A DNA stretch of 34,683 bases from positions 123,171 through 157,853 of the forward strand of contig JACPRW010000001.1 in assembly GCA_016193585.1 (NCBI GenBank). The letters are read 5' to 3'. The notes beneath the pieces were generated by a model. That model did not search any database and was not told the DNA's origin. It saw only the letters and a list, made by a program, of their open reading frames with translations. Of the stretch, positions 1-34,683 are shown piece by piece. This DNA is from Candidatus Aenigmatarchaeota archaeon. Its GTDB lineage: Archaea; Aenigmatarchaeota; Aenigmatarchaeia; GW2011-AR5. Each line of letters begins with the position of its first letter. Position 1 is the stretch's first letter. Both the position numbers and the translations under genes were made by a program.

Positions 1-1
1 T

Positions 2-157
2 GATGGCACAGAAGAGGAGCGAATCGATGCCGATGCGCAGGCGGCGCATTATCCTCAGCAGGTAATGTACAACTATGTTGAACGCAAGCGACGCAAGGAA
101 GAAGAGAAGAGGTGCTGCTGCCATGGCACTCGCTCCCTGTTTGTCCCGCGCGCTTAA
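2..157 (+). CDS. C-terminal fragment of unknown protein entering from the left edge
   Basis: An open frame runs from base 2 to a TAA at 155-157, giving about 51 residues with no start inside the window, so this would be the 3' end of a gene cut by the window edge. The fragment is acidic at first, then strongly basic (YNYVERKRRK), and ends with a CCCHG stretch. Its YNY-x-x-RKR core resembles the tail of the HTH protein at 29595-30224 (MQYNYRKR), so it may be the end of a related DNA-binding protein. This is inference from a short match. No domain can be named. Confidence 0.45.
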   Translation, partial: DGTEEERIDADAQAAHYPQQVMYNYVERKRRKEEEKRCCCHGTRSLFVPRA

Positions 158-205
158 AAAAGCACGCAGTCAGCACTATGCTGATAGCAAATGTCTTTTA
201 GCAGG

Positions 206-625
206 TCAGTGCACATCCTCTGCAGATGATACTTTAATCATCGTCCGCGCGGCTGCGGATAGTTCCGTATCAAGTGTAACCAACGCTGCTCCATGCTCCT
301 TCGCTGCCTGTACAACCAATGCATCCATGCCCCTGAGCCCTGACGTCCGTGCTATTTCGGATGCTTCCTTGGCGCGGAATTTGTTTACGTCAAGAAAATA
401 GAGGGTATCTATGTTTTCTAGGTCCCTTCCAATCCTTCCGGCAAGGTTGCCGTCGCCAGTCCTTCTTCGTATGGCTGAAACAACCTCGACAAGAATTGTG
501 CAGGGCATCACTGCAATGTGTTCTCCTTCTACAATCCTTTCCATAAGCGCCATGCAGGCATGATGCTTTTCTTCTTGTTTTCTCAATGCAGCAACTATGA
601 CTGAGGAATCAACAGTCAGAAACAT
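206..625 (-). CDS. vapC: PIN-domain ribonuclease toxin, VapC-like
   Basis: A 139-residue PIN-domain protein, the usual length of a VapC toxin, expected to be a Mg2+-dependent endoribonuclease. The acidic residues of the PIN site are visible in order: the Asp in FLTVDSSVIVAA near residue 6, the Glu in LVEVVSAIRR, the Asp in RGMDALVVQAA, and the Asp in LVTLDTEL. It starts 4 bases after the stop of the small basic gene at 630-839, the normal antitoxin-toxin order, so the two are probably one transcript. The RNA target cannot be read from the sequence. Confidence is high for the fold and good for the toxin role. Confidence 0.85.
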   Translation of the reverse strand: MFLTVDSSVIVAALRKQEEKHHACMALMERIVEGEHIAVMPCTILVEVVSAIRRRTGDGNLAGRIGRDLENIDTLYFLDVNKFRAKEASEIARTSGLRGMDALVVQAAKEHGAALVTLDTELSAAARTMIKVSSAEDVH

Positions 626-629
626 CGCA

Positions 630-839
630 TCACTTTGCCCGCTGCCTCCGTATGTCTTCTACAGCATCATGACCTGACCATTTTCGTGAAATCTCGTCAC
701 TTGCCTGCAGCAGGTTTTTCCATGCATTTTTAGATTTTTTTTTATTCCTGCTGCCAAGCCGAATAAGAACACGCTTTACTTCTCCTATCTCTTTTTCCAG
801 CTTGTCGAGGCGGCTTTTTACGTCCCCCATGCGTTTCAT
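630..839 (-). CDS. vapB: Putative VapB-like antitoxin
   Basis: A 69-residue, highly charged protein just upstream of the PIN toxin gene. The N-terminal half (SRLDKLEKEIGEVKRVLIRL) looks like a short coiled coil. The C-terminal half has DEISRKWSGHDAVEDIRRQR, of a kind often seen in archaeal VapB partners, where the tail threads into the PIN active site. The ATG at 839 is the longest start, but the TATA-like sequence at 850-859 would place a transcript start near 830, where a second in-frame ATG lies (MGDVKSRL), so a leaderless start there is possible. The partner role is inferred from gene order and composition. Confidence 0.7.
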   Translation of the reverse strand: MKRMGDVKSRLDKLEKEIGEVKRVLIRLGSRNKKKSKNAWKNLLQASDEISRKWSGHDAVEDIRRQRAK

Positions 840-870
840 AGCATCACAAATACGTATATGCGACTGATGA

Positions 871-890
871 TATTTATAGTTGATTTAAAA
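871..890 (+). promoter_or_regulatory. Archaeal TATA box of thyA-folA
   Basis: The stretch contains TATTTATA at 871-878 and ATTTAAAA at 883-890. A start of transcription about 25 bases further on falls just before the ATG at 921. This argues against the longer thyA frame, whose ATG at 858 lies upstream of these boxes. Confidence 0.55.
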
Positions 891-920
891 GTATTCGCGG
901 CATGGTATGAAAGTGAACCA

Positions 921-1787
921 ATGAAAGCCTACCTCGACATCGTCAGGAATGTGCTGGGCAACGGCACCGTGACGAAGAGCAGGACCGGCACGGACGCCAT
1001 TGCCATCGCCGGGGCGATGTTCGAGCATGACATGGCAGAAGGCTTTCCGCTGCTGACGACAAAAAAAGTGCCGTTCAGGCTCGTCGCTTCTGAGCTTGAA
1101 TTTTTTATTAAAGGCATGACCGACAAGCAGTGGCTTATTGATAACGATAACCACATATGGGACGATTGGGCAAGCCAGGACATCGTTGCGTACGGCCATG
1201 AGCCGGAAACGAAGAAGAAGATGCTGGAGTCACGGGAGCTTGGCCCCATATACGGCTGGCAGTGGAGGCACTTTGGCGCACGATACATCACTTATGACCG
1301 GAAACCTGAAGGGAATGGCGTGGACCAACTGACTGAACTGGCCAGAAAGCTCAAGGAAAAAGCGTACGACCGCAGGATGCTCGTGACCGCATGGAACCCT
1401 GCGGACAACAAACGGATGGCGCTGCCGCCCTGCCATTATGCGTTCCAGATTACAGTCATTGGCAACCGGCTGAACCTCATGTGGAGCCAGCGGTCTGTTG
1501 ACGTCGCGCTCGGCCTGCCGTTCAACATCGCCAGCTACGGCCTGCTGCTGCACCTGCTGGCAAAGGAAGCGAATCTCAGGGAAGGGCGGCTGGTCGGTTT
1601 CTTGGGCGATACCCATGTATATGTGAACCATGCAGATGGCCTGCAGCAGCAGGCGAAGCGGACGCCGTTCAAATTACCGGAAATCAAGACAGAAAACTTT
1701 ACTTCAATTTTTGACTGGGGCTATAAGGACACAAAAGCCGACAATTACCAGCACCATCCATCGATAAAATTTGAGATTGCGGTATGA
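921..1787 (+). CDS. thyA: Thymidylate synthase ThyA
   Basis: Converts dUMP to dTMP with methylene-tetrahydrofolate as carbon donor and reductant, leaving dihydrofolate. The 288-residue product has the family landmarks: SRTGT after the N-terminal helix, GFPLLTTKKV, GPIYGWQWRHFG, the active-site cysteine in LPPCHYAFQ at about residue 171, RSVDVALGLPFNIASY, and GDTHVYVNH near the end. I chose ATG 921 because homologs begin at MKxYLxxV and because the TATA boxes lie just upstream. Its last four bases (ATGA) overlap folA, so dTMP synthesis and dihydrofolate recycling are translated together. ThyA/DHFR pairs of bacterial type are patchy in archaea, many of which use ThyX, so an old transfer is plausible. 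Confidence 0.97.
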   Translation: MKAYLDIVRNVLGNGTVTKSRTGTDAIAIAGAMFEHDMAEGFPLLTTKKVPFRLVASELEFFIKGMTDKQWLIDNDNHIWDDWASQDIVAYGHEPETKKKMLESRELGPIYGWQWRHFGARYITYDRKPEGNGVDQLTELARKLKEKAYDRRMLVTAWNPADNKRMALPPCHYAFQITVIGNRLNLMWSQRSVDVALGLPFNIASYGLLLHLLAKEANLREGRLVGFLGDTHVYVNHADGLQQQAKRTPFKLPEIKTENFTSIFDWGYKDTKADNYQHHPSIKFEIAV

Positions 1788-2260
1788 GCACCATAATCGT
1801 CATCGCAGCGGTTTCTGAAAACAATGTGATAGGAAAAGGAGGAAAGCTCCCCTGGAACATACCGGAAGACCTCCAGCGGTTCAGGCAGCTGACGCTCCAC
1901 AGCCCGGTCATCATGGGGCGGAAGACATACGAGTCGCTGCCCGTGAAACCGCTGAAAGACCGGACCAACATTGTTCTCACGAGGGACAAAAACTACAGCC
2001 CTCGCGGCTGCATCGTAAAGCACTCGCTGCAGGACGCGCTGGAGTACTGCAAACAATATGGCAAGGTTTTCATTATTGGCGGGCAGTCGGTGTTCGAAGA
2101 GGGCATGAAAATCGCCGACGTTGTGGAGCTGACGAGAGTGCACAAAAATTACGATGGCGATGCGTTCTTTCCTGAAATGGTCCCTGACGAATGGGCCGTG
2201 AAGGCTGAAGAGAAAAAGGACGGCTTTTCGTTCCTGACGTATGCGCGGAGGAGAAATTAG
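1784..2260 (+). CDS. folA: Dihydrofolate reductase
   Basis: A 158-residue, bacterial-type DHFR that reduces dihydrofolate with NADPH and so regenerates the cofactor oxidised by ThyA. Landmarks: IAAVSENNVIGKGGKLPWNIPEDLQRF at the N-terminus (the WNIPEDL segment carries the acidic residue that contacts the pterin), VIMGRKTYESLP for NADPH binding, and VFIIGGQSVFEEGM for the second nucleotide-binding loop. The length is typical. The start overlaps the thyA stop as ATGA. The pair sits near glyA (2848-4095, other strand), which makes methylene-tetrahydrofolate, so the region forms a small one-carbon cluster. The stop codon is TAG. Confidence 0.97.
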   Translation: MSTIIVIAAVSENNVIGKGGKLPWNIPEDLQRFRQLTLHSPVIMGRKTYESLPVKPLKDRTNIVLTRDKNYSPRGCIVKHSLQDALEYCKQYGKVFIIGGQSVFEEGMKIADVVELTRVHKNYDGDAFFPEMVPDEWAVKAEEKKDGFSFLTYARRRN

Positions 2261-2283
2261 AAGGAAAAAGGTGGTGCACGACT

Positions 2284-2574
2284 ATGTTTGAAACGCTCCT
2301 TGCCAAGCGGATAACAGGACAGGTATAGGAGCGAAGATTCGATTATAACGGCAAAAAGCCGGTGACGCTGTACATTATCCGTGGATGCGATGGTGTAGCG
2401 TACCGGGGTGCTGTTGACGGCCATCTTGCATCGCTGGAAAAAGGAGACTGTGTTGAAGTGCATATGCGGCAATGGATGGCGCATACCTGCACATGGGTAG
2501 AAGGCAATATTGCTTCGCCACTGGACCCCTTCGTCTGGCATCCGGTAACGCAGTACCGACGCATGTGTCATTGA
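2284..2574 (+). pseudogene. Small unknown ORF interrupted by an in-frame amber codon
   Basis: From ATG 2284, preceded by a purine-rich GGTGGTG stretch, a 97-codon frame runs to TGA 2574 except for a TAG at 2326-2328. The first part reads MFETLLAKRITGQV; after the stop the frame continues ERRFDYNGKKPVTLYIIRG and on through a beta-rich sequence rich in aromatic residues, ending RRMCH. The two halves read as one small domain, and a change of TAC or TAT to TAG would explain the break. A restart at GTG 2362 would give 70 residues. TAG ends other genes here (folA, PCD), so recoding is unlikely. It lies 24 bases after folA and could be co-transcribed. I do not recognise the family. Confidence 0.5.
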
Positions 2575-2633
2575 TGCCTGTGCGCATGTTACTAAGAGAA
2601 ATGCTAAACTACTACAAGATTAAATAATTTACT

Positions 2634-2801
2634 TCAGTGCGTATGCGCCGGCGTGAAGAGGCTGTGGCAGTGGCGGACCATGTCCCCGGGAGCCGTGTGG
2701 CAGTTCCAGAGATTGAGGGAGGCAAGGACAACGAGCAACAGCACTGCCATGACAACGAGAATGATGACGAACGAGCCGAAGTCCTGCCCTTTCTTTTTCA
2801 T
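2634..2801 (-). CDS. Small single-span membrane protein
   Basis: A 55-residue ORF downstream of glyA on the same strand. It begins MKKKGQDFGSFV, followed by one long hydrophobic helix (residues about 11-31) and a short tail with two cysteines and several histidines (NCHTAP, RHCHS). The three N-terminal lysines suggest that the N-terminus stays inside and the Cys/His tail faces out. A TATA-like CTTTAA lies about 33 bases upstream. The positive-strand reading of the same interval is a charged, low-complexity shadow. The function is unknown; the Cys/His tail could bind metal, which is only a guess. Confidence 0.6.
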   Translation of the reverse strand: MKKKGQDFGSFVIILVVMAVLLLVVLASLNLWNCHTAPGDMVRHCHSLFTPAHTH

Positions 2802-2847
2802 ACTGTTAAAAATAGTGGTTTTCTTCTGACTTAAAGGTTAGGGAGCC

Positions 2848-4095
2848 CTATGCAGCCGTTTGCAGTTCCGGATAAATAGGGAACCTGCTGCACAGCTCCA
2901 TGACTTCGTTTCTGACCTGTTGCTTCACATCAGGATTGTCAGGATTCCTCAAAACGCGGAGTATCAGGTCTGCCACTGCTTCCATCTCGCGTTCCTTCAT
3001 TCCCCTGCTCGTGAGCGTCGCTGTGCCGAGGCGGATGCCTGAGGGGTCGAACGGCCTGCGTGGGTCGAACGGGATGGTGTTCTTGTTGACCGTGATGCCT
3101 GACTCGTCCAGGGCTTTTTCGGCAACCTTGCCGGTGAGCTTCTGCTGCAGGTCAACGAGCAGCAGGTGCGAGTCAGTGCCTCCTGAAACAAGGCGCATCT
3201 CCGCTCCCAAGAGCTCGAGCTTTTTGCAGTTCTTCACTATCTGGTGCGCGTAATCCCTGAATGACGGCTGCATCGCCTCTTTGAAGCATACTGCTTTCGC
3301 GGCGATGGCATTCTCATGCGGCCCCCCCTGCAGACCCGGGAATACTGCCTTGTCTATTTTCTCTGCCAGCTCCTGCTTGCAGAGGATTATTGCACCGCGG
3401 GGACCACGCAATGTCTTATGCGTCGTGGTCATGACCGCGTCTGCATATGGTACCGGCGACGGGTACGCGCCGCCTGCCACGAGACCGGCGAAGTGCGACA
3501 TATCGACGAAAAAGTATGCACCGACCTCATCGCATATCTCGCGGAACTGCCTGAAGTCGATGATGCGCGAATAGGCGGTGTAGCCTGCCTGGATGAGCTT
3601 CGGCTTGTGCTCTTGAGCCAATCTTCTTACCTCGTCGAAATCAATGAGCTCGTCCTCTTTCCGCACGCCGTACGGCACCACCGTGTAGTGCTTTCCCGAA
3701 AAATTCACCAGGTGGCCGTGCGTGAGGTGACCGCCGTGGTCGAGCCGCATGCCAAGAAAGGTATCGTGGAGCTCCATGAGCGCAAAGTAGACAGCCTGGT
3801 TCGCCGGGGAGCCTGAATACGGCTGCACGTTGGCGTGCGCTGCGCCAAAGAGCTTTTTCGCCCGCTCGATTGCAGTTCTTTCTATCCCGTCGATGAACTC
3901 CTGGCCGCCGTAGTACCGCCTTCCCGGATAGCCTTCCGCGTACCTGTTTTGCGCCGGTATCGAGAGCGCCTGCAGCACCGCCATGGAGGCGAGGTTGTCG
4001 GAAGGAATCATGTGCAGCGAGTGGCTCTGCTTCTGCAGTTCCATGAGATGCAGTGAGAAAATGTCAGGATCCTCTTTTTTCAGGTGTTCCAGCAT
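2848..4095 (-). CDS. glyA: Serine hydroxymethyltransferase
   Basis: A PLP enzyme that interconverts serine and glycine and loads the one-carbon unit on the folate carrier used by ThyA. At 415 residues it has normal length. Visible features: IPSDNLAS near residue 30 (usually SENxxS, here Asp for Glu), NRYAEGYPGRRYYGG, the Asp/His pair VDMSHFAGLVAGG near 198-206, and the PLP lysine K227 in TTTHKTLRGPRG. The Arg near the end in SGIRLGT binds the substrate carboxylate. A TATA-like TTTAAATAT lies about 35 bases before the ATG. Being of folate type, it fits the bacterial-like thyA/folA pair upstream. Confidence 0.96.
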   Translation of the reverse strand: MLEHLKKEDPDIFSLHLMELQKQSHSLHMIPSDNLASMAVLQALSIPAQNRYAEGYPGRRYYGGQEFIDGIERTAIERAKKLFGAAHANVQPYSGSPANQAVYFALMELHDTFLGMRLDHGGHLTHGHLVNFSGKHYTVVPYGVRKEDELIDFDEVRRLAQEHKPKLIQAGYTAYSRIIDFRQFREICDEVGAYFFVDMSHFAGLVAGGAYPSPVPYADAVMTTTHKTLRGPRGAIILCKQELAEKIDKAVFPGLQGGPHENAIAAKAVCFKEAMQPSFRDYAHQIVKNCKKLELLGAEMRLVSGGTDSHLLLVDLQQKLTGKVAEKALDESGITVNKNTIPFDPRRPFDPSGIRLGTATLTSRGMKEREMEAVADLILRVLRNPDNPDVKQQVRNEVMELCSRFPIYPELQTAA

Positions 4096-4149
4096 CGTTT
4101 TTATCCCTATTGAATTGGCAATGCAAATATTTAAAGAATCGGCACAACC

Positions 4150-4836
4150 TCACCGCCTTCGTGCCGTGCGCTTTTTTCTCCGCAGGTCAAACGTCGGCGA
4201 AAGCAGCGTGCAGTCGGGAGAAAACACTGGTATGGGGAATGTGATGGGGCTGCCGTTTAGTAAATAATCATTGCATGACAACCACTCGTATATCCGTTCT
4301 TGTACGACTATGCCTGCCCATAGGTCGGGGGTTACCGCTGCTTCAAGGGGGTTTCGTGGCATCAGCCGCACTTCATCGTCGTACCGGGGCCAGACGCCTT
4401 CTCTAATAGGAATCCCAAAGACTGACGTCCAGCCTTCGTCAAAGTTGTAGGCCCATCGGAGGGCATCCTCTCCCCAAATAGCTTTCTGGTACTGCTGAAA
4501 ATGCTCGCCTACTGCAAAAACTTCACCGGGGTATGCATCCATGAGCTTGCTGGCATCTACGATGATAGCGATGTCCGGAATTGCGCCACGGCCATCGTTA
4601 TATTTCGATGCATGATGTTTGGCCCTTGAGTATCGGTACGGCAACTCGTTGTTGGAGAGCAGCGCAAATGAGATGAAATCGAGGCTGAGGCTATAGGTTT
4701 TTTCCCCATGCGCTTCAAGCACCGCAGGCGGGACCAGCCCCCACTCCAGCAGTGTCCTGTAATTTTTACGCGTAAAGCTAGTGCCATGCACGAGATTTCC
4801 CGGCTTCAAGATAACTTCAGGGTCATACGGCGGCAT
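4150..4836 (-). CDS. Unknown protein coupled to aIF5B, weakly ART-like
   Basis: A 228-residue protein I cannot assign. The ATG at 4836 shares its A with the TGA of the aIF5B gene (TGATG), so I prefer it to the start four codons earlier; translation is probably coupled. The N-terminal part has NLVHGTS followed by a helix and EWGLVPP. An HGT triplet plus an L-x-x-GL-x-P turn is seen in several ADP-ribosyltransferase-like folds, and a Glu near the end (QERIYEW) could fill the third position. That assignment is speculative. The middle is rich in Tyr, Trp and acidic residues; the tail is basic (RRKKRTARRR). There is no membrane segment. Confidence 0.6.
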   Translation of the reverse strand: MPPYDPEVILKPGNLVHGTSFTRKNYRTLLEWGLVPPAVLEAHGEKTYSLSLDFISFALLSNNELPYRYSRAKHHASKYNDGRGAIPDIAIIVDASKLMDAYPGEVFAVGEHFQQYQKAIWGEDALRWAYNFDEGWTSVFGIPIREGVWPRYDDEVRLMPRNPLEAAVTPDLWAGIVVQERIYEWLSCNDYLLNGSPITFPIPVFSPDCTLLSPTFDLRRKKRTARRR

Positions 4837-6590
4837 CAGAACCCCCACGTCCTGTCCTGCTTGCGCTTCAGTTCCTTGATTTCCTCGAGCACGGCTTTCT
4901 CATTGTCCGAGAGCAGCTTCACCTGCTTGAGCAGGTCTTTGTAATGGCTGCCGTTCATGTCCGTATAGAGCACGTCGTTCTCGTCAATCTGCCTGCCGAC
5001 GGTCGGCCCGGTAATCGAGACAGCTACCTTGTCGCCTGTTTTCGCCTGAGGCATGTTCTCCCCCTGCGCCTGTATCTGCTTGATTTCACCGACCTGCTTG
5101 TCGTCCTTAAAAAGCCCGTAGCCGGGCTTGACGATGCCACCGAGCACCTCGCAGCCGACGATTGCCGGATTGCTCGCGCGGAACACATGACCGGGCAGTA
5201 TGCGCAGCTTGCCTGGCCTGATGAGCTTCTCGAGCTCGTCTTTTTCGATGGTGACTTTCGCTTCGGCAACCCACTGCTCGTACGCTTCAATGAGATGGTA
5301 GATGACGTTCGACTCGAGCAGTTTGACGTTCTTGTCCATGGCAAAGACTGCCATGTCATCGGGAGTGCGCATGTTGAAGCCGATGACGGCCCGGTGGAAC
5401 CGGTCCTTGTTCGCTTCTGCTTTGATGACGTCCGTCTTCGTTATCTGCCCGATGGTCGCTTCCTTGACCGGATGGTTCCGGAAGATGGAGAGCATCGCTT
5501 CGAGGCTGCCGATGGTGTCGGCCTTGAGGATGAGCCCTTCAGTTTCCGTATGCACTTCGATTTCTTCCCGTTCCTTGTCAAATTCTTCGAGCAAGGCTTT
5601 TGCCTCGTCCAGCGTCGCCGCGGTCCGTATTTCGGACCCGGCGATGACGTCGTCGAGCGCCGGCGCGGAGATTTTTACGCCGCTCGCCGCGACGCATTCC
5701 TCTACCTGCTGGAACTTCTTCTCGACGCGGATGTCGCGGAGCGGCTCGGGCTCGAGGAGCGCGCGTATCTTGACGATGCGGGGGTTCTTCCCGCCGATGA
5801 TGAGGTAATCGTTCTTCTTCACCGAGCCGTCGTAGATGATGGTGTCGATGGTCATGCCGAGACCGGTGACCTCTTTGACTTCGAGTATCGTTCCCTTTGC
5901 ATGGTCCGTCGTGGTGAGCTGCTGCCTGAGGAACTGCTGTGAGAGGCCGGCAAGTATCGCCAGCAGCTCGGGAATCCCTTCCCCTGTCTTCGAGGAAATC
6001 GGGATGGCGGCGACGTTCGCGCGGAAATCCTGCATCCGGTCGTAACGTTCAGCAGCGAAGCCGTGGCCTGCTGCCTGCTCGACAACACGATAGAATTTCT
6101 CCTCGAACTCCCCCTGCACGTCGCTTGACTGGCGGGAGAAGTTCTCGCTGAAGGATGCCATTTCAGGGGAGTCCCATCCCCTGATGCGGTCGATTTTGTT
6201 GACGGCGATGACAAACGGCACCTTCGCCTCCTTGAGGATGGCGATGCTCTCGTCTGTCTGCGGCATGAAGCCTTCGACGATGTCGACGACCAAGATGGCG
6301 AGGTCGGCGATGCTGCCGCCGCGCTTGCGGAGCGTCGAGAACGCCTCGTGGCCCGGCGTGTCGATGAACAAAAGGCCGGGAATGGTGATAACAAAGCGGA
6401 ATTTCTCGAGAATGCGACCTGAGATGTTTTTGATGACGTCAGTGGGTATCTGCGTTGCGCCGATAGCCTGCGTGATGCCGCCTGCCTCCTTCTGCGCTAT
6501 GATAGTCTGCCGTATTTTATCGAGCAGCGACGTTTTCCCGTGGTCGACGTGACCGAGCACCGTGATTATCGGCTGGCGCAGGCGTGGCAT
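4836..6590 (-). CDS. infB: Translation initiation factor aIF5B (IF-2 family)
   Basis: A GTPase that promotes ribosomal subunit joining during initiation. The 584-residue protein shows G1 GHVDHGKT (13-20), G3 DTPGH (77-81), G4 NKID (131-134) and G5 SSKTGEG, followed by the beta-barrel and C-terminal domains of archaeal/eukaryal IF5B. The length matches the archaeal family; no intein is present. I start at the ATG at 6590, giving MPRLRQPIITVLGHVDHGKT. A TATA box (GCTTTATAAGC, about 6637-6647) lies upstream. ndk follows the same strand upstream, and ndk-infB adjacency is a conserved archaeal arrangement, often with rpl24e, which is absent here. Confidence 0.97.
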   Translation of the reverse strand: MPRLRQPIITVLGHVDHGKTSLLDKIRQTIIAQKEAGGITQAIGATQIPTDVIKNISGRILEKFRFVITIPGLLFIDTPGHEAFSTLRKRGGSIADLAILVVDIVEGFMPQTDESIAILKEAKVPFVIAVNKIDRIRGWDSPEMASFSENFSRQSSDVQGEFEEKFYRVVEQAAGHGFAAERYDRMQDFRANVAAIPISSKTGEGIPELLAILAGLSQQFLRQQLTTTDHAKGTILEVKEVTGLGMTIDTIIYDGSVKKNDYLIIGGKNPRIVKIRALLEPEPLRDIRVEKKFQQVEECVAASGVKISAPALDDVIAGSEIRTAATLDEAKALLEEFDKEREEIEVHTETEGLILKADTIGSLEAMLSIFRNHPVKEATIGQITKTDVIKAEANKDRFHRAVIGFNMRTPDDMAVFAMDKNVKLLESNVIYHLIEAYEQWVAEAKVTIEKDELEKLIRPGKLRILPGHVFRASNPAIVGCEVLGGIVKPGYGLFKDDKQVGEIKQIQAQGENMPQAKTGDKVAVSITGPTVGRQIDENDVLYTDMNGSHYKDLLKQVKLLSDNEKAVLEEIKELKRKQDRTWGF

Positions 6591-6741
6591 AGAAGTCACC
6601 ATTCGGTGGCATTAGAAACAATAGAGCGCGAACAAGCTTATAAAGCGATTCTGGTGGAAAAGAAAATGTGAGCTGTAAAGTAAACGTCACCTAATTATAG
6701 TCGATGGCATTAGTTTTCGTACAGTTCCTCATGTCATCTAC

Positions 6742-6790
6742 TTATAGCAAGGACAGAACTTTGTCTGAATATTTCTGTCACGTGCTATAA
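6742..6790. repeat. Palindromic element bounded by TTATAGCA...TGCTATAA
   Basis: Eight bases (TTATAGCA, 6742-6749) pair perfectly with 6783-6790. Inside, GACAGA (6752-6757) pairs with TCTGTC (6774-6779), giving an almost continuous stem of 14 pairs with a 16-base loop. It lies in the gap between infB and the small ORF at 6852. The same TATAG/CTATA ends occur in elements at 8804, 8851, 27629, 31311 and 34573. Nothing else in 6602-6821 looks coding. Confidence 0.6.
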
Positions 6791-6821
6791 TCCAAGAGAA
6801 ATTTCTGGCATCTTCCAAAGA

Positions 6822-6830
6822 TTTAAATAA
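6822..6830 (+). promoter_or_regulatory. TATA box of the 49-residue ORF
   Basis: ATTTAAATA ends about 22 bases before ATG 6852, the spacing expected for a leaderless archaeal transcript. It is the main evidence that the short ORF is a gene. Confidence 0.5.
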
Positions 6831-6851
6831 TCCGCGCTGTACATGTAGCAT

Positions 6852-7001
6852 ATGAAAAAGGCAAAAACTGCAGGCATGAAAATCGTTGCATCGGTCATGC
6901 TCGGGCACAAAAGAAGTGCCGGGGAAGGCTTTGGTGGCATGAATCCGACTGATTTCTTCAGAAAGTTACGCGACGAAACGTCTAAAAAGAAAACGTGGTA
7001 A
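6852..7001 (+). CDS. Small basic protein of unknown function
   Basis: A 49-residue ORF with a well-placed TATA box. It starts MKKAKTAGMKIVASVMLGH, has a glycine-rich middle (GEGFGGMN), and ends in a charged segment (FFRKLRDETSKKKTW). Its last 20 bases overlap the 3' end of the convergent ndk-PIN gene. It is too polar for a membrane helix and carries no cysteines. Its size and charge would suit an antitoxin-like partner for the neighbouring PIN domain, but it is on the opposite strand and nothing else supports that. Confidence 0.5.
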   Translation: MKKAKTAGMKIVASVMLGHKRSAGEGFGGMNPTDFFRKLRDETSKKKTW

Positions 7002-7905
7002 CAGCCTCCTCGGCAGTGGCAATGGCAGGGGTTGAAAGTTCTTTCGCATTGTTAATTTCCTTAAATATGCTCTTTGCCCGCGGGCTGTTCAATGTCCTGC
7101 GGTTGTCGCTGACAATGAAATCTACGCCGTTCACCGTAGCAGCAGCCACTATTTCACAGTCTTCAATCGTCATTTTTACGTTTTCTTCCTTAAACTTGCT
7201 GAAATAGTCCTCAGCCAGACTCGTTATGCTTTCGTCAGTCCTGATTTCTGCTGTCATTGCAGCGGCATAGAGCTTGAGCGTTCTGGCTTTCGTATCATTG
7301 TGCGGGTTCCTCTCCAGCTCTGCTCTGATGACATCGTAGCCAAAGACCCGAAGTCGTGGGTGTTCGTTGCGTTGCTCATCAATAACAAGTGCAATAAGCA
7401 TTGCTGCCTTTTCGTCCTCAAGAGCCCAACCGTATGTGTTCGTATCAAGCAGGATACGACGTGTAACGCCTTCAGGAAACCACAGTTTTATTTCAACGTC
7501 CGCCTCCTCCATCGTGCCTGAAGCATGAACGAGGTTGCGAATGGAGCGCTTCTCCTTGTCCGCGCGCTCCTTCGAATCATCGCCAAGGTCGCCGCGTATC
7601 GTCCCTTTCTCCGCCTTCGAGGGATCGGTTGCGCCGGTTATTTTCCTGACAGTGGCTATGGCATTCTCCCCCTCAAGAACGCACGCGATGACTTCAGATT
7701 CCATCATGTACGCTTCCAGAACGGGATAGAAATCCTTGTGCACGTGCGCCGCGTAGTGTGTCCGGAGCAGGCTTGTCGTTGCCTTCATCTCCTTTTTCGC
7801 CACGACGCGCAGCCCCGCCTTCACGTAGCGGCCGAGTATGGCTTCGCCGAGCTTCCGCTCCATGCCGTCAGGCTTGATGATGACGAGCGTGCGTTCCACT
7901 GGCAT
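6982..7905 (-). CDS. ndk: Nucleoside diphosphate kinase fused to a PIN domain
   Basis: One 307-residue frame joins two domains. Residues 1-146 are an NDK, which transfers phosphate between nucleoside tri- and diphosphates: VIIKPDGMERK, the GATDPSKAEKGTIRGD block, and the phospho-accepting H127 in NLVHASG, where most relatives have HGS. Residues about 148-307 form a PIN domain with its acidic site: D154 (ILLDTNT), E196 (IRAELER), D249 (EDCEIVAAA) and D267 (IVSDNRR). I start at ATG 7905 because homologs begin there and TATA-like GCTTAAATTA lies 21-31 bases upstream; the longer frame runs through the neighbour. No stop or restart lies between the domains. The pairing with infB is a conserved archaeal context. 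Confidence 0.9.
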   Translation of the reverse strand: MPVERTLVIIKPDGMERKLGEAILGRYVKAGLRVVAKKEMKATTSLLRTHYAAHVHKDFYPVLEAYMMESEVIACVLEGENAIATVRKITGATDPSKAEKGTIRGDLGDDSKERADKEKRSIRNLVHASGTMEEADVEIKLWFPEGVTRRILLDTNTYGWALEDEKAAMLIALVIDEQRNEHPRLRVFGYDVIRAELERNPHNDTKARTLKLYAAAMTAEIRTDESITSLAEDYFSKFKEENVKMTIEDCEIVAAATVNGVDFIVSDNRRTLNSPRAKSIFKEINNAKELSTPAIATAEEAVTTFSF

Positions 7906-7930
7906 GAGGTGTATTTTGAAGAACAATAAT

Positions 7931-8758
7931 TTAAGCTTGCTTCGTGAGTTTCGCCACGAAAAACCCGCCGGTGCCGTTGTGCTGCGGGTAGATGCGCATG
8001 CACTGTGCAACCCGGGAATCAAATTCCTTTCCATCCCATGAGCGTATGCCTCCTGCATGATGAATGTTTGCATGTATGGCTACTGGAACGGCATCAGTGT
8101 GTTTCTTCAAGAGAAAATCCACAACTCCCTCGTTTTCTTCTGGTGCAAAGGTACATGCCGAGTAGACAAGGGTGCCGTCATAAGCAAGCATATCGAATGC
8201 ATGTGCGATGAGCTTCTTCTGTTTCTTTGCGAGGAATTTCACGTGCCGTTCGCTCCACGTCCTGAAGAGCTTCTCCTTCTTGTTTACCATGCCCTCGCCG
8301 CTGCACGGCGCGTCGAGCAGAATCTTGTTGAACGAGCCTTCAAGCTTCCTTCCGGAGATGTTGGAAATGCTGCAGTTCAGCGAGAAGCGGTTCACGAGCG
8401 CTTGCAGCCGCCTGAGCCTGGTGCGGTTGATGTCATTGGCGGCGATGTGCGCCTTGTTTTCCGTGAGAAACGACAGGATGTACGTCTTTATTCCCGGCGC
8501 CGCGCACATGTCAAGGATGCGGTCGCCGGGCTTCGGGCCGAGCGCGAGGCATGGCACGATGGAAACAGGGTCGAAGACGGGATGATTGCCTTTATGCTCG
8601 ATATCAGGAGGGATGAAATATGCATCACTGCACCATGGGACGTGTTTCAAAGGTAACGTTTCTCGTGCAACGATACATTTCCGCGTCCTCTGGCTGTAGA
8701 TGCTTTCATCAAGACCGAGCAATTCCAGCCGCTGCTTCAGTTTCTCAGGGATGGGCAT
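7931..8758 (-). CDS. NSUN-family RNA (cytosine-5) methyltransferase
   Basis: An AdoMet-dependent m5C methyltransferase of the NOL1/NOP2/Sun family acting on tRNA or rRNA. The 275-residue protein has motif I DMCAAPGIKT (83-92), the acidic end of the next strand AANDINRTR, motif IV LLDAPCSGEGM with C152, and motif VI YSACTFAPEENE with the catalytic C202. Relatives usually have STCT in motif VI; here it is SACT, with the cysteine kept. The length matches compact archaeal members without an RNA-binding PUA domain, so the substrate cannot be named. A CTATAAATAC box (reverse strand, about 8799-8808) lies about 45 bases upstream of the ATG and overlaps a palindromic element. Confidence 0.92.
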   Translation of the reverse strand: MPIPEKLKQRLELLGLDESIYSQRTRKCIVARETLPLKHVPWCSDAYFIPPDIEHKGNHPVFDPVSIVPCLALGPKPGDRILDMCAAPGIKTYILSFLTENKAHIAANDINRTRLRRLQALVNRFSLNCSISNISGRKLEGSFNKILLDAPCSGEGMVNKKEKLFRTWSERHVKFLAKKQKKLIAHAFDMLAYDGTLVYSACTFAPEENEGVVDFLLKKHTDAVPVAIHANIHHAGGIRSWDGKEFDSRVAQCMRIYPQHNGTGGFFVAKLTKQA

Positions 8759-8803
8759 AGTGACCGACCGGCTTCACTTCGATTTCATATGTCTGCCCGT
8801 ATT

Positions 8804-8854
8804 TATAGTGAACCCACAAAAGATTCCATACATGAATTTGTGGGTTCACCTATA
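8804..8854. repeat. Long hairpin bounded by TATAG...CTATA, overlapping a promoter
   Basis: TATAG plus TGAACCCACAAA (8804-8820) pairs with TTTGTGGGTTCA (8837-8848) and CCTATA, about 17 pairs with one bulged C. The left arm contains the TATA box of the NSUN gene. The right arm runs directly into the next element, sharing its TATAG. The loop (GATTCCATACATGAA) resembles the apex of the first inner hairpin of that neighbour. Confidence 0.65.
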
Positions 8855-8953
8855 GTTCACAAGGAGGTAATACAAGGTGGATTCCATGAATCCACCTGTA
8901 CAGGAGAATCTTCGATTCTCCTCGTATACTTTTTATTTCCTTGTAGAACTATA
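8851..8953 (+). repeat. 103-bp three-stem palindromic element, copy A
   Basis: Outer stem: TATAGTTC+ACAAGGA (8851-8865) pairs with TCCTTGT (8938-8944), a bulged A, and GAACTATA (8946-8953). Two inner hairpins follow: TACA-(A)-GGTGGATTC with GAATCCACC-TGTA (8871-8900), and AGGAGAATC/GATTCTCCT with a TTC loop (8902-8922). A homologous copy of equal length lies inverted at 34573-34675. In the outer stem the three pairs that differ between copies change on both sides, so pairing is kept. No ORF is visible in 8760-9118 apart from these elements. Confidence 0.8.
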
Positions 8954-9118
8954 TCTTGCTGCCTTTCTTTCTTTATTCTATTTCAAGATGTACGTTTTGT
9001 TTTTCATTAGCACACAAGAATTCTGATAATCTCTCTTCGCGCGTACGATTGCGAAGTAAAAGCTTTATAAGTCTTTGTGGCAAAAAGCGTGAAACGAAAC
9101 TGAACAAGGGAACACATC

Positions 9119-9913
9119 ATGCAAAGACCACAACTTGGCAGGTATGCAAAACGGGCTCTTATCACCACAGGGCTTGGCGCTGCGCTGTTTCTGCTGCCGG
9201 TTTCAGGCACGTTTTCTGATGATACCATGGACCGCTATGCGCGCGCGATGGCTGCAGCACAGCAGGAATCTGCAACTGTTGCAGGATATCGCAGGGAAGT
9301 CGCCGCGACAATGGCAGACGGCTCATGGACGCCTGCTAAGCTCGCTCAGCTTTACGAGCGCGTCGGTGAGTGGTCACGACGATATGGCTCTGGCAGGTAC
9401 GATGTATTCGGCGATGATACTACCGCCGTCGATTTTTATGGACAAAACGGCATGGCAGATGCGAGCCGGAAACTCTGGCAGAGCAGGGTGCAAATCGGCG
9501 CGGAACGCGCGAAAGGTCTTGATATTGATAGATACATCGCTGACCAGTTGCACTGTTTTATGGAAGAAACGAAGCTGGAAACCGGCTGTCATCTACCAGA
9601 CGAAGGTAGGGCGATTCGTGACATCCGCCAGGCTATACGCCGTGGCAAGTATAGTGATGCAGACGTCTATGGCTATCTGTGGCACCTCGAGAAGTGGCCC
9701 AGAAGTGCACGCGCCAAGCTTCCCTATCACAATCCGGTGCCAGTTAACCCTGAGCTTGCTGCAGGCATTGACGGCACGCTTGCAGGCGTACAGGAGCTCC
9801 TGACCGACGGAACAAGGTACGAAGCTTTGTGGGAACAGCATATGCAAAACCGCAGAGCATATGTCATATTTCGCTATGGTATGGGCACGCTTCTCGGGGT
9901 TATGGGCATATAG
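9119..9913 (+). CDS. Unknown envelope protein, probably frameshifted near the 3' end
   Basis: A 264-residue ORF with an N-terminal hydrophobic segment (residues about 13-31, ending LLPVSGTFS, likely a signal peptide or anchor), then a polar helical domain with two cysteines (LHCFMEET and ETGCHLP), and the beginning of a second membrane helix (FRYGMGTLLGVMGI) cut by TAG 9911-9913. In the -1 frame the sequence continues IALSLGVTAESKTEESRD and a basic tail to TAA 10020, completing a normal membrane helix and cytoplasmic tail. The intact protein is therefore probably about 299 residues, anchored at both ends. The break is at ATATAG: a base lost there, a sequencing error, or recoding. A TATA box (GCTTTATAAG) lies at 9061-9070. 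I do not recognise the family. Confidence 0.65.
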   Translation: MQRPQLGRYAKRALITTGLGAALFLLPVSGTFSDDTMDRYARAMAAAQQESATVAGYRREVAATMADGSWTPAKLAQLYERVGEWSRRYGSGRYDVFGDDTTAVDFYGQNGMADASRKLWQSRVQIGAERAKGLDIDRYIADQLHCFMEETKLETGCHLPDEGRAIRDIRQAIRRGKYSDADVYGYLWHLEKWPRSARAKLPYHNPVPVNPELAAGIDGTLAGVQELLTDGTRYEALWEQHMQNRRAYVIFRYGMGTLLGVMGI

Positions 9914-10016
9914 CGCTTAGCCTTGGCGTTACCGCAGAATCAAAGACAGAGGAATCACGCGATGTAGAACAGCAACCAGCACAACCTGCACGCAACAATC
10001 GTGCATCAAGAAGGAG

Positions 10017-10343
10017 CTAATCCGTCAGCTCAATCTCAATATTAACTTCCCGCGGTATCCTGATGCGCGTTATCTGCCGGAGCACGCGCTCGTTCGCGCC
10101 GACGTCAAGGACGCGCTTGTGGACGCGCAATTCCCATGTTTCCCAGTTGCCTCCGCCGCCTCCGCGGTGCATGCCGTCGCCGCACGGCGTCCGCATGACC
10201 GGCACGCGGAGCTTCTTGGTGGGCATCGGAATGGGGCCTGCAACGGAAACGCCGAGCTTCTCGGCTATGTCCTTGATCTCAAGGCATACGCCATCCAGTT
10301 CTTTCGGGTCCTTCCCGGTCAGCTTTATCCGCGCTGTCTGCAT
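10017..10343 (-). CDS. rps10: Ribosomal protein uS10
   Basis: The small-subunit protein S10. The 108-residue product begins MQTARIKLTGKDP and contains VAGPIPMPTKKLRVPV, WELRVHKRVLDV and IRIPREVNIEIEL, all diagnostic of archaeal/eukaryal S10. I chose ATG 10343 over an upstream start because homologs begin here and a GTTTAATAAGATA TATA element lies about 30 bases before it. Archaeal S10 is usually about 102 residues; the extra length is a short glycine run (HRGGGGGNW) in the loop before WELRVHKR. The gene follows EF-1alpha on the same strand, a conserved archaeal pairing, but two zinc-ribbon genes now separate them. Its 3' end overlaps the tail of the gene on the other strand by a few bases. 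Confidence 0.96.
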   Translation of the reverse strand: MQTARIKLTGKDPKELDGVCLEIKDIAEKLGVSVAGPIPMPTKKLRVPVMRTPCGDGMHRGGGGGNWETWELRVHKRVLDVGANERVLRQITRIRIPREVNIEIELTD

Positions 10344-10401
10344 GGATGCATCACGTTCCACTATCAATAGGTATCTTATTAAACAGCAAGTAAGTATAAA
10401 A

Positions 10402-10630
10402 ATGTTGTTCCTCATCACGAGCTTGCCTCGCTCATCGACAACGTGACGCTGCTTGACGCATACGGAGGAATGCGCACCTCGTCATTGCGGACAGGAACTT
10501 TCAATGCTTCGGCGGCCACCTGAAGGATGCGGAAGTCGCAGTGACCGTTGAAATCGTGCTTGCAGAAGTGAAGGGAACGGTGAAACGGAAGTCCGAGGAC
10601 GACATCGGCCTCAACCTGTTCGACTTATAG
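10402..10630 (+). pseudogene. Degraded small ORF with frameshifts
   Basis: Three segments in different frames read as one protein: a possible leaderless start MLFLI at ATG 10402 after TATTAAAC; then HELASLIDNVTLLDAYGG; then, after a shift near 10464-10470, NAHLVIADRNFQCFGGHL and a beta-rich, charged tail to EDDIGLNLFDL and TAG 10628-10630. No single frame is open throughout. This stretch lies between the rps10 promoter and the zinc-ribbon gene and is otherwise gene-free. I do not recognise the parent family; it could also be a gene broken by assembly errors. Confidence 0.4.
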
Positions 10631-10906
10631 CGTCGCTTGTTTTCGCGGACTTCCCGATAGTGGATGAAGGGCGCTGGCATTCGACGGGGTAACTGAGGAG
10701 GCAGTATACGTTTGCGCCAAAACTCCTTGGAGTCTAGACATCGCGCGCTCAAACGCGGCGATGTACAGCGGCCTCTCATTGACAGGCGGCTCGCGGCCGC
10801 ACTGGAGGCAGGCGACTTCGTAACCGCTTGGGTCGTCGATCAGGCTTGTTCTGTCTACGTTGAAAGAGTAAGGGCATTCCCGGCATCCCTTGATTGCGAA
10901 GAGCAT
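10625..10906 (-). CDS. Small zinc-ribbon protein, paralog 1
   Basis: A 93-residue protein starting MLFAIKGCRECPYSF. Two CxxC pairs (CREC near residue 8 and CLQC near 32) should bind one zinc ion as a ribbon; a helix and a basic Ser/Pro-rich tail (SGSPRKQATL) follow. It aligns by eye with the next gene upstream (10950-11234): same length, same CxxC spacing, and ER/AxxR helix. Together they look like a tandem duplication inserted between EF-1alpha and uS10. TATA-like GATAAAAAG lies about 25 bases before ATG 10906, so this copy may have its own promoter. Such ribbons often bind RNA, ribosomes or polymerase; which one applies here is unknown. Confidence 0.7.
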   Translation of the reverse strand: MLFAIKGCRECPYSFNVDRTSLIDDPSGYEVACLQCGREPPVNERPLYIAAFERAMSRLQGVLAQTYTASSVTPSNASALHPLSGSPRKQATL

Positions 10907-10949
10907 ACGGGTACATTCTTGCAAAACTTTTTATCTGATAGATAGGTCG

Positions 10950-11234
10950 TTACGCAGCCCGCTTGCGGGGCCTTCCCCTGTTAGGCATAGGGCCGCTGTA
11001 ACGAGGCTGTGGGGTGTGTATTTCAAGCCCTCTGCTTTTCAATTCAGCTGCAAAAACTTCTTTCGCACGTTCTGCATGTTCCTTGTAGGCTGGGCGGCCG
11101 CAATTGAAACACGCATCGTCAGCGATATACACCACAGAAACGTTTGCCTGCTGGTGAATTGTTGACCTGCTGGCAACGGTCACATAGACGGTGCCATGGC
11201 ATTTCTCGCACCCGCCGATAAAATAGTAATTCAT
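10950..11234 (-). CDS. Small zinc-ribbon protein with basic tail, paralog 2
   Basis: A 94-residue protein starting MNYYFIGGCEKCHGTVYV. CEKC and CFNC form a predicted zinc ribbon with about 30 residues between them, followed by an amphipathic helix (KEHAERAKEVFAAELKSRG) and a tail ending NRGRPRKRAA, an AT-hook-like GRP core. Its ATG is 17 bases after the EF-1alpha stop, so it is probably in the same transcript. The longer upstream frame overlaps EF-1alpha and is less likely. It resembles the downstream gene at 10625-10906 closely enough to be a paralog. A role in translation is suggested by location only. Confidence 0.75.
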   Translation of the reverse strand: MNYYFIGGCEKCHGTVYVTVASRSTIHQQANVSVVYIADDACFNCGRPAYKEHAERAKEVFAAELKSRGLEIHTPQPRYSGPMPNRGRPRKRAA

Positions 11235-11250
11235 TATGAGAGGAAAAGAA

Positions 11251-12519
11251 TCACGCAGGCACCGTATCGATGCAGATGCCCGCGGCAACGGTCTGTCCCA
11301 TGTCCCTGATGGCGAAGCGCGCCATTTCTGGTATCTCGGACTGCTTCTCGATGATCATCGGCTTGGTCGGCACCACCTTGATGATGGCTGCATCACCCGT
11401 CTTGATGTAGTCAGGGTGCTCAGCCACTGCAGCGCCGGTCTTCGGGTCTATCTTCTTGACGATTTCAGTGACCGTGCACGCAATCTGTGCGGTGTGCACG
11501 TGGAACACTGGCGTGTACCCTTTGCTGATGACCGACGGATGATTGAGCACAATAATCTGGGCGGTGAACTCCTTGACCGGCTTTGCCGGCTTGTCAGGAT
11601 GGCAGACGATGTCGCCGCGCTTGATGTTTTTCTTGTCGACGCCACGGACGTTGAAGCCGATGTTGTCGCCGGGCCGCGCTTCCGGGATGATTTCGTGGTG
11701 CATCTCAATCGATTTCACTTCTCCCTGCACGTTCGACGGCATGAAGAGAATCTTGTCGTTCGCCTTCATGATGCCGGTCTCCACCCTGCCCACAGGCACG
11801 GTGCCAACGCCGGTGATCGAGTAGACGTCCTGTATCGGCAACCTGAGCGGCTTGTCGATAGGCTGGTCAGGCAATTTGAAGTTGTCGAGCGCCTCGACGA
11901 GCGTCGGACCCTTGTACCACGGCATCTTGTCGCTTTTCTTCGCGACGTTGTCGCCAATGTAGCCCGAGGTAGGAACGAACTGGATTTCCTCGACCTTGAA
12001 GCCAACGCCCCTGAGGAGCTTGGTCATCGCCTCCTTGGTCGCGAGGTACGCCTTCTCGTCGTAGTTCATGGCGTCCATTTTGTTGATGGCGACCACGACC
12101 TGGCCGACGCCGAGCACGCGCGCAAGGTACGCATGTTCCTTCGTCTGGTCCTGGAGTCCTTCTTTGGCGCTGCAGACGAGGATTGCCGCATCTGCCTGGC
12201 TGGTGCCGGTTATCATGTTCTTGACGAAGTCCCGGTGGCCAGGTGCGTCGATGATAGTATAATAGAACTTCTGTGTATCGAACTTCTGGTGCATGATGTC
12301 GATGGTCAGTCCTCGTTCACGCTCTTCCTTGAGGCGGTCCATGACGAACGCGAACTCGAACGTTTCCTTCTTCAGCTCCTTGGCGAGGTCCTTGAGCTTG
12401 CGCATGGCATCGTCCCTGATGTTGCCCGTATCATAGAGCAGCCGGCCGACGAGCGTCGATTTGCCGTGGTCGACGTGACCGATAGTTACCAAGTTCATGT
12501 GTGGTTTCTTGTCTGCCAT
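11251..12519 (-). CDS. tuf: Elongation factor 1-alpha (aEF-Tu)
   Basis: A GTPase that delivers aminoacyl-tRNA to the ribosomal A site. The 422-residue product shows G1 GHVDHGKST (14-22), the effector stretch ERERGLTID (about 66-74), G3 DAPGHRDF (91-98), G4 NKMD (146-149) and the three-domain layout of archaeal EF-1alpha (domain 2 [18 protein letters not shown]; domain 3 ending [10 protein letters not shown]). The start is decided by GGAGGT at 12529-12534, which is nine bases from ATG 12519 but abuts the earlier ATG at 12528. The gene leads a run to two zinc ribbons and rps10. Confidence 0.98.
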
Positions 12520-12528
12520 ATGCTTCAT

Positions 12529-12534
12529 ACCTCC
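12529..12534 (-). promoter_or_regulatory. Strong Shine-Dalgarno of EF-1alpha
   Basis: GGAGGT, read on the reverse strand. It leaves nine bases to ATG 12519 and none to ATG 12528, so it selects the shorter start. This is one of few strong sites in a window where many first genes look leaderless. Confidence 0.7.
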
Positions 12535-12571
12535 TTCGCAATAATCGCCAATGCAGTAGCTACAACCTATA

Positions 12572-12590
12572 AGCGAATCTTTTTAAGCTT
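12572..12590. promoter_or_regulatory. Divergent TATA region between EF-1alpha and a small ORF
   Basis: An AT-rich stretch around TTTTTAAGCTTTT serves both directions: GCTTAAAAAG about 50 bases upstream of the EF-1alpha SD on the reverse strand, and CTTTTTAAGC about 25-30 bases before ATG 12607 on the forward strand. Confidence 0.5.
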
Positions 12591-12606
12591 TTCACAAAAT
12601 TGTAGC

Positions 12607-12816
12607 ATGATTTCTATGCACAGGGTGTTTGATGAATTCAGCAGACAAACCGGTAGCCTGAGGTACATCGGCAACCATCCGGAAAAAGGCACTAAGATAT
12701 ACAGGCATGCGGACGGCACGTATTTCGGGGAAACGACATCGCTCGTTGACGGCAGGAAACTATACACCGAAATCGCTGAACGGTTTGTTCCCGGCAGTCT
12801 TAAAAGACCGGAATAA
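12607..12816 (+). CDS. Small unknown protein
   Basis: A 69-residue ORF starting MISMHRVFDEFSRQTGSL. It is polar, without cysteines or membrane segments, and has a predicted strand-rich middle (IYRHADGTYFGETTSLVDGRKLY) followed by an amphipathic helix. The promoter shared with EF-1alpha sits 25-30 bases upstream, so it may be leaderless and highly expressed. Its stop lies two bases before the 3' end of the convergent rhomboid gene. The family is not recognised. Confidence 0.6.
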   Translation: MISMHRVFDEFSRQTGSLRYIGNHPEKGTKIYRHADGTYFGETTSLVDGRKLYTEIAERFVPGSLKRPE

Positions 12817-12818
12817 TC

Positions 12819-13427
12819 CTACAGGTATTCATCTTCCCACCTATCCAGTTCCTTGTCTGACACCGCTGTGGCCTTCTGACGTTTGTGCCGCTCTTCGGGG
12901 AACGTTTTCTTATAATATAGACCAAACAGCAGGCCGGCGGCAAGCCCTCCAAGGTGTGCCGCGTTCGCGATGTCACCGGGGTTGAACATGCCGCCGATAT
13001 CGAGGAGCGCCCACACGCCCGCAGCGACAATCATGGGCATGGGGACGCCGAGCGCAAAGACCACCGTGCGCGGCCTGAGAACAGCAAGCGCGCCGATGAC
13101 GCCGAACACCGCGCCTGAAGCGCCAAGCGATGCAGGGTAAAAGAGCGCGGCGGCAACGCCGGCAGCAATGCCACCGACAAAGTACACCGCGAGCCAGCGT
13201 TTCCACCCGATGACACCCTCGAGAACGAGGCCGAACAACGCGAGCGCAACAACGTTCGAAAGGAGGTGGTACAGGCTGCCATGGGCGAACATCGAGGTGA
13301 GCAGCATCCAGGGCCTCGCGGCAACATCTGCAGACCGGAGCACCAGCTCATCAGTAAGGGGAAGCAACGACTGGAGCGCAAAAACAATGCCGAGCGCTGC
13401 AGCAAGGTACAAGGCAACATACTTCAT
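12819..13427 (-). CDS. Rhomboid-family intramembrane serine protease
   Basis: A 202-residue, six-helix membrane protein. The rhomboid signature is complete: SMFAHGSLYHLLSNVVAL (loop 1/TM2 with His and Asn), GASGAVFG with the catalytic S104, and NAAHLGGLAAG with the catalytic H158. It should cleave transmembrane segments of other proteins near the outer face. The tail after the last helix is cytoplasmic and charged (KKTFPEERHKRQK...DRWEDEYL). I start at ATG 13427, two codons inside the longest frame, since MKYVALYL leads straight into TM1. The substrates are unknown. Confidence 0.93.
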   Translation of the reverse strand: MKYVALYLAAALGIVFALQSLLPLTDELVLRSADVAARPWMLLTSMFAHGSLYHLLSNVVALALFGLVLEGVIGWKRWLAVYFVGGIAAGVAAALFYPASLGASGAVFGVIGALAVLRPRTVVFALGVPMPMIVAAGVWALLDIGGMFNPGDIANAAHLGGLAAGLLFGLYYKKTFPEERHKRQKATAVSDKELDRWEDEYL

Positions 13428-13478
13428 ATACATACTCGCGCCGGCTAACTATTTGAATTTCAGAGAACTATAGTTTTC

Positions 13479-13877
13479 ATGGACATAGAGAAAATCCTGA
13501 AAACAGCGCGGACGATAGCTGTCGTCGGCTGTTCCCGCGACCCTGCGAAGGACGCGCACTGCATTCCGGCGTACCTGCAGGGACACGGGTACCGGATTAT
13601 TCCGGTCAACCCCGGTGCGATGGTGATTCTTGGCGAGCGCTGCTATCCGTCGCTGAAGGACATCCCTGGAGCAATTGACATCGTTGACATCTTCAGGCCG
13701 GGCAGCGAAGTTATGGGAATAGTCAGGGAGGCGGTTGCGCTGCAACCAAAACCAAAGGCCATCTGGACGCAGCTCGGCATCAGGGACGACGCGGCGAAAC
13801 AGCTCGCCGAAGCGCACGGCATTGCCTTCGTGCAGGACCGGTGCATCATGGCGGAGCACCAGAAACTTGTCCGTTGA
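13479..13877 (+). CDS. CoA-binding domain protein (YccU-like)
   Basis: A 132-residue single Rossmann-like domain of the CoA_binding_2 type. Key stretches are TIAVVGCSRDPAKDAHCIPAYLQGHGYRIIPVNPG at the N-terminus (nucleotide-binding turn), DIVDIFRP, and IWTQLGIRDDAAKQLAE...VQDRCIMAEHQKL at the end, matching stand-alone family members in length and order. Relatives bind coenzyme A or a similar nucleotide; no enzymatic activity is generally assigned. It is divergent from the rhomboid gene across a 50-base AT-rich gap. The conserved cysteine in DRCIMAEH is present. Confidence 0.9.
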   Translation: MDIEKILKTARTIAVVGCSRDPAKDAHCIPAYLQGHGYRIIPVNPGAMVILGERCYPSLKDIPGAIDIVDIFRPGSEVMGIVREAVALQPKPKAIWTQLGIRDDAAKQLAEAHGIAFVQDRCIMAEHQKLVR

Positions 13878-13902
13878 CGTATATGCTGTCGTTCAGCAAT
13901 AC

Positions 13903-13911
13903 TTTTATAGC
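13903..13911 (+). promoter_or_regulatory. TATA box of the CxxC micropeptide
   Basis: CTTTTATAG lies 25-33 bases before ATG 13936. It supports transcription of the very short ORF that follows. Confidence 0.5.
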
Positions 13912-13935
13912 GGCGGTTTCATAGAGAAGAGCACC

Positions 13936-14025
13936 ATGTTTGAAGAGGTGACGCGTATGCCCAAAGGAAAGAAAGCAAAGCCGGTGAAAAAATCATCGAA
14001 GAAGAACGTCTGCGAGTTCTGCTGA
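13936..14025 (+). CDS. Lysine-rich micropeptide ending in CxxC
   Basis: A 29-residue ORF (MFEEVTRMPKGKKAKPVKKS and on to NVCEFC) or, from the ATG at 13957, 22 residues. The second start has GAGGTG six bases upstream, a fair Shine-Dalgarno. The product is mostly Lys and ends exactly in CEFC, a possible thiol or metal site at the C-terminus. It has a TATA box and sits next to the CcdA/ATP-cone genes (opposite strand). It parallels the 12-residue peptide at 25511-25549 that ends in CC. The function is unknown. Confidence 0.5.
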   Translation: MFEEVTRMPKGKKAKPVKKSSKKNVCEFC

Positions 14026-14026
14026 C

Positions 14027-14302
14027 TCAGGAAACATCCCGGTGCGTCGCGTACATGAACGCCGCGTCCTTGTTCCTCTTTTTCAGCAGCTTCGCCACAA
14101 GCCTGAAGATGTCGTCTGATTGCACAACAGGCTTTTTGTCCATCCAGCGCCTGACGTCTCTCGCGACGTCTTTCGCTGCTTTTTCGCATTCCAGCTTCTT
14201 CATGTGGCAGCTGAGGCACGCGGCGTAGCACGAGGCGTACACCTTCCGTTCGTCGAACTTCTCTATCTTCCCCTTCCGCTTGACGATATGGATAGGAATC
14301 AC
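14027..14302 (-). CDS. Stand-alone ATP-cone domain protein
   Basis: A 91-residue protein consisting almost entirely of one ATP-cone, the nucleotide-sensing domain of ribonucleotide reductases and NrdR: VKRKGKIEKFDERKVYASCYAAC at the N-terminus and a C-terminal DDIFRLVAKLLKKRNKDAAFMYATHRDV. NrdR has a zinc ribbon before the cone; this one does not. Extra cysteines are present (SCYAACLSCHMKKLEC), so a redox or metal response is possible. The GTG start overlaps the CcdA stop as GTGA, implying coupled translation with a thiol electron carrier. That context is unusual for an ATP-cone. Confidence 0.8.
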   Translation of the reverse strand: MIPIHIVKRKGKIEKFDERKVYASCYAACLSCHMKKLECEKAAKDVARDVRRWMDKKPVVQSDDIFRLVAKLLKKRNKDAAFMYATHRDVS

Positions 14303-15009
14303 CCGAAATTAATTGTTCCGTTTGCTATAAGTATCAACAGCCATGAGAGCGCTATAAGCAAAATCCCTATCGCAAGCCTCATATAGCCGCGGAATTTGTG
14401 CTTCCACTGCTTGATGTGGTGTATCTTGGTTCCCATGAGCACCGCGGCGAGGATGGCGGCGAGTGGCAGCACGAAGATGATGTTGTAGAGCACGAGCAGT
14501 AACATGGCGCCGGCGTTGAAATTCTGCGACAGTACGAGGATGACGGCAAGGTACGGGCCTCCGGTGCACGGCAGCTCAACGCCGGCGACGAAAACACCGA
14601 GCAGGAAGACGCCGGGCAGCGTTATCCGCTCGAGCCGTGCATGTATTTTCTTCGCCATGTCAGGCGAAATAGCGAGCGAGATGCCCCTGCCGTACCAGAA
14701 GAAATCCTTTATCTCTATGAGCCCTGCTATGGTCAGCAGTGACGCCACGAAAATAGAGATGTACTCGGCAACGATAAGGGGTATCGTCTGGAAGAAAAAC
14801 ATGAGCCCGACGCCCGCGAGGAGATAGGCAAGAAATACGGCGAAGACGTAGACGCCTCCGACCGCAAGCATGCGCTCGCGCTTTGCCGAGGAAGCAACCA
14901 GCGTCGCGACGAGCAGTATCATGACGCCGATGGCGCAGGGGTTGATCGAGTCGACGAGTGCGCTGATGATGACCGTTCCGATTGCCGGCAACGAGGCTTC
15001 AACTGCCAT
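14299..15009 (-). CDS. ccdA: CcdA/DsbD-type membrane thiol electron carrier
   Basis: A 236-residue, six-helix membrane protein of the CcdA family, which passes reducing equivalents from cytoplasmic thioredoxin to thiols outside the membrane. The two redox cysteines sit in the expected helices: C25 in DSINPCAIGVM and C148 in GVELPCTGGPY. I use ATG 15009, with AGGTGA just upstream; it overlaps the end of the preceding gene by 11 bases. The gene pair upstream (His-rich membrane protein) and downstream (ATP-cone) overlap it on both sides, so the three form one operon. Likely partners are the DsbA-like and rhodanese proteins at 17.9-19.2 kb. Confidence 0.9.
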   Translation of the reverse strand: MAVEASLPAIGTVIISALVDSINPCAIGVMILLVATLVASSAKRERMLAVGGVYVFAVFLAYLLAGVGLMFFFQTIPLIVAEYISIFVASLLTIAGLIEIKDFFWYGRGISLAISPDMAKKIHARLERITLPGVFLLGVFVAGVELPCTGGPYLAVILVLSQNFNAGAMLLLVLYNIIFVLPLAAILAAVLMGTKIHHIKQWKHKFRGYMRLAIGILLIALSWLLILIANGTINFG

Positions 15010-15814
15010 AGAGTTCACCTTTCTGCACTGCTATCGCATAGCTTGCGCACAAATGCTCCGTGAGTTCCTTCGCTTCGCCGAATTCCACGATGATGCAGTC
15101 GCCCTGCGGCACCTGGCCGAACGGCGATATAACGTACGCATCAGCGTTTGCCAGTTTCTCCTGCGCGTACATCCACGGTTTTGATGCCGGGTTCGCCACG
15201 CGGTACACGAAAACCTGCACGGTCCCGGCGGTGCCGTCAGGGCACCGGTCACCGTTCTTCCACGCTTTCCATGTTCCATCATGCATGAGCACTGACAGTT
15301 CACTTCCGGTCAATGCGCCTCCGAGTGCCCCAAAGAACGCGCCAAGGCTCGCGTCGCTCTTCCGCACGAGCACGCCCTCGATGTGGATGCGGTCGTCATT
15401 GTGGTGGTGGAGCACTTCGCTGCCGACCTTGTTCGCCAGCCCTTCCGATTCCTCAAGCACCAGCTTCTCGCCGCACGCCCACACCTCGTAATCGGCGTGC
15501 CAGTGCACCGGGCCGCCTGTTTCCGCGATGGTGTTGAGTTGCACCGTCGACATGATCAGGTAGCCGGTCACCGCCAGCGATGTAACTACCATGACAGCAA
15601 ACGCTGCTTTCTTTTCGAATTTGGTAAACTTCTTGCCGAAGTAGACGACGAACATGCCGAGGATGACGAGCGCAGCGGTGCCGTACAAGGCGACGTCAAG
15701 CTGGGGATACATGTGGAAAAACGATTCAGTTTCTGTTTCATGGACCGCCTCGCCGTGAGCGAAAGCGTATGACGCAAGCGAAAGGAGAAAAAGCACAGTG
15801 GCAGCAACCTTCAT
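14999..15814 (-). CDS. His-rich membrane protein with extracytoplasmic domain
   Basis: A 271-residue protein. A signal peptide (MKVAATVLFLLSLASYAFA) is followed by a His/Glu-rich stretch (HGEAVHETETESFFHMY), two membrane helices (about 41-60 and 70-90), and an outside domain of about 180 residues beginning VHWHADYEVWACGEK and containing LHHHNDDRIHIEG. The HxH and HHH sites plus two cysteines look suited to metal binding, and a GALGGALTG segment follows. A later part (VQVFVYRV, DAYVISPFGQVPQGDCIIVEF) is beta-rich. I start at ATG 15814, which gives a clean signal peptide. It is translationally coupled to CcdA. The family is not known to me; a metal or thiol role is inferred. Confidence 0.75.
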   Translation of the reverse strand: MKVAATVLFLLSLASYAFAHGEAVHETETESFFHMYPQLDVALYGTAALVILGMFVVYFGKKFTKFEKKAAFAVMVVTSLAVTGYLIMSTVQLNTIAETGGPVHWHADYEVWACGEKLVLEESEGLANKVGSEVLHHHNDDRIHIEGVLVRKSDASLGAFFGALGGALTGSELSVLMHDGTWKAWKNGDRCPDGTAGTVQVFVYRVANPASKPWMYAQEKLANADAYVISPFGQVPQGDCIIVEFGEAKELTEHLCASYAIAVQKGELYGS

Positions 15815-15846
15815 AGATACAATGTTGGAGAGGGCGATATATATAG

Positions 15847-16539
15847 CTACACTACCGCGCCGAGCGCGGCGCCGATGGCGTAGCCGATGATAGCCGCCGA
15901 GATGCCGACAAATGCCATCTCCAGGCCGTTCTTTTTCCAGTCGCCGACCGTGAGCTTGGCAGTCACTGCCCCGCCAGCGAAGAGCGCGACGGATGACATG
16001 ACTACAGAAAGCACGATGCCCGCCTGTATCGGCATAAAAAGAAACGGCGCAAGCGGTATGAGCGAGCCGATAAGCGACGCCGTGCCGACCACGGCAGCGC
16101 TTTTTTTCGGGTTCTCGTAATCCTCGGGGAACAGCCGCAGCTCCTCCGCCATCATGGTGTCGAGCCACAGCTTCTTGTTGGACGTTATTTTCCTCACAAT
16201 CTGGTTCAGCAATTTCCCGCGGAACCCTTTTTTGTAATAGATGTCCCGTATCTCCCTCTTTTCGAGGTGCGGCACCTCCTCGATTTCCCTTTTTTCCTGC
16301 TCCACCCTGCTCTGGTAGAAGTCATTTGCCGCTTTCGATGACGTGTAGGCGACCGCGGCCATCGATATCGACTCGGCGAACGTTGCGGCAAGCCCGGCGA
16401 TGACGACGATGCGGATGTCGTTCGTTGCCGTTGCCACCGCAAGGATGACGCCGAGCACGTTGACGAGGCCGTCCTGCCCGCCGAGGATGATGTCGCGTAT
16501 GATGGACCTGCTGTACGAGTGATTTTCAGCTTCGGGCAT
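15847..16539 (-). CDS. VIT1/CCC1-family Fe2+/Mn2+ transporter
   Basis: A 230-residue membrane protein of the VIT/CCC1 family, which moves ferrous iron or manganese out of the cytosol. The signature RDIILGGQDGLVNVLGVILAVA forms TM1, and TM2 follows with ESISMAAVAYTSS. The Glu-rich cytoplasmic helical insert (EQEKREIEEVPHLEKREIRDIY...MMAEELRLFPED) that binds metal is present, and the rest contains three further helices ending AIIGYAIGAALGAVV. The ATG at 16539 is preferred to an upstream TTG: a TTTAAAG box lies about 25 bases before it, suggesting a leaderless message. Confidence 0.9.
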   Translation of the reverse strand: MPEAENHSYSRSIIRDIILGGQDGLVNVLGVILAVATATNDIRIVVIAGLAATFAESISMAAVAYTSSKAANDFYQSRVEQEKREIEEVPHLEKREIRDIYYKKGFRGKLLNQIVRKITSNKKLWLDTMMAEELRLFPEDYENPKKSAAVVGTASLIGSLIPLAPFLFMPIQAGIVLSVVMSSVALFAGGAVTAKLTVGDWKKNGLEMAFVGISAAIIGYAIGAALGAVV

Positions 16540-16586
16540 CTGATTATTTGGTTGCAATCACTTTAAAATACAGCAAGAAGCGCATC

Positions 16587-17873
16587 CTACTTGTTGAAAA
16601 TCCTGTAGACTGCAAGCCCGAGAACGATGAGAACTATCTCGACGAGTATGAGCGTCGGGTCGAGGTAGGTTATCATGAGCGCGCTTGCGACGAGGCCAAG
16701 GAAAGCGAGCACCGGGAATTTGCCGACATTTACCGGCGATTTGAACGCACGGCGTGCCTTCGGTTTTTTGAAGCGAAGCCATATGAGCGCGGCATTGACG
16801 ACGATGTAAACGGTGAAGACGCCGATGTCGGTGAGCGAGGCGATGGTTTTTATGCCCGCGAAAAACAGCGTCAGTATTGCTGCAGACCCCACGAGAACTA
16901 TGGATACGTACGGCGTGTTCCTGCCACCGATTGCAGAGCAAATTTTCGGGAACGAATGGTTGCACGCGAGACCGTAGAACATGCGCGAGACGACGACGAG
17001 AATCGCAAGTACGGTGTTGCTCGTTGCGAACAGTGCGATGAACGACATGACGATGCCGGCATTCGGGAACACCCGCTCGATGACGGACGTCAGCGGCGCC
17101 TTTGACTCCGATAGCGCCTCGTAGCCGAGCACCGCGACGGCGGAGAGCGCGACCAGTATGTAGAGAACGGTCGAGATGACGAGCGAAAGGACGACTGCCT
17201 TCGGCATGGTCTTCCTCGGGTTCTTTGTCTCCTCGGCGACATTCACCATCTCCTCGAACCCTATGTACGCGAAGAAGATGAGCGCCGACGCCGAGAGGAT
17301 GCTGGTCAGTCCCAGAGGCGCATAGAAGAAATCAACGGGCTGCGCGTTGCCGCCGCTGACGAAAAGCGACGCGACAAAGATGACGAGCAGCAGGCCTGAC
17401 GCCTCGATGACCGTTGATACTACATTGAACTGCACCGATTCCTTAATGCCTATGTAGTTGATGACGGAAAGGATGGTGATGAGCATTGCGGCAACGAAAA
17501 TAAGGCTGCCGCCGAACAGGTGCGTCCAGTAGTTCGCGAAGCCCAAGGCGACGGTCGCGGCGGAAATGACGCCGGCTGCTATCATGACCCACTGGACGGT
17601 AAATGCGAACCAGCGTTTTTTGAATGCGTGCTCGGTATACACATACTCAGCCGCGTCCTTCGGGTACATCGAGGAAAGCTCCGCATAGCTGAAGCCGGTG
17701 AAGAACGCGAGGAGCGCGGCGACGCCGAACGCAAGCCAGAGCGCGTTGCCGGCGATGCCCGCGGCGACGCCGATGAGCACGTAGATGCCGGCGCCGAGGA
17801 TGATGCCGGCGCCGTACAACGTTGCTTGAAAGAGGCTGAGCTCTTTTTTGAGCACCAGTTTGCGCTTCTTCAT
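16587..17873 (-). CDS. APC-superfamily amino acid permease
   Basis: A 428-residue, twelve-helix secondary transporter of the amino acid-polyamine-cation superfamily. TM1 has the split-helix glycine motif GAGIILGAGIYVLIG and TM6 contains FFAYIGFEEMVNVAEETKNPRK, both typical of cationic or neutral amino acid permeases. CTTTATAAACC lies about 28 bases before the ATG, inside the end of the rhodanese gene, so this gene has its own promoter. The substrate is not readable; cystine or another sulfur amino acid would suit the thiol-rich neighbourhood, but that is only context. Confidence 0.93.
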   Translation of the reverse strand: MKKRKLVLKKELSLFQATLYGAGIILGAGIYVLIGVAAGIAGNALWLAFGVAALLAFFTGFSYAELSSMYPKDAAEYVYTEHAFKKRWFAFTVQWVMIAAGVISAATVALGFANYWTHLFGGSLIFVAAMLITILSVINYIGIKESVQFNVVSTVIEASGLLLVIFVASLFVSGGNAQPVDFFYAPLGLTSILSASALIFFAYIGFEEMVNVAEETKNPRKTMPKAVVLSLVISTVLYILVALSAVAVLGYEALSESKAPLTSVIERVFPNAGIVMSFIALFATSNTVLAILVVVSRMFYGLACNHSFPKICSAIGGRNTPYVSIVLVGSAAILTLFFAGIKTIASLTDIGVFTVYIVVNAALIWLRFKKPKARRAFKSPVNVGKFPVLAFLGLVASALMITYLDPTLILVEIVLIVLGLAVYRIFNK

Positions 17874-17910
17874 GAAAATATCATTCTCTGAATTGGTTTA
17901 TAAAGAAAAA

Positions 17911-18513
17911 TCAGCAGCCGAATTCGCCGATAGTGCACATGCCAAGCTGGCCGGTGACATTGGGTGTTCCGGGGTCCGGGCCGCTCGCAACGTACTGCTC
18001 AGCATTCGTTGTGTTCCATTCATGCGCATGGTTCCACAGCGTCCACTGGTAGCGCCATTCGTTCCAGCCGATGCCGAGGTGCTTGACGTAGATGCCGTTC
18101 TCGGCGAGCATCTTGCCGATTTTCCTGCCGGTCATGCACGGCATGCTGTAGCAGTAGACGATGATGTCCCTGTCCTGCGGCAGCTGCCGGAATGCGGCGA
18201 GAATGCGCTCCTGCTCCTCGTACGCAGGCGTATTCCTGTCTTTATAGGCGGGAATGTTCACGGCGCCAACGATATGCTCCTCCGCATATTCTTCAGCACT
18301 GCGCAGGTCAACGAGCGTGTAGCCGGCAACGCCCTTGTCCATCTTCCCACGAAGCGAATGCGGGCTCACGTGAACGGCATTCTCGGTGAGATAGAAGCCT
18401 GCTATCAGCTTATCCTCGCTGTGGCTGTCTGCGGTGATGAGCGCATATGAGGCGAGCGAGCCTGCGAGCGCGCCGACGGCGGCTGCAATAACCACGAGGT
18501 ACGCAGGTTTCAT
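17911..18513 (-). CDS. Membrane-anchored rhodanese-like protein
   Basis: A 200-residue protein with an N-terminal hydrophobic segment (4-26) that should hold the rest outside. The rhodanese domain (about 60-165) shows VDLRSAEEYAEEHIVGAVNIP, and the active loop VYCYSMPCMTGRKIG with C121 as the expected sulfur carrier and a second cysteine, C126, five residues on. The loop is longer than the usual CxSGxR. A C-terminal extension ends GMCTIGEFGC, two more cysteines. The start overlaps the DsbA-like stop as ATGA. The two-cysteine loop and position after a DsbA fold suggest disulfide or persulfide exchange outside the cell. This is inferred. Confidence 0.85.
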   Translation of the reverse strand: MKPAYLVVIAAAVGALAGSLASYALITADSHSEDKLIAGFYLTENAVHVSPHSLRGKMDKGVAGYTLVDLRSAEEYAEEHIVGAVNIPAYKDRNTPAYEEQERILAAFRQLPQDRDIIVYCYSMPCMTGRKIGKMLAENGIYVKHLGIGWNEWRYQWTLWNHAHEWNTTNAEQYVASGPDPGTPNVTGQLGMCTIGEFGC

Positions 18514-19244
18514 GTTTTCGCGAGCTCCGTGTCGATAATGTTCCGCATCGAAGAGAACGATTGCGCCCCTTCGACCTTGACATTGTTGACGTACAACGTT
18601 GGCGTCGCCTTCACGCCCCGCTTGAGCGCTTCGTCGGCATCAGCCTTCACGCGAGATGCCATCACTCCAGAATCAAGGCACTGGTTAAACGCATCGGTGT
18701 CGAGTCCGAGGCTTGCAGCGTATCCCTTCAATGCTGCCAGATATAACGCCTGCTGGTTTTCGAACAGCTTGTTATGGTATTCCCAGAACTTGCCCTGGTC
18801 GGCAGCGCACTCGGCAGCTTCTGCAGCCTTCTGCGCGTACGCGTGGGTTGACGTGAGCGGGAAATGCTTGTAGACAAATTTCACCTTCCCTGTCTCAACA
18901 TAGGCGGCAATGAACTGAGGTTCTGTCTGCCTGAAAAAAGCGCCGCACGCCGGGCACTGGAAGTCGCTGTACTCTGTCACGGTCACCGCCGCCTCGGTGC
19001 CAAGGAAATTGTCCGCGTCCGCTGTTTTCGGTTCATAACGAGCTCCCGGGGACATGAGGAAATACAGAACTACAACAAGCACGCCGACACCAAGAACAAC
19101 CGCCACGTGCACCGGCTTTGGGGAGAATGTCTTTTTGGCTGCAGCCGCTGGCTGCGCATGCTTGGCATTGCGGTGCTGCTCGAGCGCTTCCCGGGAGTCA
19201 AACTGCCTGCTGCAATCGTGGCACACAGGTTTTTCCATGAGCAT
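18510..19244 (-). CDS. Zinc finger - TM - DsbA-like thioredoxin fusion
   Basis: A 244-residue protein with three parts. Residues 8-29 are a single C2H2 finger (CHDCSRQF...LEQHRNAKH; C8, C11, H24, H29), residues about 46-64 a membrane helix, and 80-244 a DsbA/DSBA-like thioredoxin fold with the CPAC redox pair (C97, C100) in DFQCPACGAFF and the cis-proline in KATPTLYVNN. The finger would face the cytoplasm and the redox domain the outside. Relatives catalyse disulfide formation or isomerisation. The start is coupled to the upstream small TM gene by TGATG, and the stop overlaps the rhodanese start. CcdA at 14299 could supply electrons. Confidence 0.9.
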   Translation of the reverse strand: MLMEKPVCHDCSRQFDSREALEQHRNAKHAQPAAAAKKTFSPKPVHVAVVLGVGVLVVVLYFLMSPGARYEPKTADADNFLGTEAAVTVTEYSDFQCPACGAFFRQTEPQFIAAYVETGKVKFVYKHFPLTSTHAYAQKAAEAAECAADQGKFWEYHNKLFENQQALYLAALKGYAASLGLDTDAFNQCLDSGVMASRVKADADEALKRGVKATPTLYVNNVKVEGAQSFSSMRNIIDTELAKT

Positions 19245-19531
19245 CAGCTGATTCCATTCTTGGCAAGGAAATCGCTGAGCTGCTCGCCTGTTGCGTCATA
19301 AAAGAGCTGGGGGTCAACCTGCCTCAGGCAGTCGGCATACTGCCCGGGATGGTGGCTCAGGTGCTGTATGTTCGCGTGGTCCTGCATATCTCCGCAGTCG
19401 TTCGTTCCATAATTCGGCAGACTTTTGTATTGTTCCCGGCTTCCTTGCTGGGAGATGAATAGCGCCACGAAGACGAGGACTGCGATGCCGACAGCAACGG
19501 CAGCATACATGAGCATGTCTTCTTTCGCCAT
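19244..19531 (-). CDS. Small anchored protein with two outside cysteines
   Basis: A 95-residue protein with a single membrane helix (about 8-26) and a short outside domain. The domain has two cysteines (TNDCGDMQDHAN and YADCLRQVDPQLF) and histidine-rich HLSHH between them, then ends SDFLAKNGIS. The stop and next start overlap as TGATG. AGGTGAT precedes its own ATG; the 58-base gap to the upstream gene is the only loose junction in the operon. It probably works with the DsbA-like and rhodanese partners, perhaps as a substrate or metal-binding helper. The family is not recognised. Confidence 0.7.
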   Translation of the reverse strand: MAKEDMLMYAAVAVGIAVLVFVALFISQQGSREQYKSLPNYGTNDCGDMQDHANIQHLSHHPGQYADCLRQVDPQLFYDATGEQLSDFLAKNGIS

Positions 19532-19588
19532 CGTATCACCTACTTCTCAAAGCAGCACTCCAGTATCTCCTTGAGCGTCCTGGAAAGC

Positions 19589-19990
19589 TTATTTTTCCAT
19601 TCTTTTCTTTTTCTGAGGTTTTTTAAGATCATTTTTCTTGTCCTCCTGCTGCATCAGCCAGAACAGCCCGTACGTGCTGAGCGCGCTGTCGAGCATGTCC
19701 TGCGCCTTGCGTGCGTCAGTGGTGATGTATTTTGTCGCAACCTCCATCTGCCGCATCGTCGCGGCGAGGAGGTGCTTGCTGATGCACCACAGCTCGCCTT
19801 CGTTGTTGATTATGAGCATCTTGAGGAGGTTGATGCGCAGTTTCCTGACGGCGTCGAGAACCGGCATGTATTCCTTCTTGCCTGTTTTCATGATGGTGAA
19901 CGAGAGGTGTTCCTCGGTGCTGATGAGGTTCATCACCGCGATGGCGAGGTCCTCCCTGCACGTCAGGTCTGCCTTATGCTGGTCGTTCAT
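19589..19990 (-). CDS. Helical cytoplasmic protein of the thiol operon
   Basis: A 133-residue, mostly alpha-helical, soluble protein. It begins MNDQHKADLTCREDLA; it contains ISTEEHLSFTI, a long amphipathic helix with RKLRINLLKMLI, a GELWCISKHLLAATMRQMEVATKYI segment, and a very basic tail (KKNDLKKPQKKKRMEK). The pattern suggests a four-helix bundle. ATG 19990 overlaps the upstream stop as ATGA, so this start is preferred. I do not know its function. Being inside an operon of membrane thiol proteins, it may be their cytoplasmic partner. Confidence 0.7.
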   Translation of the reverse strand: MNDQHKADLTCREDLAIAVMNLISTEEHLSFTIMKTGKKEYMPVLDAVRKLRINLLKMLIINNEGELWCISKHLLAATMRQMEVATKYITTDARKAQDMLDSALSTYGLFWLMQQEDKKNDLKKPQKKKRMEK

Positions 19991-20505
19991 GCAATCCACC
20001 CCAGTGCGTACATCCCGACGCTCGCTACGACGAGCGCTGCAAGCGGGAGAATGATGCCCTGCATCGGAATGAAGTTACTGTTGCCGTTACCGGCGCGGAG
20101 CTGCTGGTGCGCCACAAATGCGAGCGATGCCACCGCGGTGCCAGCGATGGTCCCGAAGAACAGCTTGTCCATGCCGAATATAAGGTACTTCGAATCAAGC
20201 ATGCCGGCAAGATACACGGTGACAAGTGTCAGGGCCAGCGAAACCAGGACGAAGATATGCTGTTGGTATGCAATCATCATTTTTTTCCCGTTTCTTTTGA
20301 ACGCCACATTGTGCATCCACAGCGCCGTCGAGACGGCAAAGCCTCCGATGAACAGTCCGACAACTGCGTCGTCGATACCGTAGATGCGCGTTGTTGCAAC
20401 AGCCATGCCGGTCGCCGCGCTGCATAAAGGGCAGTGCGCCATCGCCGCTGGAAGAAAAGTAAAAAAGGAAAAAAGTACTGCAGCAATTCTGTATTTCATT
20501 GCCAT
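19987..20505 (-). CDS. CPLC-motif multi-span membrane protein
   Basis: A 172-residue membrane protein with a cleavable-looking signal (MAMKYRIAAVLFSFFTFLPAAMA), directly followed by HCPLCSAATGM, a CxxC pair (C25, C28) that would sit at the outer face, and four or five further helices. The CPLC pair at the new N-terminus could be a redox or metal site. The ATG at 20505 shares its A with the upstream TGA. It has no other cysteines, so the CxxC is presumably central to its job. I read it as a partner of the CC/CGHH protein upstream and the DsbA-like protein downstream. The family name is unknown to me. Confidence 0.75.
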   Translation of the reverse strand: MAMKYRIAAVLFSFFTFLPAAMAHCPLCSAATGMAVATTRIYGIDDAVVGLFIGGFAVSTALWMHNVAFKRNGKKMMIAYQQHIFVLVSLALTLVTVYLAGMLDSKYLIFGMDKLFFGTIAGTAVASLAFVAHQQLRAGNGNSNFIPMQGIILPLAALVVASVGMYALGWIA

Positions 20506-21047
20506 CATCCGCATGCGCCCGCGCCGCTGTCAAGACCGTCCGGATAGAAAATATTCTTCCAGACATCGAGCTCCTGCTGAATCTGCTCCCTGCTGTAGTT
20601 CTTTGTCGCAAGCAGCTTCGCCAGACCCACCATCGCGACGTGGTGGCCGCACTCGCAGTTACCTGCAGCCTCTATTTTCTGGAAGCCGCAGCACGGGAGC
20701 TCTATATCAAGGCCTACTATTTTCTGCTGCTGCCCGGCGTCGAGCCTGATGGAATTCATCGTCAGGAGCTTCTCGTAGCCTGCGTTGTCAAGCGTGATGC
20801 CGTATGCGGTCATCTCACCGGTCGCGAAACGCGATGGAGCTGCGCCCGATTCCATGCCGCAGCTGCCGGAACTTGATCCGCCGTGATGCGCCTGCATCAT
20901 CTCTTCGTACGAAGAGAACCCCTGATACTGCCCTTGCTGCGCAGCATAGCCGGTTGTTTTCGCTGTTCCGTACAGCTGGTATCCCATGAACGCTACCACG
21001 CCCAGGAGCGCGCTGATGATGGCAACAGCGATGAGTTTCTGGTCCAT
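20505..21047 (-). CDS. Anchored protein with CC and CxCGHH motifs
   Basis: A 180-residue protein opening the thiol operon. A single N-terminal helix (5-25) is followed by a Gly/Ser/His-rich linker (QAHHGGSSSGSCGMESG) and a compact domain with LPCCGFQK (C119, C120) and NCECGHHVAMVGLAKLL (C131, C133, H135, H136), then a helix ending WKNIFYPDG. The cluster of four cysteines and two histidines strongly suggests metal binding; it resembles in style the bacterial PCYCGC proteins, though I cannot claim homology. ATG 21047 has AGGTGA five bases upstream and a TATA-like CACTTATATGG further back, so the operon promoter is here. Confidence 0.8.
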   Translation of the reverse strand: MDQKLIAVAIISALLGVVAFMGYQLYGTAKTTGYAAQQGQYQGFSSYEEMMQAHHGGSSSGSCGMESGAAPSRFATGEMTAYGITLDNAGYEKLLTMNSIRLDAGQQQKIVGLDIELPCCGFQKIEAAGNCECGHHVAMVGLAKLLATKNYSREQIQQELDVWKNIFYPDGLDSGAGACG

Positions 21048-21081
21048 GTCTTCACCTGCTGGAACAATGCACGAAACACCA

Positions 21082-21092
21082 TATAAGTGATT
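21082..21092 (-). promoter_or_regulatory. Promoter of the thiol operon
   Basis: CACTTATATGG on the reverse strand, about 35-45 bases before ATG 21047, with AGGTGA between. It overlaps the 3' end of the frameshifted membrane gene upstream. Confidence 0.5.
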
Positions 21093-21352
21093 AGGTGAAA
21101 CTAGTTTCAGCAGTGCAGGACAACCCGATAGATGCGCGTGCGGTTCTTGCAGGGATGCAGCAAGCGAGCCTGTAACCAGCGTCTCGTAGTATAGCCCACA
21201 GCATGTATGCGCCAAGAGCGAGCAGGAACAAACCGGTACCGAGGCGCACCATGCCGCGAAGATTTTTTCCTCAGCTCAAGGAGGATGAGAATCGCCATGA
21301 GCGCGATGGCCGCTCCCATGATGACGTGGGCGATGAGCGCGACGTCGCTCAT
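21091..21352 (-). pseudogene. Two-helix membrane protein broken at an A6 run
   Basis: The frame from ATG 21352 gives MSDVALIAHVIMGAAIALMA and the rest of a membrane helix, then LRKK and a polar, low-complexity tail to 21107. If one A is removed from the A6 run (T6 at 21263-21268 on the plus strand) the reading becomes LRKNLRGMVRLGTGLFLLAL followed by GAYMLWAILRDAG, a second clean helix, and ends at TAA 21091-21093. The restored protein has about 86 residues. A GCATAAAAAGG promoter lies about 10-20 bases before the ATG. Homopolymer indel, either real or from sequencing, is the simplest explanation. It sits between the HxlR regulator and the thiol operon. Confidence 0.6.
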
Positions 21353-21357
21353 ACGAA

Positions 21358-21386
21358 ACCTTTTTATGCTCGTGGGTAAAAATAGT
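21358..21386. promoter_or_regulatory. Divergent promoters of the HxlR gene and the two-helix gene
   Basis: On the reverse strand GCATAAAAAGG precedes ATG 21352; on the forward strand GTAAAAATAG at about 21376-21385 precedes ATG 21401 by about 20 bases. Both genes look leaderless and share a 48-base control region, a natural place for autoregulation by the HxlR protein. Confidence 0.5.
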
Positions 21387-21400
21387 AATGAGTATCAATT

Positions 21401-21775
21401 ATGATAGCCGCTTCTGCATGCCCGGTAACCGATTCAGCAAAAATTATGGGCAGAAAATGGTCTATAATGCTCTTCGAGGAGATAGCCCTGGACCGTTTCG
21501 AGGGCTTTAACCAGCTTCTCAGAAAAACAAAGAGCGTCACGCCCAAAATCGTGTCCCTTCACCTGAAGGAGCTTGAAACAGCCGGGCTGATTACAAAGAA
21601 AATGATTTTGAGGAACAACTGCAGGGTAACGAATTATACGGTGACGGCAAAAGGCCGCGAGTTCCACGAAATCATCAGGCACATGAAGAAGTGGAACATG
21701 AAATGGAAAACCGCCCCGTCATACTGCCTCAGCACCCCCTGCAGCGAGTGCCCGCTGTTCTGCAAGAGACGGTGA
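21401..21775 (+). CDS. HxlR-family winged-helix regulator with cysteine-rich tail
   Basis: A 124-residue MarR/HxlR-type DNA-binding protein. The HxlR pattern is clear: ACPVTDSAKIMGRKWSIMLF at the N-terminus, FNQLLRKTKSVTPKIVSLHLKELETAGLI for the recognition helix, then the wing (NNCRVTNYTVTAKGREF). It ends with YCLSTPCSECPLFCKRR, four cysteines in 14 residues, beyond the usual fold. Together with Cys7 these could sense redox state or metal. It is divergent from the thiol operon side and convergent with the copper operon, so it is a good candidate regulator of either. Confidence 0.88.
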   Translation: MIAASACPVTDSAKIMGRKWSIMLFEEIALDRFEGFNQLLRKTKSVTPKIVSLHLKELETAGLITKKMILRNNCRVTNYTVTAKGREFHEIIRHMKKWNMKWKTAPSYCLSTPCSECPLFCKRR

Positions 21776-21776
21776 A

Positions 21777-22268
21777 TCAGCGTTTGGCAGTCACGATGTT
21801 CGTCATGCCGCGCCGCTTGCGCTCAACGAGCCCCTTTGCCTCAAGCTTGTCGAGGATGCGCGTGACGCGCACCTTCGTGAAGCCCGTCTTCTCGACCAGC
21901 TCGCTCTGGAATACAGCACCCGCGCTTCGCACCGTTTCGTATAGTTTCTGCTCGTCCTTACCGAGCTCTTTCACCAGCTTCTCGGTCTTTTCCTTGGTTT
22001 CCAGTTCCGCAGCAACCTCTTTTCTGCTCATGAAAACAAGCAGGATGCCGAACAGGAACAGCAGCCCGGTGATGGCAAAGCCGACCAGCGCCTGATGCGG
22101 GGTGCCTACGAACGGGCAGATGGCATCGGGCAGCGTACAGTTCTGGTGAAGCACCGCGTTCAGGCTCTCGACTTTCCTCGTGAAGTCGAGCACGATAAGC
22201 GCGAACGCCGCAGCAAAGAGTATAACGATGAGCCCTATCTGCCTGTTGCCGAAATTTATGCGCGTCAT
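21777..22268 (-). CDS. Membrane-anchored winged-helix regulator
   Basis: A 163-residue protein with two membrane helices (about 10-29 and 60-80), a short outside loop between them carrying two cysteines (HQNCTLPDAICPFVG), and a cytoplasmic MarR-like winged helix (about 100-163; FQSELVEKTGFTKVRVTRILDKLEAKGLVERKRRGM). This makes a one-component sensor: an outside Cys pair linked to an inside DNA-binding domain. GAGAGGATGAT precedes ATG 22268, twelve bases after the upstream gene, so it is the last gene of the copper-ATPase operon. Sensing of an oxidant or soft metal is inferred from the loop. Confidence 0.85.
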   Translation of the reverse strand: MTRINFGNRQIGLIVILFAAAFALIVLDFTRKVESLNAVLHQNCTLPDAICPFVGTPHQALVGFAITGLLFLFGILLVFMSRKEVAAELETKEKTEKLVKELGKDEQKLYETVRSAGAVFQSELVEKTGFTKVRVTRILDKLEAKGLVERKRRGMTNIVTAKR

Positions 22269-22280
22269 GGAATCATCCTC

Positions 22281-22826
22281 TCATTTGATGAGCAAAAAAG
22301 CGACGATCAGTACCGGCACAGCAGCCACCAGCGCGAAGTTCCTGATTTCCGTGATATTGTGCCTGAACAGGCTCCTGAAGGGCGTCTTTGCATTGTACAG
22401 TCTCTTTTCCTGAATGAGCGAGAGCATAAAAAGAGTTCCTATGACGCTGGAAACAATGCCAAGCACGATGAAAAATGCCTGGTACTTGCCGAGGAACAAG
22501 GTTACAGCAGTCAGCCCCATGAGCGGAAGCACGTCGGTGACATGGTGCGCGCAGCACGCAACCATGGAAACGGTCGAAACGCCGCCTGCTGCAGCGACGC
22601 TTTTTGCAGACACAGCTGTCATGTTATGAATGTACGAAAAGAGCGCCATCTGGAAGCCGAAACCGATTATCAGGGGCGTCATGAAATACCACAGGCTGGC
22701 GAACTGCGAAAACGCATGCGAAGTCCCCTGGGCTACGCTCACAATGAGGAAGTAAACCATGAAGAGCGCGGCGCTTGCGAGAGCGCCGTGCAGCACAAAC
22801 GTCATTGCCCTATTGTTGCGCTTCAT
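22281..22826 (-). CDS. Multi-span membrane protein with a CCAHH motif
   Basis: A 181-residue protein with about five membrane helices. The notable feature is VACCAHHVTDVLPLMG in the middle, two adjacent cysteines and two histidines within or at the edge of a helix, a likely metal site. A second cluster, MALFSYIHNM, lies before it. The tail ends in another helix (NFALVAAVPVLIVAFLLIK). It follows the DUF2933-like and 31-residue genes and precedes the membrane-anchored regulator, all on one strand. Its place behind a CopA-type ATPase suggests a copper or mercury transport helper. The family name is uncertain. Confidence 0.8.
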   Translation of the reverse strand: MKRNNRAMTFVLHGALASAALFMVYFLIVSVAQGTSHAFSQFASLWYFMTPLIIGFGFQMALFSYIHNMTAVSAKSVAAAGGVSTVSMVACCAHHVTDVLPLMGLTAVTLFLGKYQAFFIVLGIVSSVIGTLFMLSLIQEKRLYNAKTPFRSLFRHNITEIRNFALVAAVPVLIVAFLLIK

Positions 22827-22841
22827 AGCATCACGTGTGCA

Positions 22842-22937
22842 TCATTGCACATTGAACAGCGACGGGTGCATGAGCAGCAGCATTGCTGCAAACGAAAGCG
22901 CCATTGCTGCATAGTACACCGCGTTTTTCAGTGGCAT
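22842..22937 (-). CDS. 31-residue single-helix membrane peptide
   Basis: [20 protein letters not shown] continues into LLMHPSLFNVQ, one hydrophobic helix with methionines near its end. It overlaps the DUF2933-like gene by 10 bases and ends 15 bases before the next start, so it sits inside a tight operon. Met-rich single helices occur near copper exporters, but this is inference. It has no close relative that I can name. Confidence 0.55.
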   Translation of the reverse strand: MPLKNAVYYAAMALSFAAMLLLMHPSLFNVQ

Positions 22938-23101
22938 TTTTCATCCTTGTGCAGTTTCATCATCAGGATATGCATGACAGGGCATGACAGCAGTGCAAGC
23001 CAATAGATTGCCTCATTTCTAATGCCAAGTATATACACAATGGCGAGTAAAGCTGCAGGAACCGCCATGCAGGCGAGCATGAGGAGGGTGTGTTTTTTCA
23101 T
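22928..23101 (-). CDS. DUF2933-like small membrane protein
   Basis: A 57-residue protein with two helices: [20 protein letters not shown] and [20 protein letters not shown], ending DEKCH. The CPxMHxxM pattern with a His/Cys tail is typical of DUF2933 proteins, which occur beside copper ATPases and bind metal by inference. The start overlaps the CopA stop as ATGA. Assignment is from pattern memory; a profile search would settle it. Confidence 0.7.
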
Positions 23102-25218
23102 GGCAATCGGTCCTTATGGAGACCATGCGAAGGTTTATACCTGTTGAGCAGCATCGAGTTGCCTACCACCGTTACTGAAGAGAGTGCCATGGCGATAGCG
23201 GCGAAAACCGGGTTCATGAGCACGCCGATGGGGTAGAGGACGCCGGCAGCAACAGGTATGAGCGCGATATTGTAAAAGAACGCCCAGAAAAGATTTTGTT
23301 TTATTTTGCTCACCGTCTTTTTACTGAGGTCTATGGCAGTGATTACGTCGCGGAGGTCGCTCTTCATGAGGATGATGCCTCCTGTTTCCTTTGCCACATC
23401 GGTTCCGGCGCCGATGGCGATGCCTACGTCCGCGGCCGCAAGAGCCGGCGCGTCGTTGATGCCGTCGCCGACCATCGCGACAATCTTTCCCACCTTCTGA
23501 AGTTTCTTGATTTCCTTTGCCTTAGCACCAGGCAGTACTTCTGCAAGCACGCGGCTGATGCCGAGCTTCGCTGCTATTGCTTGCGCTGTTCTTGGGTTGT
23601 CACCGGTGAGCATGATAACCTCGATGCCCTTTTGCTTAAGTGCCCGGACAGCGGCTGCCGATTCTTCCTTGAGCGTGTCTGCCACGGCTATCATGCCGAG
23701 CAGCTTCCTGTTCACTGCAAGCAGCATGACCGTTTTTCCTTCATGCTCAAGCTTTTGTATGCCATCTTCTTGCTCGATGCGGATTTTGTTTTTCTGCATG
23801 AGCTTCCGGTTGCCCAGCAGAATCCTTTTTCCCTTATAGGAAGCCTCGACGCCATGACCGGGAATGGCGCGGAATCGTGTCGCATGTGGAATCTTCATGC
23901 CCTTTCCCCGTGCTGCACGGACAATTGCATCGCCAAGCGGATGCTCTGAGCCTTTTTCAGCAATTGCAGCGTACAGCAGAACGTCTTTCTCCTTTCCCTG
24001 CAGCGCGATAATGTCGGTAACCGATGGCTCGCCTTTGGTGAGCGTCCCGGTCTTGTCGAAGATGATGGTGTTTATTTTTCTTGCCTTTTCGAGGTGCTCG
24101 CCGCTCTTGATGAGTATACCGTATTCGGCACCCTTCCCGGCGCCAATCATGATGGCGGCAGGCGTCGCGATGCCGAGAGCGCAGGGGCAGGCAATGATGA
24201 GCACCGCGATGAGCATGGTGAACGCGAACGAAAACGGTATGCCTATGAGGTAATACCAGAACACGAACGAGCCGACGGCGATGAGCACGACGGCAGGAAC
24301 AAAATATGATGCGACGACGTCGGCAAGCCGCTGCATCGGCGTCCGGGAAACGACAGCTTCCTGTACCATCTTGACGATCTGCGACAGCGTCGTGTCGCTG
24401 CCCACTCTGGTCGCCCTGATGCGCAGGAGCCCTGTTTTGTTGATGGTCGCACCGGCAACCTCGTCACCCTTCTTTTTCTCGGCAGGGATGCTTTCGCCGG
24501 TCAGCATCGACTGGTCGACTGACGAGTAGCCGTCAGTGACAATGCCATCGACCGGAATCTTCTCGCCGGGCCTGACGATGAGCACATCGCCAACACGCAC
24601 CTGTTCAACAGGGACCTTCGTTTCCTTCCCCTTGCGCACGACTGCAGCCATTTTCGGCTGCAGGTCCATGAGCCTCCGTATGGCAGCTGATGCCTTTCCT
24701 TTGACAATGTGCTCCATATACCGACCGAGCAGGATGAAGCCGATGATAAGACCGGATTCAGTGTAGTAGACTGCAGTGCCCACGGTCACCACAGGAAGGA
24801 AGCGTGGCCAGAGGATGTCCTGGAAGGTGTACAGCGTCGAGTAGAGCCACGCGGCGCTCGTGCCTATTGCTATCAGGAGGTCCATGTTTGCCTGCCTCGC
24901 CCTGATGGCGTCGCGGGAACCGACGTAGAACCGCCAGCCGGCGATGAATTGCACGGGCGTAGCAAGCAAAAAGAGAAGTACGTAATTCTGAAGACCGAAT
25001 GGAGTTGCAGGATAGATGTATTCGAAGAACGCAGTGAGCGCTCCCAGTCCGAGCGCAAAGAGCGTCAGGAATTTCAGCTTCTGCATCTCCTGCTGCGGCC
25101 TGAGGAACTCCCTCAGGCAGTTCGAGCTGCAGAAATAGTAGGTGATGCCGTCCTGCGCCACGTGAAACTTCGATTTCGTTTCGTCCACGTACATGCCACA
25201 AATGATGTCCTTTGCCAT
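23098..25218 (-). CDS. copA: Cu+-type P1B ATPase with N-terminal YHS/TRASH domain
   Basis: A 706-residue heavy-metal ATPase. In place of a CxxC HMA domain it starts with a YHS-type metal-binding domain ([21 protein letters not shown]7, C30, C34). Then come eight membrane helices, the actuator motif LTGESIP, the metal-site CPC (344-346) in [13 protein letters not shown], the phosphorylated D388 in [17 protein letters not shown], and [12 protein letters not shown]. The CPC motif, [14 protein letters not shown]-type last helix and [13 protein letters not shown] fit Cu+ export. ATG 25218 lies five bases after the YHS gene stop. It is the centre of an operon of small metal-binding genes, probably controlled by the PadR-TRASH regulator at 26034. 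Confidence 0.95.
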
Positions 25219-25223
25219 AACAA

Positions 25224-25364
25224 TCACTTGAGCGCGAATTTCGCCGGCTTTTTATCAAACCGGGATTTGCAGGCATCACTGCAAAAGTAGTAGGTCTTTC
25301 GCTTGAATACCAAATGCATTCCCTTTTTCTCTATCTGCATCCCGCCGACCGGATCCTTAACCAC
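25224..25364 (-). CDS. Stand-alone YHS-domain protein, first Cys replaced
   Basis: A 46-residue protein from a GTG start: [14 protein letters not shown], then [20 protein letters not shown]. This is a YHS/TRASH metal-binding domain like the one at the start of CopA, but the usual DPVCGM reads DPVGGM, so one ligand is missing (GGC instead of TGC). The later CxxxC pair is intact. It ends five bases before the CopA ATG. It may hand metal to the ATPase, or it may be losing function. The GTG start is the first possible one after a run without ATG, so the N-terminus is uncertain. Confidence 0.7.
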
Positions 25365-25431
25365 AACTGATACCCCAATGAATGAACAATAGAAAAGAAA
25401 ACTGCGCCTATAGTGCCTGCAACGTGGCGGT

Positions 25432-25470
25432 TTACGCCCGTGCAGCTTGCTTTCGTCTTCGTGCAGCCAT
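25432..25470 (-). CDS. 12-residue basic peptide MAARRRKQAARA
   Basis: A 13-codon ORF with GAGGTG seven bases before its ATG, between the CC peptide and the YHS gene. It matches the upstream peptide (25511-25549) in length and layout (MA, four or five basic residues, Q) but lacks the cysteines. It may be a real peptide, a leader that controls translation of the YHS/CopA genes, or a decayed copy. Confidence 0.35.
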   Translation of the reverse strand: MAARRRKQAARA

Positions 25471-25510
25471 GATGGTCACCTCGTTCGATACACATGAGCG
25501 GGCGTGCTGC

Positions 25511-25549
25511 CTAGCAGCAGCCGCCACCTTGCTTCTTCTTTTTCGCCAT
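25511..25549 (-). CDS. 12-residue peptide MAKKKKQGGGCC
   Basis: A 13-codon ORF with a strong GGAGGTG seven bases before the ATG and a TAG stop. The product is four lysines, a glycine linker and a terminal Cys-Cys pair. Its place, first in the run leading to YHS and CopA, and its excellent ribosome-binding site suggest it is translated. A vicinal thiol pair on a short arm could bind Cu+ or another soft metal. It could instead be a leader peptide whose translation reports on cysteine or metal. Both ideas are inference. Confidence 0.5.
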   Translation of the reverse strand: MAKKKKQGGGCC

Positions 25550-25591
25550 TGACCACACCTCCATTGTTGTTTATCTTGAATGCCTTGAAAA

Positions 25592-25611
25592 CTGCTGCCT
25601 TCAGGCAGCAG
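25592..25611. repeat. Perfect hairpin CTGCTGCC/GGCAGCAG
   Basis: Eight bases pair perfectly around a four-base TTCA loop, just upstream (in the sense of the copper operon) of the CC peptide and right beside the structured element at 25617-25719. It could be a terminator-like or regulatory stem. Confidence 0.5.
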
Positions 25612-25616
25612 ATGCC

Positions 25617-25719
25617 ATGCTCCACGGAAACCGCCGACTTTTCATCAGAAACCAGAAGTTTCTGTGAAATTCAGGAGAGTTCTGCTCTCCATGAATCAGT
25701 CGGTGGTATACAGGAGCAT
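25617..25719. repeat. 103-bp three-stem structured element
   Basis: Outer stems ATGCTCC (25617-25623)/GGAGCAT (25713-25719) and ACCGCCGAC (25630-25638)/GTCGGTGGT (25699-25707) enclose two hairpins: CAGAAAC/GTTTCTG (25646-25664) and ATTCAGGAGAG with CTCTCC-A-TGAAT (25669-25696). The layout and length match the elements at 8851 and 34573, although the sequence differs. No ORF lies in 25550-25720. It sits between the copper operon and the DUF5676-like gene, so it may also act as a leader or terminator. Confidence 0.6.
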
Positions 25720-25720
25720 A

Positions 25721-25972
25721 TCATTTCCTTGCTGTGCGATTATACGCCCGCGCGAACAGGTAGCCCAGCGCATAGGCTCCGGCGACGGTACCGGCGAGTC
25801 CGAGCAGCATGAGCGCCCAGTTGCTCCAGAAGCCGCGGTAGAGAAGAGTCATTACCGACGGCTGCTGGAATATCCCGTGCCATACATAGGCAAAGATGTC
25901 GAGCACTGCTGTCGCCGTTGCTGAAGCGAAGGCGAATGCCTTCTCATTGAGCTGTGTGATAGCGTTCACCAT
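25721..25972 (-). CDS. Small two-helix membrane protein, DUF5676-like
   Basis: An 83-residue protein with a polar start (MVNAITQLNEKAFAFASATA), one helix around 15-35, an outside segment with WHGIFQQPSV and LLYRGFWSNW, and a second helix (LMLLGLAGTVAGAYALGYLF) ending AYNRTARK. The closing G-x-x-x-G-Y/A-x-x-F-A-x-x-YN pattern is what I recall from DUF5676, small proteins seen near copper genes; that link is tentative. It faces the PadR-TRASH gene across a shared operator, so it should be under that regulator and is probably the first gene of the copper operon. Confidence 0.75.
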   Translation of the reverse strand: MVNAITQLNEKAFAFASATATAVLDIFAYVWHGIFQQPSVMTLLYRGFWSNWALMLLGLAGTVAGAYALGYLFARAYNRTARK

Positions 25973-25991
25973 ATATCAGTTTATGATATAT
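25971..25991. promoter_or_regulatory. Palindromic operator between PadR and the copper-side genes
   Basis: ATATATC (25971-25977) and GATATAT (25985-25991) form an inverted repeat with a seven-base spacer. It begins at the start codon of the 83-residue membrane protein and lies just upstream of the PadR TATA box, so one bound dimer could block both genes. PadR proteins bind such A/T-rich dyads. The assignment is inferred from position. Confidence 0.6.
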
Positions 25992-26000
25992 CGCAACAAA

Positions 26001-26012
26001 GTATATTTAAAG
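26001..26012. promoter_or_regulatory. TATA box of the PadR-TRASH gene
   Basis: GTATATTTAAAG is centred 28 bases before ATG 26034, so the message starts at or next to the codon. On the reverse strand the same AT-rich segment (CTTTAAATATAC) can serve the 83-residue gene about 30 bases away. Confidence 0.6.
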
Positions 26013-26033
26013 ATTGCTTTTCATGAGTATCGA

Positions 26034-26435
26034 ATGAAGGGCATGCGCGTGGACAATCTCGTGAAGCTGTATACGCTCCTCCTGCTGCAGGGCAGGCCGA
26101 AGCACGGCTATGAGCTGCTGAAGACAACTGGCGAGCGCCTGGGCAGGAACGTGTCTCCGGGGCAGATGTACCCTTTCCTCAAGCGGCTCCAGAAGCTTGG
26201 TTATGTCAGGGTACAGGAATCCGGCAGCAGGGAGAAGAAGGCGTATGCGCTCACCGCGAAGGGGAAAAAATTCTCGCAGCTGATGATAGGACGGTTCAGC
26301 GGCATTATGGACTTGGCGCTCAAGAGCAGGCTCAGGACATGCGCCCATTGCGGCTGCGAGGTGTACCGCGGCGGCTACCGGAAGAGCAGCAGGAATTTCT
26401 GCTGCCGAAACTGCGCGCAGGCATATTCAGGATGA
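26034..26435 (+). CDS. PadR-family repressor with C-terminal TRASH metal-binding domain
   Basis: A 133-residue regulator. Residues about 4-95 are a PadR winged helix (LVKLYTLLLLQGRPKHGYEL; SPGQMYPFLKRLQKLGYVRV; AYALTAKGKKF). Residues 103-131 are a TRASH/YHS-like treble-clef site: CAHCGCEVYRGGY, then NFCCRNCAQAY (C103, C106, C108, C123, C124, C127). Known archaeal copper regulators join other HTH domains to TRASH; here the DNA-binding part is PadR. The start is fixed by the TATA box 28 bases upstream. It is divergent from the copper-side genes and shares a palindromic operator, so metal-dependent autoregulation is the natural reading. Confidence 0.9.
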   Translation: MKGMRVDNLVKLYTLLLLQGRPKHGYELLKTTGERLGRNVSPGQMYPFLKRLQKLGYVRVQESGSREKKAYALTAKGKKFSQLMIGRFSGIMDLALKSRLRTCAHCGCEVYRGGYRKSSRNFCCRNCAQAYSG

Positions 26436-27419
26436 GAGAATTCGTGCTGCAGCCGATTTCGCCTCGTTCTCGTTTGAAGCGTTCCGCACGATCATTTTCC
26501 CGTTCCTGAACAACGTGACGTCCTTGCTGCCGCAGGCGAGCTGCAGCACGTAGGCGTTCTGCCGCTGCACGCGGCATATTTTGCCGAGTTGCTTCGCAAA
26601 AGCGTGCAGGTCGAGGCTGAGCTTCTTAGGGGCGGCAACATAGTAAGATTTTGTCCCGCACAGTTGTGCAGTGCGCATACCATGTTCTTTTTCCTCAAGA
26701 AATGTATATGCTCCATTGCACGCCGGGCAGTCATGCCTCTGTGGGAGCGTTGCCGTATCGAATGACGCTCTCTTTACATCTATGCTCAGCAGCTCTCCAG
26801 CAAGGCTGGGTATATTGCCTGCAAGGTGCTGCATCGCTTCCCCTGCTGCAAGCGCGCCGACCGTTGCCGAAGCAGGCGCCAGGATGCCTGCGGTCTCGCA
26901 CGTTTCGAGAGCTCCCGGCGACGGGTTCGGCAGGAAGCACCGGAGGCACGCGGTTTTTCCCGGGGCGATAGTGCTGACAATGCCGCTCGTGCCGACAGAT
27001 GCCGAGTAGGTAAACGGAATGCGCCGCTTCATGCAGGCATCGTTGAGCAGGAAGCGCGAATACAGGTTATCGAGCCCGTCAACAACAAAATGAGCGCTTG
27101 TTAGCAACGCTTCGGCATTCGAGGCATTGAAGTCGTCGGCAACGGCACCGATGCGTATCCTGCTGTTTACTGACGCAAGCCTTTCTTTCAGTGCGATTGC
27201 CTTTGGCTTGTCCACGTCATCTTCGTCGTACAGCTGGCGCTGGAGATTGCTTTCCTCCACGACGTCCCGGTCGATGAGCAGAAGGTTGGTGCCGCTCCGC
27301 GCCAGCAGCTCGGCGGCGACCGAGCCGACAGCGCCCAGGCCGAGCACCGCGACCGTAGCCTGCGACAGCTTCTTTTGGCCATCTTTGCCGATGACGATTT
27401 CCTGCCGGGAGTAGCGCAT
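26427..27419 (-). CDS. E1-like ThiF/MoeB/HesA-family adenylyltransferase
   Basis: A 330-residue protein that should adenylate the C-terminus of a ubiquitin-like sulfur carrier. It shows VLGLGAVGSVAAELLARSG (ATP site), IDRDVVEESNLQRQ, the D114 region VVDGLDNLYSR, the zinc pairs C158-x-x-C161 and C231-x-x-C234, and C174 in ETCETAGILAP as the possible thioester cysteine. About 90 residues follow the usual MoeB core (KSYYVAAPKKLSLDL...), a small added domain I cannot name. No ThiS/MoaD-like partner is visible here. ATG 27419 follows a CTAAAAC-type TATA at about 27445-27452. The end overlaps the PadR gene tail by nine bases, convergently. Confidence 0.9.
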   Translation of the reverse strand: MRYSRQEIVIGKDGQKKLSQATVAVLGLGAVGSVAAELLARSGTNLLLIDRDVVEESNLQRQLYDEDDVDKPKAIALKERLASVNSRIRIGAVADDFNASNAEALLTSAHFVVDGLDNLYSRFLLNDACMKRRIPFTYSASVGTSGIVSTIAPGKTACLRCFLPNPSPGALETCETAGILAPASATVGALAAGEAMQHLAGNIPSLAGELLSIDVKRASFDTATLPQRHDCPACNGAYTFLEEKEHGMRTAQLCGTKSYYVAAPKKLSLDLHAFAKQLGKICRVQRQNAYVLQLACGSKDVTLFRNGKMIVRNASNENEAKSAAARILSS

Positions 27420-27490
27420 GGTGTAATAGGCAAGGAAAAGTTTTAGAATGTGGGCATTCATGAGGTACGCGCAGAAACAATGCATCTGCT

Positions 27491-27770
27491 GTACAGGCGG
27501 GTAAAAGTTCCACCTGTATCGGAACTGCGAATAAAATGGCATACGACTTGCGAAGCGAGGGGTATTCTGACTCCAAAAAGTAATAGTAAAGAACATTGAT
27601 TTTGGAACATTTTACAATGTTCTTTCCCTATAGCAGATTGTGGTAAAAAGTTCCATTATTATTACAATCTGCTATAAGTGGAGGTATCGCGAAGACTGCT
27701 GTCTTCACGGTACAGAAGAAGCCGTGCTTCTCCCTGTATCGGAACTGCGAGCGGACAGCGAGTGGTTCTG
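27491..27770 (+). repeat. Pair of diverged direct repeats flanking the 97-bp element
   Basis: CCTGTATCGGAACTGCGA occurs exactly at 27513-27530 and 27733-27750. Each copy is preceded by GTACAG (27491, 27710), so GTACAG...CTGTAT forms a hairpin with a different interior in each, and is followed by a related stretch with AGCGAG and TTCTGA that can pair with TCGGAAC. Between them lies the palindromic element 27581-27677 plus a GAAGAC/GTCTTC hairpin (27691-27706). No ORF is credible in 27420-27771; it looks like layered small repeats. Confidence 0.55.
27581..27677 (+). repeat. 97-bp two-hairpin element, left copy
   Basis: It is identical over 97 bases to the reverse complement of 31310-31406. Hairpin 1: AAAGAACATTG (27588-27598)/CAATGTTCTTT (27615-27625). 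Hairpin 2: TATAGCAGATTGT (27629-27641)/ACAATCTGCTATA (27664-27676). The loops hold TGGAACATTTTA (27603-27614) and TAAAAAGTTCCA (27644-27655), complementary at 11 of 12 positions, so a loop-loop interaction is possible. The second stem has the TATAG/CTATA ends seen in the other elements. Confidence 0.85.
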
Positions 27771-27771
27771 A

Positions 27772-28659
27772 TTACTCGAGCTCCTCGGTCACCAGCTTCG
27801 GTTTCTTCCTGAAGTAGAGGAGCACGCCGATACCGAGCATGATGACCATGCCGCCTGCAAGCTGTGCCGGCGTAGGGACGCGCTGGAGGATGAGGAACGA
27901 GAATATGACAATGAAGAACGGCTCGAGGGCGCCGATGACGGCGACCTTCGAGAGCCCGATGAGCCGCAGCGCCTTGAAGAAGAGCAGCAGGGCAGTTACG
28001 ATGGTGAGGAGCGCCGAGAGGGCTGCAACCGCGAGGACGCCTGGTCCTGGTATGGAAAGCCTCCCCGCCAGCAGCGTATAGGACGCTATCATGCAGAACA
28101 TGATGGCAATGCGCACATTATTGAGCACGAGCGGCCGCACCGCCTTGAGGTGGACACTCGAGATGAGTGCCACAAGCGCGAACAGGAACGAGGCGATTAT
28201 CGCAAGAACAGCGCTCGACAGAAGGGAAACGTCGGTGTAGGTGATGGTGAATGCCCCTCCGACGACGAGCAGTATGCCGGCGATTTCGCCTTTGTTGAAC
28301 CGTTCCTTGAGGAACAGCACACCCAGGAGTATGGTGAAGATGGTAGCAAACCGCAGCAGAAAGCCGGTGACCAGGGGACCTGCTGACTGCACGGTCTGGA
28401 ACCACAGCAGCGCGCCAATGCCATTGAGCACGCCGAAAGCAAGCAGGTGCTTCCCGTGTTTCGTGATGTGCTTCACGTCCTTCTTTGTTGCATACCGGAA
28501 GCTGATGGCAATCGCGATGAGCGTGCCGAAGCCGAACAGCAGGAAGGCCGCGCTTTCGGCGGTCGTATGCTGCGTCAGGTAGAAATTGAGTATGTAGCCC
28601 AGCGCAAGCAGCACCATCGAGATGAACGCATACAGATATCCCTTGGTTTGCTTGTTCAT
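27772..28659 (-). CDS. EamA/DMT-family transporter
   Basis: A 295-residue, ten-helix protein of two EamA repeats, a drug/metabolite exporter family. The first repeat begins GYLYAFISMVLLALGYILNF and ends at the helix after LGVLFLKERFNKGE; the second begins at LLSSAVLAIIASFLFA and ends with LEPFFIVIFSFLILQRVPTPAQLAGG, the usual Glu-Pro helix and ER-type motif. The ATG at 28659 is used because the longer frame only adds antisense of the divergent gene. The last bases overlap a small direct repeat. The substrate is unknown. It is divergent from the G3E GTPase gene across about 50 bases. Confidence 0.92.
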   Translation of the reverse strand: MNKQTKGYLYAFISMVLLALGYILNFYLTQHTTAESAAFLLFGFGTLIAIAISFRYATKKDVKHITKHGKHLLAFGVLNGIGALLWFQTVQSAGPLVTGFLLRFATIFTILLGVLFLKERFNKGEIAGILLVVGGAFTITYTDVSLLSSAVLAIIASFLFALVALISSVHLKAVRPLVLNNVRIAIMFCMIASYTLLAGRLSIPGPGVLAVAALSALLTIVTALLLFFKALRLIGLSKVAVIGALEPFFIVIFSFLILQRVPTPAQLAGGMVIMLGIGVLLYFRKKPKLVTEELE

Positions 28660-28681
28660 GGCAACAGATGGAAGGGCAGGG

Positions 28682-28690
28682 ATTAATAGT
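28682..28690 (+). promoter_or_regulatory. TATA box of the G3E GTPase gene
   Basis: ATTAATAGT lies about 24 bases before ATG 28710. The reverse reading (ACTATTAAT) may also serve the divergent EamA gene. Confidence 0.5.
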
Positions 28691-28709
28691 TTTCTGCAAA
28701 TCGGGAAGT

Positions 28710-29591
28710 ATGCCACAGACACCGATCACCGTAGTCACCGGCTACCTCGGCGCGGGCAAGACGACGCTGCTGAGAAATGTACTAGCCCATGCCGACAAGA
28801 AGATAGCTGTTATCATGAATGAATTCGGCGAAATCGCCATAGACAGCAAAGTTATTCAGGGCAAAAATGTCGACATAGCCGAGCTCGCCGGCGGCTGCGT
28901 GTGCTGTTCCATCACCGGCGAATTCGCAGAGGCGCTCAGGGAGCTGCAGGAAACGACAAAGCCGGAGCACATAATTCTCGAAACGACCGGCGTTGCAGAC
29001 CCTGAAGCGATCATTCACGACATCAGGGAGAGCCTCCCCGGAGTCCGTTTGGATAGTGTTGTGACAATTGCCGACGCGTACGAGCTGTCGCAGTTCCCGA
29101 GCCTCGGAGAAACCGCGCAGTCGCAGATACGGCTGGCGGACGTGATGCTGATAAACAAGGCAGATCTGGTAAGCGAAGCGCAACTGCAGGAAGCCGAAAC
29201 GCTGCTCCGGAAGCTGAACAGCGCCGCGGTAATGATGCGGACAGTCAGGTGCAGCGTTGACACAAACGTCCTGTTCGGCTTTCATGTCGAGAAGGAAACC
29301 AGCCCGGAAGCTCACGGCGACCTTGCGGTGGAATCATTCAGCGTTTCGCTGGACGGCTCCCTGAGCAGGGAAAAATTCCTCGCCTTTGTCGCGCGGATGC
29401 CGAAGGCGATATACCGCGCAAAGGGTTTTGTGGTACTTGACGGGAAAAGCCATCTGTTTAACTACGTGAACGGCAGGCATGAACTGGAGCCGTTTCCTGA
29501 GGAGAAGACTGAACTCGTGTTCATCGGTAAGGAAGCCAGTAGCTTCAGGGATGTACTACTCGCCGGACTGAAGGCGTGCACTGAAGCTTGA
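28710..29591 (+). CDS. COG0523 G3E GTPase (CobW-like metallochaperone)
   Basis: A 293-residue P-loop GTPase of the CobW/COG0523 group, which loads metal, often zinc, into target proteins using GTP. It shows GYLGAGKTTLLRN (11-23), MNEFGEIAIDS, the metal-binding CxCC motif at 63-66 (GGCVCCSITG), LETTGVADPEAI, and NKAD for guanine recognition (about 157-160). The C-terminal CobW_C domain (about 210-285; LSREKFLAFVARMPKAIYRAKGFV) is present. No His-rich linker is seen. It lies inside the 3.6-kb block bounded by inverted repeats, between two transporters. Target and metal are not shown by the sequence. Confidence 0.95.
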   Translation: MPQTPITVVTGYLGAGKTTLLRNVLAHADKKIAVIMNEFGEIAIDSKVIQGKNVDIAELAGGCVCCSITGEFAEALRELQETTKPEHIILETTGVADPEAIIHDIRESLPGVRLDSVVTIADAYELSQFPSLGETAQSQIRLADVMLINKADLVSEAQLQEAETLLRKLNSAAVMMRTVRCSVDTNVLFGFHVEKETSPEAHGDLAVESFSVSLDGSLSREKFLAFVARMPKAIYRAKGFVVLDGKSHLFNYVNGRHELEPFPEEKTELVFIGKEASSFRDVLLAGLKACTEA

Positions 29592-29594
29592 GTA

Positions 29595-30224
29595 TTACGA
29601 TGTGCCGCTTCTTTTTCTGTAGTTGTACTGCATAGAGGTAACTGTTTTGTTGCTTCGCACTTGCCTGCCGCCATGATACAAATTGTTAAGCTGTTGCGCT
29701 ATGAGAACATTGTTTGCTTTCCCTTTATTCGGGCCGTGCTGATACCTGTACTCCGGCAGTTGTGACATCGCATAAGCAGTGGCGGATTCAGATTCATGCA
29801 AGGGCACGTGCCCCCTCGCCACATGACTATTGAATACGGCTTGTCTTTTCTCTTCCGTCGACAGCGCAAACATCCCTTTACCGTTTTGTATTGCTTTGAG
29901 TCCGCCGTCTGTTGCGTGAGCACGTGCCAACTGCAGCAGTTCAGAGGAGCTGATGAGCCCTTCGTACGCATCGATATCAAATCCGCCTTCATAGCCGCCG
30001 AGTGCATAGGAAACAGCGGCGCGAGCTGTCAGCGGTCTGCATCCGAAACGGGCCGGAATATCGTATTTTTCCGCGATTTCCGGCTGCGTCATGCCGTTCC
30101 GGTAATCGTCAGCGATTGAAGGCACCTGAACCGCAAGCTTGCTTCCGATACGTATCGCATGCCGGATTGCAGCAACGCGCCATGGCGACGGCGGCTTGCG
30201 TTCCTTTGCTTCTGGAAGCGTCAT
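29595..30224 (-). CDS. Putative DNA-binding protein with two HTH-like segments
   Basis: A 209-residue soluble protein. An HTH-like segment near residue 45 (SIADDYRNGMTQPEIAEKY) reads as an MTQPEIA helix-turn-helix. A repeat-rich middle has ALGGYEGGFDIDAY and AHATDGGLKAIQNGKGM, and the end has VLIAQQLNNLYHGGRQVRSN followed by a helix and YRKR, resembling a Myb/SANT-like last motif. Such proteins are common, in my recollection, among Woesearchaeota-type genomes, often without known function. ATG 30224 follows a CTTTATAAATAC TATA box. It may be a regulator of the surrounding block or part of a mobile unit. Confidence 0.7.
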   Translation of the reverse strand: MTLPEAKERKPPSPWRVAAIRHAIRIGSKLAVQVPSIADDYRNGMTQPEIAEKYDIPARFGCRPLTARAAVSYALGGYEGGFDIDAYEGLISSSELLQLARAHATDGGLKAIQNGKGMFALSTEEKRQAVFNSHVARGHVPLHESESATAYAMSQLPEYRYQHGPNKGKANNVLIAQQLNNLYHGGRQVRSNKTVTSMQYNYRKRSGTS

Positions 30225-30242
30225 GGTCACTACTGAAAAGAG

Positions 30243-30254
30243 AGTATTTATAAA
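30243..30254. promoter_or_regulatory. Shared TATA region of the HTH gene and a short ORF
   Basis: GTATTTATAAAG reads as a TATA box in both directions: about 20-30 bases before ATG 30224 on the reverse strand and about 20-30 bases before ATG 30274 on the forward strand. Confidence 0.5.
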
Positions 30255-30273
30255 GCCTGCCGGGATAGCATCC

Positions 30274-30411
30274 ATGCCTGAAACACATGTATACGGCACA
30301 GTGAATAAAAAATCCCGCGATTACCAATAAACGGATGTTCGTAAAGCTGCCCGCATTTCTTTCCGTACAGCACACGAAACAGCTCGAAGTGATGCGTTCG
30401 CATCAGCATAG
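30274..30411 (+). pseudogene. Short ORF interrupted by TAA
   Basis: From ATG 30274 the frame reads MPETHVYGTVNKKSRDYQ, meets TAA at 30328-30330, and then stays open as TDVRKAARISFRTAHETARS and DAFASA to TAG 30409-30411. If the TAA were sense, the product would be about 45 residues, basic and helical. A TATA box is well placed. The coding case is weak; the longer reading could be chance. Confidence 0.3.
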
Positions 30412-30424
30412 CTCGAAAATCCTT

Positions 30425-31282
30425 TCATGAGCCTGTCATTAGTTTGGACAAAGCGAGCAGCACGCCCCCGGCAAGCATGACCAGTGCACCTGCGAGAATT
30501 TTTCTCTTTGTTTTTCCCTTGGCTTCCCTGAAATAAAACAAGCCCCAGAGGGCTGAAACGAGCAGCGCCAGCTGCGTGAGCGGCATGCTCACCGCAAGCC
30601 CGAGGAATGCTATCGCATAGAGGCTGCTCAGGCTCGCCACATTCCACATGGTTCCGGCAGCAATGCCGGCGGGCAACGCATTCATCTCAAGCCTGCGGAA
30701 TTTCAGCGCGAAAATGGCAACGCCGGACACAAGAATGCCGGCAGCCATCGAAAACAGGAGTTCGCCATTGCTCATGTTGTAGTATTTGAACAACGCGCCG
30801 ATGCCGCCGTACATAACGCCGGATACTGCAGCAAGGGCGATGCCCTTGAAATGCAGCGATGCCCTGTCGTCTTTTGCCAGCGATACAACTGTTGCCCCAA
30901 GCACGAGTGCCGCAATGCCAAGGATGCCGAAGAGCAGCACAAGATGTTCCCTGAAGAAAAGCGTTCCCCATGCAAAGTTCATGATCATCACGATGCTCAT
31001 CCAGATGGGGGGCGCCTTTGCAAGCCCGATATCCCTGATCGCAAAAACCGACAGGATATTCCCGGCGCTCCACAGAAGGCCGGCGAAAAAGCCGGCGATG
31101 CTCAGCGTGAAAGCGAGCCCGAATGCAGGAATAAGGAGGAGGGTCGACAGCGCGATGCCGACGCCCATGAAGGCATGAAACTGCAGCATGTCGGTGCTTT
31201 TTTCTTTCTTGAGCAGGACAAACATCGAGCCCCATAAGACAGCAGACAGGAAAGCAGCCAGCAATCCAAAAAAGAAACTCAT
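30425..31282 (-). CDS. DMT/GRP-type ten-helix transporter
   Basis: A 285-residue membrane protein of the drug/metabolite superfamily with ten helices. The N-terminal LLAAFLSAVLWGSMFVLLKK and the GLLWSAGNILSVFAIRDIGL segment match the glucose/ribose uptake (GRP) branch better than EamA, though no substrate residues are clear. The second half repeats the pattern (MPLTQLALLVSALWGLFYFREAKGK). A promoter is not obvious: the 97-bp element begins only 28 bases upstream of the ATG, so expression could depend on it. It lies inside the inverted-repeat block. Confidence 0.85.
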   Translation of the reverse strand: MSFFFGLLAAFLSAVLWGSMFVLLKKEKSTDMLQFHAFMGVGIALSTLLLIPAFGLAFTLSIAGFFAGLLWSAGNILSVFAIRDIGLAKAPPIWMSIVMIMNFAWGTLFFREHLVLLFGILGIAALVLGATVVSLAKDDRASLHFKGIALAAVSGVMYGGIGALFKYYNMSNGELLFSMAAGILVSGVAIFALKFRRLEMNALPAGIAAGTMWNVASLSSLYAIAFLGLAVSMPLTQLALLVSALWGLFYFREAKGKTKRKILAGALVMLAGGVLLALSKLMTGS

Positions 31283-31309
31283 GGTACTTCACGTTTCCCT
31301 ATGGCTCAG

Positions 31310-31406
31310 TTATAGCAGATTGTAATAATAATGGAACTTTTTACCACAATCTGCTATAGGGAAAGAACATTGTAAAATGTTCCAAAATCAATGTTCTTTA
31401 CTATTA
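31310..31406 (-). repeat. 97-bp two-hairpin element, right copy (inverted)
   Basis: It is the reverse complement of 27581-27677 without a single difference. It lies between the transporter start and the archease stop. Together the copies bound 3.6 kb holding four genes. Identity with no drift implies either very recent copying or gene conversion. Nothing coding is seen in 31283-31422. Confidence 0.85.
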
Positions 31407-31422
31407 GTACAACGCCGCCATC

Positions 31423-31854
31423 TCAAATATCCAGAATCACGTGCGCCTTCCAGCCGCCTTTCGTTTTTTTGACTTCGAACATGTGCAGCGTCACTGCCTT
31501 GACATCCACCATGAGCTCGTGCTTCTTCATGTCGAGCTTCTCGCCTTTCGCAGTGCAGGCAAGGGCGAATCCTTTGCTGGTTTTCTTGATACCGACGTTG
31601 TATGCGCTGAACAGCAGCAGGTCGGCATCCTTGTGGAAGATGATTTCCTGGAGGAAATTGAAGAGGAGCATCTCCTCGCTCTCCGCTTTCACGGTAATCT
31701 TCTTGCTGACCTTATGCTTCACCGTTTTCAGTTCCTTGACCATGACGTTCGTCGTGGCGAGCGCCGCCTGCTCAAGCAGCTCGTCGAGCGTTCTGCCGGT
31801 CGCCTCGAACGCGACGTCCGCGACGGCAATGTCGGGAAGGAATTTGTAGGGCAT
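31423..31854 (-). CDS. Archease
   Basis: A 143-residue protein of the archease family, which helps the RNA ligase RtcB form its guanylate intermediate in tRNA splicing and RNA repair. Family landmarks: YKFLPDIAVADVAFEATGRTLDELLEQAA, LLFNFLQEIIFHKD, VKAVTLHMFEV and the ending GGWKAHVILDI. The opening DIAVADVAF is variant: most relatives have DHTADVGI; the Asp is kept at ADVAF. ATG 31854 is two bases after the VapC stop; the longer frame uses TTG. The gene is therefore in one transcript with a toxin-antitoxin pair. No rtcB is in this window. Confidence 0.92.
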   Translation of the reverse strand: MPYKFLPDIAVADVAFEATGRTLDELLEQAALATTNVMVKELKTVKHKVSKKITVKAESEEMLLFNFLQEIIFHKDADLLLFSAYNVGIKKTSKGFALACTAKGEKLDMKKHELMVDVKAVTLHMFEVKKTKGGWKAHVILDI

Positions 31855-31856
31855 TG

Positions 31857-32246
31857 CTACCAAACTTCAAGTTTCAAATCTTGTACGTTTTCGAAATGCT
31901 TCCTGTTTCTGGTAACGAGAACAAGGCCATTTTCTTTGGCAATACTCGCCATCATCAGGTCGAATTCCTGCGTTGGTTTCCCTGCTTTTTCCAGAATGTT
32001 GAAATCCTTTCCAAATAGCTCGCATCCCCTTGCAGACGACCCAAGAAGCCTGTAGTTTACGGAAAAATCATAAATCAATGCCAAGGATTTTTCTTTCTGT
32101 TGGGATTTGTACGCTCCCTTGAAAAGTTCGCACAAAGTGACGGGGGTGAAAAATATGCTGTTCGGGTCAAGTCCGCTGATTTTTTTAGCCAGCTCCTTGT
32201 CTCCTCTGAAAATTGCTATGATGATGCTTGTGTCGAGGCAGTACAT
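31857..32246 (-). CDS. vapC: PIN-domain toxin VapC
   Basis: A 129-residue PIN-domain ribonuclease toxin. The catalytic acids appear in order: D5 in YCLDTSIIIAIF, the Glu in TLCELFKGA, D96 in QEFDLMMASIAKENG, and the ending LVTRNRKHFENV, where the last position is Asn rather than the common Asp. It overlaps the antitoxin stop by one base and is followed two bases later by archease. It should cleave RNA when freed from its antitoxin. Confidence 0.93.
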   Translation of the reverse strand: MYCLDTSIIIAIFRGDKELAKKISGLDPNSIFFTPVTLCELFKGAYKSQQKEKSLALIYDFSVNYRLLGSSARGCELFGKDFNILEKAGKPTQEFDLMMASIAKENGLVLVTRNRKHFENVQDLKLEVW

Positions 32247-32470
32247 CAGAATTCAACATCCCGCAGTTTTGCTTTTTTTCTTTCCTTGTCGAGATCTTTT
32301 TCTATCCTATTGAGTTCCTTGGGATCCGGCCATTTGCCGAAGAAAGCTGTCAGGGGTTTCCGCTCTTTGGCAGTAATTTTTATGATTACGTCAGAAAAGC
32401 TCTCGCCCCCTTTCTTGAGCCTCTTCAGCTCTTCATACGCATTATCCGACAGGGAAATCACCCGGGTCAT
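32246..32470 (-). CDS. vapB: VapB antitoxin, DUF217/COG1753-like
   Basis: A 74-residue protein: MTRVISLSDNAYEELKRLKK and GESFSDVIIKI form the N-terminal ribbon-helix-helix-like DNA-binding part, the charged C-terminal half (DPKELNRIEKDLDKERKKAK) would wrap the toxin. This matches the archaeal DUF217 antitoxin pattern. ATG 32470 is chosen since the longer frame crosses the operator and the Nre gene. A perfect 22-bp palindrome lies a few bases upstream over the TATA box. Confidence 0.9.
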   Translation of the reverse strand: MTRVISLSDNAYEELKRLKKGGESFSDVIIKITAKERKPLTAFFGKWPDPKELNRIEKDLDKERKKAKLRDVEF

Positions 32471-32475
32471 ACTAG

Positions 32476-32497
32476 ATATATACATGCATGTATATAT
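32476..32497. promoter_or_regulatory. Perfect 22-bp palindromic operator of vapBC-archease
   Basis: The sequence is a perfect dyad around ATGCAT with alternating A/T arms, and it contains TATATATA, the likely TATA box. It lies 6-27 bases before the vapB ATG. Binding of the VapB dimer here would block transcription, the usual autoregulation of such modules. Confidence 0.75.
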
Positions 32498-32505
32498 AAA
32501 GCATG

Positions 32506-33675
32506 CTAGTGTGCGTAGTACGCCAAATTCCGCTGCTTCAGAAGCGCGCTCGCCTGCCGGTAGCGCCAGAACGGCAGGCGCAGCTTCGAGGAGATGTACG
32601 CAAGCGCGGGCTGCCGGACGCTGAACCGCTTCGGCGCGGCATTCATGGCGTTCCGCATGCACTCACGGACGAGCCAGACACCCAATGGGATATAGCCGCT
32701 GTACACGTCCCGGAATACGATGGCACCAGCCTGACGACCCATCTCATGCAGCTTCTCGGCGATGGCAAGACGACCTGAGTAGTAGCAGCCGCCAATGGCG
32801 GCGTACTCCTTCCTGCCACCGTAGGGCTCCCAATCAGAGAAGAGCAGCTCCTCGCGGCCGAAGATGTGCATGAATGCCTCCATGCTCTCGTACTGCCACC
32901 GCATTGGCATGAGCAGGACGGCAAAATAGTTGTTCATCGCCTCGTATTCATAGACCTGATAATCCTCGATGACGGGGTACGTGCGTATCGCCTCAAGCAG
33001 GTGCTTCGAGAGCGTGTCGTCGACTGCCGTGATGCTCCAGCGCGTCGGCACGAGCCTGCGGTTCCTTTCCATGCCGAACGCGCCGACGCTCAGCGCCTTT
33101 TGGAGCGTCGACACCGGGAGGTCTTTTTCGTAGAGTGTTATCACCGCTTCGGCGGCTTTCGCGTCCGTGTCGTGGTAAAATTTTTCGAGCCGCGGGTGCA
33201 GCTTCTCGTTGCTGACCTCCAGATGCCGGATCGGTGCGCTGGGGCCGAAAGGCTGTGCTTCCTCGTGAATGAAGCGGCCGACCGGCTTTTTCTCGAACTC
33301 TGCCTGCATGTCCAGTGGCCGCTTGGCCAATGCCACGGACTGCATTATCTCCACCGTCTTCCCGCGGTCGCGGACGCCGACCAGCTGCTTGCCGCGGACC
33401 AGTTGCGTGCGCAGGTCGATGACATCCGCTGCCTGATGGCCCGTGCCGAGCCACGATTCCGGCAGGTCCATCGTGCTTGTGTCGCCGTGCTGGTGCGGCA
33501 GGAGCGGTCCGACGAAGACCTTCGGATAGCCGAAGCGACCGACAAAGACCGAGGGCGGCGACGAGCCTGACATTTTTTCCGAGAAGTTCGCTGTCCGCAT
33601 CCGGATGCGCGAATACAACCGGCTGAGGTAGGCTGCTTTGCCCTGCATGCATAACTTTTTGCTGCCGCATTTCAA
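32506..33675 (-). CDS. Nre-type archaeal DNA repair protein
   Basis: A 389-residue protein of the archaeal NreA/NreB family, which works with PCNA and helicase partners in DNA repair. Landmarks: SGSSPPSVFVGRFGYPKVFVGPLLP near the N-terminus, the ADVIDLRTQLVRG motif, RRLVPTRWSITAVDDTLSKHL in the middle, and FSDWEPYGGRKEYAAIGGCYYSGRLA. The TTG at 33675 adds LKCGSKKLCMQGK, like the cysteine motif found before the core in relatives (one Cys pair is incomplete); the next start is ATG 33648. No PCNA-interacting QxxLxxFF is seen at the end (LKQRNLAYYAH), which is usual in other members. Confidence 0.9.
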   Translation of the reverse strand: MKCGSKKLCMQGKAAYLSRLYSRIRMRTANFSEKMSGSSPPSVFVGRFGYPKVFVGPLLPHQHGDTSTMDLPESWLGTGHQAADVIDLRTQLVRGKQLVGVRDRGKTVEIMQSVALAKRPLDMQAEFEKKPVGRFIHEEAQPFGPSAPIRHLEVSNEKLHPRLEKFYHDTDAKAAEAVITLYEKDLPVSTLQKALSVGAFGMERNRRLVPTRWSITAVDDTLSKHLLEAIRTYPVIEDYQVYEYEAMNNYFAVLLMPMRWQYESMEAFMHIFGREELLFSDWEPYGGRKEYAAIGGCYYSGRLAIAEKLHEMGRQAGAIVFRDVYSGYIPLGVWLVRECMRNAMNAAPKRFSVRQPALAYISSKLRLPFWRYRQASALLKQRNLAYYAH

Positions 33676-33707
33676 ATAGGTTCGGCGGGCGCCTGCAAGT
33701 GAAAAGT

Positions 33708-33720
33708 GCACGTAAAAAGA
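33708..33720. promoter_or_regulatory. Divergent TATA region between nre and PCD
   Basis: CGTAAAAAG (33712-33719) sits about 20-28 bases before the GTG at 33740; the reverse reading CTTTTTACG sits about 35 bases before the Nre TTG start. Confidence 0.45.
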
Positions 33721-33739
33721 TGCGGAGCATAGGTTGTCT

Positions 33740-34060
33740 GTGGACCTTGCGCAGAAGAAGTGCGTTCCGTGCGAGGGCGGCGCGGCGCCGTTGACGAAAA
33801 AACAGATCGAGCCGTACAGAAACCAGATTACAGGATGGGAACTGGTGGACGATGCAGCACTCAGGAAGAAATTCAGATTCAAGAACTTTCGCGAAGCGAT
33901 GGCATTCGTGAACAAGGTTGCGGCACTGGCAGAGCAGGAAAGCCACCATCCTGATATTCGCATCGCCTGGAACAAAGTGACGCTCGAGCTGTCGACGCAC
34001 GCAATACAAGGACTGAGCGAGAACGACTTCATCATGTCTGCGAAGATAAACATGCTGTAG
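33740..34060 (+). CDS. Pterin-4a-carbinolamine dehydratase family protein
   Basis: A 106-residue PCD/DCoH-fold protein. Hallmarks: CVPCEGGAAPLTKKQIEPY at the N-terminus, GWELVDDAALRKKFRFKNFREAMAFVNKVA, the active-site ESHHPDI, and NKVTLELSTHAIQGLSENDF. Relatives dehydrate carbinolamine pterins or act in pterin and molybdopterin routes. GTG 33740 is preferred from the TATA spacing; a TTG at 33734 adds two residues. The next gene starts directly after its TAG, so they are co-transcribed. No aromatic hydroxylase is nearby, so the substrate is open. Confidence 0.95.
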   Translation: MDLAQKKCVPCEGGAAPLTKKQIEPYRNQITGWELVDDAALRKKFRFKNFREAMAFVNKVAALAEQESHHPDIRIAWNKVTLELSTHAIQGLSENDFIMSAKINML

Positions 34061-34282
34061 ATGCCTATGCTGTTTCAGCGTTATCTCATCGTAATGAAGC
34101 TGCTTGCGCTAGGCGCGGCGATTGCTGTCGTGCTGCTGCTCGATATCGCGCTCCCTGAATTGGAGCTGCTTGCCGATGAGCGCATCGTGCTTGTCGTCAT
34201 CATGATAGCGCTCGTCGTTGGCGTGACGATCGCGGCGGCAGTCAACGTGTATGAAGGGATGAAAAAGCAGCCAGGGCACTGA
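34061..34282 (+). CDS. Small two-helix membrane protein
   Basis: A 73-residue protein with two hydrophobic helices (about 8-28 and 41-62) joined by an acidic loop (PELELLADERI) and a short basic tail (YEGMKKQPGH). Its ATG abuts the PCD stop without a gap, so translation is coupled. The family is unknown; a fragment of a larger transporter is not indicated since both ends look complete. Confidence 0.7.
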   Translation: MPMLFQRYLIVMKLLALGAAIAVVLLLDIALPELELLADERIVLVVIMIALVVGVTIAAAVNVYEGMKKQPGH

Positions 34283-34313
34283 TACTTATGCTTGAGAAGA
34301 TAACAGATTACGC

Positions 34314-34517
34314 ATGAGTCGGCAGTACAACAGGGACCACCGGCACCGGTGGCGTATGATATGCCACGAGCTTGTTAAGCTGTATAATGCACAGTTGCGC
34401 GATGGCACCGCATGGTTTCTTGATAGCAATGCTTCTCTTTCTGGTGAAGACCCTTTCCCCATTGCGTACAGAACTTCCCAGCGCCTGCGGTTCGCGTATC
34501 CGCTGCAGGCAGCGTGA
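34314..34517 (+). CDS. Small basic unknown protein
   Basis: A 67-residue ORF starting MSRQYNRDHRHRWRMICHEL. It begins with a very basic, His-rich helix and continues with a polar segment ending RTSQRLRFAYPLQAA. Its CHELVKLYNAQ stretch resembles the AQQLNNLYHGG part of the HTH protein at 29595, so it may be a cut-down relative. A weak TATA-like sequence lies about 30 bases upstream. Support is moderate; the reverse-strand frame of the same interval looks like a shadow. Confidence 0.4.
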   Translation: MSRQYNRDHRHRWRMICHELVKLYNAQLRDGTAWFLDSNASLSGEDPFPIAYRTSQRLRFAYPLQAA

Positions 34518-34572
34518 GCTGTTCGGCAGTTCTACCAAAGACTTATAGATAATTGCGCAGCTTATGTCGTAT

Positions 34573-34675
34573 TATAGCAATACAAGGAAATAAACACGAT
34601 ACGAGGAGAATCGAAGATTCTCCTGTACAGGTGGATTCATGGAATCCACCTTGTATTACTTCCTTGTTTGCTATA
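34573..34675 (-). repeat. 103-bp three-stem palindromic element, copy B
   Basis: The inverted homolog of 8851-8953, about 90% identical by eye, with both inner hairpins exactly kept. The outer arms read TATAGCAA (34573-34580) and TTGCTATA (34668-34675), where copy A has TATAGTTC and GAACTATA: three base pairs changed on both sides. The element reaches to within eight bases of the window end. The preceding 34518-34572 holds nothing I can name. Confidence 0.85.
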
Positions 34676-34683
34676 CATGGTGA

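Follow-up and report, generated by a model that had tools for sequence, protein, structure and literature searches.

The window analysed here is a stretch of 34,683 nucleotides and corresponds to C9:123171-157853 of a 1.17-Mb archaeal assembly (90.75% complete; G000, or the own genome, below). It contains an inverted pair of 103-bp sequences, at positions 8851-8953 (forward strand) and 34573-34675 (reverse strand), which are 90% complementary and identical in both inner hairpins. Comparison of the outer arms (TATAGTTC/GAACTATA in one copy against TATAGCAA/TTGCTATA in the other) shows three pairs that have changed on both sides. What is this element, and why do the two sides of its stem change together? 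The initial annotation had described the pair, its hairpins and the paired changes correctly, and read them as selected pairing in either a functional three-stem RNA or a single-stranded DNA structure of REP/IS200 type. Our answer, to which we assign a probability of roughly 0.8, is that non-autonomous mobile DNAs are nested at this locus, with an IS630-type outer palindrome and a double hairpin inserted into it at TA.

Architecture of the locus

A BLAST search on G000 yields approximately 19 essentially full and approximately 40 partial copies of the 103-bp element. Folded as single strands, the two copies of the window reach z-scores of -8.2 and -11.6, with none of 200 shuffles as good. The 103 bp comprise two nested elements and are themselves just one part of a longer mobile composite. 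The outer element (unit B) is a 48-bp palindrome, TATAGTTCACAAGG...CCTTGTAGAACTATA in the copy at 8851-8953, with the double hairpin in its centre; it is recognised from its fold, its further copies and the 48-bp empty copies in G000. TATA is common to unit B and to unit A (8804-8854, forward strand; TATAGTGAACCCACAAAAG...TTTGTGGGTTCACCTATA), a neighbouring IS630-type palindrome delimited by repeat block and fold; in genome G115 an IS630 transposon has TIRs of the same architecture. The 52-bp double hairpin (or doublet) occupies 8873-8924 on the forward strand between a duplicated TA (8871-8872 and 8925-8926), as identified by pattern match, empty and filled copies, and the orthologous empty site of a relative element. 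Fold and stem alignment place hairpin 1 (GGTGGATTC-CAT-GAATCCACC) at 8876-8896 and hairpin 2 (GGAGAATC-TTC-GATTCTCC) at 8903-8921, both on the forward strand, with the TGTACA of the centre at 8897-8902 between them.

The reverse-strand copy, found through the inverted pair and BLAST, has the TATAGCAA.../TTGCTATA haplotype and the same double hairpin (pattern match at 34602-34653, reverse strand). Adjacent to it lies the left half of a third palindrome, unit C (TATAGATAATTGCGCAGCTTATGTCGTAT; 34544-34572, forward strand), whose central TA received the composite, as judged from empty and filled unit C in G000. The contig ends 8 bp beyond this copy of unit B. Other contig ends of G000 also fall within a few bases of an element copy (C4 at 15781, C6 at 42332 and C7 at 1, next to C9 at 157853, the window end). 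It thus seems that the assembly was interrupted by the repeats, and it may lack further copies.

An outer layer of transposon ends

Unit B is present in G000 both without hairpins (16 copies of the 48-bp palindrome TATAGNNNACAAGGAAATAATATC...TTTCCTTGTANNNCTATA, one being a 56-bp deletion derivative) and with hairpins (15 copies, as a 102-nt match). The more general pattern TATAG-N36-48-CTATA gives 167 matches in this genome against 20 for the reversed control pattern. These matches fall in more than 10 stem families, and the number of such palindromic units is roughly 150. Units A and B are usually paired, with TATA in common.

Mobility can be read from unit C, for which 2 empty copies were read alongside filled ones (+94, +102 and +148 bp). 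Deleting the insert from the filled form gives the empty sequence exactly, one TA being duplicated; this shows that the pair of units A and B inserts as one 94-bp piece with TA duplication (148 bp when filled). The same TA of unit C also holds a different composite (+95 bp).

The autonomous IS630-family transposons of Aenigmatarchaeota have ends of the TATAG form. In genome G020 a DDE transposase gene (L072) is bounded at both ends by the repeat TATAGATAACTGC, with which units in the own genome begin (13 bp, no differences). The G115 transposon ends in TATAG-CTTTCCAAATAAATAATCCGTACT and TATAG-TACTCCAAATAAATAACCCGGACT, which follow the form TATAG-N-TCCAAATAAATAATCCGTACT / TATAG-N-TCCAAATAAATAACCCGGACT. 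As in IS630-type MITEs, the TA target is thus duplicated (empty against filled unit C) and terminal repeats are common to an autonomous IS630 element, by sequence for the TATAGATAACTGC units and by architecture for G115. The anatomy shows that the 48-bp palindrome of the outer layer consists of two terminal repeats of approximately 24 bp of the IS630/Tc1-mariner type.

An autonomous element with the exact ends of unit B (TATAG[T/C/A]..ACAAGG repeats) was not found. Neither a DDE_3 (IS630) transposase nor a protein like that of L072 was found in the G000 assembly, so that the lack of a transposase noted before for the window extends to the whole assembly (for Y1 see below). MITE status needs no cognate transposase in the host genome. 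The mover of the outer layer would be, or have been, a transposase of the IS630 type that works on the terminal repeats as double-stranded DNA, supplied by an element since lost from G000 or missing in its assembly.

Paired changes in the outer stem

In the forward copy the variable triplet is TTC (8856-8858, forward strand) with its partner GAA at 8946-8948, as defined by haplotype comparison of copies. Overall, three haplotypes are seen: TTC/GAA, CTC/GAG and CAA/TTG. Among 21 distinct 48-mers 10 of the 16 stem pairs are invariant and every double change lies in columns 6-8. In 28 of the 31 collected unit B copies the pairing is kept; in the remaining three it is broken, these being mispaired chimeras that combine known haplotypes. 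Three haplotypes in a single 3-bp block plus three chimeras amount to few events and argue only weakly for selection on pairing. Moreover, the block belongs to a region of the repeat that is not the same at both ends of the G115 transposon. Given both observations the outer stem alone does not prove such selection, and the conclusion that had been drawn from it does not follow. The homologues of unit B in G011 and G020 are of the CAA/TTG and TTC/GAA types too; both partners of one more pair have changed there, and one change is one-sided.

We read the compensatory changes of the outer stem as differences between subfamilies of transposon ends, which are of a known kind. Their symmetry could be explained by the transposon ends themselves, if the haplotypes are terminal-repeat variants that on both sides must suit one transposase, or otherwise by palindromes being copied arm to arm. 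The nest illustrates how transposon ends can come to carry compensatory changes and so be wrongly taken for an RNA.

An inner layer inserted at TA

When 54 nt are cut from filled copies of unit B, what is left matches the empty copies at every position. This holds for at least three variants of the sequence (among them L004 with L034, and L009 with L039/L040). The 54 nt correspond to the double hairpin (52 bp) together with one copy of the duplicated TA. This shows that the inner layer, an element of 49-52 bp with two hairpins, sits in the central TA of the palindrome with that TA duplicated; the outer palindrome is the older layer. In every filled unit B copy of G000 the doublet is the same one and points the same way. 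Spread by recombination between copies would therefore be as likely here as repeated insertion. Across three genera (including G011 and G020), different doublets occupy the central TA of the unit B homologues.

Insertion is seen outside unit B as well. In G014 (archaeon GW2011_AR5), one site between genes reads GAAAAGCCC-TA, a 49-bp double hairpin and TA-CTGG, against GAAAAGCCC-TA-CTGT at the orthologous empty site of its sister species G018 (flanks 79% identical to G014). The whole stretch is lacking in G017 and G008. The double hairpin therefore inserts in other places too, with TA duplicated. This is the one locus with an unnested orthologous empty site; a second one, filled in G018 and empty in G014, holds two insertions (a doublet and another element), with breaks also at TA. 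Furthermore, the four-hairpin chains of G020 consist of a doublet seated in the central TA of another doublet, within the TGTACA.

Since the outer palindrome exists without hairpins and the hairpins exist outside the palindrome, a single three-stem structure, as initially proposed, is rejected: something real had been seen, but two separate things had been joined.

Two further loci of G000 concern the fate of inserted copies. At L041:5644 a chimera of two different doublets is found and at L042:3658 a deletion derivative (the 56-bp unit B, which keeps CAAGGTG). They show recombination and decay among copies.

Distribution and covariation of the double hairpin

We scanned one genome per species (84,980 species) with the pattern TACAWGG-N-CCTGTACAGG-N-CCWYGTA, which fixes the frame only. 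This resulted in 41 stretches, all from Aenigmatarchaeota; in viral contigs no doublets were found. A looser pattern matches in 15 of 156 Aenigmatarchaeota genomes. Eleven of these have real doublets and belong to three families of one order, and the other four have single listed matches that form no hairpin. The own genome is the richest, with at least 30 doublets.

Pairing is well maintained between elements. Over 39 distinct elements the pattern-free segments of 13-21 nt pair at 448 of 471 positions. For 22 distinct 54-mers 97.2% of cells are paired, 49 cells have changed on both sides (against 14.1 after shuffling) and the covariation score reaches 0.390 against 0.107 for shuffled sequences (0/500 as high; slid controls at most 0.106). 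Across genera the stems are 93-97% paired. The covariation test on collected copies thus comes out clearly in favour of the inner hairpins, and the earlier claim that structure matters holds for these; for the outer stem it does not follow from the changes seen.

The arm sequence is constrained too: after GG mostly T or A follows, position 5 is a purine, and 102 of 104 arms have A at position 6. The doublet has the feet TAC and GTA and the centre TGTACA (all fixed by the search frame), its two ends are alike and TA-bounded, and its orientation is not fixed.

Within the own genome a different pattern emerges: among 19 copies of the own doublet all three stem mutations are one-sided. Stems that are paired between lineages and unpaired in resident copies suggest (n = 3 mutations) that pairing matters for spreading and not at each site.

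These data also bear on two other readings. Paired changes might be purely mutational, through arm-to-arm template switching at replication forks, pairing itself not being required. The confinement of the outer-stem changes to one block agrees with this, the chimeras show exchange between copies, and the TIR segment that differs between the ends of one autonomous IS630 transposon (G115) indicates that pairing is not essential there. Nonetheless, we find this reading distinctly unlikely, as none of the three stem mutations in recent copies of the own doublet was copied to the other arm whereas lineages across genera remain paired, and as the arms are under constraint of sequence as well.

Alternatively, the element could function as a structured RNA, or as one that regulates in cis, with pairing selected at each site, for which the strong predicted folds and the strong covariation of the inner hairpins might be cited. 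Yet no Rfam family matches at the gathering score, and the copies are intergenic, with flanking genes in every arrangement (11 tandem, 7 convergent, 4 divergent). They are also mobile (the G014/G018 site and unit C), resident copies have unpaired stem changes and chimeras, and the two layers occur independently. We therefore regard an RNA function, one of the two options of the initial annotation, as very improbable. A terminator or riboswitch was likewise considered and rejected, since copies occur in every orientation, including positions upstream of genes that diverge.

Candidate enzymes

A further alternative is that the inner doublet is an element of the REP-dimer type, on whose single-stranded hairpins a Y1 (HUH) tyrosine transposase acts. 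The apparent TA duplication would then combine a target motif with the cleavage site at the right end of the element itself. Doublets resemble REP/BIME elements in being dimers of short hairpins with complementary stem variants (as seen in the covariation), and REP dimers within TATAG palindromes have been reported for Anabaena variabilis (PMC3733652). The TA on both sides of the doublet at the G014 site could look the same under such a mechanism. In addition, Y1 genes are commoner in related genomes with doublets (6 of 10) than in those without (2 of 20; 30 genomes, one-sided Fisher p 0.007, kinship ignored), a weak co-occurrence; for DDE_3 a phyletic link with doublets is not seen (p 0.41).

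The remaining evidence points the other way. No GTAG or CGTC tag was found at the hairpin foot of the doublets, and the like, TA-bounded ends do not suit a REP dimer. The Y1 transposase that the initial annotation had suggested looking for was not found in G000, the genome with most doublets, nor in G014, G003 or G026. The Y1 genes of relatives (ten loci) are flanked by CCACCG..CGGTGG hairpins and not by doublet hairpins, and in G000 no tyrosine transposase flanked by hairpins of the doublet type was found. From these ten loci we reject Y1 of this kind as the cognate enzyme, and hold the REP-dimer reading as a whole to be unlikely. The link with small palindromic mobile DNA made at the outset was right; a REP/IS200 origin is unlikely. 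Half-site patterns were also used to look for an autonomous element with doublet ends. Most half-sites belong to doublets or chains, and no gene-bearing element was seen among those inspected.

Returning to the nest of mobile DNAs, the 49-52 bp double hairpin is apparently a separate, very small mobile element, undescribed so far; our literature search, in a limited body of literature, found no report of a double hairpin in Aenigmatarchaeota. Its mover would need the hairpin structure, the GGNNRANY arm and the flanking TAC/GTA, and well-paired doublets alone would spread while resident copies decay. Going one step further, the double hairpin might be among the smallest known mobile DNAs and be recognised through its hairpin structure. 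The enzyme would then belong neither to Y1/RAYT nor to the known IS630 transposases, yet produce a 2-bp TA duplication; we offer this as a tentative and rather unlikely proposal. If true, it would mean a new structure-guided, TA-targeting mode of transposition in a lineage of DPANN archaea. That a small-genome archaeon has approximately 150 minimal palindromes of transposon ends and no fewer than 30 double hairpins, with no visible transposase, prompts the question of their mover. The dozens of stem variants, with pairing kept between and lost within lineages, form a data set for the study of structure-dependent mobility.

Comparison with known systems

The closest precedent is found in A. variabilis, where GTAG-15 REP dimers lie inside TATAG...CTATA palindromes (PMC3733652). 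Here as well a hairpin dimer with complementary stem variants is seated in a long TATAG palindrome. In contrast, the doublet lacks the GTAG tag, duplicates TA upon insertion and is limited in this analysis to one archaeal order, its target palindrome is also present empty in large number, and no RAYT was found in G000.

Correia elements (NEMIS) of Neisseria have TATAG[CT]GGATTAACAAAAATCAGGAC terminal repeats and TA targets (PMC2229807, PMC2649163). The units described here share the TATAG ends, the TA targets and short and long forms that differ by an internal segment of approximately 50 bp; TATAGTGGACCAACAAAAGAATACCGACAT of the own genome was set beside the Correia terminal-repeat pattern (PMC2649163) by eye only. 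Differences are the unrelated host, the unit size (46-52 bp against 107/155 bp for Correia) and the internal segment, which here is a mobile double hairpin in its own right.

For ISY100, a member of IS630, approximately 24 bp per end suffices and TA is duplicated (PMC2170065). The outer units likewise have imperfect terminal repeats of approximately 24 bp and insert at TA with duplication, and their repeat architecture is common to the archaeal IS630 elements found in this analysis. Unlike IS630/Tc1-mariner elements they have no transposase gene (none was found in G000 either) and their two ends stand back to back. With the end requirement of ISY100, such a 48-bp unit would be the expected minimal derivative.

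Finally, the mitochondrial double hairpin elements of Allomyces are also short double hairpins scattered between genes; for these no flanking duplication is reported and an RNA route has been proposed (PMC2800124), whereas the doublets duplicate TA.

Other palindromes and hairpin chains

The window contains a second inverted pair (27581-27680 and 31307-31406; 100 bp, 99% identical), which comprises two more palindromic units, AAAGAACATTG..CAATGTTCTTT and TATAGCAGATTGT..ACAATCTGCTATA, repeated elsewhere in G000. In G020, IS630 transposase genes are interrupted by TATAG units with nested double hairpins (C7, L079:528-736; C72, L076:1692-1829). At L079 of the same genome (approximately 1400-1560) palindromes such as AACCAAATCC-AGCAA-GGATTTGGTT appear inside a reading frame like that of an aminoacyl-tRNA synthetase, which recalls the palindromic elements that Rickettsia carries in frame.

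The own genome and its relatives also have other chains, built of short perfect hairpins (L059:562-640, L043:1600-1860, L111:2200-2480, L066:2180-2250 and L152:1560-1800). Their linkers are palindromic and different (GCATGC, GAATTC, GATCTC, TGCA and GTGCAC), and possibly these chains represent a wider family of hairpin-chain elements that is not TA-bounded.

Follow-up and report, generated by a model that had tools for sequence, protein, structure and literature searches.

A candidate thiol or Cu(I) carrier pair of CPR bacteria and DPANN archaea, and its place in a putative archaeal copper island

We find that two adjacent archaeal genes, here called B and C, belong to what sequence comparison indicates, with good support, to be an undescribed two-gene core common to CPR bacteria and DPANN archaea. 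Our fuller reading is tentative, and we hold it with somewhat less than even confidence: CPR and DPANN may share in this pair an unrecognised transmembrane carrier of thiol electrons or Cu(I) (B) with a cytosolic donor (C), which would replace CcdA, exist in thioredoxin and copper forms and, in one archaeal clade, have its CCxE tail detached and acting in trans, in the form of a microprotein some 24-31 residues long.

The pair lies in a run of minus-strand genes at positions 17911-21047 of the window, the 34,683-nt stretch of Candidatus Aenigmatarchaeota DNA analysed here. All six ORFs of the initial annotation (A to F) were confirmed, and its description of six genes on one strand with mostly overlapping junctions is borne out by direct reading of the sequence. 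A and B overlap (GGATGATGG; the start of B is ambiguous, at 20505 or 20499), B/C and E/F overlap as ATGA, and D/E as TGATG; the annotated ORFs of C and D are separated by 57 nt, so that four of the five junctions overlap. This gap holds a seventh gene, muC, which had been overlooked. The run reads as follows:

Gene A (P0001, 180 aa), 20505..21047, minus strand: N-terminal anchor, exported CC-x10-CxCGHH domain and C-terminal GAGACG tail.
Gene B (P0002, 170 aa), 19987..20499, minus strand: signal peptide with AMA/HCPLC at its end, followed by 4-5 helices.
Gene C (P0003, 133 aa), 19589..19990, minus strand: cytosolic four-helix protein with EEH and EGxWCxSKH motifs.
muC microORF (30 aa), 19540..19632, minus strand: MILKNLRKRKEWKNKLSRTLKEILECCFEK; ATG start with GGAGG upstream, in the +1 frame relative to C.
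Gene D (P0004, 95 aa), 19244..19531, minus strand: anchored protein with a metal-ligand-like motif, C-x(n)-H-L-S-H-H-P-x2-Y-x2-C.
Gene E (P0005, 244 aa), 18510..19244, minus strand: C2H2-like zinc finger, membrane anchor and exported DsbA domain.
Gene F (P0006, 200 aa), 17911..18513, minus strand: anchored rhodanese with a YCYSxPCMTGRK loop and a conserved C-terminal Cys tail.

Topology predictions give A, D, E and F a single N-terminal membrane anchor each, B a signal peptide followed by four or five helices, and C no membrane segment, so that C is probably cytosolic and without an exported Cys pair. The earlier annotation had nearly all products placing cysteine pairs outside the membrane; C and the zinc finger of E are both predicted to be cytosolic. 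The Cys/His motifs originally described for the six products are present in the sequence, and those of A, B, C and F are not chance occurrences: in homologs of each, these residues never or hardly ever change. It also holds that only the DsbA and rhodanese folds are recognisable, since Pfam matches among the six are confined to E (Thioredoxin_4/DSBA) and F (Rhodanese); A to D yielded no convincing match to Pfam or NCBIfam profiles, and the homologs of A (18), B (56) and C (73) no consistent Pfam match. That A, B, C and D represent four undescribed families is a supported, sequence-level conclusion.

In A, residues C119, C120, C131, C133, H135, W163, K164, P169 and C179 are invariant across the 18 homologs, and no credible fold or sequence match was found in the PDB. 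A relationship of A to the PCYCGC proteins (PF13798) was considered and rejected, as none of the 18 A proteins matches that profile and hhalign returned a probability of 0.8%. The motif of D recurs in 11 loci of the set of relatives (window counted), as well as in L086 and L145, and in L054 a D-like domain is fused to TM181, a membrane protein described below.

The C family, with 22 invariant positions across 73 CPR and DPANN sequences, is typified by a C-terminal CCxE tail that C of the window lacks. The structural model of C (pLDDT 89) and its sequence gave no match in the PDB, C was absent from the viral contigs searched, and a Pfam match to bAvd was discarded, having been seen in only one of the 73 C proteins. 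The missing tail is carried by muC, which by sequence pattern consists of a putative helix followed by a C-terminal CCxE, overlaps C by 44 nt and stops 8 nt before D. In 109 other members of the family the tail is part of the C protein itself, and in all 11 split members (the others being L053, L056-L061, L064, L081 and L085) it forms a separate small ORF with its own start codon; in 5 of the 11, GGAGG or AGGAG lies a few nt before that start. Both differences between the muC genes of the two closest genomes are synonymous. It is therefore well supported, at the level of sequence, that the CCxE tail became a separate microprotein in one clade. The contrary reading, that no separate muC exists and either programmed +1 frameshifting joins the tail to C or an assembly frameshift severed it, might draw on the A-rich stretch at the window overlap and on six members (window, L053, L059, L060, L061, L064) whose tail lies in one and the same +1 frame and overlaps C. 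We nevertheless judge it improbable, given that in the five remaining members the tail lies downstream of C without overlap, in differing frames and up to 731 nt away, that GGAGG-like sites precede the start in several members, and that the split maps to one change on the C tree, defining one clade (SH-aLRT 91) sampled in eleven different assemblies.

B has its only two cysteines in the pair C23-P-L-C26, predicted to lie at the outer membrane face, and C23, P24, C26, G41, G116 and G120 are invariant across 56 homologs. Its AlphaFold2 model (pLDDT 89) has no fold match in the PDB, and none of the 56 B proteins matches DsbD_TM or SfLAP, and B of the window lacks the two membrane-embedded Cys of that type. 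B and CcdA occupy the same place: of 119 C loci, 94 carry B only, 12 CcdA only, 3 both (a figure obtained with a wider CcdA profile) and 10 neither, the p-value of 2e-8 being nominal since the switch between B and CcdA amounts to just two changes on the C tree. The three loci with both count against B replacing CcdA. A different anchored thioredoxin, c15, was found at 7 of the 12 CcdA-C loci in a first-pass count. A scan of genome collections with the C family shows it to be patchy but widespread (20/115 relatives, 51/380 CPR and 4/299 Pseudomonadota), and no description of these families was found in the literature. A CPR-enriched DsbA-like family with an adjacent VKOR has been described (Meheust 2019, PMC6744442); judging from the main text of that paper, this module differs from B-C.

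The position of the CPxC of B suggests a further interpretation, namely that B is a thiol oxidase like DsbB or VKOR, passing electrons from DsbA or a CPHC thioredoxin to quinone, with C as a regulator. In DsbB a CVLC opens a helix at the outer face, the CPxC of B is similarly placed in the model, and a DsbA is encoded in the window operon. We consider this interpretation quite unlikely, as B gave no fold or profile match to DsbB/VKOR, lacks the second loop Cys pair, switches with CcdA, which is a reducing carrier, and is accompanied by a conserved, CC-tailed protein of the cytosol, a kind of partner that DsbB does not need.

The genes A to D have a wider setting, for the conserved unit continues upstream of A as far as CopA and PadR, reaching about 26.4 kb. 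The genes concerned, with two others near the run, are:

CcdA/SfLAP-type membrane protein, 14299..15018, minus strand: two membrane Cys (28, 151); SfLAP 3e-9, DsbD_TM 2e-5 (below gathering).
HxlR-type regulator, 21401..21775, plus strand: divergent from A.
MarR-like regulator, 21777..22268, minus strand: membrane-anchored, two Cys between membrane segments; MarR_2 5e-9.
TM181, 22281..22826, minus strand: membrane protein with a CCAHH motif, no Pfam match.
CopA-type Cu(I) P1B ATPase, 23098..25227, minus strand: N-terminal YHS domain; CPC 347, YN 652, MALSS 680.
PadR regulator, 25896..26435, plus strand: C-terminal CxxC...CxxxC TRASH-like cluster; PadR 3.3e-14.

CopA scores 621 bits against TIGR01511 (cut-off 397), placing it among the P1B-1 Cu(I) ATPases. 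The cluster of PadR (CAHCGC...FCCRNC) was found by a pattern search for C-x(19-22)-C-x3-C, with no match to a TRASH profile, and PadR is a candidate metal sensor. Relatives of the HxlR regulator also occur near the rhodanese F in L176 and L178.

At the 16 loci with the HCPLC form of B, a census of neighbours within 8 kb of B recovered A and MarR at all 16, C and CopA at 12 each, D at 8, DsbA at 6, PadR and the variable member TM181 at 5 each, and a rhodanese in the window only. CopA is encoded in 21/23 genomes with A against 25/92 others, and in 15/16 genomes with this form of B (all 16 of which have A) against 31/99 others, while cupredoxin PF13473 matches occur in 13/16 genomes with this form of B against 28/99 others; these counts are not phylogenetically independent and their p-values are nominal. 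Some CPR loci also carry a CsoR-type repressor and an HMA-DsbD_2 protein. The recurrence of A, B, C, D and MarR with a CopA Cu(I)-exporting ATPase as a putative DPANN island is well supported by gene content, and this island, with the A-CopA association, upholds the broad earlier proposal of extracytoplasmic thiol or soft-metal handling. The CopA-type ATPase of the island and the co-occurrence of A with CopA make Cu(I) the most probable metal. No convincing cuproprotein client was found in the window genome, where PF13473 reached 22.5 bits, below its cut-off, and PF00127 and TIGR02376 gave no match.

This setting also bears on what passes through B. Copper markers lie near 25/25 B genes with a His before CPxC against 8/77 without, and a CPHC thioredoxin adjoins 40/77 non-His B genes against none of the 25 His-type, although on the tree the B genes of His type form essentially a single clade (with two changes and one supported independent contrast), so that the Fisher-test strength of the copper association is only nominal. 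The pair could instead be a copper transfer path throughout, with C or muC as a cytosolic Cu(I) chaperone and B as a Cu(I) channel or docking protein whose His-Cys-Pro-Leu-Cys is a copper site. The restriction of His before CPLC to copper islands, the Met-rich, Cu-binding-like ORFs between C and muC in L081 and L085, and the invariant E, H, C and M residues of C would all suit such a path. We think it unlikely, if less so than the oxidase interpretation, because copper markers are absent from the surroundings of 69/77 non-His B genes, because around half of the non-His genes are accompanied by a thioredoxin, and because C is found paired with the thiol carrier CcdA as well.

E is a member of the DsbA/Thioredoxin_4 family by profile (Thioredoxin_4 3.2e-35, over cut-off; DSBA 5e-17) and by its CPAC at 97-100; its zinc finger scores 0.0019 against zf-C2H2, below gathering. 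F matches Rhodanese at 1.2e-14, over cut-off, and by sequence is assigned to that family; its subfamily comprises 9 members, 55-65% identical to F, in which the loop (C121, C126) and tail Cys are invariant. A NirK-like ORF beside the F homolog of L097 raised nitrite reductase as a possible client, an idea rejected on its absence from the window genome; the enzyme scores over cut-off in only 1/115 relatives.

The initial annotation had united all six products in one relay of thiols, persulfide or metal, with the rhodanese in its core and CcdA at 14.3 kb feeding it. The overlapping gene order in the window genome fits this model, as does L097, where C adjoins an F homolog. We now regard it as very improbable, the least likely of the readings weighed here: F homologs elsewhere lie away from A-B-C, paired with DsbA or a CxHC thioredoxin, B is present in 3/9 genomes with F against 19/106 others (p = 0.37), and in the census above a rhodanese neighbours B at one locus in 16 and DsbA at six. 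No support was found for a persulfide relay through all six. Homologs of A to D are clustered rather than scattered, but their regular partners are CopA and MarR in place of DsbA or rhodanese, and a link to CcdA is supported, with CcdA as an alternative neighbour of C and not as a feeder. We see about an even chance that the segment comprises a DsbA-rhodanese pair and the distal half of an extracytoplasmic copper island of DPANN archaea.

With a likelihood that we place neither above nor below one half, B-C would be a transmembrane thiol relay that replaces CcdA and has been retooled in the island for extracytoplasmic Cu(I) handling. C, through its vicinal Cys tail (here in trans as muC), would give thiol electrons or Cu(I) to B, which, with its CPxC at the outer membrane face, would perform the task of CcdA for an extracytoplasmic thiol protein. 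How B could work in a CcdA-like manner is not obvious, because it has one Cys pair whereas CcdA has two membrane Cys. In the ordinary module this recipient would be an anchored thioredoxin with CPHC; in the copper island the role would fall to A and D, both Cys/His proteins, and in relatives to PCYCGC proteins. In that island CopA may export Cu(I), which would be bound by A, by D and by the HCPLC at the mature N terminus of B, with thiol state set by DsbA/CcdA. F would be a loosely attached, sulfur-transferase-like partner of DsbA outside the core.

The transport of reducing power and copper across the membranes of minimal-genome episymbionts is poorly known, and B-C offers a concrete candidate carrier, with a CPxC pair and a CC tail, patchy in CPR and DPANN and alternating with CcdA. 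The origin of muC appears to be a clear gene fission, by which a conserved tail of catalytic appearance was turned into a gene of about 30 codons of a kind that would escape ordinary annotation, and genomic contexts are now available for five families (A, B, C, D and muC) without a Pfam entry.

Several known systems invite comparison. The PCYCGC proteins are, like A, anchored, exported and Cys/His-rich, and L056, L060, L061 and L064 have a PF13798-type gene in the neighbourhood of B and C, yet homology with A is undetectable. CopA-CopZ/CsoR islands likewise combine a CopA-type ATPase, metal-sensor-like regulators (PadR with a Cys cluster here, CsoR in CPR) and small Cys/His proteins; the differences are that none of the accessory proteins A, B, C and D belongs to a known copper family and that a membrane-bound MarR is among the regulators here. 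In E. coli, programmed frameshifting on copA yields CopA(Z), a small copper chaperone. Both it and muC are short proteins with a Cys pair that arose from a longer gene by a shift of frame, but muC is a separate ORF with its own start codon, lacks an HMA fold and was detached from a helical protein of the cytosol. MerA has a flexible C-terminal vicinal Cys tail, resembling the C family in bearing a CC motif at the end of a cytosolic metal or thiol protein, but C forms four helices without a flavin domain, and the tail of its family ends CCxE. A parallel in arrangement is CcdA/DsbD (PF02683, PF11139, PF13386), in which a membrane protein also serves an extracytoplasmic thioredoxin-fold partner and which holds the same position beside C as B does in different genomes. 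The two are unrelated in sequence, B having one outer-face CPxC and no matching fold in the PDB and CcdA two membrane Cys, and, whereas CcdA/DsbD uses ordinary thioredoxin, B would have a dedicated cytosolic partner in C or muC.

The window belongs to a 1.17-Mb genome in 10 contigs; among named organisms, its closest relatives are Candidatus Aenigmatarchaeota. Reading its ORFs recovered all six genes (A to F) of the operon described in the initial annotation, with four of the five junctions overlapping as it had counted, while the sole open gap of that operon holds a further small ORF, muC.

20505-21047, minus strand: A, Cys/His protein
19987-20499 (or from 20505), minus strand: B, membrane protein with CPxC
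19589-19990, minus strand: C, four-helix protein
19540-19632, minus strand: muC, 30-aa microprotein with the CCxE tail of the C family
19244-19531, minus strand: D, Cys/His protein
18510-19244, minus strand: E, zinc finger-anchor-DsbA
17911-18513, minus strand: F, rhodanese

Its view that only the DsbA and rhodanese folds are recognisable also held: E matched Thioredoxin_4/DSBA and F matched Rhodanese, and no convincing match was found for A, B, C or D in Pfam and NCBIfam. Hydropathy gives C no membrane segment and predicts it to be cytosolic. Elsewhere in the window, the stretch between CcdA and a permease (14999-16557) encodes an exported protein rich in His as well as a multi-pass membrane protein that looks VIT/CCC1-like by eye, possibly concerned with further metal handling.

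B lies immediately 5' of C at most loci, and this gene order indicates that the two are paired. B alone accompanies C at 94 of 119 loci, CcdA alone at 12 and both at 3, leaving 10 with neither, a distribution in which B and CcdA alternate beside C. A scan for C found at least 550 encoding places, the best 80 of which (47-59% identity) come almost throughout from CPR bacteria and DPANN archaea; even draws found C in 51 of the 380 genomes sampled from a CPR phylum, against 4 of 299 from Pseudomonadota. On three contigs labelled Betaproteobacteria (L124, L133, L141; 62-64% GC), C has CcdA, TM181 (a membrane protein with a CCAHH motif) and DUF1573-like genes as neighbours, and so the module occurs beyond CPR/DPANN too. 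In an alignment of 73 C sequences 22 residues are invariant, including EEH, the E-W-C-K-H of EGxWCxSKH, M79, R80 and E83.

A and B were searched for in 115 genomes (the window's own and relatives), up to 20 kb being fetched around matches and neighbouring genes assigned by homology. The loci so mapped share a recurrent unit of CopA ATPase, membrane-bound MarR, A, B and C, frequently with D, DsbA, a thioredoxin-domain protein, PadR, TM181 or a PCYCGC protein. At the 16 loci where B carries HCPLC, several of them cut by contig ends, A and MarR occur within 8 kb of B in 16/16, C and CopA in 12/16 each, D in 8/16, DsbA in 6/16 and rhodanese in 1/16 (the window alone). The window ATPase was assigned to CopA because it matches TIGR01511 and has CPC, YN and MxxSS motifs. 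CopA is present in 21 of 23 genomes with A versus 25 of 92 others, and in 15 of 16 genomes with B(HCPLC) versus 31 of 99 others, these being counts across related genomes, mostly fragmented MAGs, with nominal p-values. Cupredoxin matches are enriched in B(HCPLC) genomes too; that of the window genome is weak, and the PF00127 and TIGR02376 profiles found no match there. Judged from gene content, the B(HCPLC)/A-B-C genes sit in a copper context, where the island may serve either to detoxify copper or to load a cuproprotein. At L054:14875-15594 a D-like CHHC domain is fused to TM181, which suggests that TM181 and D are functionally linked. Many A-family proteins and adjoining short anchored proteins share the C-terminal pentapeptide MVGGC, a putative Cys tag common to otherwise different exported proteins; in the window, A (20505) ends GAGACG and F ends GEFGC.

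MVGGC ends: L056-L064, L066, L070, L075, L076, L097

The His preceding CPLC separates two subtypes of B-C, one associated with thioredoxin and the other with copper. An anchored CPHC thioredoxin adjoins non-His B in 40 of 77 cases and His B never, whereas copper-island markers accompany 25/25 His B and 8/77 non-His B; at one Woesebacteria locus (L147) both types occur in separate contexts. In the phylogeny of B, sequences of the His type, from DPANN as well as CPR, cluster together (SH-aLRT 94) around a single non-His member, so that the His-copper association is strong, yet represents about one evolutionary event.

C proteins nearly all finish in a helix-like stretch followed by CCxE (80/80 beside non-His B, 11/12 beside CcdA), a tail that the window C lacks. 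Translating all frames 3' of tail-less C genes and scanning for CCxE ends located the tail in an ORF of its own in the window (19540-19632), L053, L056-L061, L064, L081 and L085. These have 24-31 codons and start with ATG, except in L058 (TTG, or an upstream GTG); L145 (Diapherotrites), in the same clade, has a comparable CC ORF with a different ending. In the window, L053, L059, L060 and L064 the start is preceded, a few nucleotides away, by GGAGG or AGGAG, and muC in the two closest genomes shows two differences, both synonymous. Six of the ORFs overlap the 3' end of C, being read in the +1 frame, and programmed frameshifting could produce the tail there; it would cover the overlapping members only, however, and five lie 17 to 731 nt 3' of C in various frames. 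On the C tree the split form is one change (11 split, 109 fused; SH-aLRT 91). The comparison indicates fission of the C tail, best explained by one event after which the tail was retained as a putative trans-acting microprotein. Between C and the microprotein gene, L081 (~4202-4450) and L085 (~5500-5830) have Met-rich exported ORFs, possibly copper-binding.

The rhodanese F is a member of a close-knit subfamily whose other proteins are 55-65% identical to it, with YCYSxPCMTGRK and the C-terminal Cys invariant. In seven other genomes its homologs are found apart from A-B-C, with a zinc-finger DsbA as neighbour at two loci (L173, L179) and a CxHC thioredoxin at three (L174, L176, L177), so that E-F is a module of its own, joined to the copper island in the window. 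Window-like HxlR and permease genes occur near F in L176 and L178, and no genome-level F-B association was found among the 115 genomes. L097 (Woesearchaeota) has C then F, and directly 3' of the pair a NirK-like cupredoxin ORF (4706-5256, identified by eye). A cytosolic C2H2-like finger with a membrane anchor is common to the DsbA E and an unrelated exported His-containing protein family, which suggests a reusable N-terminal module.

Window 18510-19244, minus strand: C2H2-like finger and anchor
L053:15061-15789: C2H2-like finger and anchor
L054:2577-3254: C2H2-like finger and anchor

We propose that on the cytosolic side B would receive thiol electrons, or else Cu(I), from C and its CC tail, and that B (predicted structure, pLDDT 89) would display CPxC at the outer face, a topology based on hydropathy and, for B and C, on one predicted model apiece. 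Outside the membrane, the ordinary form of B would work with the CPHC thioredoxin, and the copper form with the Cys/His proteins A, D and PCYCGC; mature B of the copper form would begin His-Cys-Pro-Leu-Cys, and the thiol state of these Cys/His ligands would be under the control of DsbA and CcdA. In sequence tests B did not pass as CcdA, DsbB or VKOR. No Pfam family matched B or C consistently, PDB searches gave neither a convincing sequence match nor a fold match for them, A was likewise unmatched in Pfam and PDB, and no description of the A, B or C families was found in the open literature. In its proposed working, the B-C set would resemble either a relay of the CcdA type or a group of accessory genes for copper export.
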